Shown: one piece after another, positions 1 to 64,000 of the stretch
How the letters are laid out: every line of letters begins with the position of its first letter
Position numbering within the stretch: the first letter of the stretch is position 1
Assembly (NCBI RefSeq): GCF_903915725.1
Contig: NZ_CAIWTY010000106.1
Coordinates: 124,001 to 188,000 of the forward strand
Reading direction: 5' to 3'
DNA: 64,000 bases
From: an uncultured Rhodopila sp.
GTDB lineage: Bacteria; Pseudomonadota; Alphaproteobacteria; Acetobacterales; Acetobacteraceae
The notes under the pieces: model-generated
What the model was told of the DNA's origin: nothing
What the model saw: the letters and a program-made list of their open reading frames with translations, nothing else
The model's database searches: none
Position numbers and translations under genes: made by a program

Positions 1-540
1 GCGCACCAGATCCGCCGCCGCGAACCCGGCTTCGGCGTCACCGAATTCGTTGTGCACCTCACGCAGGATATTGTTCGGCTTCTCCGCGTGGATCGGCTCC
101 GCGCCGGGGGCCATGGCCTTTTTGACTTCGAAATAGGCGGGCAGCGGTTCGTATTCGACGCGGATCAGCTTGATCGCGGCGGCCGCAGTTGCTTCGTCGA
201 TCGCCGCAACGGCGGCCACCGGGTCGCCGCGGTAGCGCACCTTCTCGCGCGCCAGCGGAAATTCATTTTCCGATATCGGCAACACGCCGAACGGGGTTTT
301 GCAGTCGGCGCCGGTGCAGACGGCGACAACACCTTCCAACGCCTCCGCCGCAGACGTGTCGATAGAGAGTACCCGGGCGTGCGGCAGCGGCGAGCGCAGT
401 ATCCTGCCGCACAACGCCCCCGGCGCGGCCAGATCTGCCGTGTATTTCGCCTTGCCGGTCACCTTCTCGACGCCGTCGATCAGAGGAGTGCGGACGCCAA
501 CCGATCCGATACCGCGCCGTTTCAAATCGTGAATGCTCAT
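1..540 (-). CDS. Molybdopterin-binding large subunit, 4-hydroxybenzoyl-CoA reductase-like (partial)
   Basis: Xanthine-dehydrogenase-family molybdenum hydroxylase large subunit; only the first 180 residues are in the window and the gene runs off the left edge. The N-terminus contains the usual substrate/aldehyde-oxidase a/b hammerhead start (GVEKVTGKAKYTADL, then RILRSPLPHARV, then VRYRGDPVAAVAA). The start ATG overlaps the stop of the preceding 2Fe-2S gene by ATGA, so the two are translationally coupled. Neighbouring genes are a 2Fe-2S subunit and a benzoate-type CoA ligase, which fits the alpha subunit of 4-hydroxybenzoyl-CoA reductase (HcrA/HbaC type), the enzyme that removes the ring hydroxyl reductively. 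A carbon-monoxide-dehydrogenase-like or other aromatic hydroxylase large subunit cannot be excluded, because the Mo-cofactor domains lie outside the window and no FAD subunit is visible. Confidence 0.85.
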   Translation of the reverse strand, partial: MSIHDLKRRGIGSVGVRTPLIDGVEKVTGKAKYTADLAAPGALCGRILRSPLPHARVLSIDTSAAEALEGVVAVCTGADCKTPFGVLPISENEFPLAREKVRYRGDPVAAVAAIDEATAAAAIKLIRVEYEPLPAYFEVKKAMAPGAEPIHAEKPNNILREVHNEFGDAEAGFAAADLVR

Positions 541-995
541 CCTGCCGCGGCCTCCACTGATTCGATGATTTTGACGTAGCCGGTGCAGCGGCACAGGTTG
601 CCGGCGAGCGCCGCCTTAATCTCCTCGCGGCCCGGGTTCGGATTGCGCCGCAGCAGGGCTTCCGCCGCCATGATCATGCCGGGAGTGCAAAAGCCGCACT
701 GGGTGCCGAGCTTTTCGTGGAACGCCTGCTGCAGCCGGGTGATGCGGCCGCCTTTGGCCAGGCCCTCGACGGTTTCGACGCGGCGGCCCTGCATCTGGAC
801 CGCGAGCGTGGAGCAGGCGAGCCGCGGCTGGTCGTCCACGAGGACCGTACAGGCGCCGCACTCGCCGCCGTCGCAGCCTTGTTTAGTGCCGGTCAGACCG
901 AGCTGCTCGCGCAGGTAGTCGAGGAGCAGCATGGTGTCGGGAACGAGGTCTTCCCGGCGGCGGCCGTTCACGGTCAGGGTGAGGATGGATTTCAT
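537..995 (-). CDS. (2Fe-2S)-binding subunit of molybdenum hydroxylase, HcrC-like
   Basis: Small iron-sulfur subunit (152 aa) of a xanthine-dehydrogenase-family enzyme, passing electrons between the Mo centre and the external acceptor. The plant-ferredoxin-type cluster is bound by C41, C46, C49 and C61 (CDGGECGAC plus a later Cys). The second, helical-domain cluster is bound by C100, C103, C135 and C137 (QCGFC ... LCRC). Length is normal for the family. I start at the ATG at 995: the longer open frame upstream only translates a palindromic repeat (WPGHPRL, WMAGPSPA) and is not gene-like. It ends in an ATGA overlap with the large-subunit gene. A CoA ligase lies about 200 bases upstream on the same strand, pointing to 4-hydroxybenzoyl-CoA as the likely substrate (inference). 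Confidence 0.92.
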   Translation of the reverse strand: MKSILTLTVNGRRREDLVPDTMLLLDYLREQLGLTGTKQGCDGGECGACTVLVDDQPRLACSTLAVQMQGRRVETVEGLAKGGRITRLQQAFHEKLGTQCGFCTPGMIMAAEALLRRNPNPGREEIKAALAGNLCRCTGYVKIIESVEAAAG

Positions 996-1030
996 GGAGT
1001 GGTTCCCGCTGCACGGTCTCGTCCTTTGTG

Positions 1031-1117
1031 TCGTGGCCGGGCTTGGCCCGGCCATCCACGACTTTGCCGCCCCAAACACCGCAAGTCGTGGGTGGCCGGG
1101 CCAAGCCCGGCCATGAC
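1031..1117. repeat. REP-like double palindrome
   Basis: Two palindromic units in head-to-head orientation, each with a core of the GGCCGGGCTTGGCCCGGCC type flanked by CATCCACGAC or GTCATG-like ends. The left unit is at about 1031-1061 and the right at about 1085-1117. It lies between the ligase and the 2Fe-2S gene and could form a strong RNA hairpin. Related units occur near 6371, 26151, 33301, 36321 and 42144. Confidence 0.75.
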
Positions 1118-1194
1118 ACTGAAGCAACGACCGTGCCACTGCCCCCTTAGGGCAGCACCGACCACCGGAGCGGGAACGCCATGCTTCATCCTCC

Positions 1195-2778
1195 TCATCC
1201 CGGTGTCACGGCCATGTGCCGCTGGCGCAGCACGAATCGCTGGATCTTCCCCGTCGCGGTCTTCGGCAGATCCGGCACCACCTGCACCCAGCGCGGGAAC
1301 TTGTATGGCGCCAGCCGCGTCCGGCAGTGCCGCACCAGATCGGCCTCCAACCCCTCCGGCACTTCCTGAACCGGCACTTTCGGCACGATCCAGGCTTCCG
1401 GCTTGACCAGCCCGTCGGCATCCTCGCGGCCGATGACCGCGGCTTCCAGGACGTCGGGGTGCTCGATCAGCGCCGCCTCGATCTCGGCCGGCGAGCACCA
1501 GATGCCGCCCACCTTCAGCATGTCGCCGCTGCGCCCGCTATAGGCGAACGTCCCGTCCGGGTTGGCGCGATAGGTGTCGCCGGTGTCGAACCAGCCATCC
1601 TCCAGCGTCGGTCTTGGATTGTGCCAGTAATATTTGGCGATGGAATCGCCGCTCAGTAGCAGCCGTCCGGGCGTGCCAACCGGCACGTCATGGCCGTCGT
1701 CATCGACCACCCTCACGGCGTAGCCGGCCACCACGCGCCCGCTGGCACCCGGCGTCACGTCGCCCGGGCGGTTGGCGATGTACATGTGCCCCGCCTCGGT
1801 CGACCCGATGGCATCGAGGATGTCGATCCCCGTCAGCCGCTTCCAACCCTCATACAGATGCGCCGGCAGCGCCTCCCCGGCGGAAACGCAATACCGCACC
1901 GAGGACAAATCGGCCTGATGATGCTGCAGTTCGGCGATCTGACGGGCGTACAGTGTCGGAACGCCGAAGAACAGAGTCGGGCGGAAGCGCTCGATCGCAG
2001 CGAAGGTGCTTTCCGGGGTCGGGCGGTCGGGCATCAGCACCGCGGTGCCGCCGACCCATAAAGGAAACGACATGGCGTTGCCGAGGCCATAGGAGAAGAA
2101 CAGTTTGGCCGCGGAAAAGAACACGTCGTCCTCGCGCGCGCCAAGCGTATCCACGGCATAGCGCTGGCTGGTCACCACCATGGTGCGATGGGGGTGCACC
2201 GCGCCCTTCGGCCGCCCGGTCGAGCCGGACGAATACAGCCAGTAGCAGTCATCCTCCGCTGACGTCGCCGCCGGCTCCAGCACGGCCGACGCCCGCTCCA
2301 TCAGCGCCGGCAGGTCCGTCGTGCGCAGCGCAACGTCCGGGCGATGCGGCGCCTGGCCGAGCGCCGGTTCGACCTCCGCCGCCAGTTCCGGCGACCAGAC
2401 GATGGCGGCGCATCCGGAATCGCCGATCAAATAGGCATAGTCGGCAGCGCGCAGCAGAGTGTTGACCGGCACCGGGACGATGCCCGCCTTGATCGCCCCC
2501 CAGAACAGATAGAAGAACGCCGGACCGTCGAGCACCACGATGATCAGCCGCCCGCCCGGCGGAATGCCGAGGCCGAGCAACGCATTGCCGCAGCGCGCAA
2601 CCCGCTCGGCCAGCGCCGAATAGGTGACGTCTTCAACGGCGGTGCGGATGGCGATTTTGCCGCCGCGGCCTTCGTTCAAATGACGATCGACGAACGCCGA
2701 CGCGACGTTGAAGCGCGGCGCGAGGGTGATGCGACTGCCGGCGGGACCCGGCTCAATGGCGACGCTATGATCCCGCAT
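1195..2778 (-). CDS. Benzoate/4-hydroxybenzoate-CoA ligase family protein
   Basis: ATP-dependent acyl-adenylate-forming ligase (527 aa) that would activate an aromatic acid with CoA. The AMP-binding signature YSSGSTGRPKG is at residues 182-192, followed by VHPH. The adenylate-binding segment DAIGSTEAGH and the hinge YSGRSGDMLKVGG are present, and the C-terminal catalytic lysine is K511 in TATGKIQR. The overall pattern (N-terminal FNVASAFVD, SAAKLFFSYGLGN) is that of benzoate-CoA ligases. The start at 2778 is preceded by an excellent AGGAGG site; a longer frame upstream lacks one. Next downstream are the 2Fe-2S and Mo subunits, so 4-hydroxybenzoate is the favoured substrate (inference). The divergent GNAT/Rrf2 pair starts about 75 bases away. 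Confidence 0.92.
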   Translation of the reverse strand: MRDHSVAIEPGPAGSRITLAPRFNVASAFVDRHLNEGRGGKIAIRTAVEDVTYSALAERVARCGNALLGLGIPPGGRLIIVVLDGPAFFYLFWGAIKAGIVPVPVNTLLRAADYAYLIGDSGCAAIVWSPELAAEVEPALGQAPHRPDVALRTTDLPALMERASAVLEPAATSAEDDCYWLYSSGSTGRPKGAVHPHRTMVVTSQRYAVDTLGAREDDVFFSAAKLFFSYGLGNAMSFPLWVGGTAVLMPDRPTPESTFAAIERFRPTLFFGVPTLYARQIAELQHHQADLSSVRYCVSAGEALPAHLYEGWKRLTGIDILDAIGSTEAGHMYIANRPGDVTPGASGRVVAGYAVRVVDDDGHDVPVGTPGRLLLSGDSIAKYYWHNPRPTLEDGWFDTGDTYRANPDGTFAYSGRSGDMLKVGGIWCSPAEIEAALIEHPDVLEAAVIGREDADGLVKPEAWIVPKVPVQEVPEGLEADLVRHCRTRLAPYKFPRWVQVVPDLPKTATGKIQRFVLRQRHMAVTPG

Positions 2779-2788
2779 CCTGTCCTCC

Positions 2789-2802
2789 TGTACGCCGATA
2801 CA
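2789..2802. promoter_or_regulatory. Interrupted palindrome in the ligase/GNAT divergent region
   Basis: TGTACGCCGATACA (TGTA-N6-TACA) sits in the short spacer between the divergent ligase and GNAT genes, just upstream of the ligase ribosome site. Position makes it a candidate operator, possibly for the adjacent Rrf2 regulator. There is only one copy and only four outer bases of each arm match, so this is a weak call. Confidence 0.3.
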
Positions 2803-2851
2803 GCGTTGGTCTGGGAATCGGTGCAAAACGGTGCTTGAATGCCGGATAGGA

Positions 2852-3364
2852 ATGGCGAATCGGCTGGCCGCGGGAGTTGATCGGGTGCGACGGACGACAC
2901 AGGCGCCTCGGCCGCGCCGCGATCAGGCCTTGGATATCCGCCCGGCAACGGAGACCGACGTGCAGGGCGTGATCGCCCTGGACCAGGACATCACAGGGTT
3001 GTTGAAGCGCGAGTATTGGCACGACATGTTCGAGCGCTACGGCGCGCATCCCGACGCCACGCGGATCTTCCTGGTGGCCGAAAACGCCGGCCGCATCGAC
3101 GGCTTTATCGTCGGCGAGGTGCGCGCGTGGGAATTCGGCTCCACCCCCAGCGGCTGGGTGTTCGCCGTGCAGGTGCGGCCGGGGCGACGGGTGCAGGGCC
3201 TCGGGTCGCGGCTGTTCGAAACGGTGTGCGACCGCTTCCGCGCCGCCGGGGTGGATCGCGTGCGCACCATGGTGGCGCCCGAAAACACCGTCATACACTC
3301 GTTTTTCAGGAGCCAGGGGATGATGGCCGGCCCCTTCATCGAACTGGAGATGCGCCTTGACTGA
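2852..3364 (+). CDS. GNAT family N-acetyltransferase (BadL-like position)
   Basis: Acetyl-CoA-dependent acyltransferase of about 170 aa. The GNAT fold runs from LDIRPATETD to the end. The acetyl-CoA-binding segment is VRPGRRVQGLGSRLFE, matching the V-x-P-x-x-R/Q-G-x-G pattern of motif A, and motif B follows at VAPENTVIHSFFRSQGM. The start is uncertain: a GTG lies at 2831, and the ATG at 2852 is immediately preceded by GGATAGGA; the first ~25 residues are not part of the fold. It is divergent from the aromatic-CoA ligase and followed 12 bases later by an Rrf2 regulator. The same GNAT-Rrf2 arrangement (BadL, BadM) accompanies benzoate-degradation genes in Rhodopseudomonas, so a regulatory or inducer-modifying role is possible, but the substrate is unknown. 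Confidence 0.8.
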   Translation: MANRLAAGVDRVRRTTQAPRPRRDQALDIRPATETDVQGVIALDQDITGLLKREYWHDMFERYGAHPDATRIFLVAENAGRIDGFIVGEVRAWEFGSTPSGWVFAVQVRPGRRVQGLGSRLFETVCDRFRAAGVDRVRTMVAPENTVIHSFFRSQGMMAGPFIELEMRLD

Positions 3365-3376
3365 TCCGGCACTGAC

Positions 3377-3835
3377 ATGAGGTTCCAGAAGGCCACGGCG
3401 ATCGCGCTGTACGCGGTGCTGGAACTCGCGGCGGACCCGGAGCGGCAATTGACCGCGGTAGAGATCGCCGACAAATACGGGATTTCCGCGCATCATCTGG
3501 CCAAGGTGCTGCGCGACCTCGGCCGCGGCGGGTTGGTCGATGCGGTGCGCGGTGTCGGCGGCGGATACCGTTTCTCCGGCAACGCCAAGCGCCTGACCTT
3601 GATGGACGTGGTCAGCCTGTTCGAGGACGTCACCGCCGATACCGATGAGCTGCCGCCGCAGGCCGCCGGCCAGGAAATCGCCCTCGGCCTCCGCTTCGTT
3701 TTGACAGAACTCGATCGGCAGACCGTGGCGACGCTGCGCTCGATCACCCTGTCGACCATGCTCAAGCTGGTGGCGCGGCGGCCATGGGCTGTCGCCGAAA
3801 CGAAGCCGCCGCGGCGACGGGCGCGTCAGGTGTAG
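3377..3835 (+). CDS. Rrf2 family transcriptional regulator (BadM-like)
   Basis: DNA-binding regulator of 152 aa. The N-terminal winged helix-turn-helix is typical of Rrf2 proteins (YAVLELAADPERQLTAVEIADKYGIS, then HHLAKVLRDLGRGGLVDAVRG, then GGGYRF). The protein contains no cysteine at all, so it cannot hold the Fe-S cluster of IscR or NsrR; this matches the cluster-free BadM branch known to repress benzoyl-CoA pathway genes. It lies 12 bases after the GNAT gene and probably shares its transcript. The likely target is the divergent ligase/reductase operon (inference). Confidence 0.85.
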   Translation: MRFQKATAIALYAVLELAADPERQLTAVEIADKYGISAHHLAKVLRDLGRGGLVDAVRGVGGGYRFSGNAKRLTLMDVVSLFEDVTADTDELPPQAAGQEIALGLRFVLTELDRQTVATLRSITLSTMLKLVARRPWAVAETKPPRRRARQV

Positions 3836-4246
3836 CGGGTCCCGGATCACTGCGCGGGCTCGGTGACCAGGCCCGCGCGAGAACGCGGGTTACGGCTTCG
3901 GACGGGAAGCGGCTCAGGCTTCATTGTGGTTTCCTCCCGCCGGGGTGGGACGCGATGCGTCGTCCCCGGCCTTCTTGTCGACATCGGCGGTTTGCGGCGA
4001 TCGATTGTAGAATAGTGATACCGCTTTACCGTTTTTCAGGACGTTTTTCAGCGAGGCTACATCCGCACATCGAAGCACCCGGCGCATTGATCTAGATCAA
4101 TTTATTGCAACGAATCCGCGGCTGATCGATACGATTGACGATGCCAGGGCCGGTCTGAAAAACGGCTGTTGCGGCCTGCTCGCATCGGCGATAACGTTGC
4201 GCAGCCGATCGAACCTCGATCGAGATCCATGCGGGGATTTTCGGAC
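3836..4246. other. Intergenic region with repeated operator-like motifs
   Basis: No gene is supported in this 411-base stretch. It holds two direct copies of CGTTTTTCAG (4030-4039, 4042-4051), one inverted copy CTGAAAAACGG (4155-4165), and a perfect FNR-type box (4087-4100). The spacing suggests a complex promoter region for the methyltransferase downstream. An in-frame TTG extension of the methyltransferase begins at 4169 but has no coding character before 4229. Confidence 0.5.
4087..4100. promoter_or_regulatory. FNR/FnrN-type binding site
   Basis: TTGATCTAGATCAA is a perfect 14-base palindrome matching the FNR-family consensus TTGAT-N4-ATCAA. It lies 147 bases upstream of the methyltransferase start. 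An identical 14-mer occurs at 36048-36061. A four-cysteine FnrN-type regulator with an E-x-x-S-R recognition helix is encoded at 15389-16123 and is the obvious candidate to bind it. Confidence 0.75.
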
Positions 4247-5260
4247 ATGAGCAGCGCAGCACCCACGCCGGAACGCATCCTCCAGATCGCCTGGTCCTTC
4301 GCACCGCCGCTGGTGATCGAGGCCGCCGTGCGCCACAGGGTCTTCGACATCCTGGCCAGGCAACCGCTGACACTGGACGGATTGGCGAAGGCAACCGGCG
4401 CCTCCAGCCGCGGCCTCGGCGCCATCGCCAACGTCCTGACGGGAATCGGGCTGTTGTCGCGCGACGAGGCCGGACAATTCAGCCTCACCCCCGAATCCGC
4501 CGCCTTCCTGGTCAGCGATCAGCCCGGGTATATCGGTGGAATCTTCCGCCACGCCAGCGAGCAGCTGCTGCCGAACTGGCTGCACCTGACCGAGATCGTC
4601 GGCGGCGGCAAGCCGGCTCGATCGCTGGAAGGCGCCGAGACCAGCGCGGCATTCTTTGCGGACTTCGTCGAGGACATCTTTCCGCTCAGCTACCCGGCGG
4701 CGCGCGCCCTGGCCGAGGCGCTGGAAATCGCGCAAGCCACCGCGCCGGTAAAGGTGCTCGACCTGGGCGCGGGCGCGGGCGTCTGGGGGATTGCTTTGGC
4801 GCAGGCATCGCCGCACGTCTCGGTGCGCGCCATCGATTGGCCCGACGTGCTGCCCGTCACCACCCGGGCCTTCGCCCGCTTCGGCCTGTCGCAGCGGCTG
4901 ACCGCCGTCGGCGGTGACCTGGCGGACGCGGATTTCGGCACCGGCCATCAGGTGGCGACCATCGGACAGATCCTGCACAGCGAGGGCGTTGAACGCTCCC
5001 GCGCGCTGTTGCGGCGGACGCACGCGGCGCTCGCCCCCGGCGGCACCGTCGCCATCGCCGAGTTCCTGGTCAACGCCGATCGGCGGGGGCCGATGAACGG
5101 GCTGATCTTCGCGGTGAACATGCTGGTGAACACCGAGGTGGGCGGCACGTATGCGTTCGAGGAGATCGCCGGCTGGCTGACCGAGGCCGGCTTCGTCAAC
5201 CCGCGGCTGCTGCCCGCCCCGGGGCCGTCGCCGCTGATCCTGGCAACCGCGGCCGGGTGA
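4247..5260 (+). CDS. SAM-dependent O-methyltransferase-like protein with winged-helix N-terminal domain
   Basis: Class I S-adenosylmethionine methyltransferase of about 337 aa. The N-terminal part (ILQIAWSFAPPLVIEAAVRHRVFDIL, LTLDGLAKATGAS) is the winged-helix dimerisation domain of plant-type and bacterial small-molecule O-methyltransferases. The SAM site is VLDLGAGAGVWGIALAQ at about residues 171-187, with the acidic RAIDWPDV and the post-I motif following. Substrate unknown; close relatives act on phenolics, carotenoids or polyketides. I chose ATG 4247 (MSSAAPTPER) because GGGGA precedes it; ATG 4229 is the alternative. The perfect FNR-type box upstream suggests oxygen-dependent expression. 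The stop is followed 65 bases later by an SDR gene on the same strand. Confidence 0.8.
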   Translation: MSSAAPTPERILQIAWSFAPPLVIEAAVRHRVFDILARQPLTLDGLAKATGASSRGLGAIANVLTGIGLLSRDEAGQFSLTPESAAFLVSDQPGYIGGIFRHASEQLLPNWLHLTEIVGGGKPARSLEGAETSAAFFADFVEDIFPLSYPAARALAEALEIAQATAPVKVLDLGAGAGVWGIALAQASPHVSVRAIDWPDVLPVTTRAFARFGLSQRLTAVGGDLADADFGTGHQVATIGQILHSEGVERSRALLRRTHAALAPGGTVAIAEFLVNADRRGPMNGLIFAVNMLVNTEVGGTYAFEEIAGWLTEAGFVNPRLLPAPGPSPLILATAAG

Positions 5261-5325
5261 CCCGGGCGGCGGAATCGCCTAGCGTGGCGGACAGCCGGGC
5301 GAACGGGTCCGGGAGGGGAGGTCCA

Positions 5326-6072
5326 ATGTCATCGCTATCAGGAAAGACTGCGTTCGTGACCGCCGCCGGCCAGGGCATCGGCCGCGCGACGGCTTTGGCT
5401 TTTGCCGCGGCCGACGCCAAGGTGGTGGCGACGGATCTGGATGCGGCGAAACTCGCGGACCTGGCCTCGCAGGGCATCCGCACGGCGGCGCTGAACGTGC
5501 TGGACCGCGCGGCGATCGTGCGGGCGGCGCAGGACGCCGGGCCGATCGATATCCTGTTCAACTGCGCCGGCGTCGTTCATCAGGGGACGTTACTGGAGGC
5601 AACTGATGCTGACTGGAACCTGGCTTTTGATCTGAACTGCCGCTCGATGTTTCATACGATGGGGGCGTTCCTGCCGGGGCTGCTGGAGCGGGGCGGCGGC
5701 GCGATCGTCAACATCGCCTCGGTGGCATCCAGCCTGAAGGGGGTGCCGAACCGGTTCATCTACAGTGCGTCCAAGGCGGCGGTGATCGGCATGACCCGCT
5801 CCGTCGCGACGGATTACGTGGCCAGGGGCATTCGCTGCAATTGCATCTGTCCCGGAACGGTTGGCACGCCCAGCCTGGACGAGCGGATCGCCGCCAATGC
5901 CGCGGTTGCCGGTTCGGTCGAGGCGGCGCGGGCGGCGTTCGTTGCGCGGCAGCCGATGGGGCGGCTGGGGACGGCGGAGGAAATTGCCGCGCTGGCGGTT
6001 TATCTGGCGGGGGATGAGGCGCGGTTCATGACGGGACAGGCGGTGGTCATTGATGGGGGTTTAACGTTATGA
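5326..6072 (+). CDS. SDR family oxidoreductase
   Basis: Short-chain dehydrogenase/reductase of 248 aa using NAD(P)H. The cofactor motif is TAAGQGIG (residues ~11-18), followed by DLDAAKL with the acidic residue that favours NAD. NCAG is at ~84-87, and the catalytic Ser is in NIASVAS with Tyr/Lys in YSASK. The C-terminus GQAVVIDGG is standard. It resembles the DHRS6/BDH2-like and 2-keto-3-deoxy-fuconate dehydrogenase groups, but the substrate is not determined. The start at 5326 has a strong GGGAGGGGAGG ribosome site; the longer frame overlapping the methyltransferase gene is rejected. It is probably cotranscribed with the upstream methyltransferase. Confidence 0.88.
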   Translation: MSSLSGKTAFVTAAGQGIGRATALAFAAADAKVVATDLDAAKLADLASQGIRTAALNVLDRAAIVRAAQDAGPIDILFNCAGVVHQGTLLEATDADWNLAFDLNCRSMFHTMGAFLPGLLERGGGAIVNIASVASSLKGVPNRFIYSASKAAVIGMTRSVATDYVARGIRCNCICPGTVGTPSLDERIAANAAVAGSVEAARAAFVARQPMGRLGTAEEIAALAVYLAGDEARFMTGQAVVIDGGLTL

Positions 6073-6092
6073 AATAGGAACGAGTCCGGCAA

Positions 6093-6350
6093 GTGAAACC
6101 GATCGTCACGGTTGGCCCGACGCGGTTTCAGTTGATATCCAAAGGCAGGCGACGACAGCAAGCGGACCTGTTCGGCGCCCGGTCCGGCAAACCGGAAGCG
6201 CCCAGCGATGAAATCGTCGCCATCGTGCGCGCCCGGCTACATGCCGCGCTGGCGCTGGTGAAGTCGGCCAAGGCGATGCCCTGGTCCGACAAGCTTACCA
6301 ACATCCGCGAGGACAACGCGTTCCGGTTCGGTAAGGACGTTCTGCCCGCG
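6093..6350 (+). pseudogene. Truncated hypothetical coding remnant ending in a REP-like repeat
   Basis: Readable protein-like sequence from a GTG at 6093 (DEIVAIVRARLHAALALVKSAK, then MPWSDKLTNIREDNAFRFGKDVLP). It loses protein character at about 6350, where the frame runs into the REP-like unit (WVAGPRPAMT). The segment looks like the N-terminal half of a small conserved protein whose 3-prime part has been lost. No family recognised. It could also be a chance open frame; composition is like neighbouring genes. Confidence 0.35.
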
Positions 6351-6370
6351 CCGAGGGCGCCGCGGTCCCA

Positions 6371-6403
6371 GTCGTGGGTGGCCGGCCCAAGGCCTGCCAT
6401 GAC
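6371..6403. repeat. Single REP-like unit
   Basis: GTCGTGGGTGGCCGGCCC ... GGCCTGCCATGAC matches the right arm of the palindromic repeat at 1085-1117, with substitutions in the core. It lies between the remnant at 6093 and the 3-prime end of the phytoene/squalene synthase-like gene. Confidence 0.6.
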
Positions 6404-6425
6404 ACAAGGGCCGCACCGCGCCTGG

Positions 6426-7202
6426 TCACACCCGCCCCGTGAGCCCGGCGATCGTGACCGCAATCCGATCGCCGAACCGCCGCGGCAGCGCTACATCCGG
6501 CCAACGCCGCAAGTCGCGCCGGGCCAGCACGGCCGGCAGCGCCGCCGCCAGTGCCTCCCGAGGCACCGCCCCGAGCGGTGCGCCCAGCAACGCCTGCCCC
6601 TCCCGGACCACCTCCGCCAGCGCTGCCCGGGCAGGCGCAGCCGCGGGGTCATGGATGAACTCCTCCGGGGACAGGCCGTGCCGGGCCAGCAGGTCGTCCG
6701 GCAGCAGGCAACGTCCCTGCGCCGCCAGGACCCCGCTCGCCCGCAACAGCCCGGCTACGCCATAGGCGGCACCGAACGGGCGTGCGACCTCCGGATCAGG
6801 CGCGCCGAGCGCGGCGGCGGCGGCCACCGCCAGACCGCCCGCCCCGGCCAGTAGCCAGGCGCGCCAATCGGCGAGCGTCGCGAAATCGTCATACGCTTCC
6901 ACCTCGCGCGCCTCGATCAGCGGCAGCAGCAGGTCGGCGCGCAGCGCTCCGGCGGCGATGCCCTGCGACAACGGCGACGCCACTTCGTGCCGCCGCGGCG
7001 CGCCTTCGACCACCTCGCGCCACCATTGCAGGCGGATCAGCGCCAGCGGCGGTTCGCTGGCCACCTCCCGCGCGCGGGCCAGTTCGTGATTGAAGGCATA
7101 TAGCACCAGCAGCGCATCCCGACGCTCGGGCGGCGCGAATAGCGCCGTCAGGAAGCGGTCGGGGTCGTGGCGGCGAACCAGAGCGGCGATTGCATCGTTC
7201 AT
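6426..7202 (-). CDS. Squalene/phytoene synthase family protein
   Basis: All-alpha trans-isoprenyl-transferase fold protein, 258 aa. It carries the N-terminal family block (RDALLVLYAFNHELARAREVASEPPLALIRLQWWREVVEG at residues ~29-68). The usual first aspartate-rich motif DxxxD is replaced by NHELARARE, and no clear second DxxxD motif is seen. That pattern fits the NDUFAF6-like or non-catalytic branch found singly in alphaproteobacteria rather than a carotenoid or hopanoid synthase. No carotenoid or hopanoid genes are adjacent. The start at 7202 (MNDAIAALVRRHDPDRFLTALFAP) is where homology begins; the frame upstream is arginine-rich noise. Confidence 0.75.
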   Translation of the reverse strand: MNDAIAALVRRHDPDRFLTALFAPPERRDALLVLYAFNHELARAREVASEPPLALIRLQWWREVVEGAPRRHEVASPLSQGIAAGALRADLLLPLIEAREVEAYDDFATLADWRAWLLAGAGGLAVAAAAALGAPDPEVARPFGAAYGVAGLLRASGVLAAQGRCLLPDDLLARHGLSPEEFIHDPAAAPARAALAEVVREGQALLGAPLGAVPREALAAALPAVLARRDLRRWPDVALPRRFGDRIAVTIAGLTGRV

Positions 7203-7360
7203 GCCCGGGGTGGTCGCGCGGATCGCGCCGCCTGGCAATATCGCCTGCGCACCTGCCCTCCGGCGTGTCCTACGGGTTGACGGAAGGGCAGGTCGACCAT
7301 AGCTACGGAATGTTCCTGGCCGCATAGCGGCGCATGACCCCACTCTCCTGGAGGATTTCA

Positions 7361-7954
7361 ATGGCTTTTGAACTGCCGACCCTGCCTTACTCGAAAGCCG
7401 CGCTGGGCGCGAAAAACATGTCGGAGGAAACCCTCGACCTGCATCACGGCAAGCACCATCAGGCTTACGTTACCGCGCTGAACGGGTTCGTCGAGAAGGA
7501 TTCCGCGCTGCAGGGCAAATCCCTGGAAGACATCGTCAAGTCGACCGCCGCGGCGGGCGGCCCGGTGTTCAACAATGCCGGCCAGCATTGGAACCACATT
7601 ATCTTCTGGCAGTCGCTCAGCCCGAAGGGCGGCGTCATCCCGCCGAAGCTGGAAGCCAAGATCAATGAGGATCTTGGCAGCGTGGCCGCGTTCAAGGACG
7701 CGTTCAAGGCGGCGGGTATCAGCCAGTTCGGCTCCGGCTGGGCGTGGCTGGTGCTGGGTCCGGACGGCAAACTGAAGGTGACAAAGACCCCGAACGGTTC
7801 CAACCCGCTTGCCACTGGTGAGGGCAAGGTGCTGCTCGCCGCGGACGTGTGGGAGCACAGCTACTACCTGGACTTCCGCAACCGGCGCCCGGACTACCTG
7901 CAGAACTTCCTGGATGTGCTGGCGAACTACGAATACGCCGAAGCGCAACTGTAA
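7361..7954 (+). CDS. sodB: Superoxide dismutase, Fe type
   Basis: Converts superoxide to peroxide and oxygen in the cytoplasm. It is 197 aa with no signal peptide. Metal ligands are H28 (HHGKHH), H79 (HWNH), D162 and H166 (DVWEHSYY). Gln75 before the WNH motif corresponds to the Gln69 of iron enzymes, so an iron or cambialistic enzyme is likely. An upstream GGAGGA site fixes the start at 7361. It is divergent from the phytoene-synthase-like gene with a 158-base spacer and is followed by a strong hairpin at 7966-7997. Confidence 0.96.
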   Translation: MAFELPTLPYSKAALGAKNMSEETLDLHHGKHHQAYVTALNGFVEKDSALQGKSLEDIVKSTAAAGGPVFNNAGQHWNHIIFWQSLSPKGGVIPPKLEAKINEDLGSVAAFKDAFKAAGISQFGSGWAWLVLGPDGKLKVTKTPNGSNPLATGEGKVLLAADVWEHSYYLDFRNRRPDYLQNFLDVLANYEYAEAQL

Positions 7955-7965
7955 CAACCCGTTCA

Positions 7966-7997
7966 GTCCCGGGCGCGGCTGACGCTGCGTCCGGGAC
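7966..7997 (+). terminator. Hairpin after sodB
   Basis: GTCCCGG ... CCGGGAC inverted repeat (7-bp perfect stem plus an inner GCG pairing) begins 11 bases after the sodB stop. There is no clear T tract. It separates sodB from the convergent MHS transporter gene. Confidence 0.45.
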
Positions 7998-8033
7998 GGC
8001 TTGGTAGAAGATCGTCGCCGTTGCGGCGTTGCG

Positions 8034-9767
8034 TCAGTAATCCGCCGCGTTCGGGTCGAAATCGACTGGCGTGTCCTGCGGATGGTACGAAAGATCGCCC
8101 TCGAAGATATCACGATCCTTGGTTTCCGGCAGGAACAGCAACCCGACGATCGCGGTTCCGGCGGCAATCACGACCGGATACCATAGCCCGAAATACATGC
8201 TGCCGTTTTGCGCGTTCATCGCGAACACCGTTGCCGGCAGCAGGCCGCCGAACCAGCCGTTGCCGACATGATATGGCAGCGACATGGATGTATAGCGGAT
8301 CCGGGTCGGGAACAGCTCCACCAACGCGGCGGCGATCGGGCCGTACACCATGGTTACAAGCACAACCAGATAGGTCAGGATGACAACCAAAGTCAGCGGC
8401 TGCGGCCGGAATATGTCCCATGGATGCGCCAGCTTCACCACCGACGCATTCGTCGCCTCGGGATAGCCGGCGGCGGTCAGCGCGGCGCCGAGTGCGCTGG
8501 TAAAGCCGATAGCCGCCGGATCGATCGTCTTGTCACCGATACGGATGGATGCGGGCGTGCCCGGGGGGGCGTCCTCCTGCGCGTATAGCACGGACGCCCG
8601 CGCCAGCGCCGCTTTCGCCGTATCGCAGTTCCGGTTGAAGCGGGACAGTCCGGTTGGATTGAACTGAAAGGAGCAGTCCGCCGGGTCCGCCACCACCACG
8701 ACGCGCACCGTCTGTTGCGCCGTCGCAAGCGCCGGGTTGGCCGTATCGGCCATGTATTGAAATACCGGAAAATACGTCAACGCCGCCAGCATACAGCCGC
8801 CCAAAATGATCGGCTTGCGTCCGATTTTGTCCGACAGCCAGCCAAACAACACGAAACCGCCGGTGCCGAGCGCGAGCCCCCAGGCGACCAGAAGGTTACC
8901 GGTGAAAGCATCCACTTTCAAAACGGAGGTCAGGAAAAACAGGGCATAGAACTGTCCGCAATACCAGACGACAGCCTGCCCGGCGACCAGTCCGAACAGC
9001 GCCAGGATCGCCCATTTCGCATGTGCCCACTGGAAGAACGCCTCATGCAGCGGCGACCTGGAGCGCGCGTTCTCCGCTACCATCCGCAGGAAGGCCGGGC
9101 TCTCGCTGAGCCGCATGCGAATCCAAACCGAGATCGCCAGCAACACGATCGAAACCAGAAACGGGACGCGCCATCCCCATGCCCTGAAGTCGCCGGCGCT
9201 CATGAGCGATTGTGTTGTAAGAATGACCAGCAACGACAGAAACAAGCCGAGCGTGGCCGTGGTCTGGATCCAACTCGTGTAGAATCCGCGCCTGCCCTGC
9301 GGCGCGTGCTCAGCGACATAGGTCGCCGCTCCGCCGTATTCGCCGCCGATGGCCAGACCCTGCAGAATGCGCAGGATGATCAGGATGACGGCGGCGGTAA
9401 AACCTATGGTGTCGGATGTGGGCACCAGGCCGACGAGGAAGGTGGCCGAACCCATCAGCAGGATGGTGATCAGGAAGGTGTATTTGCGGCCGACACGGTC
9501 GCCCATCCGGCCGAACACCAGGGCGCCGAAGGGGCGCACGATGAAGCCGGCGGCAAAGGCCAGCAGGGCGAAGATGTTGCGCGTGACCTCATCGAACTGG
9601 CCGAAGAAATTCCCTGCGATGACGACCGCGAGGGAGCCATAGAGGTAGAAGTCGTACCACTCGAAAACAGTGCCCAGCGAGGAGGCCAGGATAAGCTTCT
9701 TCTCCTCCGGGGTCATCGGTTTGGCCGATGGGGTTGCCGCCCCCGCCTGCGTCGCGCTTACGCCCAT
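8034..9767 (-). CDS. MHS family MFS transporter
   Basis: Major-facilitator transporter of the metabolite:H+ symporter (MHS) type, 577 aa, inner membrane. The N-terminal FEWYDFYLYGSLA segment and the loop-2 motif GRMGDRVGRKYTF are diagnostic for MHS permeases (KgtP, ProP, ShiA relatives). A second motif-A copy, GWLSDKIGRKP, follows TM8. Unlike KgtP (~430 aa) there is a soluble insert of roughly 110 residues at ~345-460 containing paired cysteines (DPADCSFQF, NRNCDTAK), seen in a long MHS subgroup; its role is unknown. Substrate is probably a carboxylate or osmolyte. Convergent with sodB. Confidence 0.88.
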   Translation of the reverse strand: MGVSATQAGAATPSAKPMTPEEKKLILASSLGTVFEWYDFYLYGSLAVVIAGNFFGQFDEVTRNIFALLAFAAGFIVRPFGALVFGRMGDRVGRKYTFLITILLMGSATFLVGLVPTSDTIGFTAAVILIILRILQGLAIGGEYGGAATYVAEHAPQGRRGFYTSWIQTTATLGLFLSLLVILTTQSLMSAGDFRAWGWRVPFLVSIVLLAISVWIRMRLSESPAFLRMVAENARSRSPLHEAFFQWAHAKWAILALFGLVAGQAVVWYCGQFYALFFLTSVLKVDAFTGNLLVAWGLALGTGGFVLFGWLSDKIGRKPIILGGCMLAALTYFPVFQYMADTANPALATAQQTVRVVVVADPADCSFQFNPTGLSRFNRNCDTAKAALARASVLYAQEDAPPGTPASIRIGDKTIDPAAIGFTSALGAALTAAGYPEATNASVVKLAHPWDIFRPQPLTLVVILTYLVVLVTMVYGPIAAALVELFPTRIRYTSMSLPYHVGNGWFGGLLPATVFAMNAQNGSMYFGLWYPVVIAAGTAIVGLLFLPETKDRDIFEGDLSYHPQDTPVDFDPNAADY

Positions 9768-9935
9768 GCCACTCAGCCTTCCAAGAACGTTCCCTGATCA
9801 GGTCATGACCGCCATTCTACGGGCGGATTATGACCTGACGTGCTGCAATGAAAATCAGCGGAAAAACACGCATAGCGTATATTCGAATCCACCGACAGAG
9901 CGAAAATACCGGAGGTGACGGACCTCCTCCGCCCC

Positions 9936-10631
9936 CTACCAATCCTCCAGCAGCGCCCGGGTCTCCCGGACCGCGACGTTCCAGAGTTCCAGCATCTCCG
10001 CATCGTCGCGCTGATACCGCCCGCCAGCGCTGCCATCCTCCAGCAGAAGGCGCACCTCGAACGGTGGCAAGGTATGCAGCCGATCGGCGTCGACCTCCGC
10101 CTTTTTGCCTTCCTGCGGCGGCCGATCGGCCAGGCGGGTCCAGGGATAGTTGTCCACCCAGGACGCATGGAAGCTGTTCGGATCAATCCGCCGCACCGCC
10201 GCCGCGGTCAACGGCGCGCACTGCCAGGCGTGGAAGCGGACCCGCGCATCGGCATGATCCATCATCCACTCGCGGGCGATCGAAGCGGCCGGCTGGTTGC
10301 CGCCGTGGCCGCTGACGATCAGTATCCGCCGGAAGCCGCTGCCCTTCAGGCTGTCCAGCACATCGCGGATCAAGGCGGCATAGGTGGCCACGCGCAGACT
10401 GACCGTGCCCGGGAACCCGCTGAACGCGGGAGACAGCCCGAATGGAATAACCGGAAAGACCGGGATACTCAGCGGTTCCGCCGCCTCGACGGCGATACGT
10501 TCCGCCAGGATGGCGCCGGTGGCAAGCGACAGGCCCGCGTGCTGCTCGGTGCCCCCCAATGGCAGGACGCAACGGTCGTCATGGCGGACCCAGTCTTCCA
10601 CCATCCGCCAGTCCATATCGGCTATGCGCAT
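9936..10631 (-). CDS. Creatininase family protein with altered metal-site residue
   Basis: 231-aa protein of the creatininase/creatinine amidohydrolase fold (metal-dependent amidohydrolases, including ArfB and MftE). The motif LPLGGTEQHAGLSLATGA carries the usual Glu and His ligands, and VSGHGGNQ carries the second His. The Asp that normally follows (LGTD or LATD context) is Gly here, a change explained by a single GAC-to-GGC transition. The fold is otherwise complete. Start at 10631 is preceded by GGAGGG; the much longer upstream frame is rejected as antisense to the next genes. Activity is doubtful until the altered ligand is tested. The neighbour on the same strand is a small membrane protein. 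Confidence 0.8.
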   Translation of the reverse strand: MRIADMDWRMVEDWVRHDDRCVLPLGGTEQHAGLSLATGAILAERIAVEAAEPLSIPVFPVIPFGLSPAFSGFPGTVSLRVATYAALIRDVLDSLKGSGFRRILIVSGHGGNQPAASIAREWMMDHADARVRFHAWQCAPLTAAAVRRIDPNSFHASWVDNYPWTRLADRPPQEGKKAEVDADRLHTLPPFEVRLLLEDGSAGGRYQRDDAEMLELWNVAVRETRALLEDW

Positions 10632-10687
10632 CTTCCCTCCGCCCGCAATCCAACATTGCAGCGGAGTGCACCCGGCGAACACAGGCG

Positions 10688-10891
10688 TCAATGCGCGCCG
10701 GTGACGGGCAGATCGCAGCTGCGTCCACCGGCAAGCAGGCAATCCTCTACCGCGGCAGCGCTGCGAAGCTGCTGGACCAGGAACAAACCCACGACAAGGA
10801 GCAGCAACGTGACCGCGATGCCGACAAGGCCCGCAGTCTGGCGTGCGGCGACTTTGTCGCGCACGGACTCCTCGATCAGAGGACGATGCAC
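10688..10891 (-). CDS. Small single-pass membrane protein
   Basis: About 67 aa with one transmembrane helix (TAGLVGIAVTLLLLVVGLFLVQQL). Before it lies a charged N-terminus (RPLIEESVRDKVAARQ). After it lies a short periplasmic tail with two cysteines (EDCLLAGGRSCD) that could form a disulfide. I place the start at GTG 10891, ten bases from AGGAGGG; TTG 10897 is the alternative. Similar tiny proteins with a C-x8-C tail are common in this bacterial group, but no function is known. The gene is divergent from alkA, and its leader overlaps the alkA promoter region. Confidence 0.6.
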   Translation of the reverse strand: MHRPLIEESVRDKVAARQTAGLVGIAVTLLLLVVGLFLVQQLRSAAAVEDCLLAGGRSCDLPVTGAH

Positions 10892-10945
10892 GAACAAGCG
10901 ACCCTCCTGTTGCAGCGCGGCATAGGTAGCGCATAAAGGGATTGG

Positions 10946-11659
10946 ATGGAAGCGATACAAGTGAAGGTTGCGGAGGCGATGGCCGAGGGGGACGACGTCC
11001 CGCGTCGGGCCCGGTCACGCATGCCCGTGGGCGCCGCCGTTCGGCACCTGTGCCGCGATGATCGATTCGCCGCCCTGATCCGCCGGGTCGGTCCGCCGCT
11101 GTTGCAGATACAGCGCCAGCGCAGCCCTTACGAGGCGCTGATGCGGGCCATCGCGCACCAGCAACTGCACGGACGCGCGGCGGAGGCGATCCTGGCCCGC
11201 TTCTCGGCGTTGTTTCCCGGCGACGCGTTTCCGGATCCCTCCGCCGTCCTGGCGACCGCCGACACGGCGCTACGCGCCTGCGGTTTTTCCGGCGGCAAGA
11301 TCGCCGCGTTGCGCGACATCTGCGCCAAGGCGCTGGACGGCACGGTGCCGACGCGCCGGGAATCCCATCGCCTGACCGACGAAGCACTGATCGAGCGGCT
11401 CACCGGCATCCGCGGTGTCGGCCGCTGGACGGTAGAGATGCTGCTGATCTTCACCCTCGGCCGGCCGGACGTGCTGCCGGTGGACGATTTCGGCGTCCGC
11501 GAGGGCTATCGCGTGCTGAACAGCCTCGACACGCAGCCAAAACCGAAAACGTTGGCGGAAATCGGTCTCGCCTGGTCACCATACCGGTCGACCGCGACGT
11601 GGTATCTGTATCGCGCCGCCGAAGAAGCCCGCAAGCAAGGCCCTGTCAGCCGGGCCTGA
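10946..11659 (+). CDS. DNA-3-methyladenine glycosylase 2 family protein
   Basis: HhH-GPD base-excision glycosylase of 237 aa that removes alkylated purines. The helix-hairpin-helix is LTGIRGVGRWTVEMLL, and the catalytic Asp is in LPVDDFGVREGY at about residue 190. The protein lacks the N-terminal transcription/Ada-like extension of E. coli AlkA, as usual for alphaproteobacterial members. No Cys cluster is present, so it is not a MutY/EndoIII type. Its ATG at 10946 overlaps the region upstream of the small membrane-protein gene. It is followed by a convergent alpha/beta hydrolase. Confidence 0.9.
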   Translation: MEAIQVKVAEAMAEGDDVPRRARSRMPVGAAVRHLCRDDRFAALIRRVGPPLLQIQRQRSPYEALMRAIAHQQLHGRAAEAILARFSALFPGDAFPDPSAVLATADTALRACGFSGGKIAALRDICAKALDGTVPTRRESHRLTDEALIERLTGIRGVGRWTVEMLLIFTLGRPDVLPVDDFGVREGYRVLNSLDTQPKPKTLAEIGLAWSPYRSTATWYLYRAAEEARKQGPVSRA

Positions 11660-11693
11660 ACGCTGAGCCGGGATCTCCGGACGCGCCGCTTCC

Positions 11694-12521
11694 CTAATCC
11701 AACAGCAACGGCAGATACCTGGTCAGGACCCCGTCGTGATCCCGCAACGCCTGCGTGATTGTGAAATGGTTTGCCCCCGCCACGGGTATCAATGCCCCCG
11801 GCAGATGCATCGCCCCCCGGCGTGAGTGAAATTCCCGGCTATCGCCAACCAGAGCCGGCAGCTCGGCCGTCCCGTATGCGACTGCCAGAGGCTTGGCCAC
11901 GCCCGGCAAACGCATCGGCGACAGAGAAACGACCTCCTGCTCCGTCAGCCGCAGCTTTTCGTTCAGATACGTATCTCGCAACGGTCCCAGCTCGAAGATG
12001 CCGGAGATCGCCAGCCCCGCCTTGACCAGCGGATGTCCCAGGCACATCGCCGTCAAGTGTCCCCCGGCCGACCACCCCGACAGCACGATCGGCCCGTTGA
12101 TTCCATGCGCAGGCCCGTGCGCGCCGAGCCAATCCAGAGCAGTATTGATCTCCGCCACGATCTCCGACAGCGACGCGTCCGGCGCCAGCGTATAGCCCGG
12201 CAAGGCAGCCGCCCAACCGCGCCCGTGCGGTCCGGCGATGAGGTTACAGAACTGCTCCTTGCTGTTGCGCTGCCAATAACCGCCATGAATAAACACAATA
12301 CAGGGTGCATCAGGATCGGCTACCGGGAACAAATCCCATGTATTGCGCTGCTTCTTGCCATACCGCAGGTCCAGATGCAACCCGTTTGTGGTGCGGAACA
12401 CCGACGATGCGACCTCGCGCGCCGCGTTCAGCACCGCGCTGTCGGATACATGCGCGATGTTGTTGTAGGCCGCGTCCCGCTCGGCCTGGCTGAGCAAGCC
12501 CCATTTCGCTGTTACGCTCAT
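11694..12521 (-). CDS. Alpha/beta hydrolase, kynurenine formamidase-like
   Basis: 275-aa hydrolase of the BD-FAE/esterase-lipase group. The oxyanion motif HGGYWQ is at ~residues 77-82, the nucleophile elbow is GWSAGGHL, and the C-terminal catalytic His lies in VAGANHFTI. The arrangement resembles KynB-type and carbamate/arylformamidase relatives, but no tryptophan-degradation genes are nearby, so the substrate is open. The start at 12521 (MSVTAKWGLLSQ) is supported by an AAGG site and by the loss of coding character upstream. It is separated by ~160 bases from the divergent toxin-like gene. Confidence 0.8.
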   Translation of the reverse strand: MSVTAKWGLLSQAERDAAYNNIAHVSDSAVLNAAREVASSVFRTTNGLHLDLRYGKKQRNTWDLFPVADPDAPCIVFIHGGYWQRNSKEQFCNLIAGPHGRGWAAALPGYTLAPDASLSEIVAEINTALDWLGAHGPAHGINGPIVLSGWSAGGHLTAMCLGHPLVKAGLAISGIFELGPLRDTYLNEKLRLTEQEVVSLSPMRLPGVAKPLAVAYGTAELPALVGDSREFHSRRGAMHLPGALIPVAGANHFTITQALRDHDGVLTRYLPLLLD

Positions 12522-12642
12522 GCCGTTGCCTTTTGATCCCAATCCATGATCTGCCGCCGCTGTCGGAACAAAACGCCAGAATGTGCGGCGTGGGGGATGA
12601 TGACCACGGACTGCCCTTCGTGCAAGCACAATGGCGATGAGG

Positions 12643-12676
12643 GGTTAACCAACCGTTAATAGTCTCCGGTTATACT
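12643..12676 (+). promoter_or_regulatory. Putative promoter/operator of the E3-RNase unit
   Basis: A TATACT -10-like hexamer lies at 12671-12676, with the palindrome GGTTAACC at 12643-12650. Transcription would start only a few bases before the ATG at 12685, so the message could be nearly leaderless. No good -35 is visible; the palindrome might be an autoregulatory operator. Confidence 0.35.
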
Positions 12677-12684
12677 AAGCGCCC

Positions 12685-12981
12685 ATGACCCGCGGCAAGC
12701 AAGCAGCAAACGACAACAAAGTGACCACGAGATCTTTGGTCCCGGCGCCGCTTTTCCTGCCGGCTTTTCCGCAAGCCACCAGGGTGCGAGGCAAGACTAT
12801 GCTCCCTGGCGGCGGTCTGCGCCAACGGTGGAAAGACCGCTCCGGGGCTATCTACGAATGGGACTACCAACACGGCCGCGTGGAGGTATATAACCGGCGG
12901 GGCCGGCACGTGGGGGAGTTCGATCCCTATACCGGCGCCCGGACGAAGCCGCCAAATCCGAACTATCAGGTTGAACCATGA
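12685..12981 (+). CDS. Stand-alone colicin E3-type ribonuclease domain protein (putative toxin)
   Basis: 98-aa protein whose last ~50 residues match the cytotoxic domain of colicin E3/pyocin S6, which cleaves 16S rRNA in the decoding site. The match covers RWKDRSGAIYEWDYQHG, then EVYNRRGRHVGEFDPYTG, then KPPNP. D60, H63 and E67 occupy the positions of E3 Asp510, His513 and Glu517; the position of Arg545 is Tyr94. There is no receptor-binding or translocation domain, and none of the signal or adhesin sequences of CdiA. The N-terminus (QAANDN) is short and polar. A later ATG at 12799, after GCGAGG, would give just the catalytic domain (60 aa). It overlaps the next gene by ATGA, the arrangement of a toxin with its immunity or antitoxin partner. 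Function as a TA toxin is inference. Confidence 0.75.
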   Translation: MTRGKQAANDNKVTTRSLVPAPLFLPAFPQATRVRGKTMLPGGGLRQRWKDRSGAIYEWDYQHGRVEVYNRRGRHVGEFDPYTGARTKPPNPNYQVEP

Positions 12982-13250
12982 ACGCTGTGGTCAAGCTAAC
13001 GGGTTACGCAAAGACGACCGAGGTGCTGGAAACGGTCGTGACCGTTCCCGCGGCCTTGATTCCGTTCGCCCGCACGGTGGCTGGCGTGCCGGCTTCCGAT
13101 CCGGACGTACTGGCGATGTATCCGCTGACCGCCCCCCAGGCCGAAGCTATTGCTACGAAAGCCGATTTGGCCCTGGAGCCGGATCGCTTCGACTACTGCC
13201 TGGAGGCGATCGCGGAACCTGGACGCTCACGGGCTTCGCAGACGGAATAG
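12978..13250 (+). CDS. Putative antitoxin/immunity partner of the E3-type ribonuclease
   Basis: 90-aa acidic protein of no family I recognise (MNAVVKLTGYAKTTEVLE, then YPLTAPQAEAIATKADL, then FDYCLEAIAEPG). Its ATG overlaps the stop of the ribonuclease gene by ATGA, so the two would be made in a fixed ratio. Size and charge fit a protein inhibitor of a basic ribonuclease. It does not look like the known colicin E3 immunity protein in the parts I can compare, so a different inhibitor fold may be used. The stop at 13250 abuts the 3-prime end of the convergent LtnD-like gene with no spacer. Confidence 0.6.
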   Translation: MNAVVKLTGYAKTTEVLETVVTVPAALIPFARTVAGVPASDPDVLAMYPLTAPQAEAIATKADLALEPDRFDYCLEAIAEPGRSRASQTE

Positions 13251-14144
13251 TCACTGCTTCTCCGGCAACGCAATCCCCGTCAACGCCGACCACACGCGGA
13301 TCACGAACGCGTCGTCCTTGTAGCCCTGGCCGTTCGCCGCCGCCGCCAGGAACAACTGGTGCGCCGCCGCGGCCATCGGCAGCGGAAAGGTCAGCCCCCG
13401 CGCCTGATCCAGGACGATCCCCAGGTCCTTGACGAAGATGTTCACCGCCGAGGACGGCGTGTCGTCCCCCGCCAGGATATGCGGCACCCGATTCTGCCAC
13501 ATCCATGAACTGCCCGCCGACTCGGAAATCACCTTGAACAATGTCTCCGGGTCAGCCCCCGCGCGGATGCCCAGCGCCAGCGCCTCGGCCGCCGTCGCGA
13601 TGTGCACCCCGGCGAGCAACTGGTTGACCATCTTCACCGTGCTGCCGATGCCGATCTCATCGCCGAGCCGCCAGATTTTGGTCGAGATCGCCTCCAGCAC
13701 CGGCGCGGCCTTGGCGAACGCCGCCGGCGACCCCGACCCCATCACCGTCATCGTCCCGGCCTTCGCCCCGACAGTCCCGCCGGAGACAGGCGTGTCCAGC
13801 ATCAGGAACCCGGCCTCCTCGATCTTCCTGCCCAGCGCCTTCGCCGCCTCGGGGGCGACAGTGGCGCAGCACAGCACCACGCCGCCCTTCGGCAGCCGGG
13901 CGAGACAGCCGTGTTCGCCGAACAGCACCTGCTCGGTCTGCGCCGCGTTGATGACGAAGACCACGACAGCTTCGAGATCGGCCGGCAGCGCATCGGGCGT
14001 TTCCGCAACAGCCCCGCCAGCCGCGGCGAACGCGTCCCGGCTTTCGGCCCGCACGTCACAGCCGGTGACGCTGTGCCCTTTGTTCAGAAGGTTGACCGCC
14101 GCCCCCATGCCCATGTTGCCCAGACCAATGACGCCGACTTTCAT
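13251..14144 (-). CDS. NAD(P)-dependent beta-hydroxyacid dehydrogenase, L-threonate dehydrogenase-like
   Basis: 297-aa member of the 3-hydroxyisobutyrate dehydrogenase superfamily. The Rossmann motif GLGNMGMG is at residues 7-14. The substrate motif DTPVSGGTVGAKAGTM is at ~117-132, and the catalytic Lys is in KMVNQLLAGVHIA. The sequence around NQLLAGVHIATAAEALAL closely follows LtnD, which oxidises L-threonate; 3-hydroxyisobutyrate or tartronate semialdehyde are alternatives. No threonate kinase or isomerase lies nearby. GGGGGA precedes the start. The neighbour upstream on the same strand is RNase T2. Confidence 0.85.
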   Translation of the reverse strand: MKVGVIGLGNMGMGAAVNLLNKGHSVTGCDVRAESRDAFAAAGGAVAETPDALPADLEAVVVFVINAAQTEQVLFGEHGCLARLPKGGVVLCCATVAPEAAKALGRKIEEAGFLMLDTPVSGGTVGAKAGTMTVMGSGSPAAFAKAAPVLEAISTKIWRLGDEIGIGSTVKMVNQLLAGVHIATAAEALALGIRAGADPETLFKVISESAGSSWMWQNRVPHILAGDDTPSSAVNIFVKDLGIVLDQARGLTFPLPMAAAAHQLFLAAAANGQGYKDDAFVIRVWSALTGIALPEKQ

Positions 14145-14159
14145 GTTCGTTGTCCCCCG

Positions 14160-14891
14160 TTAATTGGTCACATCCGGCACAAGACCCGCTCCGCGCGGGC
14201 AGCCGGAATTCTGCCCCAGCCCAACGCTCAATGCCGGCAGCGGCCGAAGATCCTTCGACAGCACAACCCGGATCTCATCGACCAGCGCCTCGCCGCCGCC
14301 GCGCGGCTGGCGGCAATCCACCACGATCGCCGCTGCCAGGGCCTGATCCCGCGCCGCCACCGCCGACAGCAAGTCGGCGATCCGCATGCGCTGCCCGAGC
14401 ATCCCCTGCTCGCGCATCACCGCCCCGATCGTCGCGTTCGCCTTCCGCGCCAGATCGGCCAGCGTGGCAAAGTAGCTTTCGGGCGGCATCCCCGAGCACG
14501 CGCCATGCTTGCGCCACTCATACCGCGCCAGACCGGGGCCGCCCGGCATGTAGCGGCGTAGTTCGGCCTCCGTCGCGTCCGGCAACGGGCCGAACGGAGG
14601 CCCATCGCAATCATGCGGCTGTAGGTTCACGCTGACACCGGCGCGGTTCGGCCACAACCCGTGCACCGTCAACGGCGTCCGCTGGAAATCTGCCTCAGTC
14701 AGCGACCGGCATTCCTGCTTCGCCTGATTGGCGGGGGAAAGCGCGCAAAAACCCGGCGCGATGCTCAGGCTCAACAGGAAGTAGTCGAAGCCGCCCGGCG
14801 CCGGATACCGTTGGCGAGCCTGCGACGGCACTGTCGCCAAAAGCAGCGCGACCGCAACGAACATCCACCGGTGATACAAAGATATCATCAT
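14160..14891 (-). CDS. Ribonuclease T2 family protein, secreted
   Basis: 243-aa periplasmic ribonuclease. A signal peptide covers about residues 1-25 (ALLLATVPSQA). The two catalytic segments are intact: LTVHGLWPN (CAS-1, first catalytic His) and YEWRKHGACSG (CAS-2, Glu, Lys and second His). Cysteines flank these segments as in T2 enzymes (FCALSP, QECRSL, HDCDGP). It would degrade RNA non-specifically in the periplasm to recover phosphate or nucleotides. The stop lies 15 bases before the LtnD-like start, so the two may be cotranscribed. The start region is overlapped by 2 bases by the longest frame of the divergent 15049 gene region. Confidence 0.92.
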   Translation of the reverse strand: MMISLYHRWMFVAVALLLATVPSQARQRYPAPGGFDYFLLSLSIAPGFCALSPANQAKQECRSLTEADFQRTPLTVHGLWPNRAGVSVNLQPHDCDGPPFGPLPDATEAELRRYMPGGPGLARYEWRKHGACSGMPPESYFATLADLARKANATIGAVMREQGMLGQRMRIADLLSAVAARDQALAAAIVVDCRQPRGGGEALVDEIRVVLSKDLRPLPALSVGLGQNSGCPRGAGLVPDVTN

Positions 14892-15048
14892 GCCGGCACA
14901 TTGCCCTGATCTCGTGGTGCTAGCCAGCCGCCGCCGGGCACGTCCCGGGTTTTTGCATTGCTTTTATGCTGCACTGCACCATAATATAGGCAGGCGTTTG
15001 GCGGCATATGGCATGAGCCGTCTCAAACGCATGGAAAAGGTTTGCACC

Positions 15049-15378
15049 ATGATACGTCTTCTCGTTGCCGGCGCGATGCTGAGCGCCTTTGGGGTCGCCA
15101 ACGTCGCCCGGGCGGAGGTCATCCCGGCGGATGCCGGTCTTCAGGCCGTGCTGGGAGCGGTGAATGTTACCGTCTACTACCATCCGGTCAAAGCCGGCTA
15201 CGAAGTGGTAACCACGGCCAGCACCGACCAGCCGGACAGCACCATCCGCTTTGTCTCGACGCTGGCGCCCGGCCAGGACACCATTATTTCAGTGCCGCGC
15301 GGAGTGGGCGAAGCCGCGCTTGAACTGCACCTGCGCCGCGTCGGCGACCGCCTGGAGTTCCAGCGTCCGACCTCCTGA
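15049..15378 (+). CDS. Small periplasmic protein, unknown function
   Basis: 109 aa with a clear signal peptide (MIRLLVAGAMLSAFGVANVARA) followed by a compact beta-rich domain (VNVTVYYHPVKAGYEVVTTAST, RFVSTLAPGQDTIISVPRG). No family recognised. The start at 15049 is chosen because AAAAGG precedes it and the signal peptide begins there; ATGs at 15031 and 15013 would add a charged leader. The 3-prime end is 10 bases from the convergent FnrN gene. Confidence 0.7.
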   Translation: MIRLLVAGAMLSAFGVANVARAEVIPADAGLQAVLGAVNVTVYYHPVKAGYEVVTTASTDQPDSTIRFVSTLAPGQDTIISVPRGVGEAALELHLRRVGDRLEFQRPTS

Positions 15379-15388
15379 CAAACAGGTC

Positions 15389-16123
15389 TTAGTTGAACGA
15401 CGAGGCACCGTCCGCGATTAGTTTGAGCGCGGACGGATGCCGGATCGTCACCTCCGACGCATTGCGGATTTCGATGACCGCGGATTTACGCAATGCGGTG
15501 AACTCCCGGCTGACGGTTTCGATCGTCAGTCCCAGGTAATCCGCAATATCCGCCCGGGACATGGACAGGGACAGCCCGTCGCTGTCGCGAGTCGCAAGCA
15601 CCAAGGCAGCCCGGGATCTGAGAAACGAGGCTACGCGCTCACGTGCGGTCTTACGGCCGAGCAGCAGCATCTGCTCCTGCGCGACGACCAGTTCATTGGA
15701 TGCTTGTTCCAGCAGACGGCGTTCCAGAGCCGGGAAGTCGTCGAGGAAAGCCCGGAGGCGCGGGCGGGAGAAGCGGCAGGCGCGAACCGGCTCCAGCGCC
15801 TCCGCCGAGAATGCGTAGGTGCGTCCGGCGGCGAGACCCAGGAAGTCTCCGGCCTGCACGAACCCGGTTATCTGCCGCCGTCCGTCCGGTAGCAGCTTGT
15901 AAACCTTGGCCGAACCCTCGGTCAGATTGAAGAAATGCTCCGCCGACTCGCCTTCATGGATAAACCCGATGCCGGCGCCGATCTCGACCACCGTGGCCAG
16001 ACCCGCCAGCCGCGAAAGGGCCTCGCTGTCGAGCACGCTACAGAAGCTCAATGCCCGCGCGTTGCACGACAGGCATCCCGCCAGCGAGCTTTTGCCCATC
16101 GGTAACGTCGCCAGCGAGATCAT
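15389..16123 (-). CDS. FnrN-type oxygen-sensing Crp/Fnr regulator
   Basis: 244-aa transcription factor. Cysteines C17, C20 and C28 (CLSCNARALSFC) plus C116 (RACRF) form the ligand set of the oxygen-labile 4Fe-4S cluster of FnrN/FnrL proteins. The cyclic-nucleotide-like sensor fold covers ~30-150, and the helix-turn-helix is SMSRADIADYLGL with recognition helix ETVSREF. That E-x-x-S-R pattern reads TTGAT half-sites, and two perfect TTGAT-N4-ATCAA boxes occur in this window at 4087 and 36048. The start at 16123 has GGAAGGG seven bases upstream; a frame extending to 16174 is less likely. It probably controls the electron-transfer locus at 32-40 kb (inference). An imperfect hairpin CGTAG ... CTACG lies at 16147-16182. 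Confidence 0.9.
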   Translation of the reverse strand: MISLATLPMGKSSLAGCLSCNARALSFCSVLDSEALSRLAGLATVVEIGAGIGFIHEGESAEHFFNLTEGSAKVYKLLPDGRRQITGFVQAGDFLGLAAGRTYAFSAEALEPVRACRFSRPRLRAFLDDFPALERRLLEQASNELVVAQEQMLLLGRKTARERVASFLRSRAALVLATRDSDGLSLSMSRADIADYLGLTIETVSREFTALRKSAVIEIRNASEVTIRHPSALKLIADGASSFN

Positions 16124-16451
16124 CACACAACCCTTCCAGTCGGTTACGTAGCATGGGTCATGGAGACCGACCATAGCCTACGCCCGGCAACAGGGAATGT
16201 CGAAAAATTCAAATGTGATGCTGCAAACGGACAACGGTTCATGCCGCAACAGTGGTTGGCAGGCACGGAAGCGTCCGATTTCACGGGGACCCATAACCGA
16301 TCCTGGCCTTTCTGGCTTCGCCGGCTTAAGGCCTCTCGCCTGTGCCGGCACGACGAAGGAACAACCTCAACGATTCGATGTAGTGACAAGCCCGCGTGGT
16401 CCGTATCCCGGAGCGGCTGAAACCAGGCTGCGGCGAACAAATGTCGGAAAC
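16124..16451. other. Intergenic region upstream of the Fnr gene
   Basis: No gene supported. It contains the imperfect inverted repeat CGTAG(C)ATG ... CATAGCCTACG at 16147-16182, possibly part of the fnr promoter. A degenerate G/C-rich palindromic stretch lies around 16300-16365 (CTGGCTTCGCCGGC and TGTGCCGGCACG). No TTGAT-type box was found here. Confidence 0.4.
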
Positions 16452-17402
16452 CTACCGGCCGACGCGGAACCGCTCCACCGCCGCGACCAATGCCCGCCTT
16501 ATCCCCGGCTCCAACGCCGAGTGCCCTGCGTCCGGCACGATCGTCATGCGGGCATTCCGCCAGGAAGCGGCAAGGTCGAATGCCGTGACCGCCGGACAGA
16601 TCATGTCATAGCGCCCCTGCACGATCTCCGCCGGGATGTGGCTGATCCGGTCCATGTGCCCGAGCAACCCCTTCGGCGACAGGAACAGACCGTGCGCGAA
16701 ATAAAACGCCTCGATCCGCGCCAGCCCCAATGCGGTGCGGTCCTGCGAAAAGCCGCTGACCGTTTCGGGGCTCGGCAGCAGGGTGCTGCACGTGCCCTCA
16801 TACACGGACCAGGCCCGCGCCGCCGGCAGATGGATTGACGGGTCCGGATCAGTGAGCCGCCGCAGATAGGCGCTCAGCAGATCGCCGCGCTCCTGCTCCG
16901 GCAGAAAACCGGCGAAGGCGGCATGGGCCTCCGGAAACACCGCCTGCATGCCGTGCAGGAACCACTCGACCTCCTGCGGCCGGCCAAGGAAAACGCCGCG
17001 CAGCACCGCACCGGCGACTCGATCCGGGTGCTCCTGCGCATAGGCAAGCGCCAGGGTCGATCCCCAGGAGCCGCCGAACAGCAGAAAGCGCTCGATCGCC
17101 AGGTGACGCCGCAGGATTTCGATATCGGCGACCAGATCGGGAGTGGAGTTATTTTCCAGGCCGCCCAACGGGCGCGACCTTCCGGCCCCGCGCTGGTCGA
17201 ATATCACAATCCGCCAATAGTTTGGATCGAAGAAGCGGCGATGCACCGCCCCCGCCCCTGCCCCCGGGCCACCGTGCAGGAACAGCACCGGGCGGCCATT
17301 GGGGTTGCCGGCTTGCTCCCAGTACATCACATGGCCGGCGGACAACGGCAGATAGCCGGTCTCGTATGGGCCGATCTCGGGAAAGAGGTCGCCTCGGGGC
17401 AT
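16452..17402 (-). CDS. pip: Proline iminopeptidase
   Basis: 316-aa alpha/beta hydrolase that removes N-terminal proline from peptides (peptidase family S33). HGGPGAGAG (residues 43-51) forms the oxyanion hole. The nucleophile is S112 in GGSWGSTLALAYAQ, and the catalytic His is in PDAGHSA. The family-specific FDQRGAGRS and ENNSTPDLVADIE segments are present. The start at 17402 gives the normal length; the longer frame upstream is antisense to the next genes. It is divergent from the DUF423 gene, with only about 50 bases between starts. Confidence 0.93.
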   Translation of the reverse strand: MPRGDLFPEIGPYETGYLPLSAGHVMYWEQAGNPNGRPVLFLHGGPGAGAGAVHRRFFDPNYWRIVIFDQRGAGRSRPLGGLENNSTPDLVADIEILRRHLAIERFLLFGGSWGSTLALAYAQEHPDRVAGAVLRGVFLGRPQEVEWFLHGMQAVFPEAHAAFAGFLPEQERGDLLSAYLRRLTDPDPSIHLPAARAWSVYEGTCSTLLPSPETVSGFSQDRTALGLARIEAFYFAHGLFLSPKGLLGHMDRISHIPAEIVQGRYDMICPAVTAFDLAASWRNARMTIVPDAGHSALEPGIRRALVAAVERFRVGR

Positions 17403-17454
17403 GATAGCACATCGTATAACCAGCGGACGCAACGGGAAACAGGGCTTAAATCGA

Positions 17455-17811
17455 ATGCAACGAATTTGGATTGCGTTGGCGGGGCTGGCGGGCTGCGGAG
17501 CGGTCGGGATGGCGGCCTTCGCGGCGCATGGGCTGCACGACCCGAATGCCCTGCGCATCGTCGAAAGCGGCGTCCGCATGCAGGGCTGGCACGCATTGGC
17601 CTTGCTTGGGACCGCGCAGTGGACGCCGCGCGGCGGCTGGCTCGCCCATGCCGCCGCGGCGGCGTTTGCGATCGGGATGCTGCTGTTCTGCGGCTCGGTG
17701 TATTCGCTGGGTCTGGCCGGGGTTTCGCTCGGCTTGCTGGCACCTATCGGCGGCATCACGTTGATGCTGGGCTGGCTGCTGCTCACGGCGTCCGGGTTGC
17801 GTGCCCGATGA
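17455..17811 (+). CDS. DUF423 family inner-membrane protein
   Basis: 118-aa membrane protein with four predicted helices. The family hallmarks are near the N-terminus (GLAGCGAVGMAAFAAHGL) and in the middle (GWHALALLG, AAAAFAIGMLLFCGSVYSL, GLLAPIGGITLMLGWLLL). Function unknown. It overlaps the next gene by ATGA. The same pairing (DUF423 followed by a 23S rRNA 2-prime-O methyltransferase) occurs widely in proteobacteria, as in E. coli ygdD-rlmM. Confidence 0.9.
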   Translation: MQRIWIALAGLAGCGAVGMAAFAAHGLHDPNALRIVESGVRMQGWHALALLGTAQWTPRGGWLAHAAAAAFAIGMLLFCGSVYSLGLAGVSLGLLAPIGGITLMLGWLLLTASGLRAR

Positions 17812-18734
17812 TCCGAGCCGCCTACCTCGCCGCCGAGGGCTTCGAAGCGGCGCTGGCCGAAGAGCTCTCGCGTCACAAGATCGTGATCACGTTGTGGCAC
17901 GGCCGCCTCGCGCTGTCCTCTGACCCGCCGATACCGGCCGCCTGGGCGCTGGATATCTGGACCGACCCGCGCGAGCTCGAGGCGCCGTCGGTCAAGTCCG
18001 CTGCCGACGCGCTGCGAGCGATCCAGCGCAACTGGTCGGCCTACGCGGTGGAGCACCACCGTCGCATGGCACTGATCGCCGAACGGCTGCCTCCGGTGAA
18101 AGCCCGCCCGCTGGTATTTCCGGAACCGGCGCCGTCGTCGCATCTCGGCGCCTGGACACTCCTCGCAGCCGATCGGCTGGTGGTAAGTGCGGCGAAGTCA
18201 TCGCCGTTCGTCAATGGGGAGTGCCGGTTCGAGGAAGACCATATCGGGCCACCGAGCCGGGCCTATCTGAAATTGTGGGAGGCGCTGACCCGGTTCGGCC
18301 GCTGGCCCGCCGCCGGCGAGACCTGCCTGGATCTGGGGGCGTCTCCCGGCGGCTGGACCTGGGTGCTGGCGAAGCTCGAGGCCAGCGTGACGGCGGTCGA
18401 CAAGGCCCCGCTCGCCGCCGCGGTCGCGGCGATGCCGGGGGTGACCGAGCGGCTGGACAGCGCGTTCGGGATGGCGCCGGAGCCGGTGGACTGGCTGTGC
18501 AGCGATGTCATTGCCTATCCCGATCGGCTGCTGGAGCTGGTGCGGCGATGGATCGAAGGCGGGGCGGCGCGGCATATCGTCTGCACGATCAAGTTCCAGG
18601 GTCCGACCGACCACGCGGCGGCGGAGGCGTTCGCGGCGATCCCTGGCGGACGGGTGGTTCATCTGTTCCACAACAAGCATGAGTTGACGTTCTTGTGGGC
18701 CGCGGCGGATCTCCCGGGCCGCATAACTGTTTGA
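17808..18734 (+). CDS. RlmM-like 23S rRNA 2'-O-ribose methyltransferase
   Basis: 308-aa FtsJ/RrmJ-fold methyltransferase with an N-terminal THUMP-like region. The SAM motif is CLDLGASPGGWTWVLAK. The catalytic K-D-K-E tetrad is visible: Lys in RAYLKLWEAL, Asp in WLCSDVIAYP, Lys in CTIKFQG and Glu in NKHELTFLW. E. coli RlmM modifies C2498; this protein is somewhat shorter (366 aa in E. coli), as is usual in alphaproteobacteria. It is translationally coupled to the DUF423 gene by ATGA. Confidence 0.88.
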   Translation: MIRAAYLAAEGFEAALAEELSRHKIVITLWHGRLALSSDPPIPAAWALDIWTDPRELEAPSVKSAADALRAIQRNWSAYAVEHHRRMALIAERLPPVKARPLVFPEPAPSSHLGAWTLLAADRLVVSAAKSSPFVNGECRFEEDHIGPPSRAYLKLWEALTRFGRWPAAGETCLDLGASPGGWTWVLAKLEASVTAVDKAPLAAAVAAMPGVTERLDSAFGMAPEPVDWLCSDVIAYPDRLLELVRRWIEGGAARHIVCTIKFQGPTDHAAAEAFAAIPGGRVVHLFHNKHELTFLWAAADLPGRITV

Positions 18735-18766
18735 ACCGCGACCCTTTATGGTGTAGAGGCAAAAGC

Positions 18767-19075
18767 ATGGTCGAACCGACTTTGGAAATGCTTCAAGCCC
18801 TGATGGTTCGCAGCCTTGAAGGCCAGGCGGACATCAAGCGCGAGATGAAGGACATGCGCCGCGAGATGGGCGACGTTCGCGGCCTGACCCTGGCGCTCAG
18901 CGACAAGGTCGAGCGGCTTGACCGGTCCATCAACGAAGTCAAGCGCGACATGCATGACATCAAGGACGACATCTGGATCATGCTGAAGGCCGAGTTGATG
19001 GGCCGTCAGGGCAACTTCGAAACTCGCGTCGAAGCGCGCCTCGCCGAACTGGCCGATCGGCTGCCGCCGGAATAG
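18767..19075 (+). CDS. Small coiled-coil protein
   Basis: 102 aa, almost entirely charged alpha helix with heptad character (EGQADIKREMKDMRREMGDV, SDKVERLDRSINEVKRDMHDIKDDIW). The C-terminus is ETRVEARLAELADRLPPE. No signal peptide and no recognised family. The start at 18767 is preceded by AGAGG. It stands alone between the RlmM-like gene and scoA; a structural or adaptor role is possible, but nothing in the context points to one. Confidence 0.65.
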   Translation: MVEPTLEMLQALMVRSLEGQADIKREMKDMRREMGDVRGLTLALSDKVERLDRSINEVKRDMHDIKDDIWIMLKAELMGRQGNFETRVEARLAELADRLPPE

Positions 19076-19182
19076 CGCCCGCCACTACGGCGCACACAAC
19101 AGCGTTCCTGACATACCGGCAGGCCGCTTGCTGACTGTGCGGCGTATCGGCTACATGCCCCCGGATTTCCGAGGGGGCGAGG

Positions 19183-19890
19183 ATGGCGATCAACAAGATA
19201 TTCCCTGACGCACGGACGGCACTGGCCGATGTGCTGAAGGACGACATGACGATCATGTCCGGCGGGTTCGGCCTGTGCGGCATTCCCGCCGCCCTGATCG
19301 ACGCGATCCGCGACAGCGGGGTCAAGAACCTGACCATCATCTCCAACAACTGCGGCATCGACGATGTGGGCCTCGGCAAGCTGCTGACGACCCGGCAGGT
19401 GCGCAAGATGATCAGCTCCTACGTCGGTGAGAACGCGACCTTCGCCAAGCAATTCCTGGCCGGCGAGCTGGAGATCGAGTTCAATCCGCAGGGCACGCTG
19501 GCCGAGCGCATCCGTGCCGGCGGGGCGGGCATCCCGGCCTTCTTCACCGCCACCGGCGCCGGCACCCAGATCGCCGAGGGCAAGCCGCAGCAGGAATTCG
19601 ACGGGCGGCTTTATGTGCAGGAGCGCGGCTTGTGGGCCGATCTGGCGATCGTGCACGCCTGGAAAGCCGATCCGGAAGGAAATCTGATTTATCGGATGAC
19701 GGCGCGGAACTTCAACCCGATCATGGCCACCGCGGCGAGCATGGTCGTTGCGGAAGTCGAGGAGCTCGTTCCGCCCGGCGGGATCGATCCGGACCACATC
19801 ATCACCGCCGGCATCTTTGTCAACCGCATCGTCAAGCTCGATACTGTTGACAAACGGATTGAACAACGCACCGTGCGCAAGCGCGCTTAA
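19183..19890 (+). CDS. scoA: Succinyl-CoA:3-ketoacid CoA-transferase subunit A
   Basis: Alpha subunit (235 aa) of the enzyme that moves CoA from succinyl-CoA to acetoacetate. The glycine-rich [13 protein letters not shown] loop is at residues ~27-39, the SNNCGIDD segment is at ~54-61, and the conserved [15 protein letters not shown] is near the C-terminus. It is followed 13 bases later by the beta subunit, in the usual order. Function: entry of ketone bodies or polyhydroxybutyrate breakdown products into central metabolism. Confidence 0.94.
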
Positions 19891-19903
19891 GGGAGGCGAA
19901 ACA

Positions 19904-20566
19904 ATGGCCTGGACCCGTGACCAAATGGCCGCCCGCGCGGCCCAAGAACTTCAGGACGGATTCTACTGCAATCTCGGCATCGGCATTCCGACCCTGGTAG
20001 CGAACCATGTCCCGGCGGGGATGTCGGTTCAGTTTCAGTCCGAGAATGGTATGCTCGGGATGGGGGCTTTTCCTTTCGAGGGCGAAGAGGATGCCGATCT
20101 GATCAATGCCGGGAAGCAAACGGTAACGACACTGCCAACGACGAGCTTTTTCGATAGTGCCGCCAGTTTTGCAATGATTCGCGGCGGCCATATCGACATC
20201 TCGATCCTGGGCGCCTTGCAGGTGGCCGAGAACGGTGACCTGGCGAACTGGATGATCCCCGGCAAGATGGTCAAGGGGATGGGTGGTGCGATGGATCTGG
20301 TGGCCGGCGTGCGCCGGGTGGTGGTGCTGATGGAGCATACCGCCGGTGGCAAGCCCAAGCTGCTGAAGCGCTGCAACCTGCCGCTGACCGGCGCGGGGGT
20401 GGTGGATCTGGTGATCACCGACCTCGGCGTCTTCAAGGTGGCGGCGAAGGGTCATGACGACGGCCTGACTCTGGTGGATATCGCGCCGGGGGTGACGCTG
20501 GGCGAATTGCACCACAAGACCGAAGCGCCGTTCGCGGTGGCGGACGAGTTGGAGATCGCGGCCTGA
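19904..20566 (+). CDS. scoB: Succinyl-CoA:3-ketoacid CoA-transferase subunit B
   Basis: Beta subunit (220 aa) carrying the catalytic Glu in [10 protein letters not shown] (residue ~48), which forms the covalent CoA thioester intermediate. [10 protein letters not shown] and [14 protein letters not shown] are also conserved. The start at 19904 follows GGGAGG. It forms a two-gene operon with scoA, with a G/C-rich hairpin just after the stop. Confidence 0.94.
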
Positions 20567-20574
20567 ACGGGGAT

Positions 20575-20600
20575 GCTGGCCGCGCATATGCACGGCCAGC
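20575..20600 (+). terminator. Hairpin after scoB
   Basis: GCTGGCCG and CGGCCAGC form a perfect 8-bp stem around a 10-base loop, starting nine bases after the scoB stop. There is no T tract, so termination strength is uncertain. Confidence 0.45.
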
Positions 20601-20622
20601 CACGGCGAACCGAGATGAAAAT

Positions 20623-21100
20623 CTAGCGGACCGGGTGGTTTGAAACCGCAGCCTGGTCACCGGCCCGTTCCGCCTTGCGCCACCTGCTGTGGTCATGCAT
20701 CGTGATCCAGCGGCGTTCTGCGACGCGATAACGCCAACCTTTCTCGTTCTGGAAGAAGATCTGCCGGCCTTGGCCTTCAAGGATGGTCACGATGCTGTGG
20801 CCGTTGCTGTCGCCGAAGCCGGCCATCGCGCTCTGACCAATCTCTGAATAGAGCGCATTCAGTTCGAGCAAAGCCTGTTCTGCGCGTCGGGTAGCGTTCC
20901 CACGTTCAGATCGATCTTGCAGGCTTTCCGCAGCGTGATGGTATAGCCATGACTGGGGTAACCGGCATTCAACGTGTGGCTGATCATCTCCGCCTTGGCG
21001 GTGTCAGCCGGGAGGTAGCTCAGAATCTCGAGACACAATTGCGGCAGGCGGCGAGATGCGACCGGCGCAGGCGCCGCGACGTGTCCCGTCAGGGGCCCGG
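20623..21100 (-). pseudogene. Frameshifted hypothetical gene
   Basis: Two minus-strand frames read as one protein if a single indel near 20876-20882 is corrected. The first half ends KIDLNVGTLPDAQ and then hits a stop. The second frame continues ALLELNALYSEIGQSAMAGF, then HSIVTILEGQGRQIFFQNEKGWRYRV. The joined product contains short motifs resembling a small secreted or envelope protein, but no family is recognised. The 5-prime end is unclear: no signal peptide could be tied to it, and upstream sequence to ~21230 loses coding character. Either a genuine decaying gene or a sequencing error. Confidence 0.5.
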
Positions 21101-21283
21101 CTCCGCCCGAACCGGGGTTCCATGAAAGCCAACCGGTTCTATCGAGGCGACTATCCGGATCGGGGCTGCTGCAGACTTGTGTCGGGACGTGCGGAACGAT
21201 CCCGTCCTTCGTCGTATGACCCCATCTGCATGCCGGGCGCATAACCATTTGCAAACCCCCTGACGACGCGCCAAATCCCCCAT

Positions 21284-21901
21284 ATGATCTCCCGCCGATT
21301 CGCCCTGCTATCCGCTGCCGCGCTCCTCCCCCTCGTCGCCCGGGCCGAGCCGCCATCCGCCCGCGACCAGGCCGACATCGCGCGCATCGAGACCTACCTG
21401 AACGGCCTTAAAACCCTCAAAGCCCATTTCATCCAGGCCACCGGCGACGGCCAGATCTCCGAAGGCACCGCTTGGCTGCAACGCCCCGGAAAAATGCGCT
21501 TTCAGTATACCCCGCCCGCCCCGTTCCTGCTGATCGCCGCCCACGGCGTGCTGACGTTCAACGACTCGGCGCTGCAACAGACCAGCAACATCCCGCTCAG
21601 CCGCACGCCGCTCGGCATACTGCTGGCGGAAAACGTCACATTGTCAGGAGCGGTGACCGTCACCGCCATCCAGCGCCTGCCGGGCCAGATCCAGCTCTCT
21701 CTGGTTCGCACCGAAAGCCCCGGCGATGGTTCCCTGACGCTGATTTTCGCGGATAATCCGCTGGCCCTGAAGCAATGGACCGTCATCGACGCGCAGCGGC
21801 GGGAGACTCACGTGACGCTGTATAACGTTCAGCTCGGGGGCACCTTCGATCAGCAACTGTTCGAGCAAATCAGCCCGCCATCGGCGCGAAATCCCGGTTG
21901 A
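21284..21901 (+). CDS. LolA-like outer-membrane lipoprotein carrier protein
   Basis: 205-aa periplasmic protein with a signal peptide (MISRRFALLSAAALLPLVARA). The LolA fold is indicated by LKTLKAHFIQATGDGQISEGTAWLQRPGKMRFQYTPP, the conserved aromatic/proline strand pattern of lipoprotein carriers, and by SLTLIFADNPLALKQWTVID. It would shuttle lipoproteins from LolCDE to the outer membrane. Length is normal. No ftsK neighbour, which often accompanies lolA in this class. Confidence 0.85.
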   Translation: MISRRFALLSAAALLPLVARAEPPSARDQADIARIETYLNGLKTLKAHFIQATGDGQISEGTAWLQRPGKMRFQYTPPAPFLLIAAHGVLTFNDSALQQTSNIPLSRTPLGILLAENVTLSGAVTVTAIQRLPGQIQLSLVRTESPGDGSLTLIFADNPLALKQWTVIDAQRRETHVTLYNVQLGGTFDQQLFEQISPPSARNPG

Positions 21902-21989
21902 CCCCCGCTTGGCCCCTTGCAACCGGGCACGCATGACGGTCATGTTGCGGTTGCGGCGAAATGTCTTCTTTTCGCCGCGAAACTGAAGG

Positions 21990-22820
21990 ATGATCCCTTC
22001 CGAGATGAGATCGCCACGCGTCGTCAAACCCTTGATTGGCATCAGTTGCTGCACCAAGCAGTTCGGCATCTTCGGTATGCCGAATCATGCAGCCTCCGAC
22101 ACGTATGTGCGCGCGACGGATGAAGTCATCGGCGCCGTTCCGGTCCTGCTGCCCGCCAACGGCCCCGCGGCCGACATTGAGACGCTGCTCGACCGCCTCG
22201 ACGGCATCATCCTGACCGGCAGCCGATCGAACGTGCAGCCGACACTGTATGACGGTCCGCCGCACGCGGAGGGCACGCCGGAGGACCCGGCGCGGGACCA
22301 GTTCACCCTGCCGCTGATCCGTGCGGCGGTGACCCGCGGCGTGCCGCTGCTGGCGATCTGCCGCGGCTTCCAGGAACTGAACGTGGCCTTGGGCGGGTCG
22401 CTGCATCAGCGGCTGCAGGATCTGCCTGACCGGATGGACCATTCGACGCCGATGCAGGCGTCCTCGCGTGTGCGCCAGGGCAAGGCGCACGCGGTCCGGA
22501 TCACCCGCGGCGGCTGGCTGCACCGGCTGGCCGGTTGCAGCGAGATCGCGGTGAACTCCTTGCACAACCAGGGGGTCAACAAGCTGGCCCCCGGCCTTGT
22601 CACCGAAGCGGTCGCGCCGGACGGAACGATTGAGGCGGTCCGCGTGATCGCCAGCCAGGCGGGGCACGCTCCCGGCTTTGCCGTCGGCGTGCAATGGCAT
22701 CCGGAATACGACTGGCGCAGCGACACGGTGTCCCGCGCCATCTTCGAACAGTTCGGCGCCGCGGTGCGGGCCTACGCCGAGTCCGCGCGCCTCGGCGGGG
22801 TTTCCGTCGCCGCCGACTGA
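21990..22820 (+). CDS. Gamma-glutamyl-gamma-aminobutyrate hydrolase family protein
   Basis: 276-aa class I glutamine-amidotransferase-fold peptidase (C26). The nucleophile Cys is in LLAICRGFQELNVALGGSLHQ, and the His-Glu pair is in VGVQWHPEYD. The N-terminal PLIGISCCTKQ and the LTGSRSNVQP loop match PuuD-type enzymes that cleave gamma-glutamyl amides in putrescine breakdown. No other puu gene is close, so the substrate could be another gamma-glutamyl compound. Either ATG 21990 (after GAAGG) or ATG 22005 could be the start. Confidence 0.88.
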   Translation: MIPSEMRSPRVVKPLIGISCCTKQFGIFGMPNHAASDTYVRATDEVIGAVPVLLPANGPAADIETLLDRLDGIILTGSRSNVQPTLYDGPPHAEGTPEDPARDQFTLPLIRAAVTRGVPLLAICRGFQELNVALGGSLHQRLQDLPDRMDHSTPMQASSRVRQGKAHAVRITRGGWLHRLAGCSEIAVNSLHNQGVNKLAPGLVTEAVAPDGTIEAVRVIASQAGHAPGFAVGVQWHPEYDWRSDTVSRAIFEQFGAAVRAYAESARLGGVSVAAD

Positions 22821-22932
22821 TCAAGCTGAACCAATCCCTCTTGCTATCGGTTCCATTTGGTCCGATGTATCTTTTTCATCCCGGACCGCTGCGGTACGGA
22901 TTATCCCTCTATGTTAAGGACAGGCATCCGTC

Positions 22933-23493
22933 ATGTTCATCGAGACCGAAGGTACCCCCAACCCCGCGACCCTGAAGTTTCTGCCGGGGCGCGACGTGAT
23001 GGGGGTCTCGACCGCCGATTTCGCCTCCGCGGACACCGCCGCGCGCAGTCCGCTGGCGACGTCGCTGTTCGGGCTTCCGGGTGTGGCGCGGGTGTTCCTG
23101 GGCGGCGACTTCATCACCGTGACCAAGACGGATGAGCTGTCCTGGCAGGCACTGAAGCCGCGGGTGCTGGGCGTGATCATGGACCACTTTGTCTCCGGCC
23201 TGCCGGTGATCGAGGGCGCGGGCGACGAACTCGGCGAGGAGGACATCGATCCGGCGGACCGGGAGGTCGTCGCGCAGATCAAGGAGCTGATCGACACCCG
23301 GGTGCGTCCGGCGGTGGCCGGCGACGGCGGCGATATCGTGTTCCGCGGCTTCCGCGACGGCGTCGTCCGGCTGCACATGCAGGGTGCGTGCTCCGGCTGC
23401 CCGTCGTCCAGTGCGACGCTGAAGCACGGGATCGAGAACATGCTGCGGCACTACGTGCCGGAAGTGGTGGCCGTGGAGCAGGTGGAGTTCTGA
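22933..23493 (+). CDS. NfuA-like Fe-S cluster scaffold protein
   Basis: 186-aa NifU-family protein that carries or inserts Fe-S clusters. The N-terminal Nfu-N domain starts MFIETEGTPNPATLKFLPG. The C-terminal NifU domain contains the cluster-binding CxxC in GACSGCPSSSATLKHGIE. The two-domain layout is that of mitochondrial NFU1 and its alphaproteobacterial counterpart. Expected targets include lipoate synthase and respiratory enzymes. It stands alone between the C26 peptidase and a convergent hydrolase gene. Confidence 0.93.
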   Translation: MFIETEGTPNPATLKFLPGRDVMGVSTADFASADTAARSPLATSLFGLPGVARVFLGGDFITVTKTDELSWQALKPRVLGVIMDHFVSGLPVIEGAGDELGEEDIDPADREVVAQIKELIDTRVRPAVAGDGGDIVFRGFRDGVVRLHMQGACSGCPSSSATLKHGIENMLRHYVPEVVAVEQVEF

Positions 23494-23511
23494 GGGGCTT
23501 CGCCGCCGCCG

Positions 23512-24237
23512 CTAATGGCTTCGTATCCACAGGACCATCGCGTCGACGACCGGTTTTTCGATGCCAAGGAAGCCGTGCGGCGACGTGGCCTGGCAGGCGT
23601 CGCCGCGCGATAGCCCCCCCGAGACCACGACAAGCTGGCTCACCGGAGCGCCGGTCAGCCGCCTGATTCCTGCTTCCGCACCGGCGAACGGACTCTCCGG
23701 GCAGCCGTCATCGCGATTGTGGATGACCAGCACGGGTACCGTGATCGTCTCCAGCCTGACCGCCGCCATGCCCCTCGCCCAGACCGATGAGGTCAAGATC
23801 ACACCGCCGATACGCCTACCGAGCACGGAGGCTCCGTCCGCCGCGGAGACGGATCCCCGGCTGGTTCCGATCAGCCAAATCGGCGCCGGTGAGCGGGCTT
23901 TGACAAAGCTGGCGACCGCTTCGATATCGCGGGCCTGCTCGGGTCCGGCGCGGAACGTCCATGACATGCCGGCAGACTGATCGGAGGGCGCATCGACCGT
24001 AATGACCGAGAAGCCGCTGTTGAGCAGGTCCGGGACGATGCGGCGGAGGAAATTCTTCCGGCCGCTGGCGTATAGGCCGTTGCCGCCGGGAAACAGGATC
24101 ACGCTCGCCCGCGCCCCGGCCGAGAAGGTCGCATATATCGGTTGAATAACTCCGGGCCGGGATGGCAGGTCGAACCGTTCCTCGGCCCGGGCCAGTGACG
24201 ACAGAAGCACGAAAAGCACAACCAGAGAGAACTGCAT
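23512..24237 (-). CDS. Secreted alpha/beta-hydrolase-like protein
   Basis: 241 aa with a signal peptide (MQFSLVVLFVLLSSLARA). It has an alpha/beta hydrolase core: ILFPGGNGLY after strand 3, the nucleophile-elbow region LIGTSRGSVSAADGA, LVIHNRDDGCPESP carrying the acidic residue, and SPHGFLGIE near the C-terminus with a possible catalytic His. Substrate unknown; similar exported hydrolases occur among dienelactone-hydrolase relatives. Its ATG overlaps, head to head, the first ATG of a small ORF on the plus strand. Confidence 0.7.
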   Translation of the reverse strand: MQFSLVVLFVLLSSLARAEERFDLPSRPGVIQPIYATFSAGARASVILFPGGNGLYASGRKNFLRRIVPDLLNSGFSVITVDAPSDQSAGMSWTFRAGPEQARDIEAVASFVKARSPAPIWLIGTSRGSVSAADGASVLGRRIGGVILTSSVWARGMAAVRLETITVPVLVIHNRDDGCPESPFAGAEAGIRRLTGAPVSQLVVVSGGLSRGDACQATSPHGFLGIEKPVVDAMVLWIRSH

Positions 24238-24412
24238 GCCTCACCTCGCATCGATTTACGAGCAGGTAGAGCAAATGCGCAACCCAGATGAAATGATCGT
24301 CGCTGATCCCGGGCAGGAATTTCGCCGCCTGCCGTGTCCGGACGATTTGCGGACCGCCGCGTACCAAATGGCCTCGGCCGCCATTGCCAATACCCTGCCG
24401 CACCGCACATAA
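24236..24412 (+). CDS. Small hypothetical protein upstream of the J-domain gene
   Basis: 58-aa open frame beginning MPHLASIYEQVEQMRNPDE and continuing EFRRLPCPDDLRTAAYQ, with protein-like composition. It ends 8 bases before the J-domain gene start, so it could lead that transcript. The first ATG shares its bases with the start codon of the divergent hydrolase. An internal ATG at 24275, preceded by AGGTAGAG, would give 45 aa and avoid the overlap. No homology recognised. Confidence 0.4.
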   Translation: MPHLASIYEQVEQMRNPDEMIVADPGQEFRRLPCPDDLRTAAYQMASAAIANTLPHRT

Positions 24413-24420
24413 AGGCAGCC

Positions 24421-25011
24421 ATGATGCGACGTCCCACGAGACCCCGGGCCTACGCACCCGACCCGAACGCACCGGGCCGGTGTTGCGACATGCCCGCCTG
24501 TCCCGAGGCCGGCGAATATCGCGCGCCGAAGTCGCGCACCAATCTGAACGACTACCATTGGTTCTGCCTGGAGCATGTCCGCGCCTACAATGCCGGCTGG
24601 GATTTCTACAAAGGCATGTCGCCAGCCGAGGTCGAGGCGCAGTTGCGCGCTGACACCTCCTGGCAGCGCCCGAGTTGGCCGATCGGCCGCGGCGGCTACA
24701 CCGCGTGGGACGACGACATGCTGCGCGATCCGCTGCATATCCTTAACGCCGGCCGGGCGAACGGCAACCGGCGGCCTGATCCCCAGCAGCCTCCATCGGA
24801 ACTGCGAGAACCGCTGGCGACCTTGGGCCTGGCCTGGCCGGTGACGCTCGACGTGGTGAAAAGCCGTTACAAGGAACTCGCGAAGCGGCATCATCCCGAC
24901 GCCAATGGCGGCAGCCGCGATGCCGAGGAACGGCTGAAAACCATCAACCTCGCCTATGCAGCCGTGCGCTCGCGGTTGGGCCATGAGATCCGCGCCGGCG
25001 CAACCGGTTAG
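24421..25011 (+). CDS. J-domain-containing protein
   Basis: 196 aa. The J domain is C-terminal ([22 protein letters not shown], with the essential HPD, then [16 protein letters not shown]). The N-terminal half has four cysteines ([28 protein letters not shown]) that could bind a metal, plus tryptophan-rich segments. This protein is consistently found directly before cobS/cobT in alphaproteobacteria and probably recruits DnaK to the cobaltochelatase or its assembly (inference). ATG 24421 is chosen because the sequence before it is not conserved-looking. cobS starts 77 bases downstream. Confidence 0.88.
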
Positions 25012-25087
25012 TACGCTCTCGGTTGCCCTTGCGCCGCCCGCCGCCACGGCTAGACTTTACCGGAATTGCATCAGGAAGCTCTGGACT

Positions 25088-26101
25088 ATGAACACGGCTG
25101 TCGATTTCCCCCTGCCCCGCCCGACTTCCGAGATCAACCAGCCCGACACCAAGGTGTCGGCTGGCGCGGCGTTCGGCCTGGATATCGACATGGAGGTGCC
25201 GGCGTTCGCGTTGCGGACCGAGCATGTCCCCGAAATCGATACCTCGTACAAATTCGACCGGGAGACCACGCTGGCGATCCTGGCGGGGTTTACCTACAAC
25301 CGCCGGGTGATGATCCAGGGCTATCACGGCACCGGCAAATCCACCCATATCGAGCAGGTGGCCGCCCGCCTGAACTGGCCGTGCATCCGCGTCAACCTCG
25401 ACAGCCATATCAGCCGCATCGACCTTATCGGCAAGGACGCGATCGTCCTGAAGGACGGCAAGCAGGTCACCGAATTCCGCGAGGGCATCCTGCCCTGGGC
25501 GTTGCAGCACGCCTGCGCCCTGGTGTTCGATGAGTACGATGCCGGCCGTCCGGACGTGATGTTCGTGATCCAGCGGGTGCTGGAGGTCGAGGGCAAGCTG
25601 ACCTTGCTCGACCAGAACCGGGTGATCCGGCCGCATCCGTCATTCCGGCTGTTCGCCACCGCCAACACGGTGGGCCTGGGCGACACCACCGGGCTGTATC
25701 ATGGCACCCAGCAGATCAACCAGGGCCAGATGGACCGCTGGAACATCGTGGCGACGCTGAACTACCTGCCGCACGCGACCGAGACGGGCATCGTCCTGGC
25801 GAAGATGGGATTGGATGGAACAAAAGATCCCGCCACCAAGAAGCGCGTCGAAAGCATGGTAGCGCTGGCCGATTTGACCCGGGCCGGGTTCATCAACGGG
25901 GACATCTCGACCGTGATGTCGCCGCGCACGGTGATCACCTGGGCGGAGAATGCCCGTATTTTCGGCGATGTCGGGTTCGCCTTCCGCGTGACCTTCATGA
26001 ACAAATGCGACGAGGCGGAACGGTCTACAGTCGCTGAGTATTATCAGCGGTGCTTCAACGAGGACATTCCGACGGGCGGGTTTACGACGCGGAAGTTCTG
26101 A
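25088..26101 (+). CDS. cobS: Cobaltochelatase subunit CobS
   Basis: 337-aa AAA+ ATPase of the aerobic cobalamin pathway; with CobT it drives CobN to insert cobalt into hydrogenobyrinate diamide. Walker A is GYHGTGKST at residues 78-86, Walker B is LVFDEYDAG, and sensor I is [11 protein letters not shown]. The N-terminal [25 protein letters not shown] and C-terminal [10 protein letters not shown] are typical. The start is ATG 25088; the longer frame overlaps the J-domain gene. Separated from cobT by a REP-like palindrome. Confidence 0.96.
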
Positions 26102-26150
26102 TAGGATTTCGCGATGTGTCAGCGGCTCGCGTTACGCAAGGCCTCTCAAC

Positions 26151-26236
26151 GTCATGGCGGGCGTAGGCCCGCCATCCACGCCTTGCGCCGTTGGATGGGA
26201 CAAAGGCGTGGATGGCGGGCCTACGCCCGCCATGAC
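26151..26236. repeat. REP-like double palindrome between cobS and cobT
   Basis: GTCATGGCGGGCGTAGGCCC ... and its inverse GGGCCTACGCCCGCCATGAC face each other across a ~40-base centre (26151-26236), the left arm followed by ATCCACGCC and the right preceded by GGCGTGGAT. The full structure could fold into one long hairpin within the cobST transcript. Confidence 0.8.
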
Positions 26237-26250
26237 GAAATGGGACGCTT

Positions 26251-28131
26251 ATGACCGCCAACACCAAAGACAACGCCCGCACCGAGGACTTCAAACGGGC
26301 CACCGCCGGCGCGCTGCGGGCGATCGCCGAACAAGCGGATGTCCAGGTCGCGTTCCAGCCCGGCCCCTCCGGCGTTACGGGCAAGCGCGCCCGCCTGTCG
26401 CTGCCGACCCGCGCCCTGCCCCCGGCCGAGATGGCCAAGCTGCGCGGTCAGTCCGATGCGATCGCGCTGAGACTGCGTCACCACGACGACGCCGTGCACG
26501 CCCAGCGCATGCCGGCGCGAAAGGAAGCCAAGGACGCCTTCGACGCGCTCGAGCAGGTGCGAGTAGAGGTCGTCGGCTCCCGCCATATGAACGGCGTCAA
26601 CGCCAACCTGCGCGCCAAGCTGGCGGAGGAATGCGAATCCGACGGCTACGACCGCATGACCCGCAAGGACCAACTGCCAATAGACAAGGCGCTCGCCCTG
26701 CTGGCGCGGGAAAAGCTGTCGGGGGAGGCCGTGCCGGAAGCCGCCAGGCGCGTGCTCAACCTATGGCGCGAGACACTTGGTCAGCCGGCCGACTCCGCGC
26801 TTACCGAAATGATTGGGGCGCAGGACAACCAGACCGCCTTCGCCCGAGCCTCCCGCAAGCTGCTCGCCGCGTTGGATCTGGCCGAGGCCGAGGTCGATGC
26901 CGAACCGGACGACGCATCGGAAGACGGTGACGAGGACGGCAGCGACCAATCCGGTCCGCAGGACAATTCGCAGGACGGCGAGAGTCAGTCGGACTCCGAT
27001 CAGGACACCATGCTCGGCGCGCAGCCCGAGGAGATGCAAGGCGAAGCCGCGGACGATGACGGGACGGATTCCGATGAGGAAGCTGCCGTCGCAGAAGGCG
27101 ATGACCGTCCCGGCGGTCCGCAGCCGCGGCGGGAGCGTCCCAACCCGGACAACGACGCGATCTACCGCGCCTATACGCGGTCGTTCGACGAGGAGATCGA
27201 CGCCGAAGATTTGTGCGACGCGGATGAGCTCAGTCGGCTGCGGCAGCAGCTCGATCAGCAGTTGCAGCATTTGCAGGGCGTGATCTCGAAGCTGGCTAAC
27301 CGGCTCCAGCGGCGCCTGTTGGCGCAACAGACGCGGTCGTGGGAATTCGACCTCGACGAAGGGATGCTCGACGCCGGGCGGCTGGCGCGGGTGGTGATCA
27401 ACCCGATGCAGGCGCTGTCCTACAAGCGGGAACTCGACATGGAGTTCCGCGACACGGTGGTGAGCCTGCTGATCGACAATTCCGGCTCGATGCGCGGGCG
27501 GCCGATTACCGTGGCGGCGATGTGCGGCGACATCCTGGCGCGTACGCTGGAGCGGTGCGCGGTGAAGGTGGAGGTGCTCGGCTTCACCACCCGCGCCTGG
27601 AAGGGCGGCCAAAGCCGGGAGCGCTGGGTCCAGGACGGCAAGCCGCGCAATCCCGGTCGGCTCAACGATCTGCGGCACATCATCTACAAGGCCGCGGACT
27701 CGCCGTGGCGGCGGGCACGCAAGAATCTCGGACTGATGCTGCGCGAGGGGCTGCTGAAGGAGAATATCGACGGCGAGGCGCTGCTGTGGGCGTATCGCCG
27801 CCTGCTGGTGCGGCCCGAGCATCGGCGGATTCTGATGGTGATCTCCGACGGGGCGCCAGTGGATGATTCGACGCTGTCGGTGAATCCGGGGAACTACCTG
27901 GAGAAGCACCTGCGCGAGGTGATCCGCGACATCGAGGCGCGCGACATGGTCGAGCTGATCGCCATCGGCATCGGCCACGACGTGACGCGGTACTACCGCC
28001 GGGCGGTGACGATCGTCGATGCCGAGGAACTCGGCGGCACGATGATGAAGAAGCTGACGGAACTATTCGACGAGGACATGGAGGCGGCCTGGGTGCGCGC
28101 CGCCGGAGAGCGGGCGGCGCTGGTGATCTAA
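26251..28131 (+). CDS. cobT: Cobaltochelatase subunit CobT
   Basis: 626-aa partner of CobS. It has an N-terminal helical domain and a long acidic linker rich in Asp/Glu/Ser (about residues 215-300, e.g. [16 protein letters not shown]). The C-terminal von Willebrand A domain carries MIDAS residues [10 protein letters not shown] near 408 and [10 protein letters not shown] later. [25 protein letters not shown] is the family's N-terminal signature. The start at 26251 sits only 15 bases after the palindromic repeat. It forms a block with the J-domain gene and cobS. Confidence 0.96.
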
Positions 28132-28211
28132 CGGGGGCGCGGCCTTTTGTCCCTTCGGCGCAATCCGTCAGCCGATCCGGCGGCCGGTCAGGTCGGTCTC
28201 CAGACGGATCT

Positions 28212-28682
28212 CTACTTCATGTCGTTGCTCAACCACTTGCGCAGGCTTGGCAGGTCGGAATCACTAACGTCGTCCACGCGCCAGCCGATCGGCGTCTGCA
28301 CCAGCTTCAGCGTGATCGATCTGACGTAGAAGTCCTCGATAATAAATTTCGCCGTCGCTTCAGCGGAGGCTCGTCCCGTCCTGTGAACGACGATCTGCGG
28401 CGTGGTCATCGATTCGTGCTCCTGGCAGTCGCAGATCGGGTCGCCGTTGAGACCGAGATCGGAATGCTTTGCGTGGAATGCCCGGTTCGCGCTCAGCACC
28501 CGCAACAAGGACGGCGAATAGACCGCCTCGTCGGAAATATCGCCCAAGCCGACAAAGAAATTCGGGTCCGCTTCGAAACGGGAGTAAAGTCCCCGCACAA
28601 ACGCCTCCGGGTCGTCCTTCGGCCCCGCTCCGCCGGCGCAAAATCCAACAAGGATAAGTCTTGCCGCCGCCCATGCCCGCAT
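28212..28682 (-). CDS. Exported protein, DUF3828-like
   Basis: 156 aa with an N-terminal hydrophobic leader (AWAAARLILVGFCAGGAG). The mature part contains FVRGLYSRFEADPN, the CDCQE segment, and a C-terminal GWRVDDV(S)DSDLPSLRKWL. The RGLY ... GWRIDDV pattern resembles the DUF3828 group of periplasmic proteins. Function unknown. Convergent with cobT. Confidence 0.6.
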   Translation of the reverse strand: MRAWAAARLILVGFCAGGAGPKDDPEAFVRGLYSRFEADPNFFVGLGDISDEAVYSPSLLRVLSANRAFHAKHSDLGLNGDPICDCQEHESMTTPQIVVHRTGRASAEATAKFIIEDFYVRSITLKLVQTPIGWRVDDVSDSDLPSLRKWLSNDMK

Positions 28683-29030
28683 CGCCGTCCCCCCGAAGGC
28701 CGCTTTCTTCGTGGCACGGAGCTTACTGCGAAATCACAACTATTTCCATTCGCTCGACACTATCATCGAGGCCCCGCGGCGGCGAACTGATTGTCGGGTT
28801 CGCCGTCTGTTCGATCCGCTCCCGAATCAACCCCTTCGGCGGGACTTGAAAATGGTTTCACCCAGCAAGCAAACCCGACGCCGCAGGCGCCGTTCTGATC
28901 TAAGCATCAGAGTGAAAGCCGTGTTATATCAAATGGCAATTAATGTCCACGCGCGACGGTGCGGCGCATCCGAGCCGACCTCCGAACGGTTGCGCCGAAG
29001 CGCCTCTGTCGCGCGGCTGCCGATCGGCCG
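28683..29030. other. Intergenic region before the hybrid kinase
   Basis: No gene supported. The part nearest the kinase (28915-28950) is AT-richer (GTGTTATATCAAATGGCAATT) and is the likely promoter. A short inverted motif CTGATCTAAGCATCAG lies at 28894-28909. Nothing else recognised. Confidence 0.4.
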
Positions 29031-31175
29031 ATGACCGCGACCAATGTGGACGACCAACTCCGCTTGCGTCTCCGCCAACAGGAGATCCTTGCCGAACTGG
29101 GCACGCTCGCACTCCGCGGCGGACAACCCGAAAGCCTGTTCCAGGAATCTACCCGCCTCGTCGCACTTGGCCTGGAAACCATGTTCTGCAAGGTGCTGGA
29201 ATACCGGCCCGATGAGGATCAACTGCTGGTAATAGCGGGAGTCGGCTGGCGCGACGGCGTGGTCGGGCATGCCCGCATCGGCGCCGATCTGGCTTCGCCG
29301 GCCGGATATGCGTTGAAGACCGGAAAGCCGGTGATCTCCAATTCGCTCAGCGCCGAAGGTCGATTCCAGACCCCGGCGCTGCTGGTCGAGCACGGTATCC
29401 TGCGCGCCATCAATGTCATTATCCGCTGCAACGATGCGCATTTCGGCGTGCTGGAAGCCGATAGCCGGCATCGGGGCGATTTCGAGCCGCAGGACCTCGC
29501 TTTCATGCAGGCGGCCGCCAATATGCTCGGGCTGGCGCTGAATCGAAGGCGAACAGAGGCGGCGCTGGCGGCATCCCATGCGCAGACCAGCGACATTCTG
29601 GAAAGCATCAGCGACGCGTTCTACGCCGTCGATCATGACTGGAAGCTGACCTACTTCAACCGCAAGGCCGAGGAGCTCTGGGGCCGCACGCGCGGCGATC
29701 TGCTGGGCAAGGTCTACTGGGAGGAGTTCCCGCAGGCCGCTTGCGGCGCGATCCATGATGCGCATCAGCGCGCCGCCCGGGACCAGCAAGTCGTTACGGT
29801 CGAAGCAATGTCGCCGGTGCTCAACCGCTGGGTCGATGTCACGATTTTCCCCGCAGACGGCGGCCTGTCGGTCTATCTGCGCGACATCACGCGCCGCAAG
29901 CAAAGCGAGGACGCGTTAAAACGCTTCACCGAAACGCTGGAACTCCGGGTCCGCGAGCGAACCCGCGAACTCGCGGAGGCGAACGCGCGGCTGACCGCGG
30001 AGATCGCCGAACGCCAGAAGGCCGAGGCGGCCCTGATGCAGGCGCAGCGGCTGGAGGCCATCGGGCAGCTCACCGGCGGGATCGCGCACGACTTCAACAA
30101 CCTGCTGACCGCCGTCATGGGCAATCTGGAGCTGTTGCGGCCGGTGCTGGCAGATGGCCGCGCGATCCGGCAGGCGGACTCTGCCTTGCAGGCGGCGCGG
30201 CGGGGCGGCGAACTGACGCGGCAGCTTCTGGCCTACGCCCGCAAGCAGCATGTCGAGCCGCGCGCGGTCGATGCCAACGCGGTGGTCTTGCGCATGCAGG
30301 ATCTGCTGGGCCGCAGCCTGGGCGGACTGGTATCGATCGAAACCAGTCTGGCGCCCGATCTCTGGGCCGCGAGAACCGATCCGGTGCAACTGGAATCGAT
30401 CGTCCTGAACCTCGCGATCAACGCCCGCGACGCGATGCCGGAGGGCGGCGGCGTCCGCATCGCCACCCGCAACGTCGATCGCGGCGCGGCCGCGCTGCCG
30501 GCGGAACTGGAACGCCGGGACTATGTGCTGATCATGGTGGAGGACGAAGGCAGTGGCATGCCGCCCGAGGTCCTCGCCAAGGCGTTTGAACCGTTCTTTA
30601 CCACCAAGGAAATCGGCAAGGGCAGCGGCCTCGGACTGGCTCAGGTGCACGGCGTGGTGCAGCAGTTCGGCGGAACGGCCAGGCTTCGCAGCACGGTCGG
30701 CGTCGGCACGGTGGTGGAGGTCTATCTGCCGCGGGCAGACGACGCGGCAACCGCAGCCGCGGATGCCGAAGTCCGGCCGCAGACCGGGCCTCCGCCCGGT
30801 GGCATCACAGTGCTGGTCATAGACGATCAGGACGATGTCCGCGACGTCGCGGTGGCGTTCCTCGAGGATGCCGGGTACGCAGTGCGGAATGTCTCCAGCG
30901 GGGCGGAGGCGCTGGCGGCGCTGGACAGCGGGCCGGTTTCGATCGCCTTGGTGGATTATGGGATGGCGGGGATGTCAGGCATCGAATTCGTGCGCCAGGC
31001 GCGCCAGCGGCGGCAGGATTTGCCGGTGGTGTATCTGACCGGTCACGCCGAACCGCTGGAATCCGAGGGAATCGATCCGAAAGACCGGATTTTGACCAAG
31101 CCCTATGCGCCGGACGATCTGTTGGAGGCGGTGCGGCGGACGCTGGATGTCGGCCACTGCGGCAGCCGGCCCTGA
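29031..31175 (+). CDS. Hybrid sensor histidine kinase (GAF-PAS-HisKA-HATPase-REC)
   Basis: 714-aa cytoplasmic hybrid kinase without membrane segments. Order: GAF domain ~15-165 (EILAELGTLALRGG ... FMQAAANMLGLALNRRR), PAS ~180-285 (ILESISDAFYAVDHDWKLTYFN), coiled coil ~290-345, HisKA with phospho-His ~352 in GGIAHDFNNLL, HATPase with NLAINARDAMPEGG and GSGLGLAQVHGVVQQFGG, and a C-terminal receiver with phospho-Asp ~642 in LVDYGMAGMSG. Input is unknown; the GAF and PAS domains suggest a cytoplasmic light, redox or ligand cue. No response-regulator gene is adjacent. ATG 29031 is preferred; an upstream in-frame extension to 28959 is arginine-rich. Confidence 0.92.
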   Translation: MTATNVDDQLRLRLRQQEILAELGTLALRGGQPESLFQESTRLVALGLETMFCKVLEYRPDEDQLLVIAGVGWRDGVVGHARIGADLASPAGYALKTGKPVISNSLSAEGRFQTPALLVEHGILRAINVIIRCNDAHFGVLEADSRHRGDFEPQDLAFMQAAANMLGLALNRRRTEAALAASHAQTSDILESISDAFYAVDHDWKLTYFNRKAEELWGRTRGDLLGKVYWEEFPQAACGAIHDAHQRAARDQQVVTVEAMSPVLNRWVDVTIFPADGGLSVYLRDITRRKQSEDALKRFTETLELRVRERTRELAEANARLTAEIAERQKAEAALMQAQRLEAIGQLTGGIAHDFNNLLTAVMGNLELLRPVLADGRAIRQADSALQAARRGGELTRQLLAYARKQHVEPRAVDANAVVLRMQDLLGRSLGGLVSIETSLAPDLWAARTDPVQLESIVLNLAINARDAMPEGGGVRIATRNVDRGAAALPAELERRDYVLIMVEDEGSGMPPEVLAKAFEPFFTTKEIGKGSGLGLAQVHGVVQQFGGTARLRSTVGVGTVVEVYLPRADDAATAAADAEVRPQTGPPPGGITVLVIDDQDDVRDVAVAFLEDAGYAVRNVSSGAEALAALDSGPVSIALVDYGMAGMSGIEFVRQARQRRQDLPVVYLTGHAEPLESEGIDPKDRILTKPYAPDDLLEAVRRTLDVGHCGSRP

Positions 31176-31255
31176 ACCGATCCATTACGTCGCGGAGCCG
31201 CGGAGGCGGACCATCCACGCCGTGCTCTGTTTGCTGCCGCAAAGGGGCGGCACGA

Positions 31256-31477
31256 TTACCCCCGGGAGCGCGTCACCGATTTGATAATGCGGCCAGGGCG
31301 GCCGGATGAAGCCGCGATCTCCCGGTCCTGCGCCTCAATGACCTCCCGCGCGACGTCATCCCCATCCAGGCCGTTCAACAGCGATTCGAGAACCTTCCGG
31401 TTGGAGGTTCTCGTGCCGTCGGCATAGGTCACATCGAACAGCACGAAGGTGCTGAGATTGCGCCGTTTCATCGCCAT
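31256..31477 (-). CDS. Small hypothetical protein
   Basis: 73 aa (MAMKRRNLSTFVLFDVTYADGTRTSNRKVLESLLNGL in two pieces, then DGDDVAREVIEAQDREIAASSG). It contains a likely beta hairpin (TFVLFDVTYADG) followed by helices and a basic C-terminus. GGAGA precedes ATG 31477; an ATG two codons later is also possible. The neighbouring small gene begins 187 bases upstream on the same strand. Such short proteins with the FDVxYxDG start are common in alphaproteobacteria; no function known. Confidence 0.65.
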   Translation of the reverse strand: MAMKRRNLSTFVLFDVTYADGTRTSNRKVLESLLNGLDGDDVAREVIEAQDREIAASSGRPGRIIKSVTRSRG

Positions 31478-31496
31478 GAGCGGGGTCTCCGCCCGA

Positions 31497-31664
31497 TCAG
31501 GCCGCGCTCGGCTCGGTGGTATCGGCGGCGGCCTGCGGCTGCGCGTCCGTTTCGGCCTTGCGGCGATTGGCTTCCTCGCGCTCGCGCAGCTTGGCCTCTT
31601 TCTTGGCCTGCTTGTTGCGATCACGCTCGGCGCGCTGCTGATTGTAGTTGGGCTTGAATACCAT
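31497..31664 (-). CDS. Small, charged conserved hypothetical protein
   Basis: 55 aa with sequence MVFKPNYNQQRAERDRNKQA, then KKEAKLREREEANRRKAETD, then an Ala/Gln-rich tail. It is strongly helical and highly charged. GAGG lies six bases before ATG 31664. The plus-strand frame over the same bases looks like a membrane protein but is the antisense of these charged codons. Its stop is 19 bases before the start of the 73-aa gene, so the two form a pair. Proteins with the FKPNYNQQR start recur in Rhodospirillales; function unknown. Confidence 0.65.
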   Translation of the reverse strand: MVFKPNYNQQRAERDRNKQAKKEAKLREREEANRRKAETDAQPQAAADTTEPSAA

Positions 31665-31759
31665 GGTTAACCTCGAGCACTTCGAAAGCGTGCTTCTGGA
31701 TGAAGCGCTTCGCCGGCCGCCCTTCTACACAAGGTCCGACCGCCGGGATACGACTCAGA

Positions 31760-32365
31760 TCAATCCGCGGCGGAGGCTTCCGGCACTTCCGCTGCTGCCG
31801 GCACCGCCTTTGCGGCATCGGCCGATCGGCCGTCGGTTAGGGCGCGGGTGAGCCGGATGATGGCGTCGGCCTTGTCGGTGCCGGTAACGCCCGCGAACTC
31901 CCCGGCCAGGCGGTCGATCGCCAGCTCGAACAGGTTGCGCTGGCTGTAGCTTGGCGCCGAGCCATTGGCTGCGGATTGCAGATCGCGCACCACCTCGGCA
32001 ACGCTTTTCAGGTCGCCGGAATTGATCTTGGCCTGGAACTCCTGCGCGCGCTTGGCCCACATCAGGCGGCTGGTGCGCGGCCGTCCGGCCAGGATTGTCA
32101 GCGCCTGGTCCATCGCCTGTTTGGTGGACAGCTTGCGCAAACCGGTCACCCGCGCCTGTGCGACGGGTACGCGCAACGTCATCTTATTCTCATCGAACGA
32201 GATGTAGATCAGGTCGAGTTTGTGGCCGCCGATTTCTTCGGAGCCGATGCGATCGACCTTGCCGACGCCATGAGTCGGATAGACGACGAATTCCCCGGCG
32301 CTGAACGGATCGTCGTCCCGCGCACTCACCTGGGCTGCCGTCTTGCCGAATGCGGCATGCACCAT
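31760..32365 (-). CDS. CarD/CdnL family transcriptional regulator
   Basis: About 201 aa. The N-terminal RNA-polymerase-interacting Tudor-like domain reads FSAGEFVVYPTHGVGKVDRIGSEE, then ISFDENKMTLRVPV. The C-terminal helical DNA-binding domain reads LMWAKRAQEFQAKINSGDL, then YSQRNLFELAIDRLAGE. It stabilises open promoter complexes, often at rRNA and housekeeping promoters. ATG 32365 is used; TTG 32392 with GGGG upstream is an alternative that adds nine residues. It is usually single-copy and essential in alphaproteobacteria. Confidence 0.9.
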   Translation of the reverse strand: MVHAAFGKTAAQVSARDDDPFSAGEFVVYPTHGVGKVDRIGSEEIGGHKLDLIYISFDENKMTLRVPVAQARVTGLRKLSTKQAMDQALTILAGRPRTSRLMWAKRAQEFQAKINSGDLKSVAEVVRDLQSAANGSAPSYSQRNLFELAIDRLAGEFAGVTGTDKADAIIRLTRALTDGRSADAAKAVPAAAEVPEASAAD

Positions 32366-32559
32366 GGCCGTCGTGATTTCTGCTACCGCCAACTGATTTA
32401 CCCCGCTCTCAAGAGACCCTTATATGGGACTTTACGCGCGGGTTACATCCTTGGTTTCGCCCGGCAGGTGCTCACGCACCTGCTTGTCAGCCGATCGGCG
32501 AGTCAGCGCCACGTCAGGGCCCGATTTGTGCGGGCGGTGACGCGGCGTAACGCCTCCGC

Positions 32560-32934
32560 CTATTTCGCCGTGGCGAGGAAGGCGATGAGATTCGCGCGTT
32601 GGGTGGCGTCCTTCAGGCCCGGATACGGCATGATGGTCTTCGGCACCACCGCCTGCGGATTGGTGATGTAGGCATCCAGCGTTGCCTCATCCCAGGTCTT
32701 TCCCGACGCCTTGTTCGCCGGGGAATATTTGAACCCTGGCACCTGTCCGGCCTCGCGGCCGACGATGCCGAACAGGCTCGGTCCGACGATATTCTTGCCC
32801 TCGTCCACGGAGTGACAACCGGCGCATTGCGTCTTGAATACGATTGCCCCGGCCGCGGCATCCTGTGCGCTGGCAGAGCCAGCCCAGGCCCAAGCCCCGG
32901 TCGAAACGATAGCCGCCAGCAATAGATGCCTCAT
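32560..32934 (-). CDS. Class I cytochrome c (cytochrome c2/c550-like)
   Basis: 124-aa periplasmic electron carrier. Signal peptide MRHLLLAAIVSTGAWAWAGSASA; haem c attachment CAGCH at ~residue 38; axial Met in TIMPYPG. The body (VGPSLFGIVGREAGQVPGF, YITNPQAVVPKTIMPYPGL, LIAFLATAK) is that of mitochondrial-type cytochrome c. Paralogues are at 33425 and 38936. ATG 32934 is chosen because the signal peptide begins there. It lies alone, separated from the next cytochrome by a 490-base region with a perfect hairpin and a MITE. Confidence 0.92.
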   Translation of the reverse strand: MRHLLLAAIVSTGAWAWAGSASAQDAAAGAIVFKTQCAGCHSVDEGKNIVGPSLFGIVGREAGQVPGFKYSPANKASGKTWDEATLDAYITNPQAVVPKTIMPYPGLKDATQRANLIAFLATAK

Positions 32935-33424
32935 GTTCTCAATAGACTCCAAACCGCCATCGTGCCATTCCGATGGTTCTGCCCGGATTTAGAGCAGGCG
33001 GAGCAAATGATCAATCCGGGTAACGAGTTCGCAGTGGGATTTGGCGCCGATCCGGATCGTGTGTTGCCGTCTGAATGGCCGGAGCGCCGCCATCCGTGCT
33101 TTTGCCGATACCATTTCAGACGGGCCAGGATCACCCACCTCCCGCGCTTATCGGCATAAGCGCAGCCGGGAAAGGTTTGGCAAACGCGCCGTTCCGACAT
33201 GATTATGGCCTCCCCCGGGGCACGCCGGGGGAGGCCATGAAAGGTCCGGGGTTATACACAAACCGGCGTTGACTTTGACCGGTCGGCAGGCCGCCCGTGT
33301 CGTCATGGCGGGCGAAGGCCCGCCATCCATGCATTTCTTCACACGGAGAAAAGGCGTGGATGCCGGCCTCCGCCGGCATGACGTGGCGGCTGCGCCCGAG
33401 AGTCAAGGGCATCGCCGGCTGGTA
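32935..33424. other. Spacer with hairpin and MITE between two cytochrome c genes
   Basis: No gene supported. It holds a perfect 14-bp hairpin (33205-33238) and a MITE copy (33252-33427). The rest (32935-33204) contains a 77-codon plus-strand frame lacking a ribosome site and protein character, which I reject. Confidence 0.5.
33205..33238. terminator. Perfect 14-bp hairpin
   Basis: ATGGCCTCCCCCGG (33205-33218), loop GGCACG, then CCGGGGGAGGCCAT (33225-33238): a perfect stem. It is downstream of the cytochrome c gene at 33425-33805 on the minus strand and upstream of the next one. No T tract on either strand, so it may be an RNA-stabilising hairpin rather than a terminator. Confidence 0.5.
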
Positions 33425-33427
33425 TTA
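33252..33427. mobile_element. MITE-like element, copy A
   Basis: About 176 bases bounded by inverted termini: TTATACACAAACCGGCG on the left and CGCCGGCTGGTATTA on the right (33413-33427). Inside is GTTGACTTTGACC, a REP-like double palindrome (33301-33382) and GCGCCCGAGAGTCA. Copy B at 36273-36445 has the same ends and order. The right end supplies the TAA stop codon of the cytochrome c gene at 33425. No transposase is encoded. Confidence 0.7.
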
Positions 33428-33805
33428 GTGGTGCAGCGTCGACAGATACGCGATGATGTCGAGGCGCTTCTGTAGATCCGGCTGTCCGGGATAGCCCATC
33501 TTCGTGCCGGGCACGAGCGCCTGCGGCTTCCTCAGATAGACCTCCAGAACGTCGGGCGTCCAGGTGATCCCGGACTTGATGTTGGCCTCGCTATAGGCGT
33601 AGCCGGGCTCCATGCCGCTGTGGCGGCCGACGACGCCGTACAGCGAGGGGCCGACCTTGGCCTTGTGCTCAATGTTGGTGTGGCACAAGGTGCAGATCGA
33701 ATTGAACAGAGCTTTGCCGGCTTCCGGATCGCCGCCGGCGCGGGCGGACCCGCTGAACACGGCGGCGGAAGCAAGGATCAATGCGGCGAGAGAGACACGT
33801 TTCAT
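33425..33805 (-). CDS. Class I cytochrome c
   Basis: 126-aa periplasmic haem protein. Signal peptide MKRVSLAALILASAAVFSGSARA; haem site CTLCH; axial Met in GTKMGYPG; body VGPSLYGVVGRHSGMEPGYAYSEAN typical of cytochrome c2/c550. It starts 42 bases after the hemerythrin-like gene stop, so the two are cotranscribed. The same gene pair is repeated at 38936-39914. Its TAA stop lies inside the terminal inverted repeat of the adjacent MITE. Likely carries electrons between the Cyc2-like outer-membrane protein and inner-membrane partners (inference). Confidence 0.93.
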   Translation of the reverse strand: MKRVSLAALILASAAVFSGSARAGGDPEAGKALFNSICTLCHTNIEHKAKVGPSLYGVVGRHSGMEPGYAYSEANIKSGITWTPDVLEVYLRKPQALVPGTKMGYPGQPDLQKRLDIIAYLSTLHH

Positions 33806-33847
33806 CGGGCGGATTCCTCGATTATTGGTGAATTAAAAAAGGGAGTC

Positions 33848-34387
33848 TTATTGCGCCGGGAGTTTCTCGCGCAGGAACTCGCCGATCAGCAGCACGGTCG
33901 GCTCGGTGATATCGACGTCGGCGAGGTCGTCAGCCGCGAGGTCGGAGGCAAATCCCTCGACGCTGGCGTCATGTTCCTGCTGCCCGGCGTCCTTCAGGGC
34001 GATGAAGGCTTCGGTCAGGCGTTGGTGCGTCGCCCGGACCGTTTCCTGCTCCGCCTTCAGCTTATCGGCGTCCGCAATCGCCCATTTCATGTCGGGCGAA
34101 ACCTTGCCGGCAGCCAGCGCCGGAAGCAGGGTCAGCGGCGGCAGGATGAATTCATCTTCCGCCTCCATATGCCCTTTGAACGCCTCGATCAGATTTTTCG
34201 CCGCGGCGCCGACCGGCCCGGGCCGCTCCGCGAGCTTGGTCAGATAGGCGATGTCGCCCTCGTGCTCCATCTCCTCGGACGGCGGGATGTCCTTGCCGGG
34301 CTGGGCGCTGGCGGAGCCGAGCAGGCCGGGCACGACGAGCGTGCAGCCCAGCAGCATCGCGGCGATGGGGATTGTTTTCAGATTCAT
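33848..34387 (-). CDS. Periplasmic hemerythrin-like protein (copy 1)
   Basis: 179 aa with a signal peptide (MNLKTIPIAAMLLGCTLVVPGLLGSASA). Four helices are predicted. The first carries His in EEMEHEGDIAYL, the second carries GHMEAEDEFILPPL (the H-x3-E pattern of HHE hemerythrins), and the third carries RATHQRL. The expected fourth-helix His is missing. It is 34% or more similar by eye to the protein at 39354 (shared GPVGxAAK, EFILPPLTLLP, GKVxPDM). AAGGAAG precedes ATG 34387. Possible roles: di-iron oxygen or NO binding, metal handling, or electron transfer with the adjoining cytochrome c. The family assignment is tentative. Confidence 0.65.
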   Translation of the reverse strand: MNLKTIPIAAMLLGCTLVVPGLLGSASAQPGKDIPPSEEMEHEGDIAYLTKLAERPGPVGAAAKNLIEAFKGHMEAEDEFILPPLTLLPALAAGKVSPDMKWAIADADKLKAEQETVRATHQRLTEAFIALKDAGQQEHDASVEGFASDLAADDLADVDITEPTVLLIGEFLREKLPAQ

Positions 34388-34526
34388 GGCACTTCCTTTT
34401 CTTGGCTCTGTGGCGGACACGGGTGGAGCGCGCTCTCTCAACGCGGGTCCGGATTAGCGGTAAAGCGTTATTTCGGCAAACCGGCAACTGCGGCGGAACA
34501 TGTACATAAAATGATTGTTTGCACAG

Positions 34527-34558
34527 CTCCGCTCCGGCAGCGAACTGCCGGGGCGGAG
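34527..34558 (-). terminator. Hairpin downstream of the Cyc2-like gene
   Basis: CTCCGCTCCGGCAG, loop CGAA, CTGCCGGGGCGGAG: a 14-bp stem with one G-T pair, starting 6 bases after the stop of the Cyc2-like gene on the minus strand. It may separate or attenuate transcription into the hemerythrin-like gene. Confidence 0.55.
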
Positions 34559-34564
34559 GTGGGA

Positions 34565-35992
34565 TCAGAAAATCATCCAGGCGAACAACATCAGAGCGTT
34601 GTTGTCACCCGCGTTGCGGCCGAAGCCATCGTAGTTCTTCGTGCCGCCGTTGAACTGCGTATAGACGATGTACTGCACGCCGACCTTGAAGTTCGCCAGC
34701 GGGCGCCACAACGAGTCCTCCTTGCCGAAGGGAACCCAGTCCGCCTCGATAATGAAGTCGTTGCTGTTCGGCTTGCCGTTGGCGCTGCCTGACAGCGGCT
34801 GGCCGGTGTTATACAGGACCTGGTTCGCGGCCCCCCACGACTTTTGCCAGCCGAGCGTCAGGCCGTAGGTGTTTTTATACCAATAGGAGACGTTGGCCTG
34901 GAACGTGTTAAGGCCGTAGTTCGAGCCCACCGCCGTTCCGTTAGCAGCGTTATAGGCGCCGGACGACGCGTTCAGGTTCTGGTTCTCGTGCGTGTAAATG
35001 GCCTGCGCGGTGGCGATGTGGGTGCCGTCTCCCAGGAACTGATACCCGGCGTCGAGAGAGTAATCGGTGTAGCGGTCCTGGCCGAAGGCGTTGCTTGTTG
35101 CGAATGTATCGACCGTCGGATTGACGTCCGCATACATGAACGTCCCGCCGACATGGGCCTGCTGGTCGTTCCACTGCCATTGGTAAGCGGCGCGGAGATA
35201 AGGTGCGGGGCTGACGGTGTTGCCGATGCCGAAGCCGTTGCCGACGCGGCCGAGCGCCCAGGAACTCAGGCTGCTGTAGAAACCGCCTTCGAGGTACAGC
35301 GAGCTATCGTACCACGCATAGGCCGTGTAGCCGATGGCGTTCTGGTTGAATCCGGTGGACAGCATCACGTCGGCGGTCGGGGTCGGCGCAAGCTTGGAAC
35401 TAATATACGGGAAGCTCCAGGCATAGGTGGTGTTGAACGGATCCTGCACATACGGGTTGTTGTTGATCGTCGTGCCGACCCGGAGTTGCTTGTCGCCGAT
35501 GTCGAAGGTTGTGGTGTACGGGACGATGTCGGTGTTGTCCCAGTTGAACTCATTGCCATCCTGCGAATAGGTCACCGCCTGGATGAAGGCGCCGCTGTGC
35601 TCGCCGATGTTGCCGCCGATGAACAGGCTGACCTGGTCGAACGCGGCGGTATTGTTGTAGCCATAGGGCGCACCGGGGCTGGTGCCGCTCGGCAACGACT
35701 TGTTGACGTTGGTGAAGGTCGGCTGGACCATGATCGCGACCGGTACGTGCGACACCCAGCCCTCACCACCGGTGATGGTGTAGCCGCTCATTTTGAATTC
35801 CCGTCCGAACGGGGTGAGCTGCGGGCCGTAAGCGCCGATATGACACTGGATGCAAGGATAGCCGGTTTGCGCGGCGAAAGCCGGGATCGCCTGGGCCGGC
35901 CTGGATGCCGGCAGCAGCGCGGCGAGCGCGAGCACAAATATCCCGAACCAAGTCGGGCCGACTCCGGACGGAGTTCGGGATTTAGCAGTCAT
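34565..35992 (-). CDS. Cyc2-like outer-membrane cytochrome-porin fusion
   Basis: 475 aa. A signal peptide (ALAALLPASRPAQA) is followed at once by one haem c site in AIPAFAAQTGYPCIQCH. Next comes LTPFGREFKMSGYTITGG, then ~400 residues of alternating aromatic/polar beta strands ending in Phe (ALMLFAWMIF), the hallmark of an outer-membrane barrel. The N-terminal P-x-F-A-x-Q-T-G-x-x-C-x-x-C-H block, the FGR-x-FK-x-GY block, the size and the barrel match Cyc2, the outer-membrane Fe(II) oxidase of iron-oxidising bacteria. Divergent Cyc2-like proteins of unknown donor also exist, so iron oxidation is a hypothesis. A perfect FNR-type box lies 56 bases upstream; cytochrome c and hemerythrin-like genes follow. 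Confidence 0.8.
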   Translation of the reverse strand: MTAKSRTPSGVGPTWFGIFVLALAALLPASRPAQAIPAFAAQTGYPCIQCHIGAYGPQLTPFGREFKMSGYTITGGEGWVSHVPVAIMVQPTFTNVNKSLPSGTSPGAPYGYNNTAAFDQVSLFIGGNIGEHSGAFIQAVTYSQDGNEFNWDNTDIVPYTTTFDIGDKQLRVGTTINNNPYVQDPFNTTYAWSFPYISSKLAPTPTADVMLSTGFNQNAIGYTAYAWYDSSLYLEGGFYSSLSSWALGRVGNGFGIGNTVSPAPYLRAAYQWQWNDQQAHVGGTFMYADVNPTVDTFATSNAFGQDRYTDYSLDAGYQFLGDGTHIATAQAIYTHENQNLNASSGAYNAANGTAVGSNYGLNTFQANVSYWYKNTYGLTLGWQKSWGAANQVLYNTGQPLSGSANGKPNSNDFIIEADWVPFGKEDSLWRPLANFKVGVQYIVYTQFNGGTKNYDGFGRNAGDNNALMLFAWMIF

Positions 35993-36047
35993 TGACGTTC
36001 CCCAATTTTACGCTCGCAGATAACCTCACACGGACGCGAGTCGTTCA

Positions 36048-36061
36048 TTGATCTAGATCAA
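36048..36061. promoter_or_regulatory. FNR/FnrN-type binding site upstream of the Cyc2-like gene
   Basis: TTGATCTAGATCAA, identical to the box at 4087-4100 and a perfect TTGAT-N4-ATCAA palindrome. Its centre is about 62 bases before the start codon on the minus strand, the right place for activation of a promoter near 36010. The FnrN-type protein at 15389-16123 is the likely regulator. Confidence 0.78.
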
Positions 36062-36272
36062 TTTCCCGGCCGTGGCCAAGAATTTTCTACCGCATTGTTT
36101 TGACGACACTAATCCGCCAAAATCACGATCGGCAGCCAGCCGCGAGCGCCAGGCGTTTCAATCGTCCCGATGGTTGCCGAGGGACGGATCTAAGCGCCAG
36201 CGAGGTGCAACCTCTGTCGTTGCTTCAACCAACTGTTGCCGGCGCGCGGGCGCCCCGCCATGCAAGCGCCGC

Positions 36273-36445
36273 TTATACCAACCGGCGTTGACTTTGACCC
36301 ATAGGCACGGTCGCCTCCACCGTCATGGCGGACGAAGGCCTCCATCCACGCCTTTGTTTGTGCAAGCAAAGGCGTGGATGCCGGCCTCCGTCGGCATGAC
36401 GAGGCGGTGCGGCCGGAGACTCACCATCCTCGCCGACTGGCATTA
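36273..36445. mobile_element. MITE-like element, copy B
   Basis: About 173 bases with inverted ends TTATACCAACCGGCG (36273-36287) and CGCCGACTGGCATTA (36431-36445). Internal order is the same as copy A: GTTGACTTTGACC, then GTCGCCTCCACCGTCATGGCGG, a palindrome pair with ATCCACGCC/GGCGTGGAT arms, then GGCCGGAGACTCACC. No open frame. A degenerate internal segment recurs near 52410-52480. Confidence 0.7.
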
Positions 36446-36507
36446 CCCGCCCAGAATGTTGATTCGAGCGTTGGTTGCATCAGATACCAGACCGATTCCC
36501 GAAACGG

Positions 36508-37932
36508 TTACCCGTAGTCAAACAGCGCCATGAACCCGAAGTCCATATGCAACTGCTGATGGCAGTGAAACAGCGACGGTCCAGGATTGCCGGCCACGAA
36601 ATCGAATGCCAGCTCCTGGAACCCGCCCAGCATCGCTACGTCCTTCACCACGCCTGACGTCGCCTTGCCGCCGATATGCGCCAGTTCGAAGCTGTGCCGG
36701 TGCAGGTGCACGGGATGGATGTCGTCGCTCGCGTTCCGCAGCTTCACCCGGTAGCGGCGCCCCTCATGCAGCGTGAAACCCGGCTTCATCGAGTCCATTG
36801 AGAAAGCTTCGCCATTGATCGTCCATCGGTTGAAGCCGTTCAGCGCGCCGTTGTGCTTCACGATGGTCATCTCGATGGTTTCATCCGGAACGGCTGCCGC
36901 GCCGGAGCGGCCGAACCGCGCGTAATCCCAATGGAACGGCTTCGGCTTCCGCCACGCCGGCTTGCCGCCCCGTCCCGCATACTCGACGACAACGCCCATG
37001 CCATGGCCGCGGTCGTCGTCGGCGAGATCGCCCATCACCCAGACGCCGGGATGGTTCATTGCCACCACCGCCGACACCCGCTCCGCCGTGCCGAGCCACA
37101 ACACCGGCACGTCCGCCTGAACCGGCACCGGATTGCCGTCCAGCGCGATCACCCGAAACACGTGCCCTGGCAGCGCCAGGCTGCGGATCTCGGTGGCGCT
37201 GGCGTTCAGCACATGGAACAGAACCCGCTCCCCCGGCTTCACCCGGATCGGCTCGCCATGACCGAGCATCCGCCCGTTGATGCTGAACAGGTCGTAGCTG
37301 ACCTCGAATCCCTTGGCCTTTTCGTCCGCCGCGTCATCCGCCGCCAGCCCCATGCGTTGCAGTGCGGGCAACGGGGTGCCGGCCAGCGCATCCATATCCA
37401 TGTCGCCGCCGCGGCTGAAAACCGGGGCGAATTCCTTCAGCACCAGGAAGATTTCGCGGTCATAGGCGCCGGGGTTGTCTTTCGGCTCGATATAGACCGG
37501 CCCGGCCAGCCCGGTGTAGCTGCCGCGGTTGAGGTCGCCGTAGGCCGGGACATGCGTGTGGTAGAAGCGGAAGCCCGCCGGCTTCGGCTCGAAAGCGACG
37601 CGGCGCATGCCATGCGGCGGAATGAATGGGGAGCCTTCCTCGGACGCGCCGTCCACGTCCGGCGGGATTGTCTGGCCGTGCCAGTGCACCAGTTCCGGCG
37701 TGTCGGTGTCGTTATGGATATCGACAGTAACCCGCCTGCCCTCCCGCATGCGCAGCAGAGGGCCGGGAAACTGGCCGTTATACAGGGTCGTCGAGATGGT
37801 ATGGTCCGGCGCCAGTTCGATCAGCCCCGTCGCGATGCGCAGCGTGTGATCAGCCGGAGTCTGGCCAAAAGCCGGCACGCCGCCCGCCAGAACCATTGCC
37901 CCGGCCTGCTGCAGCAGCGAACGACGGTTCAT
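36508..37932 (-). CDS. Multicopper oxidase, Tat-exported
   Basis: 474 aa. Signal MNRRSLLQQAGAMVLAGGVPAFG has a twin-arginine start, suiting folded, copper-loaded export. All four copper-ligand blocks are intact: HWHGQTIPPDVDG, FYHTHVPAYGD, HPVHLHRHSFEL and HCHQQLHMDFGFM (the type 1 and trinuclear sites). Three cupredoxin domains, laccase/CueO-like. It would oxidise a metal ion, phenol or cytochrome and reduce oxygen to water. It is the last gene of a five-gene operon (hemerythrin-like, cytochrome c, two membrane proteins, MCO), with 80 bases before it. ATG 37932 is where the Tat signal begins. A metal-oxidising role tied to the Cyc2-like protein is attractive but unproven. Confidence 0.9.
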   Translation of the reverse strand: MNRRSLLQQAGAMVLAGGVPAFGQTPADHTLRIATGLIELAPDHTISTTLYNGQFPGPLLRMREGRRVTVDIHNDTDTPELVHWHGQTIPPDVDGASEEGSPFIPPHGMRRVAFEPKPAGFRFYHTHVPAYGDLNRGSYTGLAGPVYIEPKDNPGAYDREIFLVLKEFAPVFSRGGDMDMDALAGTPLPALQRMGLAADDAADEKAKGFEVSYDLFSINGRMLGHGEPIRVKPGERVLFHVLNASATEIRSLALPGHVFRVIALDGNPVPVQADVPVLWLGTAERVSAVVAMNHPGVWVMGDLADDDRGHGMGVVVEYAGRGGKPAWRKPKPFHWDYARFGRSGAAAVPDETIEMTIVKHNGALNGFNRWTINGEAFSMDSMKPGFTLHEGRRYRVKLRNASDDIHPVHLHRHSFELAHIGGKATSGVVKDVAMLGGFQELAFDFVAGNPGPSLFHCHQQLHMDFGFMALFDYG

Positions 37933-38012
37933 GGCAATCTCCCCTATCCGGCGGCTCACGCATGCGCCATCACGATAGAACGGGCCGTGGGTCAACTCAT
38001 CGCGGTCCGTGA

Positions 38013-38363
38013 TTACAACGCCTGCAGCCAATCCATAACCGGAGGAAACGTCAACAGCAGTCCGGCGATCAGCATCAGCGCCGAGGCCAGGTTCACCCAC
38101 AGCAGGCTGATGTCACGAGACGCCCAGCGCCGGGACAGCACAAACCAGACCGCCAGCCAGACGGCGATGCCTGCCGTGCTGACGCCGGACAAGGCTCCGG
38201 ACGGCTTCCAGATCGCGAGCGCGTGGTTGATTGCCGGGACGGCATCGGCGGCGAAGGCGAAGACGCCGAAGGCGCAGGAGCCGATCGCCGCCGACAGGAT
38301 CGCCGCGGCGCCGGGACCGTTGCGCAACAACGCCGGGGGCGGCGAAGGCAGGGTGTCGGCCAT
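38013..38363 (-). CDS. Small inner-membrane protein of the MCO operon
   Basis: 116 aa with about three or four hydrophobic helices (AAAILSAAIGSCAFGVFAF, STAGIAVWLAVWFVL, LWVNLASALMLIAGLLLTFPPV). One His (INHALAIW) lies in the first loop. No family recognised. It starts one base after the preceding 188-aa membrane gene stops, so the two are tightly coupled and may form one complex. Confidence 0.7.
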   Translation of the reverse strand: MADTLPSPPPALLRNGPGAAAILSAAIGSCAFGVFAFAADAVPAINHALAIWKPSGALSGVSTAGIAVWLAVWFVLSRRWASRDISLLWVNLASALMLIAGLLLTFPPVMDWLQAL

Positions 38364-38364
38364 G

Positions 38365-38931
38365 CTACTTGTTCTCGTACAGGATGATTTGCGCCCCGCC
38401 CCTGACCGGCGCGTTCTTGTTCAGGAACGCGCCAACCCCGCCGGCAACCGCGGTGGCGAAGAAGGCAACCGCCGTGAAACTCAGCACCGCGGCACGCAGC
38501 GAGCGGTGCAGCGCCAACTGCGGGCCGTATTTGATGAATACATAAGCAACCATCGTCATCGCGATCGGCGTGAACCAGGCGATGTGCTCCTTCCATTCCA
38601 TTCCCAGCTCATGCCATCCCGAGGTCAACGGGCTCGATAGCAGCAGGCTGCGCGGATAGAGCGACAGGTCCGTCGTCCCCTCCGGCGGAGCGGCGCGATA
38701 CCAGGGATAGATGATGTAGGCCCCTGACAGCACGGTCAGCCACGCCAGCACCGCCATGCTGATCAGGTAGAAGCGGAACATCCGGGTTTCCCACCGCGAC
38801 GGCTGAACGCGCGGGCCGGCGGCCGAGGTGGCGTAGAGCACCCCGATCGCGCCGGAGAACGCCAGCATGAACACGGCGCCGAAGCCCATGCCGTGCAGCA
38901 CCGTGATCAGGTCGCGGTAGGAGATCTCCAT
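38365..38931 (-). CDS. Membrane protein with conserved-looking histidines, possible b-haem or quinol subunit
   Basis: 188 aa, four predicted transmembrane helices (TVLHGMGFGAVFMLAFSGAIG, FYLISMAVLAWLTVLSGAYI, IAWFTPIAMTMVAYVFIKYG, VLSFTAVAFFATAVAGGVGAF). Histidines sit at membrane edges (LHGMGFG, WHELGMEWKEHIAWF), a layout compatible with haem b or quinone binding. The periplasmic loop YPWYRAAPPEGTTDL is long. No family recognised. It is placed between cytochrome c and the 116-aa membrane protein in the MCO operon, suggesting an electron entry or exit module in the inner membrane (inference). Confidence 0.72.
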   Translation of the reverse strand: MEISYRDLITVLHGMGFGAVFMLAFSGAIGVLYATSAAGPRVQPSRWETRMFRFYLISMAVLAWLTVLSGAYIIYPWYRAAPPEGTTDLSLYPRSLLLSSPLTSGWHELGMEWKEHIAWFTPIAMTMVAYVFIKYGPQLALHRSLRAAVLSFTAVAFFATAVAGGVGAFLNKNAPVRGGAQIILYENK

Positions 38932-38935
38932 CGCT

Positions 38936-39328
38936 CTATTTCAGCGTATCGAGATACGCGATCAGGTCCGCCCGTTTGGTCGCGTCCTTGACGCCGGCAT
39001 AGGCCATCTTCGTTCCGGGGATGACAGTGCGCGGCGCTGCCAGGTATGCGTCGAGTTCGGCGTCGGTCCAGGTGATGTTGGCGGCCAGATTGGCCGGGGA
39101 GTAGGTGTACTCGGGCACCGAGCCGGTCTTGCGGCCGACGACGCCGAACAGGGTCGGGCCGACCTTGTTGTCGCCCGCTCGGTTCGCGTGGCAGACGACA
39201 CAGGCGGATTGGAACACCGCCTTGCCCGCGACGGGGTCGCCGGCAAGGGCGGAGCCCGGCATCAGGAGGCTGCCGAAAACAGCGGCGGTCAGGCTGGTGA
39301 ATGCGACGCGCGCTTGACGCACAGTCAT
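38936..39328 (-). CDS. Class I cytochrome c
   Basis: 130-aa periplasmic cytochrome. The leader is VRQARVAFTSLTAAVFGSLL, ending near MPGSALA. Haem site CVVCH; axial Met in GTKMAYAG; VGPTLFGVVGRKTGSVPEYTY body. Closely similar to the products of 32560 and 33425. GGGAGA precedes ATG 39328. It lies 25 bases after the hemerythrin-like gene and 4 bases before the 188-aa membrane protein gene, so it is inside a five-gene operon. Probably shuttles electrons between the membrane subunits and the multicopper oxidase (inference). Confidence 0.93.
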   Translation of the reverse strand: MTVRQARVAFTSLTAAVFGSLLMPGSALAGDPVAGKAVFQSACVVCHANRAGDNKVGPTLFGVVGRKTGSVPEYTYSPANLAANITWTDAELDAYLAAPRTVIPGTKMAYAGVKDATKRADLIAYLDTLK

Positions 39329-39353
39329 GGTCGATCTCCCTCTCAGCACGCGA

Positions 39354-39914
39354 TTAATGAGCAGCCGGCAGCTTGGCGCGCAGCGTGTCGCCAATCATCA
39401 GGATCGCCGGTTCCAGGATTTCCAGGTCGGTCAGCGAATCGCCGGCCGCCGATTCGGCGAACTCCTTGGCGTCGTTGTCGTTGGCCTCGACCGCGGCGAC
39501 GAGCAGGGCGTTGAGCGCTTCCGTGGTCTCCGCATGCTCGTCGAAGATCTGCTCGCGCTCGGCCCTGACTCGATCCGTCATCGGCAGCGCCCAGGCCATG
39601 TCCGGAGTCACCTTCCCGTCGGCGATCAGCGGCAGCAACGTCAGCGGCGGCAGGATGAACTCCCGCTCACGCGCGTAGTGCTTTTCCAGCAGCGCCAGTG
39701 CTTCCTTCGCCGCGGGTCCGACCGGTGCCGGCTTCGCGGTCAGGGCTGTGAGTTGTTCGATGGTTTCCTTCTGCTCGATCCGCAGCGCTTGCGGGATAGG
39801 ATGCACCTGCGCCGCCGCGGGTGAGGCCTGCGCGAACGCCGCGCCGGACGGTATCATCCAGGATACGGTGGCGAGCGCCACGATTCCGAAAACTGTTGGC
39901 GATCTTGGATGCAT
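39354..39914 (-). CDS. Periplasmic hemerythrin-like protein (copy 2)
   Basis: 186 aa with a signal peptide (FGIVALATVSWMIPSGAAFA). Paralogue of the 33848 protein: shared GPAAKEAL, EKHYAREREFILPPLTLLP, GKVTPDMAW, FDEHAETTEAL. The helix-one His of copy 1 is absent here (RIEQKETIEQL), so the di-iron site is more degenerate or built differently. GGAGGA lies eight bases before ATG 39914. First gene of the operon running to the multicopper oxidase; an 11-base-spaced repeat GCAATTGT is 130 bases upstream. Confidence 0.65.
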   Translation of the reverse strand: MHPRSPTVFGIVALATVSWMIPSGAAFAQASPAAAQVHPIPQALRIEQKETIEQLTALTAKPAPVGPAAKEALALLEKHYAREREFILPPLTLLPLIADGKVTPDMAWALPMTDRVRAEREQIFDEHAETTEALNALLVAAVEANDNDAKEFAESAAGDSLTDLEILEPAILMIGDTLRAKLPAAH

Positions 39915-40044
39915 ATCTTTGTCCTCCAGGCGGAAACGGTGCCGCGATGCTGCGGTCTGTAAGTCGGGTATCAGACCAGCAGCGAAGCAACAACAGGATT
40001 GTGCTTGTCTCGCCGGCATTGCGAGCGGTGATAAGTTTGTTCAA

Positions 40045-40063
40045 GCAATTGTCATGCAATTGT
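40045..40063. promoter_or_regulatory. Tandem GCAATTGT repeat
   Basis: GCAATTGT-CAT-GCAATTGT: two identical octamers, each containing the palindrome CAATTG, spaced 11 bases start to start (one helical turn). It lies 131 bases upstream of the hemerythrin-like/cytochrome/MCO operon and looks like a cooperative operator. Binding protein unknown. Confidence 0.45.
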
Positions 40064-40139
40064 ACGCAGATACCAGTCTTGCGCCGCGGAATTTGGTCGC
40101 AGCCGCGCTCCACATCGGTCTTGGGCGCGGCGCAGATCA

Positions 40140-40153
40140 TTGATCCTGCTCAA
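40140..40153. promoter_or_regulatory. Near-consensus FNR-like box
   Basis: TTGATCCTGCTCAA matches TTGAT-N4-ATCAA with one mismatch. It is about 225 bases from the MCO-operon start and 334 from groEL, so direct action on either is uncertain. Confidence 0.35.
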
Positions 40154-40170
40154 ACCGTGCCACCGCGTAA

Positions 40171-42072
<1,902 letters not shown>

Positions 42073-42091
42073 TAGCCGAGGGACCCGACTG

Positions 42092-42122
42092 CCCTGGCCA
42101 TGGCGGTGTGCCTTGGCCAGGG
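42092..42122 (+). terminator. Hairpin after groEL
   Basis: CCCTGGCC and GGCCAGGG form an 8-bp perfect stem 20 bases after the groEL stop. No T tract. Confidence 0.45.
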
Positions 42123-42143
42123 AACCGGCATGCTCTACATCCT

Positions 42144-42216
42144 CATGGCCCGGCCTGTCCGCGCCACCTATCGCGGCACTATGCTGGCATAGGTGGCCCG
42201 GACAAGCCGGGCCATG
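42144..42216. repeat. Long inverted repeat (REP-like)
   Basis: Arms CATGGCCCGGCCTGTCCGCG ... and its near-exact inverse ending GGACAAGCCGGGCCATG (28 bases each, two mismatches), separated by about 17 bases. Related in core sequence to the element at 1031-1117. Confidence 0.7.
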
Positions 42217-42291
42217 ACGTTTAGGGGTAGCACGATTCGCGGCCCGCGTAGCCGCACAGCAGCGGCGCTCGACATCAAACAGGATCCAGCC

Positions 42292-42528
42292 ATGCCCGAT
42301 CAGGACGAATCGGAACGCGAGTTCAACGCCATGACCAACCGCCTGATCAAGCGCGAGCAGCTCCGCCGGGCGGCAGCCGATCTCAACAGCACTTCGCCAC
42401 CGGCGCTGGAGAACGCGCTGGCGAGCATCTCCGCCGAAGTGACGGAGGAAGCCGCCGAGCGCCTCGCCCTGGCGAAGGCTAGGCCCTCACCGCCTGGATC
42501 CCCTGCACCTCATCCGTCCAAACCTTGA
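42292..42528 (+). CDS. Small hypothetical protein
   Basis: 78 aa beginning MPDQDESEREFNAMTNRLIK, followed by a charged helix (REQLRRAAADLNS) and an acidic segment (LASISAEVTEEAAERLALAKA), then a proline/serine-rich tail. AGGA lies seven bases before ATG 42292. The last 50 bases overlap the 3-prime end of the convergent transglutaminase gene; the proline-rich tail may be fortuitous read-through. No family recognised. Confidence 0.5.
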   Translation: MPDQDESEREFNAMTNRLIKREQLRRAAADLNSTSPPALENALASISAEVTEEAAERLALAKARPSPPGSPAPHPSKP

Positions 42529-43306
42529 AGCTGACCAGCGTATTCGGGCCGAATGTATTGCTGATCGGCACGTCCACCGCGTCGCGTCCTCGGCCAATCA
42601 GAACGCGGCCCCACAGCGGCTTATTGTTGCGGGCATCGAACGTGTGCCAGGCGCCCCCCAGATAGGCTTCGAACCAGCCGGCGAAATCCATTGGCCCGTG
42701 CGGCGGCGGCACATTGATATCGCTCAGATAACCCGTACAGTAGCGTGCCGGGATGTTCATAGCCCGGCACAACGCCACGCCCAGATGGGCGAAGTCGCGG
42801 CACACCCCCCGTTTTTCGTTGAACACCTCCCACGCCGTCTTGGTCGAGCGGGCCGACATGTAGTCGAACGTGATATGGTTATGCACGAAATCGCAGATCG
42901 CCTGCACCCGGCCCCAGCCGGGCGGGACTTTATGAAACAACTGCCACGCGGCCTCAGACAGCCGATCGGTTTCGCAGTACCGGCTGCCAACCAGGAATGC
43001 CAGGGTCTCGTCCGGCAGGTCCTGCACCAAATGTTCCTGTGCCGAGGCCACCACCGGATCGGGCAGGCCGGCGTCGTTCACCACCGCGGTGCTGCTGATC
43101 CGCAACCTGCCGGTCGGTGCGACGATCCGGCTGCACCAGTTGCCGAAGGCGTCGCGGTAGGCATGCACCGGCACGAACGGGTCGGTTACCAGATGGTCGG
43201 GCACCACGAGGTCAGGGGCGCGCGAGTGATGCACGTGCAGCATCAGCACCATCGGCGTCGGCTGCACGCAGTCATAGACGATCTCGTAGCCGACGCGGAT
43301 CTGCAT
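42479..43306 (-). CDS. Transglutaminase-like domain protein
   Basis: 275-aa transglutaminase-core (papain-like) protein. The N-terminal domain (RVGYEIVYDCVQPTPMVLMLHVH) is the usual partner. The catalytic triad is Cys ~168 in KRGVCRDFAHLGVALCR, His in GAWHTFDARNN and the Asp two residues later. These proteins are peptidases or amidases of unknown target, often linked to circularly permuted ATP-grasp proteins, none of which is here. The start at 43306 is the only good ATG. Confidence 0.88.
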   Translation of the reverse strand: MQIRVGYEIVYDCVQPTPMVLMLHVHHSRAPDLVVPDHLVTDPFVPVHAYRDAFGNWCSRIVAPTGRLRISSTAVVNDAGLPDPVVASAQEHLVQDLPDETLAFLVGSRYCETDRLSEAAWQLFHKVPPGWGRVQAICDFVHNHITFDYMSARSTKTAWEVFNEKRGVCRDFAHLGVALCRAMNIPARYCTGYLSDINVPPPHGPMDFAGWFEAYLGGAWHTFDARNNKPLWGRVLIGRGRDAVDVPISNTFGPNTLVSFKVWTDEVQGIQAVRA

Positions 43307-43384
43307 GGTGTTCTCCGTTGTATAATGGGATCAGTAGGCAATGCCGGCATATCGGCCGGAGTCGCAGGTCAGGAGCAAAGCCGC

Positions 43385-43633
43385 ATGGCGCGTGAAACGC
43401 TGTTTTTGGTTCAGGCATTCAAGGCCGGCAAAGGCCAGAAGTTGACCGCCGAACCGGCGATCCAGTGCAAATCTTCCGCCGGCGCCCTCAAGCGAGCCGA
43501 ACTTCTTGCCGCGACGAAAGCCGGTGTGGTTGCGTTTTCAACCTCCGGTGACGCCGAACTGGGTGAATACGACGACGAGCCGACGATCATTTTTAAGACC
43601 GGACGTCTGCCCGCGGCGTTCGAAGAAGCTTGA
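43385..43633 (+). CDS. Small conserved hypothetical protein
   Basis: 82 aa (MARETLFLVQAFKAGKGQKL, EPAIQCKSSAGALKRAELLAATKAGVVAF). AGGAG precedes ATG 43385. The fold looks alpha/beta with an AGALKRAELLA helix. The C-terminal acidic stretch is ELGEYDDEPTIIFKTGRLP. Common in alphaproteobacteria as an uncharacterised protein. Divergent from the transglutaminase gene. Confidence 0.75.
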   Translation: MARETLFLVQAFKAGKGQKLTAEPAIQCKSSAGALKRAELLAATKAGVVAFSTSGDAELGEYDDEPTIIFKTGRLPAAFEEA

Positions 43634-44095
43634 TTCAGCGCCGGATTGTTGCGGGACGGCAGGGACTGGCGCCACTATTTTATGGTTTCTGATACCAGAC
43701 AGCCAAGCTGATCAGGGCAAGAGGGACGATCGCGAGCCAGAACGCGCTATCAACGATCATCGGCCCGCACGATATGTAATATTGTCATCGGTGTTATATG
43801 GCAGTTTGACGATCGCGATGCACCCCCCGCCAACGTCTTTAATCAGCCTGTCGGTATTTATCAGGACAGCGCGCCTTGATCCGTCCGTGAAACCACAGCG
43901 GACAACATTTCCAACGCAAAGTCTTGTATTTCGGTCGATTTGAGCGCAATTTGACAAATCATCCGGCGCGCCGCTCGGGAAAGCCTGTTGCCGTCAGCGC
44001 CGCTATCCGCGCCGGGATCGTCCCAAGAGCGCACCGGAGTTCGGCTGCAGGATACGCCCGGGCGGCATTCGCCCGTGTCCGAAAGGAGAACACGC
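43634..44095. other. AT-richer spacer with possible minus-strand small ORFs
   Basis: No gene is certain. On the minus strand, a 66-aa frame from a TTG at 43957 (CVGNVVRCGFTDGSRRAVLI, DVGGGCIAIVKLPYN) ends in an ATGA overlap with a 26-aa hydrophobic frame (43680-43760: MIVDSAFWLAIVPLALISLA, then VWYQKP). The region is visibly lower in GC than its surroundings. The short hydrophobic peptide resembles a single-helix membrane peptide; neither frame has a good ribosome site. Confidence 0.3.
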
Positions 44096-44410
44096 ATGAG
44101 TTTAGAAGCCCTCGACCCGAGCACGGTCCCGGAGACCGAGGCCGACCAGCTATCCGATGCCATGAAGGACCAGTTGCGCAAGGACGTCGCATCGTGGCGC
44201 GAAGGCCGGGTCGACGGATCGCCGCATCAGGCGACCGAACTCAGCGTAGCCGTAGCCAAACCGGCCCCTGCCCCGCGCGTCAGGCGCGCCAAGCCTGCCG
44301 CCGCCGTGGCCGAGCCGGAGACCGCCAAGAAGAAGCCGTTCGGCATGTCCTATGATGGCTCCACCAATGCCGACTATATCAACTACATGATTTCGCGCGG
44401 CGCCCGGTGA
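44096..44410 (+). CDS. Hypothetical protein with Ala/Pro-rich linker
   Basis: 104 aa. An acidic N-terminus (MSLEALDPSTVPETEADQLS) is followed by a helical segment DAMKDQLRKDVASWREGR, a low-complexity A/P/K linker, and a conserved-looking C-terminus KPFGMSYDGSTNADYINYMI. The start has an excellent AAAGGAGAA site. It overlaps the next gene by GTGA. No known function. Confidence 0.75.
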   Translation: MSLEALDPSTVPETEADQLSDAMKDQLRKDVASWREGRVDGSPHQATELSVAVAKPAPAPRVRRAKPAAAVAEPETAKKKPFGMSYDGSTNADYINYMISRGAR

Positions 44411-44613
44411 CCTGGGTTACCTTCGAAGCGGCGACCGGCGGGTTGGTGGTGGTGCAACTGCGCCACATCGTGGCGATCTACGATGAGCAGGGCGCCGTGA
44501 AGCTGGCTACCGCCTCGGGAGGCGAGCATATCCTGAAGGACATCACCGTGCAGCGCGCCGCCGCGATCGTCACCGCGGCGGAGGAAGCCAGCCATGCCGA
44601 TCCCGACCGCTGA
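44407..44613 (+). CDS. Small hypothetical protein, coupled to the previous gene
   Basis: 68 aa starting at GTG 44407, which overlaps the upstream stop (GTGA). VTFEAATGGLVVVQLRHIVAIYDE is followed by GGEHILKDITVQRAAAIVTAAEEA, a beta-rich domain ending in a helix. The pair probably forms a unit. No family recognised. Confidence 0.7.
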   Translation: MTWVTFEAATGGLVVVQLRHIVAIYDEQGAVKLATASGGEHILKDITVQRAAAIVTAAEEASHADPDR

Positions 44614-44678
44614 TCGCGGCCTTACTTTGTAACGGGAAGACAACCCTCATGTCCCATGCCGCCGTGCCATACTGAGCG

Positions 44679-44882
44679 ATGGCAGATTCAGACTATCGGA
44701 TTATCCATCGCGAAGACGATAGCTTCGCCGTCGAGATCAAGAGGTCCGGCGCTTTGCCGCAGACCGCGGCCGGGTTTGCCACCGAGGATGACGCCAAGGG
44801 TTGGATAGCTCAGGACCAGCGTCTGCGGGTTGCGGCGGATCCGTTCGGAACCCCGGCTGGCAGGCGGTGGCGCGGCTTCTGA
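44679..44882 (+). CDS. Small hypothetical protein
   Basis: 67 aa (MADSDYRIIHREDDSFAVEI, then AAGFATEDDAKGWIAQDQRL). The F-A-V-E-I ... GFxTEDDAKxWI pattern is typical of short alphaproteobacterial proteins with a beta-beta-alpha fold whose function is unknown. It lies 65 bases after the GTG-start gene on the same strand. Confidence 0.7.
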   Translation: MADSDYRIIHREDDSFAVEIKRSGALPQTAAGFATEDDAKGWIAQDQRLRVAADPFGTPAGRRWRGF

Positions 44883-45572
44883 CTCCGGTCAGGTGCGGGC
44901 GCGTTGTCCGATCCGCCGAACCCACTGCTCAGAAAGCCCCCGGCGGCGTTGGCCGCGGCCTCATCGTCGGGGTCGCCGCATGGGCCTGACTTTCCGGACC
45001 AGGGCAGATACCGCCCGATCGCCTCGGCGAGGTTCATGATTGGAATGCTCTGCAGTGCGATATGGCCGTGGCGGGGAAGCGTGGCCAGCGACAGGCTGGG
45101 ACAGGCCCTCACCGCCGCTGTAGGCGGTCTCGTTTGGCCCAGGGTCGACCGAGACGGTCTGCATTATGGTCCCGGAGATGGTATACTGCATAAGTATGCT
45201 CCGTCTCGGAACGAGTTGATAGAGCAACAATACCGGACTGCGTGGCCGTTCCACTCAAGAAAATGACACATTATTATGATACTGATCAGCCATGCGGTCT
45301 ATGCCGGAAAGCGCCGAGAATTGCCCGACGTCAACGGTTGAGCATTCCGGCGTCTTGAAGGGCGTAGTGCATCAGCGCCAGCGATATCGCGCGGCGAACC
45401 ATCAATGGTCTGCCTTTCCGGGACGGGCTACCGGAGCCACAGGTTGCGGTCCCTGTAGGCGAGTCTGACCGGCTTGCCGCACTGGAATTGCTGACTGCGA
45501 ACGGCGCTTTGGTCACGCTGACAGTTGCACCGCCGTATGTTCGGCAGAAGGGGTTGGGCCGCCGTCCGTGGT
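44883..45572. other. Intergenic region before tRNA-Arg
   Basis: No gene is supported in 690 bases. From about 45370 to 45560 the plus strand reads as protein-like sequence after a stop (RRTINGLPFRDGLPEPQVAV, then LAALELLTANGALVTLTVAP) and runs into the tRNA; it could be a gene remnant. Elsewhere frames on both strands lack ribosome sites and conserved character. Confidence 0.35.
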
Positions 45573-45649
45573 TGGCGTCCCCGGCGGGATTCGAACCCAC
45601 GGCCCCCAGATTAGGAATCTGGTGCTCTATCCTGCTGAGCTACGGAGAC
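45573..45649 (-). tRNA. tRNA-Arg (anticodon CCT)
   Basis: 77 bases on the minus strand fold into a full cloverleaf. The acceptor stem is GTCTCCG/CGGGGAC, the D-arm is AGCTCAGCAGGATAGAGC, the anticodon stem-loop is CCAGA-TTCCTAA-TCTGG with anticodon CCT, and the T-arm contains GGTTCGAATCC. The 3-prime CCA is encoded (45573-45575). It reads the rare AGG codon. Confidence 0.96.
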
Positions 45650-45697
45650 ACACATCGCCTTATACCAGATTCCCGGCCCTCCACAAAACCCCCGAAA

Positions 45698-46705
45698 TCA
45701 CCCCCGGGCCACCCGCCCCTCGATCGGATAGGCCGGATCGTTGTGCCCCGGCGTCGACGGATGGCCGGTCGACACCAACCCATCCACGAAGGCCTCATCC
45801 GCCGCATCCAGCCGGCAGGACAGTGCGGCCGCATAATCCTCCCACTGCTCTTCCGTCCGCGGCCCCGCAATCGCCGAGGTGACGAACCGGTTGTTCAACA
45901 CCCACGCCATTGCGAACTGCCCGGGCGAGACCCCCTTCCCTTTCGCGTGGTCGGCGATCTCGCGCGCGATGAGCAGGCTTTCCGGCCGCCACTCCGATTC
46001 CAGCATCCGCCGATCCTGCCGCCCCGCCCGGGTCTCGGCGGCCGGCGGCGCATCGGGCGCGTATTTCCCGGTCAGCACGCCGCGCGCCAGCGGGCTGTAC
46101 GGCACGACCCCCAGCCCGAAATACCCGCAGGCCGGCAGATGCTCGGTCTCAACCTCGCGGTTCAGCGCGTTATACAACGGCTGGCTGGCCACCGGACGGT
46201 CGATCCCCGCCTCGTCGCACAGGCGGCAGATCTCAGCGACGCGCCAGCTTCGATAGTTCGACACACCGAAATAGCGCAGCTTGCCGGCACGGATCAGGTC
46301 CGCCAGCGCATGCACCGTCTCGGCAAGCGGAGTCGCATGGTCTTCCTTATGCAAGTACAGGATATCGATCTCGTTCACGCCCAGTCGGCGCAGGCTGGCC
46401 TCCACCGCGTGCTGCACATGCCGCCGCGACAGGCCGCGCGCATTGGGCCCCTCACCCGTCGGGTTGGCGCATTTCGTCGCCAGCACCCACCACGACCGGT
46501 GCTCCCGGATCGCCTGCCCGACCACCTCCTCGGATCGTCCCGCGGCATAGGCGTCCGCGGTGTCGATGAAATTGACCCCCTGCCCGCGCGCCCGGTCAAC
46601 GATCCGCTGCGCTGCCGCCGCATCCGTCGGGCCACCGAACATCATCGTGCCGAGGCATAGCGGCGAGACTTTCAGCCCGCTGCGGCCCAATCCGCGATAC
46701 TCCAT
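45698..46705 (-). CDS. Aldo/keto reductase
   Basis: 335-aa NADPH-dependent TIM-barrel oxidoreductase. The catalytic tetrad is Asp/Tyr in FIDTADAYAAGRSE, Lys in LATKCANP and His in LYLHKEDHATP. GVSNYRSWRVAEI and QPLYNALNREVETE are standard AKR segments. It belongs to the YajO/Gpr-like group acting on various aldehydes; substrate unknown. It lies 48 bases beyond the 5-prime side of tRNA-Arg and is transcribed in the same direction. Confidence 0.92.
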   Translation of the reverse strand: MEYRGLGRSGLKVSPLCLGTMMFGGPTDAAAAQRIVDRARGQGVNFIDTADAYAAGRSEEVVGQAIREHRSWWVLATKCANPTGEGPNARGLSRRHVQHAVEASLRRLGVNEIDILYLHKEDHATPLAETVHALADLIRAGKLRYFGVSNYRSWRVAEICRLCDEAGIDRPVASQPLYNALNREVETEHLPACGYFGLGVVPYSPLARGVLTGKYAPDAPPAAETRAGRQDRRMLESEWRPESLLIAREIADHAKGKGVSPGQFAMAWVLNNRFVTSAIAGPRTEEQWEDYAAALSCRLDAADEAFVDGLVSTGHPSTPGHNDPAYPIEGRVARG

Positions 46706-46858
46706 CCGCCGTCTCCTTCCGTTCCAGCCATGCCATGTCGCAGCTTGTCCCGGGGGCCACCGACGTCAACCTGCCATCTGCGCGGCGCGGGCGCTTTGTT
46801 GCTTGTCGGGCAATGACTCGAAACCGTATAGGTTCAGCGTGGGCTGCCGGAAGCGAAC

Positions 46859-47725
46859 ATGTCATTTTCCTTGGGTATCGGGATCGTCACTTACAATCGC
46901 AAGGACACGCTCCGGGAGACGATCGATCAGGTGCGCGCGCTGACCCGGGAGCCGAATGCAGCCTATGTGGTCGCCGATGACGGGTCCTCCGACGGCACCC
47001 TGGCTATGCTGCGGGCGATGCGGATTCCGGTCGTGACCGGCACCAACATGGGTATCGCCTGGAACAAGAACCGTGCCCTGTTCGTGCTGTCCCAGCTTTT
47101 GGGTTGCGAGACGGTGATCCTGCTGGAGGACGACTGCCGCCCCGCCGAGGCAGCTTGGGAATCGCAGTGGATGTCCGCCGCACGCCGCCTGGGTCACGTC
47201 AACTACGCCGGGGAGTGGATCCGGCAGTTTTTTCTGTCCGGCTCCGGCACGGCCGACGACCCGGTGCGATCGACCATGGTGACCGCGCAATGCACCGCCT
47301 TTTCGCGCACGGCCCTTACCTATGCCGGCTATCTCGATCCCCGCTTCAGCGGGTACGGCCATGAGCATGTCGAGCACACGCGGCGGCTGATCCGGCTTGG
47401 CTACGGCGGCAATGAAGAACAGCACGATGGCAAGGAACAGGTGGTCTACCATCTCATCAAGGGCGGCATCACTGTCGTCGACAGCATCAGCCACGGCAAT
47501 CCCGAGGCCGCCGAATGCAACCTCATGCTGGCGCGCCAACTGATGGCCGAGCAAGGCTACCGGGCGCCATGGCGCGACGATCGCCAATTGCGGCAGTTCC
47601 GGTCGGAAACCGAAAGTAGCTTCGGCAGCGATCCCGCGCGGTTCGCAGTTCACGCGGCTCCGGCTGTTGCCGGTCCGCACCCGCGCGGGTTGCTGTCACG
47701 TTTCCTGGGTAGAACGCACCGATGA
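46859..47725 (+). CDS. Glycosyltransferase family 2 protein
   Basis: 288-aa GT-A-fold enzyme. The start LGIGIVTYNRKDTLRETIDQV is the donor-site strand and helix. VADDGSSDGT is the first acidic motif, and LLEDDCRP (~residue 90) is the DxD-like metal site. SGYGHEHVEHTRRLIRLGY is the acceptor-side segment. Cytoplasmic, probably adding a sugar to surface polysaccharide or glycoprotein. Overlaps the next glycosyltransferase gene by ATGA, so the two work together. Confidence 0.88.
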   Translation: MSFSLGIGIVTYNRKDTLRETIDQVRALTREPNAAYVVADDGSSDGTLAMLRAMRIPVVTGTNMGIAWNKNRALFVLSQLLGCETVILLEDDCRPAEAAWESQWMSAARRLGHVNYAGEWIRQFFLSGSGTADDPVRSTMVTAQCTAFSRTALTYAGYLDPRFSGYGHEHVEHTRRLIRLGYGGNEEQHDGKEQVVYHLIKGGITVVDSISHGNPEAAECNLMLARQLMAEQGYRAPWRDDRQLRQFRSETESSFGSDPARFAVHAAPAVAGPHPRGLLSRFLGRTHR

Positions 47726-50700
47726 CAGGCTGGAAGGATCAGCAGGAGGCAAACCTCGCCGTCATCCTGTCGGGCTTTTTCGACGCCGTCTGGTACAGCT
47801 CGCGCTATGGGGATGTATCGACCTCGCCGATGGATCCGCTGGCGCATTTCATCCGCTTCGGCGTGGGTGAAATGCGCGATCCGAATCGTTTCTTTGACAG
47901 CATTTGGTATCTGGAACATTATCCGGACGTGCAGGCAAGCGGCGTACACCCGCTGCTGCATTATCTCAGCTCCGGCGCGGTGGAACTGCGCAATCCGCAT
48001 CCCAGGTTCGATGCGGTTTTCTATGCGGACGAGCATCCGGAAGCCGCCAAGAACCCGCTGATGTTCCATATAAGACATGGAATGATGCGGGGCTACCTGA
48101 CGGAAAAGCCAATCGCCATCGCCGACTATCTGGCGTCGGAGAAACCGGGATTGGCGGTGCCCGCGGATGGTGTTGCCGACATCGTCATTCCGGTCTATCG
48201 CGGGCTGGCGGAAACCCGCCGCTGCCTGGACTCGGTACTTGCGGACAACGATGCGGTGCGCGGCGACATTATCGTCGTCGACGACCATTCGCCGGAACCG
48301 GAGCTCAGTGCGTGGCTCGACACGCTTGCCGGCTCCGGCCGGATCAGGCTGCTGCGCAACCGGCGCAATCTCGGCTTCGTTCGCTCCGTCAATGCCGGCA
48401 TGGAAGCCGCCGGAGGCCGCGACGTGGTGCTGCTCAACAGCGACACCGAAGTGCCGCCGGGATGGCTGTCGCGGCTGGCGGCGCAAGCCTATGCCGCGCC
48501 GCGAATCGCCTCGGTGTCGCCGATGTCGAACAACGCAACGATCTGCGGCTGGCCGAACGACCAGGGCGGCCCGGTCGCGCTCGGTGCCAGCGCGCTGCGG
48601 ATCGACGAACTGTGCCGCTCCGTCAATGCAGGCCGATCGGCTTCGGCCCCGACGACGGTCGGCTTTTGCATGTATATCCGGCGGGAGGCGCTGACCGAAG
48701 CCGGCTATTTCGATGCTAAGCGGTTCGGTCTCGGCTACGGCGAGGAGAACGATTTCTGCATGCGCGCCAGCGCGCTCGGATGGCAGCATCGGATCGCCTG
48801 CGACACGTTCGTCTACCACACCGGATCGGTCAGCTTCGGCGCACGAGCACAGGCCATGTCGAAGCGGGCCACGCAACGCCTGCTGGAGCTGTACCCCGGC
48901 TACAGCCGCGACATCGCCCTGCACGTCAGGGCGGATGCCATCGGGCCGTTTCGCTTCGCGCTGACGGGCGCCGCGATGAAAAGCTCCGGGCTGCCCATCC
49001 TGCTGATGATATCGCATGGGTTGGGTGGCGGCGTGCGCCGTCATATCGACGCCATCGTCGCCAGCCTGGAGGGCAAGGCGCATGTGCTGGCGCTGGAATC
49101 CGGCACGCGCGGCGCAACGCTGAGCATCCCGGCACTGCCCGGGCATCCCGTGCTCGCGCTGCCGCCCGAGCGGCTGGAGGACATCGTCAAAATATTGCGT
49201 AACTTCGGCGTCGGACGGGCGCATGTGCATCACCTGATGGGCATGGATGCCGACGTGCGAGCGCTGATCCACCGGCTGAATGTGCCGTTCGACGTCACCG
49301 TGCACGACTACTATGCGATCTGCCCGCAGGTGAATCTTCTGCCGGCGCCGCACCAGCTCTATTGCCAAGAGCCGGCGGAGGCAGGCTGTAACGCCTGCAT
49401 CGCCGCGCGCCCGTCGCATGCTGCGCGCGACATCCTGTCCTGGCGGGCCGAGCGTGCCTGGCAGTTCCACGACGCCGAGCGGGTGTTCTGCCCTAGCCGG
49501 GATGTGCGGTCACGCTTGCAACGATACGGTCTGGCGGGCCGCGCCGTGGTCGTCCCGCATCAGCCCGTCCGCGCCAGCGCCTGGCCGGTGAGTGCCGCGG
49601 CCCCCGGGACGGGCAAGCTGCGGATTGCGGTTCTCGGTGTCCTGGCGGATCACAAAGGCGCCCGCATGGTCGCCGCCTGCGCCGAAGCCTGCGATCCCGC
49701 GACCACCGAAATCCACCTCATCGGTTATGTCGAAGCCAATTTCCCCAAGCCCGCGCTGAAGCGGATGAAGCTGACCGGGCGCTACGACGAGGCGAAGCTA
49801 CCGCAACTGATCGAATCGGTCGCACCGCATGTCATCTGGTTTCCGGCGGCGTGGCCTGAAACCTTCAGCTATACCCTGACCGCCGCCATCGAATCCGGCC
49901 GCCCGATTGCCGCAACCGATATCGGCTCGTTTCCGGAGCGGTTGCGCGGCCGTCCGTTCACCTGGCTTGTGGACCACCGCACCTCGCCCGCCGATTGGAT
50001 CGCGCGTTTCGCGGAAATCCGGTCTGCGCTGCCAGCCCAGCCGGTCACCGCCGCGACCGTCCTGCGGGAGGCGGTCGAGGACTTCTACGCAACGGAGTAC
50101 CTGCGGCCGCTCCGGCGTGCCCGGATCAAGCGCTCGCGCCCGGTGATCGCGGTCGTGCCTGAACGCTACGACACCGGACAGCCGACGCCTTGCGCCTTCA
50201 TCCGCCTGTTGCAGCCGCTCGATCATCCCGCTATCGGCGGCGATTTCGAGGTCCGCCTGGCGGATGCCAAATCGGTCCTCGATATCGAAGCCGACATCAT
50301 CGTCACCCAACGTTATGCGATTCCCAATCTCAAGGCCGTGGACGCGCTCGCGGTACACGCCCGAAATACCGGCGCCGTCCTGCTGTACGATCTCGACGAC
50401 GACCTGCTGAACATCGCCCGCTCGCATCCCGACGCGGAGGAGTTGCGGCCGAAAGCGCCAACGGTGCGGCGCCTGCTCGGCCTGGCCGATGAGGTATGGG
50501 TTTCCACCGCGCCGCTGGCCGAGAGCCTCCGGCGCGCGGCGAACACGATCACCGTCGTGCCCAACGGGCTGGATGAGCGCATCTGGACGGCGTTTTCGCC
50601 GGGTCAGCCGCCCGCGGCCGGTCCGGCCCGGCTGCTCTGCATGGGCACCACCACGCACGAGCGCGACCTGGCGATGATCCTCCCTGCGCTGGTGCGCCTG

Positions 50701-51201
50701 AAAGAGGAGTTCGGCACCGACGTGGAGATCGACATTATCGGTATGACCGGCTCCTCCGAGCTGCCACCGGGCATCAATCGAGTCAGCCTGCCGCGCCACG
50801 CCACGCTGTCTTACCCGGGATTCGTCACCTGCCTGTCAACGGTGCGGCACGGCTGGCACATCGGCTTGTCGCCGCTGCTCGACACGCCGTTCAACCGGTC
50901 CAAGTCGGCGATCAAGGCGATGGACTATGCCGTGCTGGGCCTGATTGTCGTGGCTTCCGACGTCGAGGTGTATCGCGGTTCCATTGCCGACGGTCCGGCC
51001 GGACAACTGGTGGCGAACGATCCACGCGCCTGGTACGCCGCGCTCGCCTGGCTGATCCGGAACCGGGCATTGCGAGTTTCCGCCGCGGCGGGAGCTCGGG
51101 CGGCGTTTCTGGCGACCTCCAGCCTCGCGGTGCAGGCGAAGACGCGGCGCGCCGCCTGGATTCGGCTGCTGCACAAACGGCGGGCCGATGCAGCGGAATG
51201 A
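47722..51201 (+). CDS. Large multidomain glycosyltransferase (GT2 + two GT4-like modules)
   Basis: 1159 aa. Residues ~18-135 hold three tandem ~40-residue repeats of the type F-D-x-x-W-Y ... YPDV ... PLxHYxxxGxxExRxP. Residues ~150-400 form a GT2 domain (ADIVIPVYRGLAETRRCLDSV, VVDDHSPEP, LLNSDTEVPPGW, GYGEENDFCMRA). Residues ~430-760 form a GT-B module (LLMISHGLGGGVRRHIDAIVA, WPETFSYTLTAAIESGRP). Residues ~790-1150 form a second GT-B module (LLYDLDDDLLN, VVPNGLDERIW, DTPFNRSKSAIKAMDYAVLG). It has three catalytic units in one chain, as in enzymes that build repeating surface glycans. Coupled to the upstream GT2 gene. No export genes are in view. Confidence 0.88.
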   Translation: MTGWKDQQEANLAVILSGFFDAVWYSSRYGDVSTSPMDPLAHFIRFGVGEMRDPNRFFDSIWYLEHYPDVQASGVHPLLHYLSSGAVELRNPHPRFDAVFYADEHPEAAKNPLMFHIRHGMMRGYLTEKPIAIADYLASEKPGLAVPADGVADIVIPVYRGLAETRRCLDSVLADNDAVRGDIIVVDDHSPEPELSAWLDTLAGSGRIRLLRNRRNLGFVRSVNAGMEAAGGRDVVLLNSDTEVPPGWLSRLAAQAYAAPRIASVSPMSNNATICGWPNDQGGPVALGASALRIDELCRSVNAGRSASAPTTVGFCMYIRREALTEAGYFDAKRFGLGYGEENDFCMRASALGWQHRIACDTFVYHTGSVSFGARAQAMSKRATQRLLELYPGYSRDIALHVRADAIGPFRFALTGAAMKSSGLPILLMISHGLGGGVRRHIDAIVASLEGKAHVLALESGTRGATLSIPALPGHPVLALPPERLEDIVKILRNFGVGRAHVHHLMGMDADVRALIHRLNVPFDVTVHDYYAICPQVNLLPAPHQLYCQEPAEAGCNACIAARPSHAARDILSWRAERAWQFHDAERVFCPSRDVRSRLQRYGLAGRAVVVPHQPVRASAWPVSAAAPGTGKLRIAVLGVLADHKGARMVAACAEACDPATTEIHLIGYVEANFPKPALKRMKLTGRYDEAKLPQLIESVAPHVIWFPAAWPETFSYTLTAAIESGRPIAATDIGSFPERLRGRPFTWLVDHRTSPADWIARFAEIRSALPAQPVTAATVLREAVEDFYATEYLRPLRRARIKRSRPVIAVVPERYDTGQPTPCAFIRLLQPLDHPAIGGDFEVRLADAKSVLDIEADIIVTQRYAIPNLKAVDALAVHARNTGAVLLYDLDDDLLNIARSHPDAEELRPKAPTVRRLLGLADEVWVSTAPLAESLRRAANTITVVPNGLDERIWTAFSPGQPPAAGPARLLCMGTTTHERDLAMILPALVRLKEEFGTDVEIDIIGMTGSSELPPGINRVSLPRHATLSYPGFVTCLSTVRHGWHIGLSPLLDTPFNRSKSAIKAMDYAVLGLIVVASDVEVYRGSIADGPAGQLVANDPRAWYAALAWLIRNRALRVSAAAGARAAFLATSSLAVQAKTRRAAWIRLLHKRRADAAE

Positions 51202-51236
51202 CTTGCCGGATCGCCGACCCCGGCTAACTATGAGTC

Positions 51237-52061
51237 ATGAACGCAATCACATCATTGCCTGAACGCGGCGTCCTGGCGATCGAGGGCGACGACCGCGTTG
51301 CTTTCCTGCAAGGTCTGGTATCGAACGATGTCGAGGCCGCTGGACCGGGCCGGGCGGTCTGGGCCGCCCTGCTGACACCGCAGGGCAAATGGCTGGCGGA
51401 TTTCTTCATTTTCACCGGCGCGGACCGGCTTTTGCTGGACTGCGAACGGGATCAGATCCCGGGTCTGGTGCAGCGCCTCGGCCGCTACAGATTGCGCATG
51501 AAGGTTGCGCTGCGGCCGGAACCCGAATTGCTCGTTGTCGTCGCCTGGCCGAACCGGCCGGATGTCGCCGGTGTCGTTGCAGCGGATCCCCGGCTGCCCG
51601 GATTCGCCTGGCGGGTACTGACCGCCGAGGCGCCGGCCGCCACCGCGACGCCGGAGGATTGGGACCGGTATCGGCTGGCCGCCGGATTGCCGGACGGGTC
51701 GAAGGACATGGAGGCGGACCGCAGCGTGTTGCTGGAGGCCGGCTTCGATGAGCTGTCCGGCGTGTCCTGGTCGAAGGGCTGCTACATGGGGCAGGAACTG
51801 ACCGCCCGGACACGCTATCGCGGCCTGGTCAAGCGGCGGCTGGTTCCGGTTCAGGTCGAGGGACCGCTGCCACCGCCCGGCAGCCCGATATTGCGCAATG
51901 GGCAGGATGTCGGGACGATGCGGTCGGGCCGGGACCATGCCGGCCTGGCGTCTCTGCGCCTGGACGCGCTTGAGGGAAGCCTGCGCTGCGGCGACTCGGT
52001 CCTGACGCCTCAGGTCCCAGGCTGGTTGCACCTGAAGGCGGGTGCCGGGGAGTTGTCATAA
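51237..52061 (+). CDS. ygfZ: YgfZ/GcvT-like folate-binding protein
   Basis: 274-aa GcvT-fold protein that supports repair or assembly of certain Fe-S enzymes in a folate-dependent manner. The diagnostic K-G-C-Y-x-G-Q-E motif is at ~179-186 (SKGCYMGQELTARTRYRG). The N-terminal VLAIEGDDRVAFLQGLVSNDV is typical of the alphaproteobacterial/IBA57 group. Length is normal. It stands alone downstream of the glycosyltransferases. Confidence 0.93.
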   Translation: MNAITSLPERGVLAIEGDDRVAFLQGLVSNDVEAAGPGRAVWAALLTPQGKWLADFFIFTGADRLLLDCERDQIPGLVQRLGRYRLRMKVALRPEPELLVVVAWPNRPDVAGVVAADPRLPGFAWRVLTAEAPAATATPEDWDRYRLAAGLPDGSKDMEADRSVLLEAGFDELSGVSWSKGCYMGQELTARTRYRGLVKRRLVPVQVEGPLPPPGSPILRNGQDVGTMRSGRDHAGLASLRLDALEGSLRCGDSVLTPQVPGWLHLKAGAGELS

Positions 52062-52770
52062 GTGGCCGGTGCCCTGGCGCTGAGGGCTGCGATTGCCGCC
52101 GACCGCATCGTCCCCGCCGCTCAAGATGGCCCGTGTGACGATGGTATTGCAGACGACGATGTCGAGCGACGGCTTGACCATCGGGCCCGAAAAGGCCGAG
52201 GGCCTTGGTTTACATTCGTTTCCGGAATAAGACCTCTGTCGAACGTAACTACAATCGTCGCGTGTGCTATCGTTTCATTTCAATTTTGGGATTTCCGGCC
52301 GAAACGTACGGAGGCCGGGCAATGGTCTTGATCGGACCGTAGCGGCCGTAACCCGGAGCCGCCGCGCGTCGGCGATCGATACCGACGAAGCTTTGCCCCG
52401 CGTGGCGCAATCGCCTCCACCGTCACGGCGGTTAGCTGGCCGGCCATAACGCCTCTGTTTGTGCAAGCAATAGCCGCGCTCGCCGATCCAGGGGGCTTCA
52501 TCGGCGCATGATTCGTTGGTGTGACGGAGCGGTGCCGCCAAAAAATTGCGGTTGGCCTGACCATCCCAGTCGCCGTCCTGGACGCCTGCCGAAGGCATTC
52601 GGTTGTGCCGCCAAGCCTGGCACACGCCGCCGAACCGAGCTGCCTCGGACTAAATCTATCACAAAAATTTGCAACTAGAGGTTGTCAAAGCAATTTTCTG
52701 TGGTATTGTGGCACATCTGCTCCTCAAGGGCAGAGACAAAACGCGAGCAGGCAATCCATCGGAGTCAACT
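52062..52770. other. Intergenic region with a degenerate MITE fragment
   Basis: No gene is supported in 709 bases. Around 52404-52480 lies a degenerate copy of the MITE interior (TCGCCTCCACCGTCACGGCGG, then GCCTCTGTTTGTGCAAGCAA), without recognisable ends. The stretch 52660-52770 is AT-richer (ATCTATCACAAAAATTTGCAACTAG) and is the probable promoter of the kinase that follows. Confidence 0.5.
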
Positions 52771-54516
52771 ATGGGTTTATCGGCAGTCACCGAGTCACTT
52801 TCCCTCGGTTCACATCGCGTAAAGGGCGAGCGCGCCGCGTTGCAGGCGGCGGCCGGTGCTAAACCTTGGTTCCGCAACGTTCTGCGCGGTTGCTTCGAGG
52901 CTTTGCAATTGGATTGGCTGGTAGCGGTTCTGGTCATCGGCGTGGTGTTCAACATCGCCGCCCCCTGGCAGGCGCTTCTGACCGGGGAATCAGCTCCCCC
53001 CCACACCGGGGCCAACTATGCCTGGATCCACGTCTTCACCGGCGTCGCCCTGACATCCGCGAGCGTGCTGTCAGTCTTCGTCCTGGTGCTGCAAAGGCGG
53101 GCGTTGCTGGCAGATCGGCGCACCATCGCAGCGTCGCCGGACATCGTGCCAGTCAGCCGAGCCATTTCGCCGTGCATCGAGGCGGACTCGGATCCTGGCC
53201 GGAATCGGCAGGCGCCTCAGTCGGCGTTCGACGATGCCGCCGAGCGTCCCAACGGATTGTGCGACGCCGCCGTCCGTTCCCCGGCCGTGGATGGGAGTTT
53301 GCCCGGCGCAACCGATCTGGCGTGCCGTATCAAGGACGAACCAGCAACCGAAGACCCGGACGAAGCCGCCCCATCCTGGATCGGTGCCGTGCACGCCGAG
53401 AGGATGCAGGCACTTGGGCAATTGGCGGCCGGGGTTGCGCACGACTTCAACAATCTCCTGATCACAGTGCATGGAACCGCCAGTTTGATCGCGCATCACG
53501 CGGACGACGCTGTTGCCAACCGCCGGTACGCCGGCATGCTCCTTGATGCGACCGCACGCGGCCAGTCGATCACACGCCGTCTGCTCGGTTTTGCCAGGCA
53601 GGAGGAGGTCCGGCCGGAACCTCTCGAACCCCGGTCCGTGTTGCACGAACTGCAGCAGATCGCGAGCCACACACTGGGGTCCAAGATCGCAGTCCGGGTC
53701 GAGACCACATGCCCATTGCCGCACCTGATGGCCGATAAGGGACAGTTGGAAACCGCTCTGGTAAACCTCGCAGTCAATGCCCGCGATGCCATGCCGGACG
53801 GCGGCACATTGACCTTTGCCGCCGATCTGGCGGTGGTGGCGCACGGCACATTCCACCAGGCTGTCCGTGATCCCGGAATTTATATTAAGCTCTCGGTGAG
53901 CGATACCGGCGCGGGCATCGACGGTCCGGTGCTCGAACGCGTGCTGGAACCGTTCTTCACGACCAAACCGCCCGGGCAGGGCACCGGCCTGGGCCTGCCG
54001 ATGGCCCGAGCATTTGCCGAGCAAAGCGGCGGCGGTCTGGCGATCGACAGCAGTCCCGGGCGCGGAACCGTCATCAGCCTTTGGTTGCCGGTTGCGGAGG
54101 TCGCCGAACCGGACTCCGTCGCGGCAGCGGGGGAGACGCCGAAACGGGTTCTGCTGGCGGAGGATGATCCGATGGTCAGCGAGACCCTGGCCGCAGTGCT
54201 CGACGACGCGGGCTATGACGTTGTGCTCGCCCGCACCGGAGCGGAGGCGATGGCGGTGCTGCGGACCGCGTCGCGGGTGGATGCGCTGGTAACCGATCTG
54301 TCGATACGCGAACTCGGCGGCCTCGCCCTGATCGATGAGGCGCATCGATACCGCCCGGGCCTGCCGGCCGTCCTGCTGACAGCCTGTCCGGACATGGATG
54401 CGGCCCTGGCGATGAAGGGCGCCTTCAGCGGCACGTTTTCCCTGCTGCGCAAGCCGATCGGCGCGATGCACCTGGTCGCCCGGATCGAAGCATTGATCGC
54501 GGCGGCCGCCGGCTGA
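52771..54516 (+). CDS. Membrane-anchored hybrid histidine kinase
   Basis: 581 aa. Two transmembrane helices (~47-66 LDWLVAVLVIGVVFNIAAPW and ~84-107 HVFTGVALTSASVLSVFVLVL) enclose a short periplasmic loop. A long polar linker runs to ~205. HisKA phospho-His ~223 is in GQLAAGVAHDFNNLL. HATPase motifs are NLAVNARDAMPDGG, DTGAGID and GTGLGLPMARAFAEQSGG. The C-terminal receiver has the phospho-Asp ~508 in DALVTDLSIRELGG. The signal is unknown; the sensor part is too small for a classical periplasmic domain. ATG 52771 follows GGAG. Same class as the kinase at 29031. Confidence 0.9.
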   Translation: MGLSAVTESLSLGSHRVKGERAALQAAAGAKPWFRNVLRGCFEALQLDWLVAVLVIGVVFNIAAPWQALLTGESAPPHTGANYAWIHVFTGVALTSASVLSVFVLVLQRRALLADRRTIAASPDIVPVSRAISPCIEADSDPGRNRQAPQSAFDDAAERPNGLCDAAVRSPAVDGSLPGATDLACRIKDEPATEDPDEAAPSWIGAVHAERMQALGQLAAGVAHDFNNLLITVHGTASLIAHHADDAVANRRYAGMLLDATARGQSITRRLLGFARQEEVRPEPLEPRSVLHELQQIASHTLGSKIAVRVETTCPLPHLMADKGQLETALVNLAVNARDAMPDGGTLTFAADLAVVAHGTFHQAVRDPGIYIKLSVSDTGAGIDGPVLERVLEPFFTTKPPGQGTGLGLPMARAFAEQSGGGLAIDSSPGRGTVISLWLPVAEVAEPDSVAAAGETPKRVLLAEDDPMVSETLAAVLDDAGYDVVLARTGAEAMAVLRTASRVDALVTDLSIRELGGLALIDEAHRYRPGLPAVLLTACPDMDAALAMKGAFSGTFSLLRKPIGAMHLVARIEALIAAAAG

Positions 54517-54525
54517 GGCACCGGA

Positions 54526-55074
54526 CTATCCAGTAGCCAGGGTGCGCACCAGTCGCTGCGCCGCGGCGTCCGACCAATCGGCCGCGCCTTCCAGGCGGGC
54601 GACGACAAGGCCGGAGCTGTTGATCACCACGGTCGTCGGGATGCCGCGTGCATTGAAGGCCCGCGCCAGCGCACCCTTCGGGTCAAGCAGCACCGGCAAA
54701 GCAGTGATATCGTGCCGGTCATACCAGGCTCGCACGGCATCGGCGCCGCCGCGGTCCGAGGACAGCGGCAGCACCGCGATATCCTGCGGCGCCAGCGCCT
54801 TCGACAGAGCCTCAAGCGAGGGCATCTCCGCCACGCAGGGCGCGCACCAGGTGGCCCACAGATTGACCACCATGCCGCGGCCCTTGAACTCGGCCAGATT
54901 GTGGCTGGCGCCATCGGGGGTGACAAACACGCCGTCCGGCGGTTCGGCGGGCGGCGAGACCGGAGTCAGGTTTTGCGACAACGGCGGCAATTCGGCGGCG
55001 AACGGTTTGCGCGGCGCCGCACCCGCCGCTAGGGTGCCGGCCGCCGCCTTCAGGACCATCCTGCGGCGGATCAT
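54526..55074 (-). CDS. TlpA-like thiol-disulfide oxidoreductase
   Basis: 182-aa thioredoxin-fold protein with an N-terminal signal ([21 protein letters not shown], twin-arginine-like). Active site WCAPC at ~75-79 in [20 protein letters not shown]. The cis-Pro loop is [14 protein letters not shown]. Acts in the periplasm or anchored to the membrane, typically keeping cytochrome c or copper-protein cysteines reduced. It starts 18 bases from the divergent argH gene, in the same argH-tlpA arrangement as other alphaproteobacteria. Confidence 0.88.
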
Positions 55075-55092
55075 CGAGCTGGAATCCTCTTC

Positions 55093-56502
55093 GTGACCGA
55101 CACGCCTGCACCACCCGACAAGCCGGCCAACATGCAATGGGGCGGCCGCTTCGCCGGCGGACCCTCGGCCATCATGCAGGACATCAACGCCTCCATCGGG
55201 TTCGATCGCAAGCTGTGGCGGCAGGACATACGCGGCTCGCTCGCCCACGCCGCGATGCTGGCGCGCATCGGCCTGCTGTCCAGCGAAGATGAGGCCGCGG
55301 TGCGCGGCGGTCTAGAGCACATCGCCGCCGAAATCGAGGCCGGCCGGTTCGCCTTCGATGTGGCGCTGGAAGACATCCATATGAACATCGAGGCGCGGCT
55401 GACCGAGCGCATCGGCGAGGCCGGCAAGCGGCTGCACACCGCGCGCAGCCGCAACGACCAGGTGGCGACGGATTTTCGTCTGTGGGTGCGCGACGCGATC
55501 GACGGTCTATCGGCCCAGGTATCGGACGTGATGCTGGCGCTGGCGCGGCGGGCGGCGGAGCATGCGGGCGACCCGATGCCGGGGTTCACGCATTTGCAGA
55601 CCGCGCAGCCGGTGACGTTCGGGCACCATCTGCTGGCCTATGTGGAAATGCTCGATCGCGACCGCGGTCGGCTGGCGGATTGCCGGCGGCGGTTGAACGT
55701 GTGTCCGCTCGGGTCCGCAGCGCTGGCCGGCACGTCGTTCCCGATCGACCGTCAGATGACCGCCGCCGCGCTGGACTTCGATCGTCCAACGGCGAACTCG
55801 CTGGACGCGGTGTCGGACCGGGACTTCGCGTTGGAGTTCCTGTCGGCTGCGGCGATCAGCGCGGTGCATTTGTCTCGGCTGGCAGAGGAGATCGTCATCT
55901 GGTGCAGCGCGCCGTACCGCTTCATCCGGCTGTCGGACGCGTTTACCACCGGGTCGTCGATCATGCCGCAGAAGCGCAATCCGGACGCGGCCGAGTTGGT
56001 GCGGGCAAAGACCGGGCGGGTAACGGGCGCTCTGGTGGCGCTACTGACGGTGATGAAGGGCCTGCCGCTGGCCTACGCCAAGGACATGCAGGAGGACAAG
56101 GAACCGGTGTTCGACGCCGCCGAGGCCTGGGCGCTGTCGCTGGCGGCGACGGCGGGAATGGTGCGGGATTTGGTTCCGGACACGGTGCGGATGCGGTCGT
56201 TCGCCGGCTCCGGCTTCGCCACGGCGACGGATCTGGCGGACTGGCTGGTGCGGGTGCTGCGGCTGCCGTTCCGCAGCGCGCATCACGTCACCGGACGGCT
56301 GGTGGCGCTGGCGGAGGCGCGCGGGGTGGACCTGGCGGAGTTGTCGCTGGCGCAGATGCAGTCGGTCGATCCCGGGATTACAGACGATGTGTTTTCGGTG
56401 CTGACGGTGGAGGCTTCGGTGGCGTCTCGGGTGAGTTACGGCGGGACGGCGCCGGCTAATGTGGCGGAACAGGCGGCGCGCTGGCTGGCGGTGCTGGCGT
56501 GA
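55093..56502 (+). CDS. argH: Argininosuccinate lyase
   Basis: 469-aa enzyme that splits argininosuccinate into arginine and fumarate, the last step of arginine synthesis. The signature [12 protein letters not shown] is at ~287-298, [17 protein letters not shown] is at ~116-132, and [19 protein letters not shown] follows. A GTG start at 55093 gives the normal N-terminus ([20 protein letters not shown]). Its stop overlaps the start of lptM by GTGA. Confidence 0.96.
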
Positions 56503-56624
56503 GGCCGGTGCTGATTCTGCTGGCGGCGGCGGTGCTGCTGGCGGCGTGCGGGAAGAAAGGGCCTCCCGACCCGCCGGGGCCGCAGGAGAAGATTGTCTAT
56601 CCGAAGAGTTATCCGACGCGGTAG
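56499..56624 (+). CDS. lptM: LptM-like small lipoprotein
   Basis: 41-aa lipoprotein ([20 protein letters not shown], then [20 protein letters not shown] and a final Arg). The lipobox LLAAC is followed by GKKGP, the conserved start of LptM (formerly YifL), which assists oxidative maturation of the LPS transporter LptD. The start is GTG 56499 overlapping the argH stop. In related genomes argH-lptM is followed by lysA, but here lysA is absent. Confidence 0.85.
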
Positions 56625-56764
56625 GCGGGCGGGTTATGCGGCGGTGAGCATGAAGTCGACGTGGATGCCGTCGTAGGGAGCCTCTGCACACACCTTTTAA
56701 CGCGCCCTCTCGCCCGGATAGTCGGCTTGACCGGGCAATTCAGGCAGGCGTGGCAGGCTGATTT

Positions 56765-57118
56765 TTAGTTGTGCAGGAAGGCGGGCTTTGTCCACACGAA
56801 CTCGGTGCGCTTACCGTTTGGCAATTGAAACAGCACCTTAGCATAGTGCATCCCATCGTCATCGACATACATGCCGTTGAAGATTACATCGCGCTGGTAT
56901 TCCAGCACCGCACAACTGTATTCTTTCGGGGCTTGAGCGTTTCCCGCTCGAACGTGATCGAGATAGTCCTCTACCTCATACATGTTGTTACAGAACGGAG
57001 TGCCAGCGTCCGCAAAGAGCGGCTGGTTGAAGTCTGTTATCGGCCCGCCACATCCGGCTAGCAGCGCAGTGATGACGCCTGCGGTAGCCAGCATCTCTTT
57101 GTATTCATCCGCCCGCAT
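56765..57118 (-). CDS. Putative lipoprotein, unknown function
   Basis: 117 aa. The lipobox is VITALLAGC (Cys ~23). The mature part has three more cysteines (FCNNMYEVEDYL, YSCAVLEY) and FNGMYVDDDGMHYAKVLFQLPNGKRTEFVW, likely a small beta fold. GGAAGGG precedes ATG 57118; a later ATG at 57094 would give a shorter signal peptide. The base composition is less GC-rich than its neighbours. No family recognised. Confidence 0.65.
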   Translation of the reverse strand: MRADEYKEMLATAGVITALLAGCGGPITDFNQPLFADAGTPFCNNMYEVEDYLDHVRAGNAQAPKEYSCAVLEYQRDVIFNGMYVDDDGMHYAKVLFQLPNGKRTEFVWTKPAFLHN

Positions 57119-57381
57119 CCCTTCCGTTGAGCGCGGACAAACGAAAAGCCCTCGGAGGTGTACCCTGGCTTTCTCATTCGAGGCTCGGGACGGCCGGAAG
57201 GTGTCAGTCGCCGCCGGAGAACCAGCTATCGAACACGACGCAGATGTCGAAACTGACTCCATGGAATCTGCCGTGAAGGTCGTCGCGCCGCGGACGGCAC
57301 ATGGCCCGACCAGCCCTCCGCCGCCACGGACGGCCCACTGACGCTGGAAAGCAGTGTCTTCCAGAACTCGATCGACGACCT

Positions 57382-58041
57382 CTACCGCGCGACCTGACTC
57401 GCCGAAAGCGCCTGACGCCACACCCCCGGCCCCGCCGTGGCGATCGCGTGCGCCCCGAATCCGACGAACAACACCCCCGACACGCGCGTGACCCACAGCG
57501 CATGCCGCCGGTAGAACCGCCGCACTACCCCTGCCCCGATCACCGAGACCAGCACCACATCCGCCGCCACGAACCCGACGCAGGCCGCCGCCAGCAGCGG
57601 GGCGAAGGCGCCCCAGTCCAAAGCGCTGGCGTAACGGGCCAGCAAAGCGGTGAACATTGCCACCGCCACCGGATACGCCTTCGGGTTCGACAGCCCGAAC
57701 GCCAGCCCGCGCAGCAGCGGCCGCCGCGGTTCCGTCGTTACTGTGCCGTCCGCCTCGCGCCGGGCCAAGGCGGATCGTACCCCCAGCCAGCACAAATAAA
57801 TCCCGCAGACCAGGCCGAGCCCGTCGAACACCAGCGAGCCGATTTGCCGCACGCCGATCACCGCGGTCAGCGACAGGGAGGCCCAGAGGACATCGCCACA
57901 GAAATGACCGCACAGGAACAACGCCCCCGCCCGCCGCCCGCGGCTGGCGCCGATGCCCAGCAGTGCCAAAAACGCCGGGCCTGGAGCCAAGGTATACGCC
58001 GCGCCGGCCAAAGCCGAGGCCAGCAAAAGCCCGAACGTCAT
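57382..58041 (-). CDS. LysE family transporter
   Basis: 219-aa inner-membrane exporter of the LysE/RhtB group with six helices. The N-terminal block ALAGAAYTLAPGPAFLALLGIGASRGRRAGALF is diagnostic, as is RGLAFGLSNPKAYPVAVAMF in the middle. Likely exports an amino acid or related small molecule. The start overlaps by ATGA the stop of the tiny SDR remnant, which in turn overlaps the MmgE/PrpD gene, so it ends a tightly packed operon. Confidence 0.9.
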   Translation of the reverse strand: MTFGLLLASALAGAAYTLAPGPAFLALLGIGASRGRRAGALFLCGHFCGDVLWASLSLTAVIGVRQIGSLVFDGLGLVCGIYLCWLGVRSALARREADGTVTTEPRRPLLRGLAFGLSNPKAYPVAVAMFTALLARYASALDWGAFAPLLAAACVGFVAADVVLVSVIGAGVVRRFYRRHALWVTRVSGVLFVGFGAHAIATAGPGVWRQALSASQVAR

Positions 58042-58148
58042 TGCGCGATATAGCCGCCGTCGATCACCAGCTCCGTTCCGGTGGCGAACGATGCCTCGCC
58101 GGACGCCAGGAACAGCACCCCGCAGGCCACTTTATCTTTCAGCCTCAT
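58038..58148 (-). pseudogene. Internally deleted SDR gene (36-aa ORF)
   Basis: The frame reads MRLKDKVA, the standard first residues of an SDR, fused directly to GVLFLASGEASFATGTELVI plus DGGYIAQ, the standard SDR C-terminus. About 200 central residues (Rossmann core and Ser-Tyr-Lys site) are missing, but the frame is kept and both ATGA overlaps with the flanking genes are intact. It cannot be an active dehydrogenase. The ORF may persist because it preserves translational coupling between MmgE/PrpD and LysE. Confidence 0.8.
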
Positions 58149-59506
58149 GCGCCGGCCCCAAGCGCCAGCAAGCCGCGCAGATCCGATAGCGTATCGAACT
58201 GGCCAATCTCCGCGATCAGCCGCGCGGTGCGATCCGCGCCCAGCACTGGCCCCACAAGCGCTACGAACTTGGCCTCCAGCCGCCGCCCCTGTTCAGTATC
58301 GTCGGTCGCCGGAATTCCCGAATCGTGCCGCGCCGAAACGCGCGAGCCATCGCGCAACGAAACCGTCGTTTCGGTGAATGTATTGCGAATCCCGGACCGG
58401 AAATCGAACGCCACCTTGTCGCGCAAGCCAATCAGCACAGGATCGGCCGCGATTGTTTCAGAGTAGGAGGACAGGCGGCTCGTATCGACCCCGGCCAATC
58501 CCATCGCCGTGGTCAGCCGCAACGAAAACTTCGCCTCCAACCCGGTCCGCGGCGCGGCGATGTTGCAGATCCGATCGCAGGATTCCTCGATCTGCAATTC
58601 GATCCGTTCGACCTGCTCCGGCACCACCCCATGCCGCTCCCGCAGCGTGCGTGCCGCTTCGATCGCGGCATGAGTCATGTAGCAGGAGGCATGATACTTG
58701 AACAGATTCGACAGTATCCACCAGCCGCCCGGCGGCGTCTCGGCCGCACGCTCCGGATGGAAATCCGGACTATGCGTCGCGCAAAAGCCTTGCGCGCATT
58801 CCAGCACATCCGTCCGGCTGGTGAACCCGCGCGCCGCCAGCCTCGCCGCGAGCAGCCCGTGATAGGCCGCCTTGCCGGCGTGCAGCGGCTTGCACATCGT
58901 GCCGAACATCGACTTCAACCCGGCCGCCTGAGTGCCGGCGATCCCCAGCGCCACGGCGAACCGTTCCGTGTCCAGCCCGAGCAGATGCGCGCACGCCGCC
59001 GCGGCCCCGAAGCTGCCGACGGTCGAGGTGGCGTGGAACCCCAGCCCGTCGTAATGACCCGGCGCGATCACCCGTCCGACCCGGCATTCCAGTTCGTACC
59101 CTGCAACGAACGCTGTGAGCACGTCGGCGCCGGAGGACCCGCGCTCTTCCGCCAAGGCCAGCAGCGCCGGAAGGATCGCCACGGACGGATGCCCCAGAAC
59201 CGCCAGGTTCACATCGTCAAAATCCAGTGCATGCGAAGCCGCGCCATTCACCAACGCCGCGGACAGCACCGGCAATCGTTCCGCCCGGCCCAAAACGGCG
59301 GCAACCGGCTCCACGCCTTGCTCCTGCATCTCCGCCAGCAGCATCGCGACAAGGTCGTCCGAAGCACCCGCCACCGCGCACGCGGTGTAATCCAGCACGC
59401 ATTGACGCGCCCAGGCCCGGACCGTGTCCGGAATGTCCTTGTACCGCAGCGCCGCGGCCTTCGCCGCCAATGCCCGGGTCAAACCCATTTGAGCGATCGC
59501 ATTCAT
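58145..59506 (-). CDS. MmgE/PrpD family protein
   Basis: 453-aa member of the 2-methylcitrate dehydratase / iminodisuccinate epimerase-like family. Characteristic segments: WARQCVLDYTACAVAGASDD, NGAASHALDFDDVN, AGYELECRVGRVI, FHATSTVGSFGAAAACAHLLGLD and KPLHAGKAAYHGLLAARLAARGF. No other methylcitrate-cycle genes lie near, so the substrate is open; several members are dehydratases or isomerases. The stop overlaps the SDR remnant, and the start touches the enoyl-CoA hydratase stop. Confidence 0.88.
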   Translation of the reverse strand: MNAIAQMGLTRALAAKAAALRYKDIPDTVRAWARQCVLDYTACAVAGASDDLVAMLLAEMQEQGVEPVAAVLGRAERLPVLSAALVNGAASHALDFDDVNLAVLGHPSVAILPALLALAEERGSSGADVLTAFVAGYELECRVGRVIAPGHYDGLGFHATSTVGSFGAAAACAHLLGLDTERFAVALGIAGTQAAGLKSMFGTMCKPLHAGKAAYHGLLAARLAARGFTSRTDVLECAQGFCATHSPDFHPERAAETPPGGWWILSNLFKYHASCYMTHAAIEAARTLRERHGVVPEQVERIELQIEESCDRICNIAAPRTGLEAKFSLRLTTAMGLAGVDTSRLSSYSETIAADPVLIGLRDKVAFDFRSGIRNTFTETTVSLRDGSRVSARHDSGIPATDDTEQGRRLEAKFVALVGPVLGADRTARLIAEIGQFDTLSDLRGLLALGAGA

Positions 59507-60288
59507 CAGCGCCCCCTGTATATCGGTTTCCGTTTCTCATTGAACGCAGCAATGCCTTCTCGACGATCTTCTGTCGGAACCATCCGGTTGTATGCCTCGA
59601 TCTCGAACATCAGCCCGGTCTGCAGATCGGTGTTCAGGCCCATGTTCACCGACTGCTTGATCTGCCGCGTCGAAATCGGCGCATTCGCGGCAATTGCCGC
59701 CGCCGTCTCCAGCGCCTCGGCCATCAGAGTCTCCGGCTTGCAGATCCGGTTGACCATCCCCCACTCATACGCCTGCTGCACCGAAAACCGCCGCCCGGTC
59801 AGAAGGATTTCCTTCGCCCGTCTAACGCCGATGGCCCTGGGCAGGTTCTGCGTTCCGCCCGCCCCCGGCATGATCCCCAACGTGACCTCGGTCAGCGCGA
59901 ACCGCGCATGCTCCGCTGCATAGATGAAGTCGGCGCACAAGGCGATTTCCAGCCCGCCCGCATAAGCCGCCCCGTTCACAGCGGCAATCACCGGCACCGG
60001 GCAAGCGATCATCGCGCGGATCATCCGCTCGAAAATCAAATGCTGGTCCTGCCATTCTTCGTCGGTCATGCCGTTGCGCTGCTTCAGGTCGCCCCCGGCG
60101 CAGAACGCTTTCGCACCGGCCCCGGTCACGACGATGCAGCGCTGCCGGTTCGGAGCCGCACAGAATCCGTCGAACACCTCCAGCAGGTCCAGCCCCATCT
60201 GCGTATTCATCGCGTTGGCGACTTCCGGCCGGTTCAGCGTCACCACGACGATGTGCTCCCGGGGCGTCTCAATCGAAACAGTCTTCAT
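59506..60288 (-). CDS. Enoyl-CoA hydratase/isomerase family protein
   Basis: 260-aa crotonase-fold enzyme. The oxyanion-hole segments are GAGAKAFCAGGDLKQRNG and AAVNGAAYAGGLEIALCADF. Glu in the second active-site helix is in FALTEVTLGIMPGAGGTQNLPRAIG. The pattern GGLEIALCADFIYA resembles hydratases acting on small acyl-CoA. Coupled by overlaps to the serine hydrolase upstream and MmgE/PrpD downstream, suggesting a short degradative pathway. Confidence 0.9.
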   Translation of the reverse strand: MKTVSIETPREHIVVVTLNRPEVANAMNTQMGLDLLEVFDGFCAAPNRQRCIVVTGAGAKAFCAGGDLKQRNGMTDEEWQDQHLIFERMIRAMIACPVPVIAAVNGAAYAGGLEIALCADFIYAAEHARFALTEVTLGIMPGAGGTQNLPRAIGVRRAKEILLTGRRFSVQQAYEWGMVNRICKPETLMAEALETAAAIAANAPISTRQIKQSVNMGLNTDLQTGLMFEIEAYNRMVPTEDRREGIAAFNEKRKPIYRGR

Positions 60289-61391
60289 TGTTCCACCGCC
60301 TGCATGATCAACCGGATGAACGTGTCCGCAGCGCCCGGATCAGTCCAGCGCAGGACCGCAACGATCTCCTGCCGCGGCGCCACCCAGGTCAGGTTGCCGC
60401 CGGCACCGGATGCGAAGAAGCTGCCCTCCGGTGCGTGCTCATAACGAGATGCCAGCCACCACAGCAGTCCATATGACGGGTTCAACGCGCATGGCCGCAG
60501 CGATTCCGCGATCCATTCCGCGGGCAGTATCCGCCGCCTGCCCCAGTCGCCGCCGCGCAGCATCAGCAAGCCGATGCGCGCCTGGTCCTCCGCATGGATC
60601 AGCGTGCCGCCGCCCCAATGCGAGCCGCCCGGCACGCTCTCGATCATCCGGCCGCCCACATCGACCGACGACGTGCTGTAGCCATGCCAGGACCAATCCG
60701 GCGAAGCGCCGATCGGCTGCATGATCCGTTCCGCGAACACCTCGGGCAGCGGGCGGCCGAACCGCCGCAGCAGCGCCAGGCTCAAACGATTGACGCGGAC
60801 ATCGTTATATTCCCAGTGCGTTCCGGGTGGGCCCAACGGCCGCAAATCGCCCTTCCGCCCCTTCCCTTCCAGTCCGAGACTGCGATTGCGGTCGATCACG
60901 TCGGACTTGCCGAACAGCTCGCCTTCCCACTCCGACGTGTTCTGCAACAGGTGCCGCCACGTCACGCCGCGGTTCTGCACGCTGTCGAATCCGCCGTCAT
61001 CGACCGTCCGGCCAACCGGCTCGTCCAAATCCGAGATCAGTCCGTCCATGACGGCGATGCCGGCCAGCAAGCTGAGGTAGCTCTTGGCGGCGGAAAAGGT
61101 GAAATCCACTTGCTCCGTATCGCCCCATGTTGCGACCTTGAACCCGCGCCGCAGCACCAGCCCGTTCGCCGGACCGCGCGGCTGTATCGGCCCGAGCAGC
61201 GCGTTTAACGGCGGCGGCTCGAAATACCCGCTTTCCAGATGCAGCCGCAGGTCATACGGCCACGCGGTCTCGTTTTCTGCCGCGAATCGCGCGGCTTCCT
61301 CCAGCCACATCCAGTTCAGGCCCGCCGCGTCGGCCATGGCCTCCGGCCACGCCTGCCCGTGCGGCGGCGGCACGATAGACGGCAGATCCAT
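60285..61391 (-). CDS. Serine hydrolase, beta-lactamase/DD-peptidase family
   Basis: 368 aa, family S12-like. Nucleophile S100 with K103 (TFSAAKSYLSLLAG); Tyr195 in WEYNDVRVNRLSLALL; GGGTLIHAEDQARIG and SYGLLWW near the C-terminus. No signal peptide, so it is cytoplasmic, as with esterase-type members. Opens the operon followed by enoyl-CoA hydratase, MmgE/PrpD, the SDR remnant and LysE; it may hydrolyse an ester or amide entering that pathway. Divergent from the Crp regulator 90 bases away, which may control the operon. Confidence 0.85.
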   Translation of the reverse strand: MDLPSIVPPPHGQAWPEAMADAAGLNWMWLEEAARFAAENETAWPYDLRLHLESGYFEPPPLNALLGPIQPRGPANGLVLRRGFKVATWGDTEQVDFTFSAAKSYLSLLAGIAVMDGLISDLDEPVGRTVDDGGFDSVQNRGVTWRHLLQNTSEWEGELFGKSDVIDRNRSLGLEGKGRKGDLRPLGPPGTHWEYNDVRVNRLSLALLRRFGRPLPEVFAERIMQPIGASPDWSWHGYSTSSVDVGGRMIESVPGGSHWGGGTLIHAEDQARIGLLMLRGGDWGRRRILPAEWIAESLRPCALNPSYGLLWWLASRYEHAPEGSFFASGAGGNLTWVAPRQEIVAVLRWTDPGAADTFIRLIMQAVEQ

Positions 61392-61481
61392 TCGCAGGAC
61401 TTTCCTTCCCGGCTAAACACTATGGCTCCCGCCGCCGGACGTGCATAGTGGCGCGAAAATCCGGGTTGGAGTCACGGCAAG

Positions 61482-62180
61482 ATGCCAAGTCGCGCCGCGC
61501 AACGCGATGCGCTGCTGAGCTGCACGCTGTTCACGGCGATGCGGCCGGAGGAGATCGACCGGATCCTGACCATGGGATCGGAACGTTCCTATCGCCGCGG
61601 CCAGATGATTTTTCAAAAGGGCGATACCGCCTCGTCAATGATGGCGGTGCTGAGAGGATCGGTGCGCATCAGTAGCGGTTCGGCGGACGGCAAGGAGGTC
61701 ACGCTGAACACGATACGAACCGGCGAGGTGTTCGGCGAGATCGCGCTGCTCGACGGCCGCCCGCGCAGCGCCGACGCAACCGCGGCGGAAGACAGCGATC
61801 TGCTGGCGATCGAGCGGCGGCATTTCATGCCGTATCTGCTGGCCAACCAGGATCTGATGGTGCGCATGCTGGCGGTGCTATGCCAGCGTCTGCGCCAGAC
61901 CAGCGACGCGCTGAGCGACGTCGTCATGCTCGACCTGCCCGGCCGCCTCGCCAGGCTGCTGCTGCGGCTGGCGGAAGACCACGGCAGCGCCACCCCGGCG
62001 GGCACCCGCATCGAGTTCAAGCTGTCGCAGCGCGATATTGGCACGCGCGTCGCCTCGAGCCGGGAGAGCGTCAACAAGCAATTGCAGGTCTGGCGCGACG
62101 CCGATTGGCTGTCAGTCGAACGCGGCTACATCACGCTGCGCCACCCGGAGCGGCTGCGCCGGATGTGCGAGACCGAGTGA
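61482..62180 (+). CDS. Crp/Fnr family transcriptional regulator
   Basis: 232-aa regulator. The cNMP-binding-like domain contains YRRGQMIFQKGDTASSMMAVL and GEVFGEIALLDGRPRSADATA, which closely follows the cAMP-pocket signature of CRP (FGEIALLDGxPRSA). The helix-turn-helix is LSQRDIGTRVASSRESVNKQL. Only one cysteine precedes the sensor domain, so it is not an Fe-S FNR. Divergent from the serine hydrolase operon. Its last 69 bases overlap the 3-prime end of the convergent TIGR04282-type gene. Confidence 0.88.
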   Translation: MPSRAAQRDALLSCTLFTAMRPEEIDRILTMGSERSYRRGQMIFQKGDTASSMMAVLRGSVRISSGSADGKEVTLNTIRTGEVFGEIALLDGRPRSADATAAEDSDLLAIERRHFMPYLLANQDLMVRMLAVLCQRLRQTSDALSDVVMLDLPGRLARLLLRLAEDHGSATPAGTRIEFKLSQRDIGTRVASSRESVNKQLQVWRDADWLSVERGYITLRHPERLRRMCETE

Positions 62181-62735
62181 CCGCGCGTAACCGGCCGCCG
62201 TATCGACATCCGCCAGCCGCCGGATGAACGCCACGCGATGATGCGCGAACTGAAGCAGCGTGTCGGCCAGGGCATGCTCCGTCGACCAGCGGGACGCGCC
62301 GAACAGGTCCGACGGACGGCGCGGCCCCAGCGCGATCAGCCAGTATCCGCCGTCCTCGGCCGGACCGAACACCGCATCGGCCGAACCCAGAAGCCGGAAC
62401 GCCGCGCGGATGTCGGCAGCGCCGGCTTCGGGGATGTCGCATCCCAGCAGCGCAACACGCCGGAACCGCCGCAACGCCTGCGCCATCCGGGCACCGAGGT
62501 CGCCGCGGCCCTGCAGAACGCGCCGCACGCCCGCCGGCAGGCGAAACCGCGCGCGATCGGGCGTCATCGCCAGCACGACGTCGAAGCGCCGGGACGCGAG
62601 CAGGCCGCGCAGCAAAGCCCGCAGCGTCGCGATGTGAAATCGCAACGCCGCCCGGTCGCCGATATCCCGTGCCAGACGGCGCTTAACCGTGCCAAGCCGG
62701 GGCACCCGGGCGAAGACGATGACCGTGTCCTTCAT
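62112..62735 (-). CDS. TIGR04282-type (DUF2064) glycosyltransferase
   Basis: 207-aa cofC/GT-A-like protein. VIVFARVPRLGTVKRRLARDIG is the nucleotide-binding start, GRGDLGARMAQALRRF and LLGCDIPEAGAADI follow, and GPAEDGGYWLIAL is the family signature. It usually sits next to the TIGR04283 enzyme, as here, where they overlap by ATGA, and is thought to help glycosylate a lipid or arsenolipid-like product. ATG 62735 gives the usual start. The C-terminal part is antisense to the Crp gene. Confidence 0.85.
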   Translation of the reverse strand: MKDTVIVFARVPRLGTVKRRLARDIGDRAALRFHIATLRALLRGLLASRRFDVVLAMTPDRARFRLPAGVRRVLQGRGDLGARMAQALRRFRRVALLGCDIPEAGAADIRAAFRLLGSADAVFGPAEDGGYWLIALGPRRPSDLFGASRWSTEHALADTLLQFAHHRVAFIRRLADVDTAAGYARSLGLAHPAQPLRVAQRDVAAFD

Positions 62736-63391
62736 CCGTACATCCGCCGAATGATGCGCGGCGGCACACCGGCGAACCACAACGACAGGCAGAACACATT
62801 GCGGGCCGATCGGCGCAGGTAGCCGTCCCGTTCCCAGCGCGCCGCCGAGGTGACCGCATCCGCTGCCAGCAAGCGCAACCGACCACGGCCGAGGCGGCGC
62901 ACCAGATCGACATCCTCCATGAGCGGCAGCGTCTTCACCCCGCCCACGGCGCGCAGCAGGTCACGATGGATCAGCAACCCCTGGTCGCCATAGGGCAGGC
63001 CGAGCACCCGGCAGCGCCAGGCGACGAGCCGCTCCAGCCGGCGGGCGCCTGCTGCGGGACTGTCGAGGACGAAGCGGAAGTAGCCGGCGCGGTCCGGCGC
63101 CGTCCGATGCGACGCGACGGCGTGGCGCCAGCCCGCGCCCGGGCGCGTATCGGCGTGCAGGATCAACAGCCACGGACCGGTGGCGGCGGCGATGCCGGCG
63201 GCGATCTGGCTGCCTCGCCCGCGCGGCGCGGCCAGCACGCGGGCGCCTGCCTCCGCTGCAATCTCGCATGTCCTGTCGGTGCTGCCGCCGTCCACCACGA
63301 TGATCTCAAGGCCGGGGCCGAGCGCCGTCAGCGCCCCGGCCAGCAGGGTTTCGGCATTCAGCGCGGGGATGACGACGGACAGCCCGTCCAT
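62732..63391 (-). CDS. TIGR04283-type family 2 glycosyltransferase
   Basis: 219-aa GT2 enzyme. LSVVIPALNAETLLAGALTAL, VVDGGSTDRTCEIA, GRGSQIAAGIAAATGPWLLILHADT (metal site HADT) and YGDQGLLIHRDLLRAVGG are the family landmarks. Coupled to the TIGR04282 gene by ATGA; the two families almost always occur together. The start lies 12 bases after the thioesterase gene stop. Confidence 0.9.
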   Translation of the reverse strand: MDGLSVVIPALNAETLLAGALTALGPGLEIIVVDGGSTDRTCEIAAEAGARVLAAPRGRGSQIAAGIAAATGPWLLILHADTRPGAGWRHAVASHRTAPDRAGYFRFVLDSPAAGARRLERLVAWRCRVLGLPYGDQGLLIHRDLLRAVGGVKTLPLMEDVDLVRRLGRGRLRLLAADAVTSAARWERDGYLRRSARNVFCLSLWFAGVPPRIIRRMYG

Positions 63392-63403
63392 GGCGAAGGC
63401 CGA

Positions 63404-63877
63404 TCACCCGGGCAGCGCGATCTTCCGCCCCGCGCCGTTCGGCGGCGTCGCCGGCGCGTAATCCTCGACCGCCTGGCGCAGGGCGGCGTATCGCCCGGCC
63501 GGGAACGGCGCCACGCGCCGGATGCTCATGTCGATGTGCAGCGCCATCAGCTCTTGCGCCGCCGATCGGCTGCCGCTTTCAAGATGGAACATTTCATGAA
63601 AATAATGCACTCGCTTGGCATCGGCGCCCAGCAACCAGGCGCGCACCAGCAGCTTGTCGCCCAGGTGGACCTCACGCTCATACAGCGTGTGCGTCTCGGC
63701 GGTGAAACAGGAAAAGCCGGTGGCGTCGCGATAGGCGTCGCCGATTCCCAACGCGGTGTAGAACGCATCGGTGGCGAGGTCGAACACCACCACGTAATAG
63801 GCCAGGTTGAGGTGCCCGTTGGAGTCGATCCACTCCGGCCGGACGAAGGCTTCCATTTCGGTGACTGGTCTGCTCAT
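63404..63877 (-). CDS. Thioesterase family protein (hotdog fold)
   Basis: 157-aa 4HBT-type acyl-CoA thioesterase. EWIDSNGHLNLAYYVVVFDLATD holds the catalytic Asp in D-x-N-G-H, the variant of DxxxH seen in 4-hydroxybenzoyl-CoA and carnitine-related thioesterases. TAETHTLYEREVHLGDKLLVR and KRVHYFHEMFH continue the sheet. The substrate could be an aromatic, betainyl or medium-chain acyl-CoA. The first gene of the downstream glycosyltransferase run; 123 bases to the window end show no further gene. Confidence 0.88.
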   Translation of the reverse strand: MSRPVTEMEAFVRPEWIDSNGHLNLAYYVVVFDLATDAFYTALGIGDAYRDATGFSCFTAETHTLYEREVHLGDKLLVRAWLLGADAKRVHYFHEMFHLESGSRSAAQELMALHIDMSIRRVAPFPAGRYAALRQAVEDYAPATPPNGAGRKIALPG

Positions 63878-64000
63878 GTCGGCGGCAGCTTGTTGGGTAA
63901 GCCCGCCCCGGTCAAGCCGGCGGCATTACCCGCGTCGGATGGACCGTCTTAAATTCGCTATTATTCTCTAAAAATAAATGTTGCGGAAACGGCTATTCGC

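Follow-up and report, generated by a model that had tools for sequence, protein, structure and literature searches.

A Cyc2-like monohaem cytochrome-porin gene under a conserved FNR-type box in a Rhodopila-like alphaproteobacterium

Described iron conduits and the Cyc2-like protein

Several outer-membrane systems have been described with which a new cytochrome-porin can be compared. Cyc2 of Mariprofundus and Acidithiobacillus joins a signal peptide and a single N-terminal CxxCH, set in an AxPxFAxQT...PxL...FK context, to a 16-strand barrel resembling OprP/OprO, and its gene often adjoins one for a cytochrome c (PMC8406198). Acidithiobacillus Cyc2 has been linked to homologues in Rhodanobacteraceae, Acidiphilium and Acidocella (PMC10654088), and Acetobacteraceae homologues with an adjoining mono- or dihaem cytochrome c, for which a periplasmic cytochrome link was proposed, are already in print (PMC10715153). 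Fe(II)-oxidation transcripts from an acidic lake have been mapped to Rhodopila in a study that names cyc2 as an iron-oxidation gene (PMC8305228). Among phototrophs, PioABC of the alphaproteobacterium Rhodopseudomonas palustris TIE-1 serves as an Fe(II) outer-membrane conduit behind a class II promoter of the CRP/FNR family, its regulator being FixK (PMC3050613).

The protein considered here comes from the same bacterial family as the Acetobacteraceae homologues and is, unlike the separate decahaem cytochrome and porin of PioABC, a fused monohaem protein. Its gene lies on the minus strand of a 64,000-nucleotide stretch of DNA, analysed as a whole and called the window below, at 34565..35992; the reading frame opens with ATG and encodes 475 residues ending in ...LFAWMIF. 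The first-pass annotation had proposed a signal peptide, a single CIQCH haem site and a barrel closing on Phe, and the AlphaFold2 model (mean pLDDT 89.1, pTM 0.86) supports such a fusion of monohaem cytochrome and porin. A putative signal peptide spans residues 1-35 (35888..35992, minus strand; boundary AQA/IP read by eye, helix 13-25 in the model) and is followed by AIPAFAAQTGYPCIQCHIGAYGPQLTPFGREFKMSGY. The only CxxCH of the protein, CIQCH at residues 47-51 (35840..35854, minus strand), sits in the N-terminal part, and residues 85-475 (34568..35740, minus strand) form a predicted barrel of 16 long strands with a C-terminal Phe, which matches solved porins. Sequence searches of Pfam, NCBIfam and the PDB returned no family for it.

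Measured against the published definition of Cyc2—AXPXFAR[Q/K][T/Y], CXXCH, and PXL four residues downstream, with a length of at least 365 residues, a single N-terminal CxxCH and a fused 16-strand barrel (PMC8406198)—the agreement is partial. Length, haem motif and barrel correspond, and, like Cyc2, the protein has an FK after its PxL, resembles OprP/OprO and has cytochrome c genes nearby. The segment at 35864..35890 (minus strand) reads AIPAFAAQT, with Ala replacing the Arg of the first motif, and the PQL starts six residues past the haem His, two further along than defined. The Cyc2-type haem context that had been proposed holds for CxxCH, the barrel and AxPxFAxQT, and fails for the strict FAR[QK][TY] motif and the position of PxL. 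Because of these two departures, we regard the protein, on motif definition and architecture, as a close relative of Cyc2, label it Cyc2-like and do not file it as Cyc2. The strict first motif occurs in 17 of 83 family rows (the window protein being counted twice, as WIN and L001), and PxL stands at the fourth residue after the haem His in three loci, L084-L086.

Searching 5.8 billion proteins turned up 1704 relatives, from 7996 candidates that were scored. All of the best 120 of these 1704, which are the homologues listed, keep CxxCH in the same context, and C47, C50 and H51 are invariant in two alignments (37 and 91 rows). The two features on which the earlier reading hinged, a barrel in the predicted structure and a conserved CxxCH among relatives, are both present. 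Invariance of the haem site also bears on whether the protein is instead a porin whose haem is redox-active or structural and plays no part in iron energy metabolism, serving another extracellular donor, for instance, or acting as a redox-gated channel. That reading would be in keeping with a cytochrome domain that is short beside the dominant barrel of the model, with the unmatched strict motif, and with the description of distant Cyc2 homologues as uncertain in function (PMC8406198); set against a haem site that does not vary, and against adjoining haem-c genes far above control, it appears quite improbable.

Two Rhodopila MAGs supply the closest of the listed relatives, at 92 and 90% identity, and two homologues (L010 and L041; 59 and 57%) come from Rhodopila globiformis DSM 161. 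In a tree of 78 proteins the window protein groups with the two Rhodopila MAGs and then with L010, which, together with the closest relatives, bears out an alphaproteobacterial and more precisely a Rhodopila-like host; Rhodanobacteraceae rows form the branch neighbouring the Acetobacteraceae rows, an indirect tie to Acidithiobacillus Cyc2, which has been linked to Rhodanobacteraceae homologues (PMC10654088). The joining of L084 and L085 in this tree is one of two long branches, and no conclusion is drawn from it. L085, from a plasmid of A. ferrooxidans YQ-N3, equals a match on a plasmid of Acidiphilium cryptum JF-5 in score, E-value and length; either the plasmid is shared between hosts or one of the two is mislabelled, and L085 was set aside as a canonical Cyc2 for this reason. 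A partial second Cyc2-like copy is found in the window's own genome (C82:78525-79346; 38% identity over residues 192-475), with one internal TAG and no CxxCH motif in the stretch examined.

The FNR-type box and its candidate regulators

A perfect FNR-type box upstream of the Cyc2-like gene, claimed from the first reading, is confirmed at 36048..36061 on the minus strand. It reads TTGATCTAGATCAA, a palindrome, and is separated from the ATG by 55 bases, placing its center 62.5 bases before the start codon. The 64-kb window holds five FNR-type sites with at most one mismatch; 100 shuffles gave 0.85 such sites on average and never as many as five. A second perfect TTGATCTAGATCAA, identical to the first in all 14 bases, lies at 4087-4100, upstream of an ORF at 4169-5260 (plus strand) that looks by eye like a methyltransferase.

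Conservation in relatives is the stronger evidence for this box. Upstream regions of 80 relatives' genes were considered, 75 of them long enough, and a box with at most one mismatch precedes 51 of the 75 family genes as against 45 of 1033 other genes in the same loci, many of these control matches adjoining the focal gene; for perfect boxes the figures are 26/75 and 19/1033. When the FixK-like form TTGAYN4RTCAA is also allowed, 57 of the 75 have a site. The 18 rows with neither form include those from Caballeronia, Methylocystis, Polymorphobacter and the Acidithiobacillus plasmid, and L083-L086 are among them. Relatedness does not explain the pattern away, since with one protein per identity group the box is still carried by 12 of 20 groups at 60% identity and 21 of 35 at 70%. 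Its carriers spread over two deep branches, with Acetobacteraceae, Rhodanobacter, Oleiagrimonas and a Thiomonas MAG, and a MAG labelled Terriglobia has a box with one mismatch.

If FNR activates as at a class II promoter, a -10 element is expected some 29-30 bases past the center of the box. Across the 51 sites, -10-like similarity peaks at offset 29 of the 45 offsets scored (mean 2.37 of 6), above the largest maximum, 1.94, of 300 shuffles; for the gene in the window, -10 candidates at offset 29 or 32 agree at only three of six bases. A consensus promoter scan, which is uninformative for class II promoters, found two sites where 1.7 were expected and none at the gene.

The ExxSR recognition helix and the cluster-cysteine rule serve as the marks of FNR-type regulators. 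One protein bearing both is encoded in the window, about 20 kb from the Cyc2-like gene: a PF13545 match at 15389..16123 (minus strand, L116) with the N-terminal cluster cysteines in CLSCNARALSFC, a later Cys and an ETVSR helix. ExxSR occurs in three of the genome's 11 PF13545 matches, so that the window FNR or one of the two other ExxSR proteins, L112 and L118, is a candidate regulator for the box. A further DNA-binding domain of the CRP/FNR family, L114 at 61941-62165 (plus strand), is without ExxSR. Low-oxygen expression had been suggested from the box in this one genome; conservation of the box (51/75 against 45/1033) and the FNR encoded in the window support low-oxygen control of the gene, probably through a regulator of this type.

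Such control would resemble the CRP/FNR-family class II promoter of PioABC, except that the regulator there is FixK (PMC3050613) and the genome considered here encodes several candidate regulators. The rus operon of A. ferrooxidans, by contrast, is under RegBA control, and TTGATN4ATCAA was not found in the promoter stretches of that operon printed in the passages of PMC5506826 covered. A search of the open-licence literature found no FNR/FixK control of a Cyc2-type gene.

Partner genes around the Cyc2-like gene

Small cytochromes c and periplasmic four-helix proteins had been noted beside the gene, and they are present on both sides of it, all on the minus strand. Downstream lie a hemerythrin-like periplasmic helical protein (33848..34387, start MNLKTIPI), a monohaem cytochrome c (33425..33805; Pfam Cytochrom_C, 30.5 bits) and another (32560..32934, start MRHLLLAAIV; 39.2 bits). 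The run upstream brings a second pairing of the same kinds, namely a monohaem cytochrome c (38936..39331, start MTVRQARVAF; Cytochrom_C, 33.8 bits) and a hemerythrin-like protein (39354..39914, start MHPRSPTVFG; 39% identity to the first), and adds a multicopper oxidase and two small membrane proteins over 36508-38931. The oxidase (36508..37932, start MNRRSLLQQ) has a twin-arginine-like leader and matches Pfam Cu-oxidase, _2 and _3; neither the 116-aa membrane protein (38013..38363; cluster 15 in relatives) nor the 188-aa four-helix membrane protein (38365..38931, with a WHxxGMEWKEH stretch) has a Pfam match. An FNR-type box with one mismatch, found in the box scan at 40140..40153 (minus strand), precedes the whole run from 39914 to 36508. 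It stands between this run and a divergent gene at 40177-42072 (plus strand), GroEL by eye, which it may equally serve; the cluster of that GroEL-like gene occurs near the Cyc2-like gene in nine of 44 Acetobacteraceae-type loci.

The partners are not a random assortment: they recur as a set in Acetobacteraceae-type loci. ORFs of 87 loci were clustered by BLASTP and neighbors counted within 7 kb, for 44 Acetobacteraceae-type loci (L003-L043, L056 and L074 plus the window, grouped by identity rank and not by taxonomy) and 41 others; contig ends often clip loci, and the counts are therefore lower bounds. The small cytochrome c cluster appears in 33/44 against 5/41, the hemerythrin-like gene in 17/44, the 188-aa gene in 9/44, the gene for the 114-aa membrane protein in 6/44 and the multicopper oxidase gene in 5/44, each of the last four in 0/41 elsewhere. 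Two loci, L005 and L007, show the whole order of Cyc2-like protein, hemerythrin-like protein, cytochrome c, 188-aa protein, 114-aa protein and multicopper oxidase. Elsewhere in the family, dihaem cytochromes of another cluster lie near the gene in four of the 41 other loci, plasmid copies from Polymorphobacter, Methylocystis and A. ferrooxidans adjoin c-type cytochromes, and the Caballeronia plasmid copy adjoins a HiPIP and a cytochrome c.

By genome, the hemerythrin-like gene is present in 13 of 299 family genomes, ten of which have the Cyc2-like gene (79/299 overall; Fisher P 1.5e-4, kinship ignored), and the 188-aa gene in 11, eight of them with the Cyc2-like gene (P 0.0014, kinship ignored). 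The three hemerythrin-like exceptions are G507, where Cyc2-like pieces lie at contig edges only, and G520 and G629, with weak matches. A third gene of the hemerythrin-like family is found in the window's own genome away from the window, at C47:69715-70233. Hemerythrin-like, membrane and multicopper partners, like FNR-type control, are unmentioned in the passages of PMC10715153 covered on the Acetobacteraceae homologues, and a Cyc2 with a multicopper oxidase and hemerythrin partner set was not found in the open-licence literature.

What these partners may do can be judged in part from their conserved residues. The hemerythrin-like proteins score 17.5 and 13.6 bits against the Pfam Hemerythrin model (PF01814), below its cut-off of 25.3, and are for that reason called hemerythrin-like only. 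In 121 sequences of their family H48, H79, E83, H127, D163 and E168 (numbering of 33848-34405) are each kept in at least 99%. By comparison with the ligands of hemerythrin, the family keeps the HxxxE of helix B and places Asp and Glu in helix D, which makes a diiron site richer in carboxylates plausible. The multicopper oxidase keeps four copper-ligand stretches (HWHG, HTH, HPVHLH and HCHQQLH); its type 1 copper axial position is presumably Phe523, judged by comparison with CueO, and if that comparison is correct the enzyme should have a high potential. The 188-aa protein is one of a family of four-helix membrane proteins that Pfam does not cover (4326 relatives at E <= 0.001). Its H13 and H107 are invariant and its H116 is kept in 93%; the predicted structure is poor (pLDDT 55.9), and a haem or quinone role is a guess.

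A complete set of copper-ligand stretches beside a conserved His/Glu/Asp set would also fit iron protection in place of energy metabolism, in which the oxidase and a carboxylate-rich hemerythrin-like protein would act as periplasmic ferroxidase and iron store and the Cyc2-like protein would serve as an electron outlet under the low-oxygen conditions in which Fe(II) lasts. The 10 of 13 hemerythrin-like genomes that also have the Cyc2-like gene would fit this scheme; in the larger part of the family, and in every one of the 41 loci that are not of the Acetobacteraceae type, the gene is without these partners nearby, and we hold the scheme to be highly improbable.

Direction of electron flow and genome context

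The reading we favor, with a probability of roughly 0.55, is a Cyc2-like conduit, induced at low oxygen, that would join iron outside the cell to cytochrome c in the periplasm, with oxidation of Fe(II) the likelier direction. The analysis itself shows the architecture, the conserved haem site and box, the recurring neighbors and the FNR and reaction-centre genes of the genome; that haem is attached, that the protein lies in the outer membrane, what its substrate is, which way electrons flow and how each transfer proceeds are what we infer. A short N-terminal monohaem c domain, held in or under the 16-strand porin barrel, would work as in Cyc2, passing electrons between soluble extracellular iron and periplasmic carriers across the outer membrane. 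A regulator of the FNR/FixK family would turn on the gene at low oxygen through a class II promoter with its box near -41.5. On the periplasmic side, the adjoining monohaem cytochromes c would take or give electrons, and the hemerythrin-like protein, the four-helix membrane protein and the multicopper oxidase may handle iron or pass electrons on. If flow is inward, as seems more likely, electrons from Fe(II) would enter the cytochrome c pool and go on to a terminal oxidase or, in a phototrophic genome, to the reaction centre.

Regulation does not fix the direction, as control of the FNR type would suit an Fe(III) reductase no less than an Fe(II) oxidase. Low-oxygen control is equally no argument against Fe(II) oxidation, because the alphaproteobacterial Fe(II)-oxidation operon pioABC is itself under a class II FixK box (PMC3050613). 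Conserved FNR-type boxes might nonetheless be the ordinary anaerobic control of a reductase, in which case quinone-pool electrons would pass under anoxia through periplasmic cytochrome c and the Cyc2-like protein to extracellular Fe(III). Some precedent exists: Norris et al. 2018 found Cyc2B and Cyc1B in Acidithiobacillus ferrooxidans that had adapted to anaerobic, ferric-reducing growth, Cyc2 was proposed as a terminal ferric reductase, and Acidiphilium is listed among ferric reducers (all according to the review PMC8790237), while Acetobacteraceae Cyc2 homologues have been gathered with Cyc2B of A. ferrooxidans (PMC10715153). The window locus resembles Cyc2B/Cyc1B in pairing a Cyc2-type protein with a cytochrome partner and, given the link to anaerobic growth there, in its presumed conditions; it differs in that Cyc2B/Cyc1B is tied to Fe(III) reduction, and the likeness is by description only (PMC8790237, PMC10715153). 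Against outward flow, Fe(II) oxidation is the activity demonstrated for characterised Cyc2 proteins (PMC8406198), some loci include a multicopper oxidase, which suggests a setting where oxidation takes place or oxygen is used, and the literature covered contains no case of Rhodopila reducing Fe(III). An outward conduit is on balance rather unlikely, though a serious rival, and inward flow, at about twice the odds, is the more likely direction.

Phototrophic iron oxidation had also been anticipated in the first-pass annotation. The genome encodes L- and M-type reaction-centre genes and three RuBisCO-family genes, and a phototrophic role is possible in this organism. Of the 84 family genomes that matched the Cyc2-like gene, five were dropped for short or contig-edge matches (G407, G412, G507, G583, G613). 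Across 299 family genomes, 30 have both the Cyc2-like gene and the reaction centre, 49 the Cyc2-like gene only, 67 the reaction centre only and 153 neither; the gene is thus found in 30/97 genomes with a reaction centre and 49/202 without (odds ratio 1.40, P 0.26), which is no association. A phototrophic role is for this reason not specific, and photoferrotrophy as the particular function of the gene is not supported; that the gene does not track reaction centers is likewise a point in favor of outward flow. As for other carriers known from Cyc2 systems, a rusticyanin search gave no match in the window's own genome, a difference from Cyc2, and among 398 genomes 51 had weak matches and none exceeded the cut-off. 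The genome does hold a HiPIP-like gene (23.2 bits against a Pfam cut-off of 22). A search for MtrB/PioB produced no match, here or in any other genome covered, and so carries no weight.

Several observations weigh against the conduit that we favor, namely the unmatched strict Cyc2 motif, the 18 of 75 genes without a box, the three-of-six -10 match in the window, the missing rusticyanin and the lack of association with reaction centers, along with the limited recurrence of the multicopper oxidase (5/44) and the 188-aa protein (9/44), each 0/41 elsewhere. A more ambitious proposal builds on the conduit: a distinct low-oxygen extracellular-iron module of Rhodopila-type Acetobacteraceae, in which electrons from the FNR-controlled Cyc2-type conduit would reach monohaem cytochromes c and a periplasmic diiron protein, hemerythrin-like and ligated by carboxylates, as well as a multicopper oxidase of high potential and a four-helix membrane protein that would be a new redox link to the quinone pool. 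Working without rusticyanin or decahaem cytochromes, it would constitute a separate iron-oxidation route in phototrophic and non-phototrophic members; as a whole this is doubtful, and we put it forward as speculation.

What appears new, measured against the open-licence literature, is the regulatory and genomic setting of a Cyc2-like conduit, its conserved FNR-type box and recurring partner set. If the favored reading is true, oxygen would govern Cyc2-type iron use in many bacteria of acid environments by way of an FNR/FixK regulon, a form of control already established for PioABC, which is unrelated (PMC3050613). Box and gene together would then offer a cheap marker by which homologues involved in low-oxygen iron metabolism could be set apart from chance ones. 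For the periplasm and the membrane there are now named candidate partners, including the 4326-protein membrane family, and homologues are carried by a host that can be cultured, Rhodopila globiformis DSM 161.
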